The notes beneath the pieces were generated by a model. That model ran no database searches. It was not told where the DNA came from and was given only the letters and a program-made list of their open reading frames with translations. From positions 1 to 29,774 of the IMG/VR virus record IMGVR_UViG_3300030012_002497: a stretch of DNA of 29,774 nucleotides; one strand, 5' to 3'. Source of the DNA: a virus. Shown here piece after piece: positions 1 to 29,774 of this stretch (position 1 is its first letter; the number at the start of each line of letters is the position of its first letter). Position numbers and translations under genes: made by a program.

Positions 1-771
1 TCACTTGGTGCAGGTGGATTATCTGTAGGTAGCATTTCAAATGCACAGATCGCATCAGATGCAGCAATCGCAAAATCAAAGTTAGGTGCTCTTGCAATCA
101 CCAACTCTGACGTTGACAACTCAGCAGCTATTGCAGTTTCTAAGTTAGCAGCATCAACCATTTCAGGTAAAGCATTAGGGACAAACCTTGATAACTTAAC
201 CGATGGTAATGGTATCGCAGATTTCTCATACAATGGTTCTTCTGCAGGCACTATTGCAATCGACCTTGATGGATCAACACTTGCAGTTGGTGCTTCTGGT
301 TTGAAGATCAGTGATGGTGGAGTTGGATCATCACAAATCGCTGATGATGCAATCGTTTCCGCAAAAATAGCAGATGACGCCATTGTTGCAGCACTTATTG
401 CAGATGATGCAATCACCAGTGCAGCTATAGCTGATGACGCTGTTGGAACGGCACAACTTGCAGATAATGCAGTTGATAATGCTCGTATTGCAAATGGTGC
501 AGTTTCTATTGCTAAGTTAGCTTTCCAAGCGAGACAAGATGTATTCAATCCTAATGGATCAACCCTTGCTTTCGATCTTGCCAATCAAGTAGCTCCAGAG
601 TTTGAAAACTTTGTCATGGCTTACAAGAACGGTTTGTTGCAAAGAAAGGTCGCTTCTTCTCCTGGTAATGCTGATGAATACACAGTATCAACCGCTGGTG
701 GAACTACAACTATTACATTTGGTGCAAACCTTGCAGATAGTGATGAGCTAGAAGTCAGAAGTTTAGCATAA
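1..771 (+). CDS. Tail fibre protein, 3' part (5' end outside window)
   Basis: The frame is open from the first base to the TAA at 769-771, so this is the C-terminal part of a longer protein. The visible part has Gly/Ser/Ala-rich fibre-like sequence. Six tandem ten-residue repeats built on IADDAI(V/T)xA lie at about nt 334-513, and looser copies such as AQIASDAAIAKSKL lie upstream. The last ~80 residues form a separate beta-type domain with the pattern FxNGxTxFxL...FVMAYKNGLL...D.LEV. Such low-complexity repeats are common in trimeric phage fibres, and the C-terminal domain probably faces the receptor or trimerises the shaft. It may be the other end of the gene that starts at 29507. The specific receptor is not predictable. 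Confidence 0.7.
   Translation, partial: SLGAGGLSVGSISNAQIASDAAIAKSKLGALAITNSDVDNSAAIAVSKLAASTISGKALGTNLDNLTDGNGIADFSYNGSSAGTIAIDLDGSTLAVGASGLKISDGGVGSSQIADDAIVSAKIADDAIVAALIADDAITSAAIADDAVGTAQLADNAVDNARIANGAVSIAKLAFQARQDVFNPNGSTLAFDLANQVAPEFENFVMAYKNGLLQRKVASSPGNADEYTVSTAGGTTTITFGANLADSDELEVRSLA
334..513 (+). repeat. Tandem decapeptide-coding repeats in fibre
   Basis: Six consecutive 30-nt units encode ten-residue repeats. The first three carry IADDAI at fixed positions, and the later ones drift to IADDAV, LADNAV and IANGAV. The period is exactly ten residues, which suggests a regular fibre shaft fold. Confidence 0.75.
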
Positions 772-784
772 GATTTTGGTGTTT

Positions 785-828
785 GGGGTCAGGATTCTTT
801 TATTCTGTTCTGCCATTGTCCTGGCCCC
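785..828 (+). terminator. Possible hairpin terminator after the fibre gene
   Basis: GGGGTCAGG (785-793) can pair with CCTGGCCCC (820-828): nine pairs including one G-T, around a 26-nt T-rich loop. It sits just after the fibre stop codon and before the holin-like gene. No clean T-run follows, only a pyrimidine-rich stretch, so it may be a weak terminator or a processing stem. Confidence 0.35.
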
Positions 829-853
829 TCTCACCTCTTCTTAGGAGTTGATG

Positions 854-1099
854 ATGGAAGCAATCTTTATGGAGCTAATGCCCTTCTTAAGTGGCCCTGC
901 ATCTGCTGTAATAGTAGCACTTTACATGAATCGCCAGTTTATCATGTTCCAGAACCAATCCATTGATAGAATCTTGGATGATGCTGAAAAAGATAGAGCG
1001 CTTTTCAAAGAAGCTATTACAAAAATCGATCAAAGGCTTTACTTTCTGGAGGAGCAAATGAAAGACATAAAATCTGAACTACGAAGAGGGGATAAATAA
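854..1099 (+). CDS. Holin-like small membrane protein
   Basis: This 81-residue protein has one hydrophobic segment near the N-terminus (FLSGPASAVIVALYM), followed by a charged, coiled-coil-like tail that is mostly cytosolic in character and ends with basic residues. The topology resembles the BhlA/UviB type of small holin-like proteins, in which one span and a heptad-rich tail oligomerise in the membrane. The start was chosen at the ATG at 854: AGGAG at 843-847 gives a 6-nt spacing, whereas the in-frame TTG 848 and ATG 851 are too close. It lies right after a fibre gene, a common place for lysis genes. No endolysin is adjacent, so the lysis role is inferred. Confidence 0.5.
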   Translation: MEAIFMELMPFLSGPASAVIVALYMNRQFIMFQNQSIDRILDDAEKDRALFKEAITKIDQRLYFLEEQMKDIKSELRRGDK

Positions 1100-1109
1100 T
1101 AATCTTCCG

Positions 1110-1122
1110 TTAACGACGTTAA
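1110..1122. promoter_or_regulatory. 13-bp palindrome, possible operator
   Basis: TTAACG-A-CGTTAA is a perfect inverted repeat around a central A, just after the stop of the holin-like gene. It forms the 5' edge of the structured element at 1110-1181. Its central CGACGTT is shared with the related element at 3095-3101. Confidence 0.35.
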
Positions 1123-1181
1123 TCCAGATTGCATTGTAAGTGAGTTCTTATTAAAACATAAAGGGCTTATCTTTACAATGC
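1110..1181 (+). ncRNA. Structured element, copy A
   Basis: This lies between the convergent genes ending at 1099 and 1190. GCATTGTAA (1131-1139) pairs perfectly with TTACAATGC (1173-1181) around a 33-nt loop. The loop carries TTCT (1145-1148) and ACATAAAGGG (1156-1165), and CGACGTT (1114-1120) precedes the stem. The same elements recur at the same spacing at 3090-3169 with a different stem sequence. It may act as a 3'-end or terminator-like RNA structure for the convergent genes. Confidence 0.45.
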
Positions 1182-1189
1182 ATTCTCGT

Positions 1190-1471
1190 TTAAGCAGATA
1201 ACTCCACATCAATAAGCTCCCATTCCACTTCACTTCTATCTTCAATGAAAGAAATGTTAGTTAAGAGATTTGTTTGAAACCAAGTGCCGTCTGATAGGTA
1301 ATAGGTTTCGAAATCTTCTTCATCATAGAACTCATCAAACTCAGAAGGATCTTCATACTGAGATTTTAAGTATGAGACATTATCAGGATGTGCTCCTATT
1401 TCTGTTCTGAGGATAAACACTTCTTTAGAAGTATTGTTATCTATGTTAGTAAGTATTATCTTTTGTTTCAT
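1190..1471 (-). CDS. Small acidic hypothetical protein
   Basis: This is the only gene read on the reverse strand in the window. It encodes 93 residues starting MKQKIILTNID, with a strongly acidic middle (FDEFYDEEDFETYYLSDG) and no membrane segment or known motif. The ATG at 1471 was chosen because GGAG lies about 8 nt upstream on that strand. A TATAAT element at 1524-1531 lies a little further upstream. It diverges from the early rightward genes, an arrangement often seen for regulators or host-takeover proteins, and the acidity would suit a DNA-mimic or inhibitor. That is only a guess, and no family is recognised. Confidence 0.55.
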   Translation of the reverse strand: MKQKIILTNIDNNTSKEVFILRTEIGAHPDNVSYLKSQYEDPSEFDEFYDEEDFETYYLSDGTWFQTNLLTNISFIEDRSEVEWELIDVELSA

Positions 1472-1491
1472 TATCTGTTCTCCATTCTTTA

Positions 1492-1812
1492 GTATCATTC
1501 AGTTGTTTTGTATCATTCATAAGATTATAATACTAAGATAAGTATACTGTTTACAAGAAACTGACAGCACTTTTTTGATTTATTTTTGATTTGTAAAAGA
1601 AATGTAAATAAATGTAAATGATCTTGTAAAAGACACTTTTATGAGATAGTTATTACTGAGGGCAGAGGAGAGAGGGAGAGAGAGATTAACCAGTAGAACG
1701 GCACCAGCCGGTTCGTATCGGTTTATTATCTAGTATTATAGATTATTTATTTATTTTATCTTTATTATTGTAAATCTATTCTCTATAGATTATTATTCTA
1801 AAGTATCATTCA
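1492..1812. repeat. Dispersed 10-bp direct repeats GTATCATTCA
   Basis: GTATCATTCA occurs at 1492-1501, 1510-1519 and 1803-1812 in the same orientation. An inverted copy (TGAATGATAC) lies at 2102-2111, across the stop codon of the 68-residue gene. Three of the four copies are in non-coding DNA, and two flank the shared -35 of the two-way promoter. They could be binding sites for a phage regulator or replication protein. Confidence 0.5.
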
Positions 1813-1850
1813 ATAAATAATAACTTAATAAACATAAGAAATAACATCGC
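1499..1850. other. AT-rich repeat region, origin-like
   Basis: This stretch of ~350 bases has no convincing gene. It contains three pairs of short direct repeats: TTTTTGATTT at 1572 and 1583, AATGTAAAT at 1601 and 1611, and TTGTAAAAGA at 1591 and 1624. It also has an uninterrupted purine run at 1664-1685, a small stem at 1697-1713 (AACGGC/GCCGGTT, loop ACCA), and an 11-bp direct repeat TATAGATTATT at 1737 and 1784 inside extremely AT-rich DNA. Iterated short repeats beside a low-melting AT block are the usual build of a replication origin. No initiator gene is recognised nearby, so this is inferred from architecture alone. Confidence 0.4.
1503..1531. promoter_or_regulatory. Two-way sigma70-type promoter
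   Basis: On the plus strand, TTGTTT (1503-1508) and TATAAT (1526-1531) are separated by 17 bp, a near-consensus host promoter reading into the origin-like region and the gene at 1902. The -10 block ATTATAAT (1524-1531) is its own reverse complement, so it also offers a TATAAT for the reverse gene ending at 1190. The reverse -35 is poor. Confidence 0.5.
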
Positions 1851-1855
1851 TTGTT

Positions 1856-1869
1856 GGCCGTCAACGGCC
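1856..1869 (+). promoter_or_regulatory. GC-rich leader hairpin
   Basis: GGCCG (1856-1860) pairs with CGGCC (1865-1869) across a TCAA loop, in otherwise AT-rich DNA about 30 nt before the start of the gene at 1902. There is no T-run, so it is probably a leader structure rather than a terminator. Confidence 0.35.
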
Positions 1870-1901
1870 GTATAAGCATAACATCTAAGAGGCAGAACAA
1901 G

Positions 1902-2108
1902 ATGAACACAAAAACAAATAGTAAAGTTCTTCAACTAACTGAAGACATAGAATACAATAATCAAGTAGCTATCAGAAACTTAATACTTCAACTAGAAAGA
2001 GAGATGAGTATGATGAGAAGATGCTACAGAAAAGCAGAACTGAAATACTCTATTATCCCAGTTCTTAGACAATACCTTAGAGATTTAGAAATCTTAGATG
2101 ATGAATGA
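1902..2108 (+). CDS. Small helical hypothetical protein
   Basis: The 68-residue product is charged and helix-rich, with a basic stretch (REMSMMRRCYRKAELKYS) in the middle and an acidic end (DLEILDDE). No family is recognised. The ATG at 1902 was preferred over an upstream TTG at 1851, because the upstream reading would run through the GGCCG hairpin and have no ribosome-binding site; AGAGG lies about 10 nt before 1902. The stop codon lies inside the inverted copy of the 10-bp repeat and immediately before the switch-like leader at 2112. A ribosome ending here could therefore cover one arm of that structure. Confidence 0.5.
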   Translation: MNTKTNSKVLQLTEDIEYNNQVAIRNLILQLEREMSMMRRCYRKAELKYSIIPVLRQYLRDLEILDDE

Positions 2109-2260
2109 TACACATGATCTAAATAAAGTTTTATCCTCATTCAGTAGATAGTATAGTTATCATTAGAAAGAGAAGTCAGGCGCTCTTTCGAACCAGGTCA
2201 AAACTCTTTGATAAAACTTTAGAGATCATGTATTTAGCGGTGCATGATCTCACTTTTTTT
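2102..2260 (+). promoter_or_regulatory. Attenuator-like switch with terminator
   Basis: Arm 1 (2112-2120 plus 2124-2135) pairs with arm 2 (2210-2221 plus 2223-2231) to give helices of 12 and 9 perfect pairs, separated only by three unpaired As and one G. The first part of arm 2, GAGATCATG (2222-2230), also pairs perfectly with CATGATCTC (2243-2251), which is followed by AC and seven Ts: an intrinsic terminator. The two folds exclude one another. The interior holds further stems, AAAGAG (2166-2171) with CTCTTT (2183-2188) and GATA/TATC around 2147-2161. TGAATGA (2102-2108) can also pair with TCATTCA (2138-2144). The element lies between the 68-residue gene and the nuclease gene and looks like a transcription attenuator or riboregulator. 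The trigger is unknown. Confidence 0.6.
2222..2260 (+). terminator. Intrinsic terminator of the switch
   Basis: Nine perfect pairs (2222-2230 with 2243-2251) enclose a 12-nt loop. AC follows and then T7 at 2254-2260, with a second T6 about 5 nt later. It would stop transcription before the nuclease gene unless the 5' half of the stem is captured by arm 1. Confidence 0.7.
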
Positions 2261-2301
2261 ACATCTTTTTTACAAGAAAACTGTAGAACAGGCATAGTTA
2301 T

Positions 2302-2333
2302 TCCAGACACGGACGCTAATCCGTTGACCTGGA
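2302..2333 (+). promoter_or_regulatory. Hairpin sequestering the nuclease gene's ribosome-binding site
   Basis: TCCAG (2302-2306) pairs with CTGGA (2329-2333), and inside it CGGA (2310-2313) pairs with TCCG (2320-2323), with extra pairs possible between CA and TG. The 3' strand includes most of the GGAG (2331-2334) that serves the ATG at 2341. Folding would therefore hide the Shine-Dalgarno sequence. Confidence 0.5.
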
Positions 2334-2340
2334 GACATAA

Positions 2341-2823
2341 ATGCCTGACTTATTTGACCGTCTATCCACGGCTGCACGACCTTATGAAATCGCGGTGGGT
2401 AAAATAATAGAAGAACAATCGAAATACAAATACATCCAAGACAAGACATCAATGGATTATGACTGCTACTTAATAAATCCTCAGACAAATCAACCTCTTA
2501 CAATAGAAGTAAAGGTGCATGAAGGTAAAGGAGCATGGGGGAAGTATGATACTGCTTGTCTTGAAATACTAGAATACCAATACAGATACAATGACTATGT
2601 GTCTTCACACTGGCTATCAGCACCCTTCAAAGTAATGGCTCATGTAGATAAAGCAGCATCAATGGTGCACTTCTTCAATGGGCAGACAATAAGGCAATGG
2701 GCGTTGGCTCGAAAGCATACAGCTCGCTACTCAAAGAAAGTGAAAACTGCCAACATAAAAATGCCGTGGCGTTGCAAAGAAGCCGGATACTTATTATCAC
2801 TGCCACTACAGAGCAGCATCTAA
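2341..2823 (+). CDS. PD-(D/E)XK-type nuclease
   Basis: The 160-residue protein shows the layout of a small PD-(D/E)XK nuclease. An N-terminal helix carries a conserved-type Glu (E16), a beta strand ends in D39/D41 (SMDYDCYL), and strand E56-V57-K58 (TIEVKVH) supplies the ExK motif; a helix with E75 follows. This fold includes Holliday-junction resolvases, T7 endonuclease I-like enzymes and restriction-type nucleases. A single-domain phage protein of this size could resolve replication or packaging intermediates, or degrade host DNA. GGAG lies 6 nt before the ATG but is held in a hairpin, and the gene sits behind an attenuator-like leader. Tight control would suit a toxic nuclease. The fold is fairly clear; the substrate is not. 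Confidence 0.6.
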   Translation: MPDLFDRLSTAARPYEIAVGKIIEEQSKYKYIQDKTSMDYDCYLINPQTNQPLTIEVKVHEGKGAWGKYDTACLEILEYQYRYNDYVSSHWLSAPFKVMAHVDKAASMVHFFNGQTIRQWALARKHTARYSKKVKTANIKMPWRCKEAGYLLSLPLQSSI

Positions 2824-2854
2824 AGCACACCATTATCTAACATAGGAGAACAAA

Positions 2855-3082
2855 ATGGCGCAAAAAACAGAAATCGACTCATACGATAAACTATTCTACT
2901 GGCTGGACACCATGCTAATGAAACACTCAGGCACTGACAAGAGCAAGGGAATAAGAAGATTACGCGACTTCATTGAATCACAACAAAGATCGGGTAAATC
3001 ATGGGATGACGTAGCCGAATGGGCAATGTATTCATCATCACAACAATCTGGCTTTGACCCTTTTGAGGGAACACAAAGATAA
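2855..3082 (+). CDS. Small hypothetical protein
   Basis: It encodes 75 residues starting MAQKTEIDSYDKLFYWL, predicted to be helical and soluble, with a Ser/Gln-rich C-terminus (MYSSSQQSGFDPFEGTQR). AGGAG at 2844-2848 precedes the ATG by 6 nt. It follows the nuclease gene by 31 bp and is probably co-transcribed with it. The structured element copy B begins right after its stop codon. No family is recognised. Confidence 0.6.
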   Translation: MAQKTEIDSYDKLFYWLDTMLMKHSGTDKSKGIRRLRDFIESQQRSGKSWDDVAEWAMYSSSQQSGFDPFEGTQR

Positions 3083-3089
3083 ATCACAG

Positions 3090-3169
3090 ATACACGACGT
3101 TGTAATCTAACATAACTCTAACAGATTCTACCTAAAAACATAAGGGGATGACGTTAGAGTTTATCTGTG
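3090..3169 (+). ncRNA. Structured element, copy B
   Basis: AACTCTAAC (3114-3122) pairs perfectly with GTTAGAGTT (3153-3161), and an outer stem joins CACAGATA (3085-3092) to TATCTGTG (3162-3169). CGACGTT (3095-3101) lies 24 nt before TTCT (3126-3129), exactly as in copy A at 1110-1181. The loop again has TAAAA(A)CATAAGGGG. The stem sequence differs from copy A while pairing is kept, which supports an RNA structure under selection. Confidence 0.5.
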
Positions 3170-3217
3170 TTTAAGCCACCAAAAAACGGGGAGGTAAATA
3201 AAAATAATACAGAGTGC

Positions 3218-3227
3218 TGCACGTGCA
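3218..3227. promoter_or_regulatory. 10-bp palindrome overlapping a -35
   Basis: TGCACGTGCA is a perfect palindrome that overlaps the -35 (3223-3228) of the promoter for the gene at 3282. It is a plausible operator position. Confidence 0.3.
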
Positions 3228-3251
3228 AGTTTGAAAAACAAATGTTATAAT
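3223..3251 (+). promoter_or_regulatory. Extended -10 promoter P1
   Basis: GTGCAA (3223-3228), a 17-bp spacer and TATAAT (3246-3251) are present, with a TGT immediately before the -10 (extended -10). The 30-odd bases match the promoter at 3731-3759 at most positions, including TGTTATAATACTA, so both belong to one phage promoter family recognised by host sigma70 polymerase. Transcription would start about 24 nt before the ATG at 3282. Confidence 0.6.
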
Positions 3252-3281
3252 ACTAATGCATAATAACAAAGGAGAATCATT

Positions 3282-3641
3282 ATGTCAAACTCACACTTCT
3301 ACTTCAACAATCAGCACATCGGAACTATACACTATCCACCACCTACAATCGTATCAAAGAGCGTAGATGATAGTCATCTTGATAATCAAATCAATCCTTC
3401 TAACTTCGGCCCACAAGGGCCAGTTGCAAAACTACAAATGATCTGGCAGCCAACAGGTAATCGCTCGACTGTCAGTATCTGGCAAGTGCATCCAAATGGA
3501 TGGAACTACGCCGATGATCACAAAGAAGCAGGTAAGGCTGTAGAATGCCGTAATCTTGAATGGATACTCTGGAACTTCGGCTTATCAGATGCAGATCCAA
3601 ACATACAAGAATGGATTGAAGAAGTCGCTGAATGGTGTTAA
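3282..3641 (+). CDS. Hypothetical protein in a self-contained cassette
   Basis: The 119-residue protein is rich in Trp, Asn and Pro in its centre (IWQVHPNGWNYADDHKEAG), and its C-terminus is acidic and aromatic (QEWIEEVAEWC). There is no signal peptide or membrane segment, and no family is recognised. AAGGAG is well placed before the ATG at 3282. It has its own extended -10 promoter about 30 nt upstream and a strong GC hairpin right after the stop, so it forms a single-gene transcription unit like the moron cassettes of other phages. An early host-interaction role is possible but unproven. Confidence 0.6.
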   Translation: MSNSHFYFNNQHIGTIHYPPPTIVSKSVDDSHLDNQINPSNFGPQGPVAKLQMIWQPTGNRSTVSIWQVHPNGWNYADDHKEAGKAVECRNLEWILWNFGLSDADPNIQEWIEEVAEWC

Positions 3642-3649
3642 TCATCAGA

Positions 3650-3671
3650 GGGGTGCGCTTGTCGCACCCCC
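3650..3671 (+). terminator. Strong GC hairpin after the 119-residue gene
   Basis: GGGGTGCG (3650-3657) pairs perfectly with CGCACCCC (3663-3670) around CTTGT. No T-run follows (CTTAGGGT), so it would be a stable stem or weak terminator that separates this gene from the next promoter. Confidence 0.5.
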
Positions 3672-3730
3672 TTAGGGTAATCTACTTAGCATTTCTGTAG
3701 ACAGACAGACAACAACCACGATGTTCAAAA

Positions 3731-3759
3731 GTGTAAGTGCGATACATGCATGTTATAAT
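3731..3759 (+). promoter_or_regulatory. Extended -10 promoter P2
   Basis: GTGTAA (3731-3736), 17 bp and TATAAT (3754-3759), with TGT just before the -10. It aligns with promoter P1 at 3223-3251, sharing GTGnAAGT and ATGTTATAATACTA. The spacer holds the perfect palindrome ACATGCATGT (3744-3753), which could bind a repressor. Confidence 0.6.
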
Positions 3760-3810
3760 ACTACCAGGTCAACAAGGCCATTTACAACAAAATCAACCAA
3801 GGAGATCCTC

Positions 3811-4287
3811 ATGGATTCTAAACAAATAAGCAAGCAGACAGCAGATCTAATCACCCTTGTCCTATCAGGCGACTACAAGTTAGATGGATTAGAACTCAAG
3901 CCCACCCGTAAACTTATCAGACGTCAGAGAAAAGCAGATCAAGCAGTTCTCGATAAAGCTATCAAAGATGTGGTAGTGGATGTCATTGATACCCACAACA
4001 AATCGGCAGCATTACTCAAAGAGACAGCCTACTTCTCAGTTAAGCCTGCATCTGGCAGTTATGGATTACTACCCTTCATCCAGAAAGCCAAGGTCAAGGC
4101 TACCCGAGATGATGTTCTGCGTGTTATTACCCGTATGGTATTGGATGATGAGATAGAGAAGGTAGGTTTGAAAGGTGGTGTTGAGATTCCAGTAGAAGAT
4201 GCCAATAACTTCCAGATCAGATACCGTTCTATCCGTTATGCCAAGCCGACTACTGATGAGCCTGCCGTTTTCACTGAGAATAAATAG
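3811..4287 (+). CDS. Possible winged-helix DNA-binding protein
   Basis: The protein has 158 residues. The ATG at 3811 (MDSKQISKQTADL) was chosen because AAGGAG lies 8 nt before it; an ATG 30 codons upstream would place the start codon inside the promoter region. The N-terminal half is basic (KPTRKLIRRQRKADQ). The C-terminal half, from about TRDDVLRVITRMVLDDEIEK to FQIRYR, has a helix-helix-hairpin rhythm like a winged-helix domain, with a Gly-rich turn as the wing. It has its own promoter with a palindromic spacer, so autoregulation is conceivable. The family assignment is weak. Confidence 0.45.
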   Translation: MDSKQISKQTADLITLVLSGDYKLDGLELKPTRKLIRRQRKADQAVLDKAIKDVVVDVIDTHNKSAALLKETAYFSVKPASGSYGLLPFIQKAKVKATRDDVLRVITRMVLDDEIEKVGLKGGVEIPVEDANNFQIRYRSIRYAKPTTDEPAVFTENK

Positions 4288-4527
4288 CCATCACCCTTGT
4301 AAATGTGGGAGAGAGAGGGTATACTTTACATAGAATCAGGTATCACCCTCCATCCTACACCCTAGTCGACATGTAAACTGCAGTAGCACAATAGATAGGG
4401 GGTGGGGCCCCATCATGCTACAAGTCGAGTCAGTAGATCAGCTAGACGAAATGCACACCCGAAAAAAATGCCATCTGACAAAAAATGCCACAGGGGAAAA
4501 AACGAGTGCCATCTATAGGAGGACACA
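4288..4527 (+). other. Intergenic region with a G-rich stem
   Basis: About 240 bases separate the winged-helix-like gene and the gene at 4528. CACCCTA (4358-4364) can pair with the G-rich TAGGGGGTG (4396-4404). An 8-bp palindrome GGGGCCCC (4404-4411) adjoins it. TGCCATCT occurs twice (4470 and 4507) beside A-runs. No clear promoter or convincing gene is seen. It may hold a terminator or leader for the late operon. Confidence 0.35.
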
Positions 4528-4848
4528 ATGGCAAAATCAAAGACAAGATTACGAGGCAGAAAGACAGCTGCTCAATCATTGGAATGGCAACTACAACAAG
4601 CAGAAGATCTACACATGCGGCTCATAGGCCTCATCCTTACACTAGAAGAAGTGCCAGACAGACACCTGCCACAAGCGCCACTGGCTAGAGGTAGCCTTGC
4701 TCTGATCTCAGATCTCTTTCGTAAGTGGAAAGTAAAAGTTCAGAAAGAGATCGATGCCGAAAAAGCGCGAGCTGCAGAAAAAGCCAAACCGAAAAAAAGA
4801 AGGGCCCGTAGAAAAAAAGTGGTAGAGACGCCAGAAAAAAACGATTAA
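4528..4848 (+). CDS. Basic-tailed hypothetical protein
   Basis: It encodes 106 residues. AGGAGG lies 5 nt before the ATG, an excellent start that rules out the overlapping frames. The N-terminal part is basic (MAKSKTRLRGRKTAAQ), the middle helical, and the last 35 residues are Lys/Arg/Ala-rich with KPKKRRARRKK. This suggests nucleic-acid binding. It lies at the head of the run that leads to the terminase genes, so a packaging or small-terminase-like role is possible but not supported by any motif. Confidence 0.55.
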   Translation: MAKSKTRLRGRKTAAQSLEWQLQQAEDLHMRLIGLILTLEEVPDRHLPQAPLARGSLALISDLFRKWKVKVQKEIDAEKARAAEKAKPKKRRARRKKVVETPEKND

Positions 4849-4895
4849 CATAGATACTTATCCTTATACAGTAATAACAACTGAAGGAGAAGTGT

Positions 4896-5288
4896 ATGAA
4901 TAGTGCAGCTTGGTGGTTTGCGTGTGAGAATGATGATGATGTGAAGTTTTATAGACGACACATAGTGAAAAGCCCCGCAGTAATAGATTGGATACAAGAA
5001 CAACGCGGATGCCATTATGACAGGCACGACGTTGGTGAAGAAGAACCAAAGAAAGAGTTGAATACAGAAATACTAGGCCCTTTACTTGCAAACCTCTCAG
5101 AGCTGGATCAGAAGATCTTACGACTACACTATGTAGAAGCTCTAAAATGGCGTGAGATAAGTGAACAGTTAGGCTACAACTTATCTTACTTATGGAAGCG
5201 TGAGAAGCGTGCAATGGAAAAACTTCGGGCTATTATTGACAGGGATGGCCTATCACCTTGGAGGAAAGATGACGAAGAAGATAGATGA
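4896..5288 (+). CDS. Sigma-region-4-like regulator
   Basis: The protein has 130 residues. Residues ~67-112 (LSELDQKILRLHYVEAL, then WREISEQLGYN and LWKREKRAMEKL) match the sigma70 region 4 helix-turn-helix pattern: a first helix of the L(S)xxxxxILxLxY type, a Gly turn, and a basic recognition helix ending in a repeated-Arg/Lys stretch. The first 65 residues are unrelated and acidic. Phage proteins of this build act as late-gene activators or sigma-like factors. AGGAG lies 6 nt before the ATG. It is just upstream of the packaging genes and is the only recognisable transcription protein in the window, so it is the best candidate for late-gene control. Confidence 0.6.
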   Translation: MNSAAWWFACENDDDVKFYRRHIVKSPAVIDWIQEQRGCHYDRHDVGEEEPKKELNTEILGPLLANLSELDQKILRLHYVEALKWREISEQLGYNLSYLWKREKRAMEKLRAIIDRDGLSPWRKDDEEDR

Positions 5289-5553
5289 AAAGTTAAAGAA
5301 GAAAGCACAACATGCAGCGCGTAGTCGCAACTACAAGACACGCCTCAAGCAAGCAGTTGACAAGGGCGACTTTGAAGAAGTGGTAAAATCAATCATGCTC
5401 TTGGCCATCAAGCACAATGAAGAGACAGATTGGAAAGCCTCACCCAGAACTTGGATGGAACTATTACAAGTATTGCACAAGTTCCGAGTAGAGTTTGGCA
5501 CAACCGATTCTGACTTTGAAGAGATCTTGCGTGTTGTTCATGGTGATGACTAA
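5269..5553 (+). CDS. Hypothetical protein, candidate small terminase
   Basis: It encodes 94 residues starting MTKKIDEKLKKKAQHAARS. The ATG at 5269 was chosen for its GGAGG 4 nt upstream; an earlier in-frame ATG at 5200 lies deep inside the sigma-like gene and has no such site. The N-terminus is basic and the C-terminus acidic (TTDSDFEEILRVVHGDD), and the protein is mostly helical. It overlaps the previous gene by 20 nt and the next gene by one base. Its place two genes before the large terminase fits a small terminase subunit, but no diagnostic motif is present. Confidence 0.5.
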   Translation: MTKKIDEKLKKKAQHAARSRNYKTRLKQAVDKGDFEEVVKSIMLLAIKHNEETDWKASPRTWMELLQVLHKFRVEFGTTDSDFEEILRVVHGDD

Positions 5554-5708
5554 TGAGTAGTATAGATGAGCAGATCAATGAGTTGAGTGCATCAGAGCTA
5601 CGTCAGTTGTTTGACATCTTGCGTATGAAGAATAGTCGTTTCGAGAAAGATTTGTATGATGCTCTTACCCTGATCAGAGCAAATAAACGTGCAAGAGGTA
5701 GAGGTTGA
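5553..5708 (+). CDS. Very small hypothetical protein
   Basis: It encodes 51 residues, MSSIDEQINELSASELRQLF followed by DILRMKNSRFEKDLYDALTL and a basic RANKRARGRG tail. It starts at a TAATG overlap with the previous stop and ends in the TTGA overlap with the terminase start, so it sits tightly inside a translationally coupled string. The product is probably a small helical protein with a basic tail and could be part of the packaging machinery. No family is recognised. Confidence 0.6.
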   Translation: MSSIDEQINELSASELRQLFDILRMKNSRFEKDLYDALTLIRANKRARGRG

Positions 5709-7249
5709 GTAGAATAACAAAGATTAGCCCGCAGGTTCTGAAAGCATTTGAAGATCCTCGCAACTTTTTTAAGTTCCTGAAAGTATTTAACAAGGAAACC
5801 GGGAAGCTTGAACCCTTTGTGCTACGACCTCAACAAGAAGAGTTGTTAGATGCATTGATGACACACAACAAGATTGTGGTTCTCAAAGCACGACAACTTG
5901 GTATTTCAACACTACTCCGTGCTTATTTCTTGTGGAAATCTTACATGTCCAAAGAACCAACCAGACATGCTATCATTAGTTATACTAGAGATTCCGCAGA
6001 TCACCTACATAACATGGATAAGTCATTCTACCTTAGTTTACCTAAGGCATTACAGAGGAAGCTTTCTAAGTCATCCTCGAGAACATTACAGTTTGGAGAT
6101 ACCAATGCAGAACTACGAGCCTTCACAGCCGGTGGAAAAGCCGGAGCCACACGTTCTTTTACTTTTTCAGATACACACATTTCTGAGTTTGCTTTCTTTG
6201 ACGACCAAGATGACTTGCTTGCAAATGTCATGGCCTCGGTTGGAGAAGGACAGATTGTAATAGAGACAACACCCAACTCACCAGGTGATAAATACCACGA
6301 CTTGATTGAAGGTGCTCCAGACAATGGCTGGCACCTCTGCTGGTTCCCGTGGTATGAACACCCTCAGTATACAAAGAAAAGCCAGTTCCATCAACCTCAG
6401 GTGCCAGATCCAACTGAAGAAGAGCTAGAGATAAAGCATGACTTTGATCTCACACTAGGGCAGCTCTATTGGCGTAGAACAATGATAAGAACTATGGGCT
6501 TAGAAAAGTTTAGAAGAGAGTTTCCAGCAACCGTTGATGAAGCTTTCTTTGCTTCGAGTAATGAGTTCTTTCCACTGGACATCTTGGATCAGATGGATGT
6601 GTTAGATCTTGGTGGACAAAAAGAGCGGTGGTATTGCGACATGGTGCAAGGTGATCGCTATGCTATGGGTGTGGATGTTGCGGCGGGTAGAGGTGGGGAT
6701 TACAGTGTGATTACTGTGGTGAGCTGCACAACACACTTACCGATTTACCATTATCGTAGTAATCAAATCTTACCACATGAGTTTGCTGAGAAGATCTACG
6801 AGTTGTATTGGGATTTTAATGAACCCTATACAATCATAGAGCAGAACGGGCCAGGTGAAACTGTGCTTTACAGAATGAGAGAGTGGAAGGTCAAGAATCT
6901 TTACAAAGACAGCAAGGGTAGAGATTGGAGAACAAGAAAGGAAAATAAAATAGCTATTTATGACTACCTACGCGATCTTATTTGCGAAGGTGTTATTGAT
7001 GCTGTAGACAAGACGCTTTGGAAAGAAATGCAAACAATACAAATCACAAAAGGTGCACCTGCCAGTGCCGGACACGATGACATGGTCATGGCCACTGCTC
7101 TTGCACTATGGGGTGCAAAACTAAAACCTACACCTTCAGGCTATAACATACGTAAAACAATGTTAGATGACATGATTAAAAGTAGACGTGCTGCAAGAAT
7201 ACGTAAACAAGGTGGCCTGCATAAACACATTAGAGGATGGAAGAAATGA
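5705..7249 (+). CDS. terL: Terminase large subunit
   Basis: This is the ATP-driven DNA packaging motor and nuclease, 514 residues. The Walker A-like loop is KARQLGIST (61-69). The Walker B strand with catalytic Glu is THISEFAFF (E161), and the coupling motif is IETTPN (186-191). The C-terminal RNase H-like nuclease shows D324 in MGVDVAAGRGGDYS, E379 in TIIEQNGPGE and D458/D459 in GHDDMVMA. Length and motif order are normal for the family. The start is a TTG at 5705 overlapping the previous stop as TTGA. A stop codon lies two codons upstream and the next ATG would remove the ATPase core, so the rare start is well supported. Confidence 0.93.
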   Translation: MSRITKISPQVLKAFEDPRNFFKFLKVFNKETGKLEPFVLRPQQEELLDALMTHNKIVVLKARQLGISTLLRAYFLWKSYMSKEPTRHAIISYTRDSADHLHNMDKSFYLSLPKALQRKLSKSSSRTLQFGDTNAELRAFTAGGKAGATRSFTFSDTHISEFAFFDDQDDLLANVMASVGEGQIVIETTPNSPGDKYHDLIEGAPDNGWHLCWFPWYEHPQYTKKSQFHQPQVPDPTEEELEIKHDFDLTLGQLYWRRTMIRTMGLEKFRREFPATVDEAFFASSNEFFPLDILDQMDVLDLGGQKERWYCDMVQGDRYAMGVDVAAGRGGDYSVITVVSCTTHLPIYHYRSNQILPHEFAEKIYELYWDFNEPYTIIEQNGPGETVLYRMREWKVKNLYKDSKGRDWRTRKENKIAIYDYLRDLICEGVIDAVDKTLWKEMQTIQITKGAPASAGHDDMVMATALALWGAKLKPTPSGYNIRKTMLDDMIKSRRAARIRKQGGLHKHIRGWKK

Positions 7250-8925
7250 AATACAAAATGACGCCTAGTATTATCCAACAGATTTGCAAGATACATGAAG
7301 ATTATTGGGATGACATCCGATCTGACTTATTTAGATACAAACAAGCATACGAAACCCGCTTCTGGGACAAGACAACAGAAGGTCAACTACAAACTTATGT
7401 CCAGACAGCAGATGCTTATGGCTACATTGAATCATACATTGCATCACTCTTTGCTAGAAACCCAGGTGTTGTGGTCAAAAACGGTATTCGTGGTAGAGGT
7501 GATTCTCGTATTGCTCAGCACATTGCCAATGATTTTCTGGCATACCAACGTCAACAAATAGAAAATGCTAGCCGTATGGCACTAATCTATCCTATGTCAT
7601 TTATCAAGATGATGCCAACAGGTAGAGAAGACATCATGCGTAAGATTGACACATGTGCTATACCACCATGGGAAGTAATCTTAGATAGAGAGGCAAGAAG
7701 ATACGAAGATCAGAGGTATGTAGGTCATAAATACTACATGACACTTATTGATGCACGTCATAAGTTTGGTGATAAGAAATACAGCCCTATCAAGAAAGAA
7801 GATTACTTTGACAAGTATAATGCAGATCACTACTACAATGATGACTCAAACACAGTTGGTGATCAAAACTTTGACTTTTACAAATACATAGAAGTTGTAG
7901 AGATCTATGACCTCCATACAAAACTTTTACATTTCTGGTCGCCAAACTGGCAAGACGGCAACAAAATGCTCTTGGTAGAAGAGATTCCATTTAGAGATGC
8001 CAATGATGATCCAGTGCCACCAATCATACCACTTTACTTCAATCGTCTACCTGATAAGCCACTTGATGGTTATTCAGCTATGCGACGCATTTATGATCAG
8101 ATTTATGAAACCAACATGGTTCGAACGTATCAGGCTAACGCTGTCCGTAAAGCATCTAGACAATACCTAGTGAAGAAAGGTGTGTTGGATGAAGAGCAAA
8201 TGGCACAGATAACCAGTGGCATTGACGGCTTGTTTGTGGAGGTGGATGAAGAGTCGCTAGCGGGTGTAATGACAGCGCTACCTCAGAATCCTACACCTCC
8301 AGAACTTGAGTTCTACGTGCAACAGGTGCAACGAGACAAAGACAAAGGCTCTATCTTGGCACCGTTCACAAGGGGAGAGAGCTCAAGAACAAGTGCTACA
8401 GAAGCAGCAGCATTAGCCGCCTATACATCATCAGAGATTGGACGTCTTGCAAGAGAGCGAGATGCAACCATTGAACACATAGCAAGCACTTATCTGAACA
8501 TGTTAAGCTTGTATGTAGAAGAAGACAATGTTCGTCAGATTGTAGTAATAGACAACGAGCCAATGGTTGTCAATGCACAGATGTTAGAAGAAAACTTCCA
8601 CATTTATGCAATGGATCAGGCATCAACACCACTTTCAGAATCTGTAAAGAAGCGTGAGTTTATCCAGTCAATACCAATGCTACAACAACTTGGCGTTCCA
8701 CAGAAAGATTTACTATCAGAACTAGTCAGGACACTTGGCCTACCTGAAGATTTTGTTAGTGCAGCAGAAGAAGCAAAACAACAACAAGTATCTGCAGCCA
8801 AGGCTAGAGCCGCAGCAGAAGGAGTTGGTGCAGATGCTGCTGAGCAAGCAGGAGGTTTAGTTTCGACACCTCAAGGGCCAGCTAACTTACAAGGCGTTCT
8901 TCCAGGCGCACAATCAGTTTCATAG
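7246..8925 (+). CDS. Portal protein
   Basis: The protein has 559 residues and follows the large terminase directly (ATGA overlap at 7246-7249). An ATG at 7237 would add three residues but sits hard against AGAGG with no spacing. The central region YSAMRRIYDQIYETNMVRTY and the later RGESSRTSATEAAALAAYTS, followed by a long helix (SEIGRLARERDATIEHIAST), are typical of the portal wing/stem, where a Thr-Ala-Thr-Glu-type motif precedes the long helix. The C-terminus is Ala/Gln-rich. Twelve copies would form the DNA entry ring at one capsid vertex and dock the terminase. The length fits podovirus portals. Confidence 0.8.
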   Translation: MKYKMTPSIIQQICKIHEDYWDDIRSDLFRYKQAYETRFWDKTTEGQLQTYVQTADAYGYIESYIASLFARNPGVVVKNGIRGRGDSRIAQHIANDFLAYQRQQIENASRMALIYPMSFIKMMPTGREDIMRKIDTCAIPPWEVILDREARRYEDQRYVGHKYYMTLIDARHKFGDKKYSPIKKEDYFDKYNADHYYNDDSNTVGDQNFDFYKYIEVVEIYDLHTKLLHFWSPNWQDGNKMLLVEEIPFRDANDDPVPPIIPLYFNRLPDKPLDGYSAMRRIYDQIYETNMVRTYQANAVRKASRQYLVKKGVLDEEQMAQITSGIDGLFVEVDEESLAGVMTALPQNPTPPELEFYVQQVQRDKDKGSILAPFTRGESSRTSATEAAALAAYTSSEIGRLARERDATIEHIASTYLNMLSLYVEEDNVRQIVVIDNEPMVVNAQMLEENFHIYAMDQASTPLSESVKKREFIQSIPMLQQLGVPQKDLLSELVRTLGLPEDFVSAAEEAKQQQVSAAKARAAAEGVGADAAEQAGGLVSTPQGPANLQGVLPGAQSVS

Positions 8926-8933
8926 GAGCAGAC

Positions 8934-9428
8934 GTGGGATTTTATAAAGTAGAATGTAAGAAGTGCCAAAAAGAATGGCAAGTAATGTGCAGTTTCGACG
9001 ACTTAGCAACAATGGAGTGTGGAGCCAGAGATTACTGGGACAGGCCAATGCAGTTCAATGATGCAGATGGCACAGAAAACTCAGAAGGTTGTGGCAACAT
9101 CATGGAAAGAGTTTACCAACCTATGACATTCTCAATCATGGGTAAAGGTTTACATCAAAATGGTGTTCACAATAGTAGAGGACATTATTCTCAGGCTTTT
9201 GGCAGGTATTTTGAAGACAAACGTGCAATGTATGAGTATGCAGAAGCGAATGGTTATCGATCAGTTAGCCAATCCGAAGCAGACACTGCACTAGCAGCAC
9301 AAGCAGATAGATTGAGAGAGAAAGATAAACTAGCAGAAAAATGGACAGACAACCTCAAAGCCGCTGGAGGTGATAAAGTGCAAGCAGCAGCAAAAACATT
9401 CGTATCTAAAGACATGCAAGACAAATAG
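8934..9428 (+). CDS. Zinc-ribbon-type protein in head operon
   Basis: It encodes 164 residues from a GTG at 8934, with AGGAG 5 nt upstream. The N-terminus has C8-x2-C11, C19, C29 and C53, a Cys pattern like a small zinc ribbon. The middle (QPMTFSIMGKGLHQNG) is followed by a helical, charged C-terminal half rich in Ala, Asp and Lys. Zinc-ribbon proteins next to the portal gene occur in several marine phages, but the role is not established. It could be a virion or head-assembly factor. Confidence 0.55.
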   Translation: MGFYKVECKKCQKEWQVMCSFDDLATMECGARDYWDRPMQFNDADGTENSEGCGNIMERVYQPMTFSIMGKGLHQNGVHNSRGHYSQAFGRYFEDKRAMYEYAEANGYRSVSQSEADTALAAQADRLREKDKLAEKWTDNLKAAGGDKVQAAAKTFVSKDMQDK

Positions 9429-9437
9429 GAGATAACT

Positions 9438-9968
9438 ATGCAAGAGAAAGTAGAACAAATGGCCATGATGGCCGACATGGCGGAAGCAGAGAAGATGTCT
9501 GAGTTTGCACCTGAAGGAAGCTTCAAACGCGACACAGTCAACCGTATGATCCGCTCAGTAAATGAAATGCTCAAACACTTCAGTGCAAACCCGATTGGTG
9601 AGGTTGCAGAAGATGTTGAAGGCCCATTACCAACAGATCTGGTCAAGGCACTAATGATGATTAACTCAGCACTAGAAGATGCCAAGATGACCGACTACAT
9701 TATCGATCTAGAAGGATTGAGTGATGATAGAGATCTAATGATGGCAAGAGGTAAGATAGACACCGGTGCCAAAGACAGAGCATTTATCGCATTTTTACGC
9801 AAACCAATGCCAGAACAAGGAACAGATGTTGCTGTATCGGTAGAGGTTGAAGAAGAAGTGCCACCAGGTTTTCATAGAATGCCTGATGGTAGTATCATGG
9901 CCGACTCAGAACATGAAGGCATGGACAAAGAAGAAGACGTAGACAAACTTTTAATGTCTCGCATGTAG
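9438..9968 (+). CDS. Hypothetical protein, head region
   Basis: It encodes 176 residues, Met-rich and acidic, beginning MQEKVEQMAMMADMAEAEKM and ending in a strongly acidic tail (EGMDKEEDVDKLLMSRM). It is probably mostly helical. AGGAG is 6 nt before the ATG. It sits between the zinc-ribbon gene and the scaffold-like gene, so a head-assembly or virion role is likely. No family is recognised. Confidence 0.55.
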   Translation: MQEKVEQMAMMADMAEAEKMSEFAPEGSFKRDTVNRMIRSVNEMLKHFSANPIGEVAEDVEGPLPTDLVKALMMINSALEDAKMTDYIIDLEGLSDDRDLMMARGKIDTGAKDRAFIAFLRKPMPEQGTDVAVSVEVEEEVPPGFHRMPDGSIMADSEHEGMDKEEDVDKLLMSRM

Positions 9969-10006
9969 TGAGACACTAATCAATACTCAAGAACGTAGGA
10001 GAAGAA

Positions 10007-10903
10007 ATGAGTGATGAACTAAGCAATACTCCGGAAGGAACTGCACAAACAACTACAGAATCATCTGTTAGTGAAACGACGTTGAACACAGAATCATCTG
10101 GTGAAGCGACTAATGAAAACACACAGGGCGACGCAACAAAACCCTCTCACAAGGCTTTTGGTGAAACAGCACAAAATCGGCAAGCGGAAGCATTGCGGAG
10201 AGCAGAGCTGGAACAAGCGCGTAAACCTAAGTCAATAGCATTAGAAGATTTACAAGATGAGGATTTACCAGAAGGTAAAGGTGTAGATTACAAGAAAGTG
10301 TTAGAGGTTTTACCAGACGATGCAAAAACATTGATTGGTAATCTTCGAGCTGATTACACGCGGAAAACTCAAGAGTTGGCACAACAACGAAAAGAGTTAG
10401 AAGCACAGATGAAGGCACTTACTGATGGTGAGTTTTTTAAGAAAGTAAGAGAACAAGCATCTCAACCTGATGTTGAACTTGATCCTTACCGAACAGAAAC
10501 TTTTGAGGCACGCATACAGCAAGAAGTAGCAAGAAGAATGCAAGAAGCGTTTGCTCCACTACAACAACAGCAAGAACTACAGATGAGACAAATGAAGTTG
10601 AACGAGTTCAAAACTGCTCATCCTGACTTAGATGACATGAAACATGATGTTGCTGATTTACTTAAATCAAATCCGTCTTTGTCATTGCAAGATGCGTATT
10701 TCATAACCAAAGGCAAAAAATCTTCAGAAAGATTGAGTGCACTAGAGCAAGAAAATGCAGAACGCAAAGCTCGAATGCGTGAGATAGGTTTGAAGATTGG
10801 TCAAGGTAAAGATGTGAATCCAAACAAGCCACCGAAAGGCTTGAAAGGCTTTGAGCTTTACCAGTGGTTTGAACGACAAAAAAGCAAAAAGTTAGGAAAG
10901 TAG
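10007..10903 (+). CDS. Scaffolding-like protein
   Basis: The protein has 298 residues. The N-terminal ~50 residues are low-complexity Thr/Ser/Glu-rich. The middle is a long, charged coiled-coil region (RKTQELAQQRKELEAQMKAL and QQEVARRMQEAFAPLQQQQE). The C-terminus is basic (FERQKSKKLGK). An acidic, helical protein directly before the major capsid gene with a basic tail is the classic scaffold profile: it guides procapsid assembly and then leaves. GGAG precedes the ATG at a normal distance. Sequence identity to a known scaffold is not claimed. Confidence 0.7.
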   Translation: MSDELSNTPEGTAQTTTESSVSETTLNTESSGEATNENTQGDATKPSHKAFGETAQNRQAEALRRAELEQARKPKSIALEDLQDEDLPEGKGVDYKKVLEVLPDDAKTLIGNLRADYTRKTQELAQQRKELEAQMKALTDGEFFKKVREQASQPDVELDPYRTETFEARIQQEVARRMQEAFAPLQQQQELQMRQMKLNEFKTAHPDLDDMKHDVADLLKSNPSLSLQDAYFITKGKKSSERLSALEQENAERKARMREIGLKIGQGKDVNPNKPPKGLKGFELYQWFERQKSKKLGK

Positions 10904-11048
10904 GAAAAAAACTTTGCTATTTATGAAAGCCCCTCTTGGCGCATCGAAAAGAGGACAAGCTAACGGATTCGAGAGAATAACCTTACTTGTGGATGCAACA
11001 AACAAAATAACATAACGACTAAGCCGAATAGATTGGAGGACACAAATC
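10904..11048 (+). promoter_or_regulatory. Major capsid gene leader
   Basis: These 145 bases separate the scaffold and capsid genes. A short hairpin CCTCTT (10932-10937) with AAGAGG (10949-10954) is followed by AAGCCGAATAG and GGAGG (11021-11039). The AAGCCG-TAG-GGAGG arrangement recurs before the genes at 28185 and 28674. The unusually long leader suggests separate control or stabilisation of capsid mRNA. Confidence 0.4.
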
Positions 11049-12056
11049 ATGGCGATTTCAAATGACGTATTATCATCGACCCTCCGTATCTTACTCGAAG
11101 AAGAAGTAGACAACCTTTTTAAGGCTGTTCCTCTTTTAGAGCAGATGCGTCAGAGTGGCGGTGTAGAAACTTATGACGGTGGACAGAAACTAGATGTTCC
11201 ACTTATTTTAGCTGAGCATAGCTCAATCACACAACTTTCAAACGGGTATGAACCTGTTAACCTAGCAGTAAAAGATGCACTTCGTAATGCTACTTTCAAC
11301 TGGTGCGACTTTGTTGCTCCGGTAGTTATTACCAGAAAAGAAGAGCTTTCCAATAAAGGGCCAAAGGCTGTTGTTTCTATTGCAGAAGCACGCATGAAGT
11401 CAGTTATGGGGCTTTTACAACGTGAAGTAGAAAAGCAACTTATTGCCGGATCTTCTACTGTATTATCAGATCTGAACTCACTTTACTCAGACGACCAGAA
11501 CAGAACCAATGGTGGTTTCATGGCTGGTGGTGCTTATGGAACCGCTCAAGGTGGATCTGTAGGTGGAATCAATACTGCAACATTCTCAACATTCAATAAC
11601 CAATGGAAAGAATCTGCAGCATTCGACATCTCTGACATGGTAGATCTTTACATCAACTGTCAAGCTTATACCCCTGGTGGTGGAAGCCCTAACTTGATTG
11701 TAATGAACTCTGATACTTACAAAGAATACAAATCAGATCTCTTCGCTAACGAAAGATTTATGGCAGAAGACAGCCTTGATGGTGGTCGTCTCTCATTAAT
11801 GTTCCATGGCGCTAGAGTTTACTACGATCCGTTCATGGATGGCTTACAGACAACCACTACAACTGGTGCTGGTAAAGATGTCCGTGCTTACTTCTTGAAT
11901 ACCGATTACCTGAAGCTTGCTTTCGATGAGGATGCACAGTTTGAGATGGAAGATTTTGAACACATTAGTGGTTATGCTTCTAGATCTGCTAACATTCTAA
12001 CTCGTATGCAAATGTATGTTCAGCATCTTGGTGCTCAAGGTTTACTTACTAAATAG
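11049..12056 (+). CDS. Major capsid protein
   Basis: The protein has 335 residues and lies directly downstream of the scaffold-like gene. The N-terminus (ISNDVLSSTLRILLEEEVDN) is helical. The central helix-loop region (SIAEARMKSVMGLLQREVEK then QLIAGSS) resembles the spine helix of HK97-type capsid proteins. A Gly-rich loop lies at ~150-180, and NLIVMNSDTYKEYKSDLF resembles the P/A-domain strand-helix pattern common in phage capsids. It ends with MQMYVQHLGAQGLLTK. GGAGG lies 9 nt before the ATG. Position, size and pattern agree; hundreds of copies would form the icosahedral shell. Confidence 0.8.
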   Translation: MAISNDVLSSTLRILLEEEVDNLFKAVPLLEQMRQSGGVETYDGGQKLDVPLILAEHSSITQLSNGYEPVNLAVKDALRNATFNWCDFVAPVVITRKEELSNKGPKAVVSIAEARMKSVMGLLQREVEKQLIAGSSTVLSDLNSLYSDDQNRTNGGFMAGGAYGTAQGGSVGGINTATFSTFNNQWKESAAFDISDMVDLYINCQAYTPGGGSPNLIVMNSDTYKEYKSDLFANERFMAEDSLDGGRLSLMFHGARVYYDPFMDGLQTTTTTGAGKDVRAYFLNTDYLKLAFDEDAQFEMEDFEHISGYASRSANILTRMQMYVQHLGAQGLLTK

Positions 12057-12065
12057 GAGATTATC

Positions 12066-12551
12066 ATGGCTACAAATACTTTATTACAATACTTAGAATC
12101 TGCTGATAGCACAGGAGCTGCTTATAGTTCTGAAACTTCACACAGACGTCAAGTCGAAACCTTTATCGCTTCAGGTGCGGTTGCCATCGGAGATGTAGTT
12201 AGTTTTGCTTTTGCAAACGGCTCAAATCCAGGTGATGCTGTTCTTCAAGTCAAGAAGGCTGTTGCTGACAAACACTGTGTTGGTGTCGCTATTACAGCTG
12301 CTGCTGATGGTGAACAGGTTCAAATCTGCATAGCAGGTGTATGTGAAGCAACTGTCGCTGGTAAGAACAATGCTGGTAATGCCGGTATCTCATCTGGAGA
12401 TTTCTTATCTCTTGGTGATGAAGCCGGAACTTTTTACAAGTTCACTGTAGGAACTGATGCTGGAGTCGACGCTATTGCTGTTGATGACAAGACATCTGCT
12501 GCTTCCGAAGGAAACTTGAAGAAGACAGTCATTCTTATCAAGAAGTTCTAA
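12066..12551 (+). CDS. Capsid decoration-type protein
   Basis: The protein has 161 residues and is Ala/Gly/Val-rich. Motifs such as GDVVSFAFANG and HCVGVAITAAADGEQVQICI alternate beta strands with short turns. This pattern resembles DUF2190-type phage decoration proteins that bind the outside of the capsid lattice. The gene follows the major capsid gene by 9 bp, with AGGAG before the ATG, so it should be made in similar amounts. The strong terminator at 12640-12667 closes this capsid-decoration unit. Confidence 0.65.
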   Translation: MATNTLLQYLESADSTGAAYSSETSHRRQVETFIASGAVAIGDVVSFAFANGSNPGDAVLQVKKAVADKHCVGVAITAAADGEQVQICIAGVCEATVAGKNNAGNAGISSGDFLSLGDEAGTFYKFTVGTDAGVDAIAVDDKTSAASEGNLKKTVILIKKF

Positions 12552-12591
12552 GCAACAACAAGAATACCTAGCGCCCAGGGTTAAGGGCATT

Positions 12592-12620
12592 ATCTAAATG
12601 TTCTAGACATTCATTTAGAT
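12592..12620 (+). repeat. Perfect inverted repeat upstream of terminator
   Basis: ATCTAAATG (12592-12600) pairs with CATTTAGAT (12612-12620) around 11 nt, and an alternative inner stem AATGT/ACATT exists. A smaller GCCC/GGGC stem lies at 12573-12588. Together they make the end of the head transcript highly structured. Confidence 0.5.
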
Positions 12621-12639
12621 TCTCCTTGAAAACAGTTGG

Positions 12640-12667
12640 CCCTGCCTCTTCTGGGGCAGGGTTTTTT
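12640..12667 (+). terminator. Strong intrinsic terminator after head genes
   Basis: CCCTGCC (12640-12646) pairs perfectly with GGCAGGG (12655-12661) and is followed at once by six Ts. It is the best intrinsic terminator in the window. Only 23 bp remain before the next start codon, too few for a usual promoter, so the tail genes should depend on read-through. Confidence 0.88.
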
Positions 12668-12690
12668 CATTAAAGCACAGAGGAAAGTAA

Positions 12691-14175
12691 ATGAACTTAA
12701 AAGAAATGCGGGAAATGGTTGCTTCTATTTTGGATTACGATCCTGATGTGCAATCTTACCGCGATGAGATTACCCGATACATTAATGAAACTTATAGAAA
12801 CTGGTTTACTAGTCGTCCCTATGAGTTTTCACAAAAAACTGTTGATGTATACACTATGCCAGATGGAACCGCTCCATCTGCTGCTATTACATCATCAACA
12901 ACAGAAGTAAGAAACTTCATACAATGTGCAGCACTAGATAGAGATGATCAAACAGAAGTAGGTTTTGTCAACAGATTTACACTATCACATGAAGGTAGTA
13001 TTGCTATCATTACAGGTGCAGCTAACTCAGATAATAACGGCACATACATAATCGATAAGGTTGATTTTGGAGACAACAGAGTATACGTCAGTAAACTTTC
13101 TTCAACACCCCAGGTTGACTGGTATACAACTGCTTTGGATTCCATCAATGTGGCTTGTCAACAACGCTACATTACTCTACCACCAGATTGCACAGACATA
13201 CTTGGATGTGGTATACGAAACATACCAGAAGCAGGTAGCGGAACAAATGCTTTGGGTAGAATCTATAACTTGACCAGAAGAAAAGACGAAGATCTAGATT
13301 TACGCTACGATCTTGAAGGAACACCAACTGAGTTTGTGGTTTATGATGGCTATCCAGAACACACAGTTGACATTGACCAGTTTACACCAAGAGCTGGTAA
13401 AGATTTTACAGTAGACGAAGTCAGTTCTACACCAGCATGGCCAACAGGAACCTATGAGTTCAAGATGAGTTATGTTTGGAGAGGTGTAGAATCACAACTA
13501 TCAGATGCATTCTCACTAACAATCACAAGTGGTAAGAAACCACGCTTCAATACAAACGATACAACCAAACAAGGATTCAAAGGATTGCGAAAGAAGTTTT
13601 ATGTCCGTGCAAAATCTATTGTAGGTAAAGACGGTAAAGATCATGAAGAATCATTCTTCAGAGATTTATCTGCACAGGTTGTTAAAACATCACCAAATAC
13701 TGGTGCTTCACAATACTCTTTCTACTTGATAGATGATGATGAAACACAAACAGAATGGTCGCAAGCAACAAACTTAGAGATTAGCGCTGCTGATGATCTC
13801 TTCAGGTTTCCAAGAGAAGAAGTAAACATTGGCTACAGAAAGAGAATACGACTCTATCCTCGCCCAGCAGCAATAACACCAATAGAGATACGATACGTTT
13901 TCACACCTGAAGATTTATCTGATGACTTTGACAGGCCAAAATGTCCTGATGATACTCACAGATACATTGTTTATCGAGTGTGTGCAGAAACATTTATGAA
14001 ACACAACAATCCTGACATGGCAGATTTTTACGACAGGAAAGCAGAGAAAGAGTTGTTGAAAGTAGATAACAAGTATTTGACACAAAGGTCAGCATACTAT
14101 GTCAAAGATTCTTTTATTTCCGGCCCATTAAGAGTTCGCCCATTTCAGACGCTTACTAGATTACCGGATGCATAA
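12691..14175 (+). CDS. Putative head-tail connector/adaptor protein
   Basis: The protein has 494 residues. The N-terminus (YRDEITRYINETYRNWFTSR) is a helical segment like those of head-tail adaptor or tail-tubular-A-type proteins of short-tailed phages, and the residue pattern RYINETY is frequent in such connectors. The middle, about residues 235-330, looks like an Ig- or fibronectin-type beta domain (GTYEFKMSYVWRGVESQLSD). A helical C-terminal part includes RYIVYRVCAETFMKHNNPDM. It probably joins the portal ring to the tail nozzle. GAGG precedes the ATG. The next gene starts in its stop codon (TAATG at 14173-14177). Confidence 0.5.
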   Translation: MNLKEMREMVASILDYDPDVQSYRDEITRYINETYRNWFTSRPYEFSQKTVDVYTMPDGTAPSAAITSSTTEVRNFIQCAALDRDDQTEVGFVNRFTLSHEGSIAIITGAANSDNNGTYIIDKVDFGDNRVYVSKLSSTPQVDWYTTALDSINVACQQRYITLPPDCTDILGCGIRNIPEAGSGTNALGRIYNLTRRKDEDLDLRYDLEGTPTEFVVYDGYPEHTVDIDQFTPRAGKDFTVDEVSSTPAWPTGTYEFKMSYVWRGVESQLSDAFSLTITSGKKPRFNTNDTTKQGFKGLRKKFYVRAKSIVGKDGKDHEESFFRDLSAQVVKTSPNTGASQYSFYLIDDDETQTEWSQATNLEISAADDLFRFPREEVNIGYRKRIRLYPRPAAITPIEIRYVFTPEDLSDDFDRPKCPDDTHRYIVYRVCAETFMKHNNPDMADFYDRKAEKELLKVDNKYLTQRSAYYVKDSFISGPLRVRPFQTLTRLPDA

Positions 14176-16352
14176 TGAAAACACCAGGCAAACTTGAAAT
14201 AAAACCTTTTATAGGAATAGACGAACGTATTCCAGCACCTTCCAACAGCACACAGCTGATAGAGAATCTTACATACGATGCTCATACAAAAACTTGGAAC
14301 AACTTTCTTGGTTTTGAAGAGTTTTTTCATACAACTAACAGGCCATACGGTGGATCTGGTGTTAGTCAAATCTATGATCCAGCAAGCATAGACAGCATTT
14401 ATTGTTATCAAAGACACAACTCAGCACAACAATGGTTTTTGTTTGAGCAAGAAGGAAAGCTAAAGTATTTGGTGCCATCTTCAGGACAAGCAGCCAATCA
14501 GGTTGCACAAACACTAGAAGAAGAGCGACACATACCAACAATACAAGAAGCTCATACAAACTACACACCATACGGTCGCTATGTCATTATTACAAATGGT
14601 GTTGATGGCCCACTAAAATACAGAGGTGGTGATAGAATCTATCCACTTGGTTGGGATAGACGACCAGGTTCACCAGAAGTTATTACACCTTTCGATTATG
14701 ATAGCAACAACAAGCCAATGAGTTATGTAGAAGCACTATCAGATTTTGAGTTAGGAAATAATGAACTGGGTGGTGGTTCTCTGTTCAAATCACAGGTGTT
14801 TCAAGGTGTTGGTTTCGTTACGGGATCTGATGGACAGAATGAATACAAATACAAGGTGAGCTTTGTAAATGAAGCAGGATCAGAATCACCAATCTCAGAA
14901 GCTTCACGTCCTATCAAGTGGACAACCAAAGACATTACAAAAGGCACAAACGAGTATGCAAACAGAGCATGTCCAGTTATGGAAATACCAGTAGGGCCAC
15001 AAGGTGTCGTTGCTAGAAAACTATACAGAACCAACAATGGAGGTTCTGATTTCTTTTTCTTAGATCAAATAGACAACAATACAGATGATTTTTATGTTGA
15101 CTTCAGACAAGACACACAACTCGGTTCTAGTGCACCACTAGATTCAGAATCTATTGTAATGCCTGCCAATGGTGGTAGATTTACTGCTACATTCAAAAAC
15201 TGCTTGTTTATTGATGGAGGTATTTCAGATGGCACAAGAATCTACTATAGCCAGCCTAATCAACCTGATACATTTAAGGATTCTAACTTCTTCGATGTCG
15301 GAACAAGAGAAGGTGGAGACATTACAGGTTTTGAGGTGTATTACAACTCACTTCTAGTATTCAGAGAACAAGCAATAGATTTGATACGAGGTGATGCTCT
15401 GAATGGCTTTGAGTTGGTGCCTTTTATAACTGGCATCGGTTGTCGTTCACCACACTCTGTCGTTAACGTGCCTACCATAGGGATTATGTTTCTAGGCCAA
15501 GACGGCGTTTACTGCATCAAAGGTGGATTGGATGGTGGTGCAAACTTACAAATAGAGAAAAAGTCAGATCCAATACAACAATACATAGAAAGATTATCAC
15601 TTGATGGATTAGCAAGTGCTGTTAGTATTTACTCATCACAATGGCGTGAAGTGCACTTCTATGTTGCAGCTGATGATGGACACAGATTGACAATGGGTTT
15701 GATTTACCACATAGATTCTGCTAGTTGGTCATTTAGAGATAACAAAGAGTGGGGTGTTAACTGCATTACAACCGACAAAGACAGCAATCTGATCTATGGT
15801 AGGTGGTATGACCAAGATCCAGCAGTAGTTGGACAAACAAACAGAGGTATTTATGTTATCAGTAGAAAGCGCACGGCTGGCACATTTAACGCGGGTAATG
15901 ATGAGGTGCCGGATTATCAAGATGCGGCGATGCCACCTTCTAAGATACGAACACAATGGTTAGATTTTGGCCAACCATTCTTGAAGAAGAACATCAAGTA
16001 TGTTTATCTTTACATCTTGACAACAGGTAATCAGGTGCCATCTCTTGGTTTTTACAAAGACAGAGAATGGGACAATGAATCTGATGCACAAAGAAACTTA
16101 ATGCAACGTGCAGATCACCGTTCACAACCTGTGTATGAACCTGTAGATCCGGATCAAGAAGACAGTCAAGCACTATGGGGAACTGCAAAGTGGCAAAACA
16201 AACTCTTGACACAAGTAAGATACGCTGTGGATTTGAAAGCTGTGTCTGAGTTTGCATTCGAGATAGAAGCTTTTGAAGCTTTCACAATCATGGGCTACGC
16301 AGTAGAATACACAGCAAATGGAACAGAAACAATAAGAGGAAGGCAAGGATAA
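14175..16352 (+). CDS. Tail nozzle / DNA-stabilisation-like protein
   Basis: The protein has 725 residues. Repeated beta-rich segments, such as VSFVNEAGSESPISEASR, RIYYSQPNQPDTFKDSNF and GIGCRSPHSVVNVPTIGIMF followed by LGQDGVYCIKGG, resemble the beta-propeller-like proteins of the P22 gp10 / T7 tail-tubular-B class. These plug the portal and form the tail nozzle. The motif 'G-I-G-C...S-V-V...G...F-L-G-x-D-G-V-Y' is typical of that class. It is coupled to the preceding gene by TAATG and to the next by another TAATG. Long-tail proteins are absent, so this is likely the main tail tube component. Confidence 0.6.
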   Translation: MKTPGKLEIKPFIGIDERIPAPSNSTQLIENLTYDAHTKTWNNFLGFEEFFHTTNRPYGGSGVSQIYDPASIDSIYCYQRHNSAQQWFLFEQEGKLKYLVPSSGQAANQVAQTLEEERHIPTIQEAHTNYTPYGRYVIITNGVDGPLKYRGGDRIYPLGWDRRPGSPEVITPFDYDSNNKPMSYVEALSDFELGNNELGGGSLFKSQVFQGVGFVTGSDGQNEYKYKVSFVNEAGSESPISEASRPIKWTTKDITKGTNEYANRACPVMEIPVGPQGVVARKLYRTNNGGSDFFFLDQIDNNTDDFYVDFRQDTQLGSSAPLDSESIVMPANGGRFTATFKNCLFIDGGISDGTRIYYSQPNQPDTFKDSNFFDVGTREGGDITGFEVYYNSLLVFREQAIDLIRGDALNGFELVPFITGIGCRSPHSVVNVPTIGIMFLGQDGVYCIKGGLDGGANLQIEKKSDPIQQYIERLSLDGLASAVSIYSSQWREVHFYVAADDGHRLTMGLIYHIDSASWSFRDNKEWGVNCITTDKDSNLIYGRWYDQDPAVVGQTNRGIYVISRKRTAGTFNAGNDEVPDYQDAAMPPSKIRTQWLDFGQPFLKKNIKYVYLYILTTGNQVPSLGFYKDREWDNESDAQRNLMQRADHRSQPVYEPVDPDQEDSQALWGTAKWQNKLLTQVRYAVDLKAVSEFAFEIEAFEAFTIMGYAVEYTANGTETIRGRQG

Positions 16353-17032
16353 TGGCATACAGATGGAGATACAATAGTATAACAGGATCAATGATCGTTG
16401 ATGGTAGAGAATACGACAAGAACTATTCACAATACGTCTCAGTTCTAAATGGTGGTATGGATAGAGACAATCTACCTGTAAACACAATAACATTCGACGA
16501 CTTTGAAGAGAAAAGTGTAGGTAGATGGCAAACAGTAGACAACATAAATGCAGAAGACGACTGGACAACATCAGCTGATGGCAACTTTTCAGGTGGAACA
16601 GTAAATCCAAGAGGCAATACTATCAATGGTTTGAAATACGGTAAAGAACCAATCGAAGGTGGTGGCTTCTGGTGGCCTGTAGGTAATGCTTTGAACATGG
16701 CATGTGAAGAAGGAATGGCAGTAATCAGATTCCACATCAATAGCTTTGTTCCGAAATACTACCACTATTATGTAAGAGGATCAACAGATAGAGTTGCAAG
16801 AAGATCTAGACAGTTTAAGATAGAAGTAGATGGTGTTGAAGTAAGTAGAACATCAGAAATCTTTCAGGCTTTTCACGCTTCACAGATGTTTGTTCAAGTG
16901 CCAATCTCAAAAGGTAAACATGAGTTTCAAGTTTATTGCAAAGTGCCGGCACAGAAAGAAGCAGATGATGGAAACGCTGTTCATCTCAACTACTGGGGCG
17001 GTCAACTATCAGTTCATAACAGGAGAAGATAA
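16352..17032 (+). CDS. Virion-associated beta-sandwich protein (fibre/appendage)
   Basis: It encodes 226 residues with N-terminal QYVSVLNGGMDRDNLPVNTI, a motif also seen in modified form in the next two genes. The C-terminal half (FHINSFVPKYYHYYVRG ... FKIEVDGVEVSRTSEIF ... ISKGKHEFQVYCKVP) alternates beta strands like a jelly-roll or sandwich domain. It is coupled by TAATG on both sides. It is probably a tail appendage or spike component bound through its N-terminus. No family is named. Confidence 0.5.
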   Translation: MAYRWRYNSITGSMIVDGREYDKNYSQYVSVLNGGMDRDNLPVNTITFDDFEEKSVGRWQTVDNINAEDDWTTSADGNFSGGTVNPRGNTINGLKYGKEPIEGGGFWWPVGNALNMACEEGMAVIRFHINSFVPKYYHYYVRGSTDRVARRSRQFKIEVDGVEVSRTSEIFQAFHASQMFVQVPISKGKHEFQVYCKVPAQKEADDGNAVHLNYWGGQLSVHNRRR

Positions 17033-18135
17033 TGAGCAGAATAAAACTAGTCAACTTTTATCCAAGTAATCAGACAACAAGTGCAACAGAAGCAAATGCA
17101 AACAATAGTGCAATCAATGGTTCTACACAAAAACTGGATGACGAAAATGTAAGAAATCAAGGTATTGACATGGTAAATCTAGGTGATAACCCACACCTCA
17201 GGTTTACAGCAAGACAAGACAATGGTGCTTATGCATCTCTTGGCACTGCACCTTCAACACACAACGGATGGATCTACAATGCATTTACTATCCCGGGCAC
17301 GCCAGCAGGTCAACATTATTCTCAGACAGGTTCTGTCAACGCTGTTTTTGAGTATCCTATTAATCACGATAATAGTTTTACTTTCAATACCGCAGCCAAC
17401 AAAGGAACAAAAATCCAAGTCAACGGAACCGACGGAATAGCATTAGCACATCATCAAAAAATACAAGTAAACTGGAATGTAAATCTATGGGACATTTATC
17501 ACAACGGAACAAAATCAAGGCTCGTTCCACAGCACTACATGAGCCAACTAGTGGATACTGCAAGATCAGGTATAGGTGTAGGAGAATACTACTACCTAAT
17601 CTATCCAAAGTTCAACACCATTAGTTCAGCATTGGTAGACACTGACTTCAAAACAGCAGACGATGCAGGCTTTTATCAAGCAGGTGTAGGCGGATCTCAA
17701 GCTTACTATGATCCTGATGATCTAACAAACGGCAACTCAGATGTGCAGTTTTCATACAACAATAGAAGATTTGACCATTGCTCTGTTGTTCCAATGCACC
17801 TGATTACAGCAACACAAACTGCTTCAGGTGGTGGTAGATTTGCTGCTTATGCAACATACGACTTCTCATCACAAGAGTTTGCAACCGCAGGGCCAGCAAT
17901 GCAGATTCTTGGTCAACATACATTTAATGTCAATGTTGCGAATGGTGGTGGGAAGACGCTGTATGGCGTTCAGATGTTCATAAGTGGGCCGTATAGGGTA
18001 AACTCAACTGGACAGTTTCTTGAATCCCAGATAACGGATCCGACCAACGCTAAGTATGGTGTCGATGTTTCTGTAGTTTTGGAAAGAGCAGCTGTAGAAA
18101 TAGAAATCATCAATCCACAATCAGCGAGGTCATAA
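17032..18135 (+). CDS. Virion/fibre protein
   Basis: It encodes 367 residues, Asn/Thr/Gly-rich. The N-terminus (SAINGSTQKLDDENVRNQGI) resembles the short attachment motif of the proteins on either side. The rest is a succession of beta strands with aromatic residues, for example GGGRFAAYATYDFSSQEF and TLYGVQMFISGPYRVNSTGQ, as in phage fibre or spike heads. TAATG couples it to both neighbours. It is probably one of several tail fibre proteins assembled on the nozzle. Confidence 0.5.
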   Translation: MSRIKLVNFYPSNQTTSATEANANNSAINGSTQKLDDENVRNQGIDMVNLGDNPHLRFTARQDNGAYASLGTAPSTHNGWIYNAFTIPGTPAGQHYSQTGSVNAVFEYPINHDNSFTFNTAANKGTKIQVNGTDGIALAHHQKIQVNWNVNLWDIYHNGTKSRLVPQHYMSQLVDTARSGIGVGEYYYLIYPKFNTISSALVDTDFKTADDAGFYQAGVGGSQAYYDPDDLTNGNSDVQFSYNNRRFDHCSVVPMHLITATQTASGGGRFAAYATYDFSSQEFATAGPAMQILGQHTFNVNVANGGGKTLYGVQMFISGPYRVNSTGQFLESQITDPTNAKYGVDVSVVLERAAVEIEIINPQSARS

Positions 18136-18815
18136 TGGCATACTCAGCCCCAAACAGTTTTTCAACTGGAAACAAAATAAACGGCTCACAAGTAGAGCAA
18201 AACATTGATGTTTTACAATCTTATGTCAATGGTGGCATCTCTAGTGTCGACATAAATCCACAAAGTGGACATGAGTTCGGCTTCAAGCATGTTATGAAAG
18301 GTGAATACTTTCCTATCAACAACAGCTATGAGTTTGCAACTGGTATAAATCAAGGCACTCTTGGAAACAACAATGCAGGTGGTTATGCAGCCGACATTAT
18401 TGGAGATTTCAAGGCATCAGGAACAGGTATAGATTTTTACTTAGAAGAAGATGCTGATGTTTACATCCACATTACATGCTATCCAAGAACAATGAGTAGT
18501 TTGAATGCAGCACAAGTAGGATTGAGTAGTAGAACAACAACAATGGCAGTAAGAAAAACTAGCGAGATAGCAAGTAAAGCAGTTTCAACATCAGCATTTA
18601 TGACAGAATCAGAGTTTGGTGTTGGCAACGGTGCATCAAACGATGGTGGAATACAAGGATTAGAAAGAAGAAGGCCAGCTGGTTTCTTTTTCTCAGGCTA
18701 TCACGCAGCTGGTGAACATAAGTATAGATTACAAGTAAATACAAATGACAGGTCGACAGCACTTTTCTTTTATCAGATCAATGTTTATGCATACTATCGA
18801 CCAACAACAGTTTAG
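18135..18815 (+). CDS. Virion/fibre protein
   Basis: It encodes 226 residues. Near the N-terminus NIDVLQSYVNGGISSVDI repeats the attachment-like pattern of the two upstream genes. The remainder is beta-rich and low-charge, ending KYRLQVNTNDRSTALFFYQI, as in small fibre heads. It starts in the previous stop codon (TAATG). It may be a third paralogue of the same appendage family. Confidence 0.5.
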   Translation: MAYSAPNSFSTGNKINGSQVEQNIDVLQSYVNGGISSVDINPQSGHEFGFKHVMKGEYFPINNSYEFATGINQGTLGNNNAGGYAADIIGDFKASGTGIDFYLEEDADVYIHITCYPRTMSSLNAAQVGLSSRTTTMAVRKTSEIASKAVSTSAFMTESEFGVGNGASNDGGIQGLERRRPAGFFFSGYHAAGEHKYRLQVNTNDRSTALFFYQINVYAYYRPTTV

Positions 18816-18850
18816 GAAAAATAAAGAGCAATAAATAGGAGGCGTATACT

Positions 18851-19597
18851 ATGGATCCATTAACAGCAACAGCACTGGCGATAGGCGGTGCAAAACTGGT
18901 TGGAGGAGTAATCAAAGGGGTCGGCGACTACAGAGCCATGGCACCCAGCGAGGTTTTGACCGAACGTATTGAAGAGCTACAAAGGCTGCAAGAAGCAGAT
19001 GCTTTGGGTTTGACAGGACAGGAAAGATCTGCGTATGTTCAAGCATTTATGGATCCACAAAGAGCACTAGCTGCAGAGCAAATGGGACAAAGCCAAGCTC
19101 TATCAGCAATGGCTCAGGATTCTGGTGAACAGCTAAGAAGATTACGAGCACAAGAAGAACAGGTGCAAAGAGCACAAAGCGAAGCAGGTAGACAAATAGA
19201 ACTACTCAATCAGCAACAAGCACGAGCACAAGAACAAGAACTACAACAACTGGAACTAACTGAAGAACAAAGAGCAAGAGCAAGAGAACAAGCACTATTC
19301 AGTATGATAGGTGGTGGTATACAAGATGTAGGTGCATTGAGTGGACAAATCATAGCAGCAGAAGAACTAGCAGGTGATGATGCAGGTTCCTTCTCTGCAG
19401 CACAACTACAAGGTTTAGGTGCAGCATACGGATACAACTTTCCAAACTACGCTCCTCAACAGCCACAACCATTCAATCCAGCGATGGGTGGTATGATGTT
19501 TGGATTCCCTCCAGGTATGTATGGCTATAATCCACAAACTGGTTTACCCATTCAACCAGCAGCACCAGCAGCACAAGTCGGAACAGGAGAAGAATAA
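18851..19597 (+). CDS. Internal virion protein, T7 gp14-like layout
   Basis: The protein has 248 residues. An N-terminal hydrophobic Gly/Ala-rich stretch (PLTATALAIGGAKLVGGVIK) is followed by ~100 residues of Gln/Glu/Ala coiled coil, then a Pro/Gly/Met-rich tail (GGMMFGFPPGMYGYNPQTGL). A hydrophobic N-terminus with a coiled coil, placed right after the tail genes and before two long internal proteins, is the arrangement of T7 gp14, gp15 and gp16, which are ejected with the DNA. GGAGG stands before the ATG. The similarity is in layout, not in sequence. Confidence 0.5.
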   Translation: MDPLTATALAIGGAKLVGGVIKGVGDYRAMAPSEVLTERIEELQRLQEADALGLTGQERSAYVQAFMDPQRALAAEQMGQSQALSAMAQDSGEQLRRLRAQEEQVQRAQSEAGRQIELLNQQQARAQEQELQQLELTEEQRARAREQALFSMIGGGIQDVGALSGQIIAAEELAGDDAGSFSAAQLQGLGAAYGYNFPNYAPQQPQPFNPAMGGMMFGFPPGMYGYNPQTGLPIQPAAPAAQVGTGEE

Positions 19598-21303
19598 TGC
19601 CACCTCAAGCAGAGTTTTACACAGACGCGTATTTGAAAACGCACATGCAAAGATACCAGATGGCACTACAGATGGTGCAACAACAGAAAGCAACTGAGTT
19701 TATGGTAGCTCAAATGTTGAGTGAACAAATCAGAAACTTAGATAGACAGATTGCATCCATCAAAGGTGCTAGCTCTTCTTCAGAGTTTAATCAACTTATC
19801 AAGGCTTACCAACTAAAACAATCTGTTATCTCAGATTCGAAAAGAAGACAGATACAAATCGCTCAGGATGTTAATGACATCTTTGATACATCATCTGCTT
19901 TACCATCGATTAGTAATGCAGCAGATACTTTTGCAAAATCACTGGCAACTGCAGGTTCTATAGAATCTAAGACAAAAAGAAGTGCTGGTTCTGTTGGTGG
20001 CTATAGTAGAAGCACAGATCAAGCAAAGGCAGTAGCAGCTGCAACTTATACAAACTTCAAAGCAGACGCTTACAGAAATGGACAACAAATAAAGTTTGAT
20101 GCAAATGATGCAACTATCAGAAAAGCTATTGCTCAAACGATGGGTGTATTGGAATCTGACATTGACACTGTTGACAATCAAAGAGAAGCAATGTTGAAAG
20201 ATCGCTTGGATAAACAAGGTGGTCAAGCTGTTGATGATACAACATTAGATCAGCTCATCAAAGATGCAGGTGCTCAACCAGGTCAGACAACACCTAGTCA
20301 AACAAAAGGTGCAGTAGAGCAGCTTCTACAAAGAAGAACAGCACTTGAAACACAACAAACAGCAGCTTTACAAAAAGCAACTGCGACACCAGAAGCACAA
20401 ATGCAACAAGCAAAACAGCTATACAGATCTCAGTTCGCACCAAAAGCTACACAAAGAAAGGCAAACTTTGAAAACTACTTGTTGACATTGTCGCAACCAC
20501 AACAACAAATCTTCTTAGGTTATGAAAACACTACACCTCGACAAGCTAAGTTTATGTTTGGGCCAAGACAAAAGATTGCAGGTGATCCAGTAAAAGAAGC
20601 AGCTTATGATCTTTACTATGCTGCACAAAAAGAAAGAAGACAAGGTAAAGCACCCGGATACTTGATTCATACAAAAGTAGAAGAGCTTTTTCCAAACGAT
20701 CAGGCAAAACAACAACAAGTTTTAGGCCTTATCTTCAGAGCAACTGAAATAGAAACACAATCAGGCATTGAAAAGGCACAAACAAGAACACAAGAACTCA
20801 AAGATCTTGCTGCAAAGAAAGCAGAAAAAGCTATAAAGAAAGAACAAGATGATAGAAACATGTTCGAAAAAGGTTTTGATGCATTCATGGGATTGTTTGG
20901 TGATAGAATAGATACAGGTGCACCTGCTGCTCCTGTTGACATACCAACAGAAGAAGATGTTATCTTTGATGAGAGTGGTGGATCAATAAACATACAAGGT
21001 GATGTTGAAGAACAAGCACCAGAAGAGATACCAGATCCACCGGCAGATGTTGAAAACCCTCTTCCAACACCTCCATTTGATCCAAGCATCTACACAATAG
21101 ATAATCCTTTCGTAACGAAAGCTTATGATGATGGAAAGAGAAAAGGAACATACTCATACTTCATCAAACCTGATGGTAGCTATGGTATGATCGGCCTTTC
21201 CGGAACAGAAGTAGACATTTCAAGCAATACACAAGCACTAGGTGATGCACAAAAAGAGTTTGAAGCGTTCAAAGCAGCACAAGAAGCAGCACCTCAGGAG
21301 TAG
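19597..21303 (+). CDS. Internal virion/ejection protein
   Basis: The protein has 568 residues, Gln/Ala/Lys-rich and mostly helical, with repeated coiled-coil segments (IRNLDRQIASIKGASSSSEF, KAEKAIKKEQDDRNMFEKGF). A Pro/Glu-rich acidic linker (EEQAPEEIPDPPADVENPLP) lies at about residue 470. A short beta domain is at the C-terminus (KGTYSYFIKPDGSYGMIGLS). It starts in a TAATG overlap with the gp14-like gene and lies 2 bp before the giant gene at 21306. It is probably the gp15-like member of an ejectosome set. Confidence 0.5.
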   Translation: MPPQAEFYTDAYLKTHMQRYQMALQMVQQQKATEFMVAQMLSEQIRNLDRQIASIKGASSSSEFNQLIKAYQLKQSVISDSKRRQIQIAQDVNDIFDTSSALPSISNAADTFAKSLATAGSIESKTKRSAGSVGGYSRSTDQAKAVAAATYTNFKADAYRNGQQIKFDANDATIRKAIAQTMGVLESDIDTVDNQREAMLKDRLDKQGGQAVDDTTLDQLIKDAGAQPGQTTPSQTKGAVEQLLQRRTALETQQTAALQKATATPEAQMQQAKQLYRSQFAPKATQRKANFENYLLTLSQPQQQIFLGYENTTPRQAKFMFGPRQKIAGDPVKEAAYDLYYAAQKERRQGKAPGYLIHTKVEELFPNDQAKQQQVLGLIFRATEIETQSGIEKAQTRTQELKDLAAKKAEKAIKKEQDDRNMFEKGFDAFMGLFGDRIDTGAPAAPVDIPTEEDVIFDESGGSINIQGDVEEQAPEEIPDPPADVENPLPTPPFDPSIYTIDNPFVTKAYDDGKRKGTYSYFIKPDGSYGMIGLSGTEVDISSNTQALGDAQKEFEAFKAAQEAAPQE

Positions 21304-21305
21304 TA

Positions 21306-24300
21306 ATGGCAACACCAGGACAAGTGGGTCAAGGCCCAAATGATTTACTAACACCATCTGACTTGACGTCTTATCAGTTGATACTCGAGACATCAGGTCA
21401 GGCGGCTGCTGATGATTTCTTTCAACAAAAGCTTTCATTGTATGAGCAACAAAAATCTGCAAGAGAAGCACTCAAACAACAAGAGTTGATCGAACAGCAA
21501 AAGCAACAAGGTGTAGAAAACATAGAGTTTGACACAATCCGGTTGACGCCACAAGAACAAGAAAGCTACTCACAGTTTGCAGCAGGTGTGCCTCTAGAAG
21601 GGACAGAAAGGGTTCTTCCTGGAATGGCACCAGGTTTGCAACAAATACCTATGGAAGAAGTAGTTGACCTACGCAGAAGTTCAATACCAACACCTGGCGA
21701 CATACAATCTCAGGCTGAAGAAGTAGCTGCTAGTATTACACAGCAACAAATAGGGATGGGCTTTCCATCACAACTACAGTTAGAAGAACAGATCTACCAA
21801 CAACTCAAAGCAAACTACGAAACAATGAACGGCCCGTTAGAGATCGGTAAGATGTTTGAACATGAGATTGCAATCATTGAGTTTGATCTACGAAACATTG
21901 CAAAACAAGAAGCAGCTAAATACAATACAGCAGAAGATTTTGCAAAAGATAAGATTGAAGGTGAGTTTGGTGTTGATAGAGCAAGACAAGCAGGTTCACC
22001 ATTCGAATCACCACCATCACCATTCAAAGAAGGTGGTAGGATAGCCATAGAACCAGAAGCTGTGAAGGATGAGAAATACGAGTATGACCTCAATCCGTTT
22101 ATGGAAGGTAAAACAGATCTTGGTGGTTTTGGTGCTGTTATAGATTCTTTGTTTCCACAAACTATTATGTCAAAGCAGCAGATGGATGCATCAAAATCTG
22201 CACAACAGCGGATGCAAGATAACTTTATCAGAGACATTGATAATGACATAAGAAAAAAGAATCCAGAACAATACAATAGAAATGTAAGAATGGGTGGTAA
22301 GTCATCAACTATTCTTATGCAAGGTATGCGTGAAGCAGAGATCAAACAAAGATTTAGCGACTTCTACTTCAGTGAGTATGATAGAATCTATCGTGAACTA
22401 AAAAGAGAAGGTGCTGGAGAAGAAGAAGCACAAAACGAAGCAAAGAAGGCTGCTACTCGTTTGACAAAAGCACAGATTGCACTCATACCAAATCCAGTAG
22501 ATAATCCAGAGTATGCAATAATCCATGACCAGATGGCAGAAAAATACGGTCGTTTTGCAGAGATGGAAAGAACCGACTATGCACCTTATCATGTTCTGGA
22601 AACTACATACGAAGCAGCCAAAGAAGGTGGCCTTAGTTTACTATCAGATCTAGCAACAGAAGAAGATCCATTTACAGGTGAGTTGGTAGAATCTGTTGGT
22701 ATGACAATCATTAGAGATCTTAACTTACCATTCAGATTAGTTCTCAATCCTATTGAAGAAGTTGCAGAAAATGTTTTGTTTGGTGGCACATCTGGCCAGT
22801 ATACAGGTGATAGTTTCTATGACGTCAAAACATACGACTTTACAGAAGAGACAAGTGGTTTCTTACCTACAATGGACGCTTATCTAAGAGAAGTTGCAGT
22901 AGAAACAGCCAAAGGTTATGGTTTAGGAAACGCGATAGCAAACTACTCAGCAACAGAATCAGGATCTGATGGATTGATGATTGGTGGAACTGTAGTAGAA
23001 ATGATCATACCCATTGGTGCTCTCGCAAAAGGGACACAAAAACTAGCAACAACTACACTCGGCTTAAACAAGATAGCAAGAGGTTTAGATGTGGCTGCAG
23101 ATAGCACGAGGTTGCTGGACGTTGTATCCGAATCAGGTCAGCCTAATGTTTATAGGTATTTGGAAGCAGTGCGTCCTGGTGAATCTGTGGGTTATTTTCA
23201 AAGCAATCTGAAAGTAAATCAAAAGATAGCTAGTGAAGCAGCTAGACAAATGGAAGTATTGGATGCAGCTCGTATTTATTCTATGCATGAAGCTACCATT
23301 GCAACAGGTGGCGCTGGCACACGACGAGCCATGGATGAATCAGCAAGAATCCTTGCAAGAATGGATAGCGATCCGCTACAAAAGAGTTTGTTCAAGCAGT
23401 TGACCAAGGATGTTGATGAAACAAATGCTGCTGCTAAATACCAAGAGTTTGACAAACTGATTGATGACATTGGTAAACAAGACACAATGTATGGAGACAT
23501 CGCACGTGAGATAAGAAAAGAAGGCGGAACAAAAATAACATTAGGTTCTGGTGCAACTTCAGCAAGAGGATCTGGTGCTTCAACAGAACAGTTGATGGAA
23601 AGAGCAGCAGAAAGATTGGCTAAATACAACATTGAAGATTTTGTTGCATTCACAGATCGTATGTCAATACACAAAGATGTTTTGAAAACAGAAATGAAGT
23701 TTATTGATGAACTAGTTGATGATCTTAATAAAGCAGACATAGGTGAGATTAATCAAATAGACGCTGTTGTTTCACAAAAGATGGTAAGACGTGATCCAGA
23801 ACTAAGAAGAATCATGGATAAAATCGACATTGAAGTGCAGCGTGATCCAACTGGTGCTGCAAACAAGACAATGGGTGATGTTCTAACACCACAAGAACAA
23901 ATCTACTTGACCAACAGATACCTTGAAGATGAGATGAGAAGAAGGCTAGGAACACAAGGAAACAGAGCAGCACTCTTCGAACAAACAAGAGACAACACAA
24001 AAAGAGCAATGCTACCTGAAGAACTAAGAGCAGAGACAGGTGCTAGAATCTTTGGTAGTGATGCAGTAGAAAAAGCAACAAGAAGTCAAGGTATTATTAG
24101 AAGTTCTGCTAATCTTGGAACTGCTGCTCTTCGTTATGCAGATGCAATAACACCTGGAAATGCAGCAGCTTTTGTCAAAGAAGCTGGTAGAAAAATGAAA
24201 GTAATAGCACCAAAAGGTGTTCGAACAGAAATAGCATCAGTCAATAGAGCTGTTGAACAATCAAGAGATGCCGTTGTTAGATTAGAAAGGTCATTACCAG

Positions 24301-26825
24301 AATCAATGGCTATCTACGGTAGATACACAACACGACCAGATGAAGCTATCTATTCTATGTTCAACCGGTCAGCAACCAACGATCCTACTGACATTATTCA
24401 AATGAGCAAGAGTGCACAAGAACAAGCATTCAGAATGGGTAAAAACAATCCACTTACTAATGATCAGGTTCTTCAAGTTGTAAGAGGCACTTTACCGACA
24501 TTGACAAAAGCAGATGAAGCATTTGTTATTTCTAAAATAGGTGCAACACCTGTTGGATCTGTTGCCAGATTAGAAGAACTAGTCATGCAACTAATCGAAG
24601 AAATACCTCGATTGAAACAAGGTATGGTTAGTCGACCGGTGGTAGGAAGATCTAGTGCTAAGTTGACAGCTACTGAGATAGCAGCAGGAATAGAGAAGAC
24701 AGGTGCTAGAAGAGGAATGCCAAGAACTGCACCTGATGTAGCAAAAGTAATGGTTGCCATCTCAGGTAATAATGCAGCAAGACAAAGAGTAGGTGCTATT
24801 GCAAGAGCAGAGTTAGGCCCACTCTCAGTTCCAGTAGAGTATAGAACACCAACAGGACAGAAGTTTATCTTTGATGAAGCAATGAAGGTTAATGAAACAG
24901 GACGAGCATCTGACGATCTATTGAACAATGCTGTTAATGCTGGTGTTTTTGATACAACACCAACCGGATTGGATAGATTGAGACAAGAGGTAAGGCTTCT
25001 CGCTGACATACATGATGTAGCAAATCAGTTAAGAGCAAGAGGATTAGAACTAAATCTTACACCAGCACAAGTCAGACAACAAATGCTTTACAATGTGGAT
25101 CAGATACTAGATGAAAAAGTCGTAGCTGTTGCTGGTGTAGGAATAGAAAAACAACTTGCAGAACTACAAGCTCTTTACAAAAATCCAGAAACATTTCGTG
25201 TTGTGAGTAGTAATGTTGAAGAGTTGGCTAGTAAAGATCCGGGTTTGTTGAACTGGACATTGAGAACATTAGGATTCTCTGCTGATGACATGCGTCGATC
25301 ATTTGTTTCAGGCCTTCTTGGTGGTAAATACCTTCCTACAACCAGATACATTGCAGAAAACGCTGCTACACAGATGATTATCTCTGCAATAACTGCACCA
25401 GGTGCCAACAGATTAATGTTCAAAGGTGCTCTAACACCAGGTGCTATTGAATCTTTGAGCCTGTTGCCAGTAGAAAGAGTCAAAGCACTGGCTCGCACAC
25501 CTGGTTCTAAGAACACATTGGTGCCAGGAACTAGATACACTTATGCACAAGTTGGTGAGGCACTACAAAGAAAGAACATGGGTTCTACTTCAGCATCGAT
25601 AAACTTAGGTGATGTATTCTTGGAAGACATGTTAGAAGAAGCAAACCGTGCAGCAAGAAGAACTAAGCTTAAAAACATTCCTATTATTGCACAAACAGTA
25701 GATGGTGTGTATGACCAGATCAGATACATTGCAAAGAATCCAGGCATCAAGTCAAGCTCATCATCACCAGGTATGAGAATAGCAATGAACACTGACTATG
25801 CATTCAGAGAACAGATGTTTTTAGGTGCGTTGTTAGATGGTAAAACACTTGATGAAGCTACAATCTTGGCAAGACGTGCATTCTTTGATTATGGTGATCT
25901 ACCTGCATGGTCAAAGGCTTCATGGTTTAGAGGCACATTATTCTTCTCATTCGCATACAGATCTGCTGTAGAGACGGCAAGAGCACTAGCAAATCCAAAA
26001 GCTGCAGCTAATCTGGCTAAGTTGGCTCGTGCAAAAGTGGCAATGACCAAAGCGACAGGATCTTATTACTTTACAGGTGATCAAGCATTACAATCTATTT
26101 TCGTTACGAGTCAAGGTGGAGATGGTGAGTATGATGCAGTAAATCTTTACTATCGAGATCCGTGGATGTCCAATCTGATGTTAGGTGCCAATACCCTTAC
26201 CTATCTTACACAAGCAGCACAAGGTGATCCAGAAGCCTCAGTAGGACGTGGAATCAATGGTATTTTAGATTATCTCTACATGCCAGCACTTGATGTCATA
26301 CAAGATCTTGACCCTGACTTCAAGAAAGGTGTGCCACCCAAAACAGTTTACAGAATCTTGATGGCACAACAACTGGCTGGAAACATACCAGAAGTTTTTA
26401 GTGAGAATCTACCAATGGATGCCAGCATTTATGTAGATCGTTATGACATGGAAGTTCGACCACCAAGCAAGATGGTGCCAGGTTCTCCAACATTCGAAGG
26501 CTTTCAATACAGATTCCAAACAAAAGAAGGATACAATGCATTCTATCTGGACAGCTTAGCATTGGCTATCATGGGTGCCAAACGTCTAGCAGATGATGCA
26601 ACTAGTGCAATGATAATGAGTGGTATTTTACCACCGGGTTCTGACTTTACATACTTAGAGAATGGATCTCCTGCTTTGTATTTGTTTGGTCGTCAATCAC
26701 CAATACGAGTTCCAAAGGAATGGGAGATGTATGATAGACAAATGAGAGCACAACAATACAGATTGAGAGATTTACAGAAAACTTTTGGTGAACCGAAAGA
26801 TACAAATCCGGGGGATCAGAAATAA
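21306..26825 (+). CDS. Giant internal virion/ejection protein
   Basis: At 1839 residues this one gene fills almost a fifth of the window. The first ~450 residues are helical and Gln/Glu-rich. Hydrophobic patches lie near residue 556 (MIGGTVVEMIIPIGALAKG) and near 1537 (KASWFRGTLFFSFAYRSAVE), the latter able to insert in a membrane. The long middle is helical and charged, with repeated Arg/Ala-rich segments. No lysozyme or transglycosylase active-site pattern is visible. By position and size it parallels T7 gp16, which is packed in the head and forms a channel across the cell envelope during DNA entry, but it is much longer. It ends in a TAATG overlap. Confidence 0.5.
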   Translation: MATPGQVGQGPNDLLTPSDLTSYQLILETSGQAAADDFFQQKLSLYEQQKSAREALKQQELIEQQKQQGVENIEFDTIRLTPQEQESYSQFAAGVPLEGTERVLPGMAPGLQQIPMEEVVDLRRSSIPTPGDIQSQAEEVAASITQQQIGMGFPSQLQLEEQIYQQLKANYETMNGPLEIGKMFEHEIAIIEFDLRNIAKQEAAKYNTAEDFAKDKIEGEFGVDRARQAGSPFESPPSPFKEGGRIAIEPEAVKDEKYEYDLNPFMEGKTDLGGFGAVIDSLFPQTIMSKQQMDASKSAQQRMQDNFIRDIDNDIRKKNPEQYNRNVRMGGKSSTILMQGMREAEIKQRFSDFYFSEYDRIYRELKREGAGEEEAQNEAKKAATRLTKAQIALIPNPVDNPEYAIIHDQMAEKYGRFAEMERTDYAPYHVLETTYEAAKEGGLSLLSDLATEEDPFTGELVESVGMTIIRDLNLPFRLVLNPIEEVAENVLFGGTSGQYTGDSFYDVKTYDFTEETSGFLPTMDAYLREVAVETAKGYGLGNAIANYSATESGSDGLMIGGTVVEMIIPIGALAKGTQKLATTTLGLNKIARGLDVAADSTRLLDVVSESGQPNVYRYLEAVRPGESVGYFQSNLKVNQKIASEAARQMEVLDAARIYSMHEATIATGGAGTRRAMDESARILARMDSDPLQKSLFKQLTKDVDETNAAAKYQEFDKLIDDIGKQDTMYGDIAREIRKEGGTKITLGSGATSARGSGASTEQLMERAAERLAKYNIEDFVAFTDRMSIHKDVLKTEMKFIDELVDDLNKADIGEINQIDAVVSQKMVRRDPELRRIMDKIDIEVQRDPTGAANKTMGDVLTPQEQIYLTNRYLEDEMRRRLGTQGNRAALFEQTRDNTKRAMLPEELRAETGARIFGSDAVEKATRSQGIIRSSANLGTAALRYADAITPGNAAAFVKEAGRKMKVIAPKGVRTEIASVNRAVEQSRDAVVRLERSLPESMAIYGRYTTRPDEAIYSMFNRSATNDPTDIIQMSKSAQEQAFRMGKNNPLTNDQVLQVVRGTLPTLTKADEAFVISKIGATPVGSVARLEELVMQLIEEIPRLKQGMVSRPVVGRSSAKLTATEIAAGIEKTGARRGMPRTAPDVAKVMVAISGNNAARQRVGAIARAELGPLSVPVEYRTPTGQKFIFDEAMKVNETGRASDDLLNNAVNAGVFDTTPTGLDRLRQEVRLLADIHDVANQLRARGLELNLTPAQVRQQMLYNVDQILDEKVVAVAGVGIEKQLAELQALYKNPETFRVVSSNVEELASKDPGLLNWTLRTLGFSADDMRRSFVSGLLGGKYLPTTRYIAENAATQMIISAITAPGANRLMFKGALTPGAIESLSLLPVERVKALARTPGSKNTLVPGTRYTYAQVGEALQRKNMGSTSASINLGDVFLEDMLEEANRAARRTKLKNIPIIAQTVDGVYDQIRYIAKNPGIKSSSSSPGMRIAMNTDYAFREQMFLGALLDGKTLDEATILARRAFFDYGDLPAWSKASWFRGTLFFSFAYRSAVETARALANPKAAANLAKLARAKVAMTKATGSYYFTGDQALQSIFVTSQGGDGEYDAVNLYYRDPWMSNLMLGANTLTYLTQAAQGDPEASVGRGINGILDYLYMPALDVIQDLDPDFKKGVPPKTVYRILMAQQLAGNIPEVFSENLPMDASIYVDRYDMEVRPPSKMVPGSPTFEGFQYRFQTKEGYNAFYLDSLALAIMGAKRLADDATSAMIMSGILPPGSDFTYLENGSPALYLFGRQSPIRVPKEWEMYDRQMRAQQYRLRDLQKTFGEPKDTNPGDQK

Positions 26826-27157
26826 TGGCTAAGAAAAAACTAGACAAGAAGAAGATGAAGTGTAATAAACCTCGCAAATCCCCAAACCCAAAGAAGAAGA
26901 AGGTGGTCAAGGCATGTGAAGGTGGCAAAGAAAAAATCATACATTATGGTGCTGCTGGCTTTGGACATAACATCAACAAGGCAGCTCGTAAGAGTTTCAG
27001 AGCCAGACATGGTTGTGATAAGAAAAAATCAAAACTAACAGCTTCATACTGGGCTTGTAAAGATCTTTGGTCAGCAGGTTCTAGTAAGAAAACAACAGGC
27101 ACGAAAGGTCGTGTCGCCAAAAAACGTCGTAAAGGTTATAACCGTAGGAGGAAATAA
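26825..27157 (+). CDS. Small basic phage protein with RHxC/YWxCK motif
   Basis: It encodes 110 residues, extremely Lys/Arg-rich at both ends. The core reads KIIHYGAAGFGHN, then KSFRARHGCDKKKSK and SYWACKDLW. This FRARHxC ... YWxCKxLW signature is shared by small conserved phage and virus proteins of unknown function, and the paired Cys and His could bind a metal. TAATG links it to the giant gene and to the next tiny gene. A nucleic-acid-binding virion or packaging role is guessed from the charge. Confidence 0.6.
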   Translation: MAKKKLDKKKMKCNKPRKSPNPKKKKVVKACEGGKEKIIHYGAAGFGHNINKAARKSFRARHGCDKKKSKLTASYWACKDLWSAGSSKKTTGTKGRVAKKRRKGYNRRRK

Positions 27158-27279
27158 TGCCAAACAAAGACAAATCATACAAGAACCCTGGAAAGGGAAT
27201 GAAAGCACCTAAGAAGAAGAAGCCAGCCAAGAAGCCAGTCAAGCGTAAGGCACCAGCTAAGAAGAAGAAAAGAAAATGA
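27157..27279 (+). CDS. Tiny lysine-rich protein
   Basis: It encodes 40 residues, about half Lys or Arg (18 Lys, 2 Arg), starting MPNKDKSYKNPGKG and ending KKKKRK, with a PAKK-type pattern like histone H1 tails. Only a strongly charged disordered tail is visible. The start overlaps the previous stop (TAATG) after a GGAGG, and the end overlaps the next start (ATGA), so it is well supported as a real coupled gene despite its size. It probably binds DNA or RNA non-specifically. Confidence 0.6.
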   Translation: MPNKDKSYKNPGKGMKAPKKKKPAKKPVKRKAPAKKKKRK

Positions 27280-27473
27280 GGAAGAAAATGAAGAAGCGTC
27301 GTGCACGCAGTAAGCTTCCAGCTCAGTATAATGCACCTCCCGGGTCAGCTCGGGAACGTGCTATCAAGCATGCTGCGAAGCTTTACAAGTCAGGTAAGAA
27401 ACAACAAGCATTCCGTCTAAGAGAACAGATGGAGAGGAGAGAACGTGCCAAAAAGAAAAAAAGCAAAAGGTAA
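27276..27473 (+). CDS. Small basic protein
   Basis: It encodes 65 residues starting MRKKMKKRRARSKLPAQY. A short central helix (ARERAIKHAAKLYKSGKKQQ) lies between basic ends. It starts in an ATGA overlap and itself overlaps the next gene by 29 nt. It belongs to the basic cluster. No family is recognised. Confidence 0.6.
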   Translation: MRKKMKKRRARSKLPAQYNAPPGSARERAIKHAAKLYKSGKKQQAFRLREQMERRERAKKKKSKR

Positions 27474-27726
27474 GAAGAAAGGATCGGTAATGGAGACACT
27501 TCGAAAGAAGGCTGCCAAATCCAAGAAGTTTACAGCATCTCAGTTGAAGAAAAGCTATGACAAAGGATTAGCGGCATACGCGTCTTCAGGTTCTAGAAAA
27601 GGAATGTCATCCCATCAGTGGGCAATGGCAAGAGTAAATAGTGTGTTAAGAGGTGGCAAGGCAAGATCCATTGACTTTCCATCAAAAGCAAAGAAGAAAG
27701 GTTATAAAAGAAGGAAGAAGAAATGA
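27445..27726 (+). CDS. Small basic protein, DUF5824-like core
   Basis: It encodes 93 residues from a GTG at 27445, with AGGAG 5 nt upstream; an internal ATG at 27490 is the alternative start. Between basic ends the core reads FTASQLKKSYDKGLAAYASS then GSRKGMSSHQWAMARVNSVL. The GLAAYxSSGSRxG ... WAMARVNS pattern resembles a family of viral unknowns (DUF5824-like by memory). The function of that family is not known. It overlaps the previous gene, and the next gene starts in its stop codon (ATGA). Confidence 0.6.
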   Translation: MPKRKKAKGKKKGSVMETLRKKAAKSKKFTASQLKKSYDKGLAAYASSGSRKGMSSHQWAMARVNSVLRGGKARSIDFPSKAKKKGYKRRKKK

Positions 27727-27866
27727 TTGATTGGATTAAACGAAATAAGATTACAGTAGCTTTCGTAGGCGGAGCCATAGTAATAGGTAGCCAATGGGCT
27801 ACATGTAGCATAGAACCTAACGTCGTCCCACCAGAAGATACTCCTGAAGAGGTCGAAGGTGAGTAA
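27723..27866 (+). CDS. Single-span small membrane protein
   Basis: It encodes 47 residues. A basic N-terminus (MIDWIKRNK) is followed by a hydrophobic span (ITVAFVGGAIVIGSQWA) and an acidic Pro/Glu tail (NVVPPEDTPEEVEGE). Such a layout suits a small holin, anti-holin or inner-membrane spanin partner. Together with the holin-like gene at 854 it is the only evident membrane protein of lysis type. It is coupled to the previous gene by ATGA and overlapped by the next. Confidence 0.5.
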   Translation: MIDWIKRNKITVAFVGGAIVIGSQWATCSIEPNVVPPEDTPEEVEGE

Positions 27867-28044
27867 AGCAATAGTGGTTCATAGCCCTAGATTTTTTGGT
27901 CATTATGCAGTTCAACTGCCTGATGGTCAAGTTATAGATTGTGCAAACTTAAGAACTGCAATCGACACAGCAGCATCACATAATGGAGAAACAAAATGCC
28001 CTATAGTAAATACAGCCCAAAACAAAAGAAACTGGCAGCAGTAG
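27859..28044 (+). CDS. Small hypothetical protein
   Basis: It encodes 61 residues from a GTG at 27859 with GAGG about 7 nt upstream. It starts MSKAIVVHSPRFFGHYAVQL, with a short beta-type PDGQVIDCANL segment. It overlaps the 47-residue gene by 8 nt and the next gene by 49 nt. Tight overlap and a fair ribosome-binding site support it, but no family is seen. Confidence 0.45.
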   Translation: MSKAIVVHSPRFFGHYAVQLPDGQVIDCANLRTAIDTAASHNGETKCPIVNTAQNKRNWQQ

Positions 28045-28157
28045 CTGAGCCACGAAAGAAAATCACTAGAGCAGATCTGATTAAAATAGCTAAGGACAAG
28101 AAGAGAAACAAAGCTATTCCAAGACGACGCGCAACTAGGAAAAAAAGTAAGCAATAA
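27996..28157 (+). CDS. Small basic protein, PYSxxQKKLAAVAxP type
   Basis: It encodes 53 residues, MPYSKYSPKQKKLAAVAEPR followed by KKITRADLIKIAKDKKRNKA and a basic tail. The motif Y-S-x-x-Q-x-K-L-A-A-x-A-x-P ... I-T-x-A-D-(L/F) is familiar from many tiny proteins of marine phages; their role is unknown. GGAG precedes the ATG. It overlaps the gene before it and ends 27 bp before the virion gene at 28185. Confidence 0.6.
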   Translation: MPYSKYSPKQKKLAAVAEPRKKITRADLIKIAKDKKRNKAIPRRRATRKKSKQ

Positions 28158-28165
28158 ATGAAGCC

Positions 28166-28179
28166 AAGCCGATAGGAGG
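28166..28179 (+). promoter_or_regulatory. Leader motif AAGCCG...TAG...GGAGG
   Basis: AAGCCGATAGGAGG stands immediately before the ATG at 28185. Related copies lie before 28674 (28652-28668) and before the major capsid gene (11021-11039). It may be a translation-enhancing leader for highly expressed virion genes. Confidence 0.4.
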
Positions 28180-28184
28180 ATGAA

Positions 28185-28634
28185 ATGGCAATAAGACATA
28201 AAGCAAGATCGACAACAGCAGTAAGTTGGGCAGATTCAGTAAACAATAACGCGACGTTTAACAATACTTGGCAGATAACCGAGTATGCAAAGGTTTCGAT
28301 AGCATCACTGGATCTAGCCTATTCAACAGGTAATAATGTTGGAGTCAAAATAGAAGAGATCATCTTTACAGGAACAGGAACAACACCTGCTACTGCATCG
28401 AAGAAAGATACAGAAATCCTGATAGCAACAGATTCTGGTTTTACCAATGTAATCTGTGTGCATACTGGATTGTTTTCAGATGCAAAGTATAACACAACAA
28501 AGTGTGTTGCTGCTTTTGACATCGGACACTACATAGTCGTAGACAACTCAACAGATCTCTACATCACAGTAAAATGTGGTGGGTCAGGTGCATTGACAGC
28601 TGACGCTATTAGATTGACAGCATCTCAATCATAA
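28185..28634 (+). CDS. Beta-rich virion protein
   Basis: It encodes 149 residues starting MAIRHKARSTTAVSWADSVN. It is rich in Thr, Asn and Val, with regular beta strands (YAKVSIASLDLAYSTGNNVG, DLYITVKCGGSGALTADAI), and is very likely a structural or fibre-associated protein. GGAGG lies 5 nt before the ATG within the AAGCCG leader motif. It is followed by a similar-sized structural gene with the same leader. No family is recognised. Confidence 0.5.
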   Translation: MAIRHKARSTTAVSWADSVNNNATFNNTWQITEYAKVSIASLDLAYSTGNNVGVKIEEIIFTGTGTTPATASKKDTEILIATDSGFTNVICVHTGLFSDAKYNTTKCVAAFDIGHYIVVDNSTDLYITVKCGGSGALTADAIRLTASQS

Positions 28635-28673
28635 AACAACTAAGCCTCATGAAGCCGTTAGTAGGAGGGAAGC

Positions 28674-29117
28674 ATGCCAAAGGTAGGGTCGTTCGTTCAC
28701 CGGACGATAAAAACAGGTTTGAGTGTCGCGTATGGCACATCATTCACAACAGGAACAACAACATTCTTAAATCTATTATCATCAGATAGTAAAGCAGGAT
28801 ACAAACCACCCGCAAAACCGGGTGATCCGTTTCAAGGCTCACTACAGTTGATAAGGATCAGAGGACAAGCAGCAGGAGGTGCAGGAACCATAACAATCAA
28901 AGGAACGTGGGATTCGACGGGTAAAGAACTCATCATCGCACCGACTACTGTTGCTTTAACAGCTGACCAGTTAGACGTAGATGGGAGTGGTGAACATTCA
29001 ACAACTTTACTTATCGATGCTTATGTTGCAAATGACAGTGATGCACTTTATCTTTGGATAAAGACAGACACAGGAACATTTACAGTATCGGAGTATGAAA
29101 TAACTTGGATAGAGTAG
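28674..29117 (+). CDS. Beta-rich virion protein
   Basis: It encodes 147 residues, Thr/Gly/Leu-rich, with strands such as LQLIRIRGQAAGGAGTITIK and TTLLIDAYVANDSDALYLWI. The pattern suits a small beta-sandwich that decorates a fibre or the capsid. The leader AAGCCGTTAGTAGGAGG precedes the ATG. It probably forms a set with the genes before and after it. Confidence 0.5.
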   Translation: MPKVGSFVHRTIKTGLSVAYGTSFTTGTTTFLNLLSSDSKAGYKPPAKPGDPFQGSLQLIRIRGQAAGGAGTITIKGTWDSTGKELIIAPTTVALTADQLDVDGSGEHSTTLLIDAYVANDSDALYLWIKTDTGTFTVSEYEITWIE

Positions 29118-29127
29118 GGGGTGAGAG

Positions 29128-29418
29128 ATGAGCAGAATAAACTATCCTTCACCATACGTCATCACAAGAGATCGAGTAGGATCTGATTTAGTATACGAAG
29201 ATGTTTCCAGTCAGATAAATGGTTCAAGAACAGTTTTTACTTTAACACAGGAGGCGGATTCCCAAAGAATCTTTGTCTACTATAATGGATTACTAATAAA
29301 TGCAGATGCCGATAGTTTTAGTGATCAATCATTCACACTTTCGTTTGCACCTTTAGCTGGTGATAATGTCCAAGTTATTTACTCAATAAAAGGTGAACCA
29401 ATAACGGAAGGTTCTTAA
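29128..29418 (+). CDS. Small fibre-domain protein
   Basis: It encodes 96 residues. The pattern NGSRTVFTLTQ ... FVYYNGLLI ... FTLSFAPLAGDNVQVIYSIK resembles the C-terminal domain of the fibre fragment at 1-771 (STLAFDL ... FVMAYKNGLL ... LADSDELEV). It is therefore a stand-alone copy of a small beta domain used in phage fibres, possibly a tip or chaperone-like partner. It begins 10 bp after the previous gene and ends ~90 bp before the fibre gene at 29507. Confidence 0.55.
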   Translation: MSRINYPSPYVITRDRVGSDLVYEDVSSQINGSRTVFTLTQEADSQRIFVYYNGLLINADADSFSDQSFTLSFAPLAGDNVQVIYSIKGEPITEGS

Positions 29419-29423
29419 TAACA

Positions 29424-29454
29424 CAACATAGTTATACTTGTCTTCGGACAGTTG
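29424..29454 (+). promoter_or_regulatory. Leader hairpin with C(UUCG)G loop
   Basis: TGTC (29439-29442) and GACA (29447-29450) close a TTCG tetraloop, a very stable RNA loop. An outer CAAC (29424-29427) can pair with GTTG (29451-29454). It lies in the leader of the fibre gene. Confidence 0.45.
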
Positions 29455-29506
29455 CGTTGAGTTATGATCATACAAAAAAAGAGCATAAAATACTTCGGAG
29501 GAAAAC

Positions 29507-29774
29507 ATGCCAAACATTCAGATTAGAGGTAGTCAGATTCAAGGGGAAACCATTGAAGCCTCGAACATTAACCTATCAGGTTCATTTGACTTTAGAGCTG
29601 CGAGCGGTTTGCAGTTTCTTACAAAACCTGAAGCTGACAAATCAACATTCCCAGCAACCACACAATACGTTCATACTATTGTTTCAGGTTCTGCAATCGA
29701 TGGATTCCAAGGTGGAGATGGTATTGCCATCAATACTGGAACATCACCTGACACCATTTCAGTTGATTTAGCAA
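29507..29774 (+). CDS. Tail fibre protein, 5' part (continues past window)
   Basis: The gene starts at the ATG at 29507, with GGAGG at 29497-29501, and stays open to the last base (89 codons plus one base). It begins MPNIQIRGSQIQGETIEASN and continues FDFRAASGLQFLTKPEADKS and GDGIAINTGTSPDTISVDLA. The N-terminus would anchor to the tail, and the shaft begins with Gly/Ser-rich sequence like that at position 1. It is probably the N-terminal part of the fibre whose C-terminal part opens the window, but two distinct fibre genes cannot be excluded. Confidence 0.65.
   Translation, partial: MPNIQIRGSQIQGETIEASNINLSGSFDFRAASGLQFLTKPEADKSTFPATTQYVHTIVSGSAIDGFQGGDGIAINTGTSPDTISVDLA

Follow-up and report, generated by a model that had tools for sequence, protein, structure and literature searches.

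In bacteriophages P1 and P7, the c4 gene precedes its target and has the same orientation, the C4 RNA being cut out of a longer transcript by RNase P; OxyS, a stress RNA of Escherichia coli, has its gene at a distance from fhlA. In C4, the b' loop partly covers the ribosome-binding site of the target mRNA and the a' loop pairs upstream and gives specificity, with loop differences of a few bases separating P1 from P7 (Citron & Schuster 1990; PMC5320573, PMC12197685). OxyS makes two kissing contacts with the fhlA mRNA, one of which sequesters the ribosome-binding site (PMC2946933); likewise, RNAIII of Staphylococcus aureus arrests translation of coa through a duplex at the ribosome-binding site and a loop-loop contact (PMC2837412). 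In the rac prophage, the mRNA of the DNase RalR is repressed by the adjacent small RNA RalA (PMC4147584), and the EcoRI and Eco29kI restriction systems are also regulated by antisense RNAs (PMC3874152); these last two are of interest here because two of the phages described below have a methyltransferase gene beside the element under study.

Very little is known of the small RNAs of marine phages that have not been cultured, and it is rare for an antisense contact to be established on sequence evidence alone. In this work, a conserved element is described in the IMG/VR viral record IMGVR_UViG_3300030012_002497 (29,774 bases; this whole stretch of DNA is referred to as the window). We consider it likely, from the sequence comparison of four phages, that this element encodes an antisense small RNA of ~95 nt, which would bind the mRNA of a neighbouring nuclease gene at two places flanking the Shine-Dalgarno sequence, thereby repressing translation.

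A conserved element upstream of a nuclease gene

The genes of the window include structural genes and a gene for a sigma-region-4 protein. Both ends of the window (1-771 and 29507-29774) lie inside one tail gene, which is found whole at 856-1959 of the related contig L001; compared with L001, ~20 codons of this gene are apparently absent between the two ends of the window, and from this the genome is probably near-complete and permuted. Close relatives of the nuclease encoded at 2341-2823 were found in three IMG/VR contigs, L001 (3300030099_006284), L009 (3300029319_008047) and L103 (3300032084_001302, where the gene is truncated by the contig end); more distant relatives, 49% identical, are encoded in L101 and L102. 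The nuclease protein had no match in the phage GenBank collection, and alignments of the nuclease against genome contigs gave no relatives. The element was compared among four distinct members, i.e., the window, L001, L009 and L103. Its features in the window are the following:

2112-2135, + strand: arm 1 of a switch proposed in a preliminary description of this DNA; pairs with 2210-2231 in this phage only, not conserved
2152-2160, + strand: promoter-like motif TATAGTTAT before P2, the probable start signal of the small RNA (motif statistics)
2166-2189, + strand: hairpin P2, with the loop AAGTCAGGCG at 2173-2182, complementary to 2342-2351 in the start region of the nuclease gene
2190-2221, + strand: linker between P2 and P3, whose end (2210-2221), in arm 2 of the proposed switch, pairs with 2124-2135 in this phage
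2222-2260, + strand: P3, the hairpin of an intrinsic terminator with T7, carrying TTAGCG (2234-2239) in its apical loop (terminator scan)
2293-2301, + strand: promoter-like motif CATAGTTAT of the nuclease gene (motif statistics)
2309-2324, + strand: hairpin P4 of the nuclease leader (5' UTR), 17 nt before the start codon, with CGCTAA as its loop (2314-2319)
2331-2334, + strand: Shine-Dalgarno-like GGAG between the two contact points (sequence)
2341-2823, + strand: target gene for a 160-aa nuclease of predicted PD-(D/E)XK fold; its start, TGCCTGACTT (2342-2351), is the P2 contact

All four members share one order of parts: the motif resembling that at 2152-2160, P2, 33-49 nt, the terminator P3, a second motif, P4, 16-17 nt and the ATG, which is preceded by GGAG in every case; element and target are on the same strand, ~165-185 nt apart. 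The motif before P2 is exact in the window and L009, and degenerate in L001 (one mismatch) and L103 (two mismatches). The motif before the nuclease occupies the same place in L001 and L103, has C for G in L009, and also precedes the nuclease genes of L101, L102, L105, L106 and L107. The P2 loop AAGTCAGGC is identical in the four members and its stem differs in each phage, with five of six pairs changed on both sides; four of the five stem pairs of P4 are also changed on both sides. The loops of P3 and P4 differ between phages.

When counted over 16 related contigs, the sequence ATA[GC]TTAT is found 1.54 times per kb just upstream of genes, compared with 0.28 for the remaining intergenic DNA and 0.044 for coding DNA; copies of it precede the sigma-like, tail and nuclease genes. 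This concentration upstream of genes indicates that the motif is probably a phage promoter element. The presence of one copy before P2 and another between P3 and P4 suggests two separate RNAs, a small one spanning ~2166-2260 and the mRNA of the nuclease with its 5' end near 2305-2310. The sigma-region-4 protein gene (4853-5285) has the motif GATACTTAT before it, and its product might itself read these motifs. A further copy, ATAGTTATTACTGAGGG, belongs to a conserved noncoding block at 1645-1745, followed by a purine-rich run and by CCAGTAGAACGGCACCAGCCGGTTCGTATCGGTTTATTATCTA with a hairpin; this block is nearly identical in L001 (2550-2640) and L103 (4775-4860) and conserved far above its surroundings. 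At 1856-1870, AT-rich noncoding DNA of the window contains a GGCCG/CGGCC inverted repeat, the core of which also occurs in the noncoding DNA of L101, L102, L105 (twice) and L107.

Two predicted loop contacts with the nuclease mRNA

Over 10-11 nt, the loop of P2, AAGUCAGGC(G/A), is the complement of the start codon region of the nuclease gene, with 10 contiguous pairs in the window, 11 in L001, and 10 in both L009 and L103; the computed duplex energies range from -14.6 to -17.7 kcal/mol. No other sense-strand site of the window gives 10 pairs with this loop. Likewise, an unbiased scan of 572 sense-strand hairpins of the window singled out P2 alone as having a loop that fits a start region at a distance of 60-400 nt downstream. 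This contact is near-invariant, with one G-U pair in L009 and one in the window; since it hardly varies, what it offers is conservation by itself and not covariation. The conservation of the first codons was set aside as additional evidence because too few codons are involved.

The second contact joins the loop of the terminator hairpin P3 to that of P4. The corresponding pairs of loops are UUAGCG/CGCUAA in the window, UUGGCG/CGCCAA in L001, UUUGGCGG/CCGCCAAA in L009 and CUGCAA/UUGCAG in L103 (as DNA, TTAGCG/CGCTAA, TTGGCG/CGCCAA, TTTGGCGG/CCGCCAAA and CTGCAA/TTGCAG, respectively), so that there are three specificities among the four phages, the P3 loops of L001 and L009 having sequence in common. 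Within members, the Watson-Crick complement is 6, 6, 8 and 6 nt in the window, L001, L009 and L103, as against 2-4 when the P3 loop of the window is placed opposite the P4 loops of the other members. The P3 loop of L103 is wholly different and fits only its own leader loop, with 2 against all the others. When the leaders were shuffled, a complement as good as that observed, presented in a hairpin loop, appeared in 2032, 1207, 10 and 427 of 100000 cases (2.0%, 1.2%, 0.01% and 0.4%) for the window, L001, L009 and L103, respectively.

A hand-made alignment of the paired parts of the four members had 124 of 124 cells paired, and 16 of its 31 pairs carry changes on both sides. The covariation score was 0.715, versus a mean of 0.243 for shuffled alignments (none of 500 reached the observed value) and at most 0.117 for slid versions. 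Since this alignment was fitted to the structure, the comparisons of whole loops across members and of whole shuffled leaders constitute the independent test. The pairing with the target mRNA is thus conserved with compensatory changes, and the compensated P2, P3 and P4 together with the two loop-mRNA contacts argue for an antisense RNA rather than a switch.

From these observations, the following mechanism is proposed. The region ~2166-2260 would encode a small antisense RNA composed of P2, the linker and P3, transcribed in the same direction as the nuclease gene and just upstream of it, and ending at P3; the nuclease mRNA would be a separate molecule that begins at the next promoter motif, and the two would pair in trans. 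The P2 loop AAGUCAGGCG would pair with the start codon and first codons (UGCCUGACUU), and the P3 loop would kiss the P4 loop of the leader through 6-8 bp. With both loops bound, the ribosome-binding site would be clamped from two sides; because GGAG lies between the two contacts, this binding should block initiation of nuclease translation. The purpose may be to delay or limit a DNA-cutting enzyme. Transcription, pairing in trans, repression and purpose are in this way proposed from the sequences, the predicted structures and a complementarity that is itself conserved; given that one contact is preserved in related phages despite changes in its letters, the small RNA most likely keeps the nuclease switched off. 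As the exact contacts are predicted, and can be broken and restored, the mechanism is directly testable in a laboratory host.

Other candidate loci were considered in the related contigs. The divergent nuclease genes of L101 and L102 begin with ATGACR and are preceded, at the equivalent place (3853-3945 and 5382-5475, respectively), by a long hairpin (TCAGGTAGG/CCTATCTGA) and a terminator. They do not have the invariant P2 loop and no loop is clearly complementary to the start, hence these contigs were not taken as members; the hairpin and terminator are possibly a diverged version with another target. L105-L107, which carry a different nuclease-like gene without the element, were also left aside, as was a pattern-scan match in L099 that is antisense within a coding gene and was judged a chance match. 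L105 has a different terminator hairpin 3' of the tail gene (4305-4345) with a loop, GTAGTCAGGCG, much like that of P2; no start region matching it is found downstream.

The nuclease and other readings of the element

An AlphaFold2 model of the nuclease, built from a five-row alignment, reached a pLDDT of 71; a first model from three rows (pLDDT 38) was too poor for use. The leading structural matches were PD-(D/E)XK nucleases, i.e., I-Ssp6803I (Z 8.8), NhoI (8.4) and Hjc resolvases (7.9), with Z values that are middling even for the best (8.8). Foldseek alone gave no match at E <= 0.001, and no Pfam match was obtained for the nuclease. Residues D39, D41, E56 and K58 are invariant in the five rows, and the modelled fold together with the D...(E)xK motif places the protein in the PD-(D/E)XK group. 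Hence the target gene is predicted to code for a nuclease of this fold, which may be a resolvase, a homing-type or a degrading enzyme. In two members, a gene for an MT-A70 adenine methyltransferase is directly upstream of the element (L009 3264-3779 and L103 5205-5720).

The nuclease could be a toxin directed at the host or at rival phages, with the small RNA as its antitoxin. This type I toxin-antitoxin-like arrangement, a reading of purpose that is compatible with the antisense RNA explanation, appears rather unlikely to us. It draws on the pairing of an RNA with the mRNA of the adjacent gene, as in type I systems, which is seen here at the level of sequence, on the architecture of an RNA next to a nuclease, on the precedent of RalR/RalA, a DNase with an RNA antitoxin (PMC4147584), and on the position of the MT-A70 gene in L009 and L103, as might be that of a protective partner. 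However, in the window and L001 the methyltransferase gene does not adjoin the element, and a resolvase-like house-keeping role fits the fold equally well. By analogy with the a' loop in P1 and P7, the variable kissing loop might even be a self-recognition tag, through which a phage would silence its own nuclease mRNA and not that of a co-infecting relative; the nuclease, together with the methyltransferase that accompanies it in two members, would then form a regulated inter-phage weapon; we regard this extension as quite doubtful.

The element could instead act in cis, as part of a long leader: a transcript from upstream would read through P3, and the loops would fold onto its own start codon and P4, coupling the control of translation to termination. 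Element and target do lie on one strand, ~165-185 nt apart, every contact is possible intramolecularly, and the upstream gene ends just 5' of the element. Nevertheless, in each of the four members the way from the element to the nuclease is interrupted by the strong terminator P3 and by another promoter motif; this speaks for two distinct RNAs and makes the reading unlikely.

The preliminary description had correctly recognized a structured regulatory RNA with an intrinsic terminator, located before the nuclease gene and concerned with it, but took it for an attenuator or riboswitch-like switch in which an anti-terminator formed by arms 1 and 2 alternates with the terminator under the governance of a ribosome or a ligand. 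The pairings on which it was based do exist in the window: 2124-2135 (TAAAGTTTTATC) forms 12 pairs with 2210-2221 (GATAAAACTTTA), 2112-2120 (ACATGATCT) forms nine with 2223-2231 (AGATCATGT), and the 9-bp terminator stem formed by 2222-2230 and 2243-2251 is followed by AC and by T7 at 2254-2260 (in the terminator scan, the P3 stem reaches 13 pairs with a 4-nt loop when G-U pairs are counted). In shuffle tests (n=200), 2109-2260 and 2109-2232 folded better than every shuffle (z -2.9 and -3.5, respectively), and shuffling the upstream strand of the window reached the 12-pair inner helix in 12 of 3000 cases. In simulated growth of an upstream transcript, the arm helix dominates to ~nt 2248 and the terminator wins afterwards. 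The claim that the two states exclude each other holds for the outer nine pairs but not for the inner 12, which stop at 2221, immediately 5' of the terminator stem, and can therefore coexist with it; the free-energy optimum (-34.9 kcal/mol) contains the inner 12 pairs and the terminator together, and forcing the outer nine gives -31.1 kcal/mol, i.e., a cost of 3.8 kcal/mol.

Against the switch, the search for relatives with compensatory changes in the arms, which the preliminary description had itself named as a possible refutation, located the anti-terminator in the window only, and L001, L009 and L103 have no counterpart. In these three members, the 5' arm of the terminator finds at best an upstream partner of seven pairs, G-U included, versus nine in the window, and the inner helix is at chance level, being equalled by shuffled upstream sequence in 801, 314 and 1012 of 3000 cases. 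The suggested coupling to a ribosome finishing the neighbouring 68-codon gene, whose stop codon (2106-2108) is separated from arm 1 by three bases, is not conserved either, since this reading frame is missing in L001 and in L103 the MT-A70 gene sits between it and the element. Furthermore, a small RNA that starts at ~2166 would leave arm 1 probably upstream of its start. The switch is therefore very improbable as the function of the element, and in the window alone arm 1 could serve as an additional anti-terminator for transcripts that arrive from upstream. A closing helix, P1, was rejected as a conserved part outside the window, and its duplex-energy test was not significant in any member. 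Within 2112-2150, arm 1 carries ATGATC immediately 3' of the 68-codon gene, at the place occupied in L103 by the start of the methyltransferase gene (ATGATCAAA); the segment also has ATTCAGTAGA, a sequence found near the 3' end of the methyltransferase gene of L009. An origin of arm 1 as the remnant of a deleted methyltransferase gene was discarded, because the alignment lacked significance (shuffled sequences did as well in 29 of 300 and 150 of 300 cases).

Lastly, the loops of P3 and P4 are reverse complements, as two inverted DNA sites of one phage protein would be, but in each member they occupy the apical loops of hairpins with compensated stem changes and the P2 contact obeys the same logic, which makes binding sites at the DNA level extremely improbable.

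Comparison with described systems

The element is absent from Rfam, in agreement with the preliminary description of it as perhaps undescribed. When the gathering scores were applied to the whole window, no model matched, including those of known riboswitch and leader families; when E values up to 10 were admitted for 2050-2400, none came near its cut-off, and weak leader hits were far under theirs. Hits to mir-33 and MIR3444 were also below the cut-offs. The C4 model (RF01695) gave no match under either setting, nor in L001, L097 and L111 (the last two being the contigs of L009 and L103, respectively) with E values up to 1. No paper was found that combines phage, sRNA, kissing loop, covariation and nuclease. 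The phage antisense RNA described here is probably real and new, and none of the systems compared below is shown to be of the same RNA family.

The window resembles attenuators and riboswitch platforms in having a terminator with a competing upstream helix; however, this helix is not conserved and there is no conserved ligand-binding core. With OxyS-fhlA it shares the two contacts of one small RNA with one mRNA, but the second contact of OxyS is in the coding region, whereas the present RNA is encoded beside its target and would make its contacts on either side of the ribosome-binding site. The two-contact arrest of translation recalls RNAIII-coa; in contrast, RNAIII is much larger, chromosomal and multi-target, and its loop-loop contact is in the coding region. 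RalR/RalA is similar in arrangement, since there too a locus of phage origin combines a DNase gene with a small RNA next to it; RalA, however, requires Hfq and its pairing site is inside the coding region.

By analogy, the nearest known mechanism is that of the C4 antisense RNA of P1 and P7. In both cases a phage RNA acts, or is predicted to act, on a phage mRNA via two loops directed at the ribosome-binding region, and the P3/P4 specificity loop varies among members; this resemblance is functional only. The present RNA differs from C4 in that it has a probable start motif and a terminator of its own, and in that its target is a nuclease and not an antirepressor, a gene that a phage so small may need to hold back. 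Here, moreover, the loop of a terminator hairpin contacts the loop of an mRNA hairpin, and the other contact covers the start codon. The comparison of four metagenomic phages thus points to a specific RNA-RNA complex joined at two points, one of them a kissing loop that covaries and is made by the terminator hairpin; in contrast with C4, a terminator would here double as an antisense seed.
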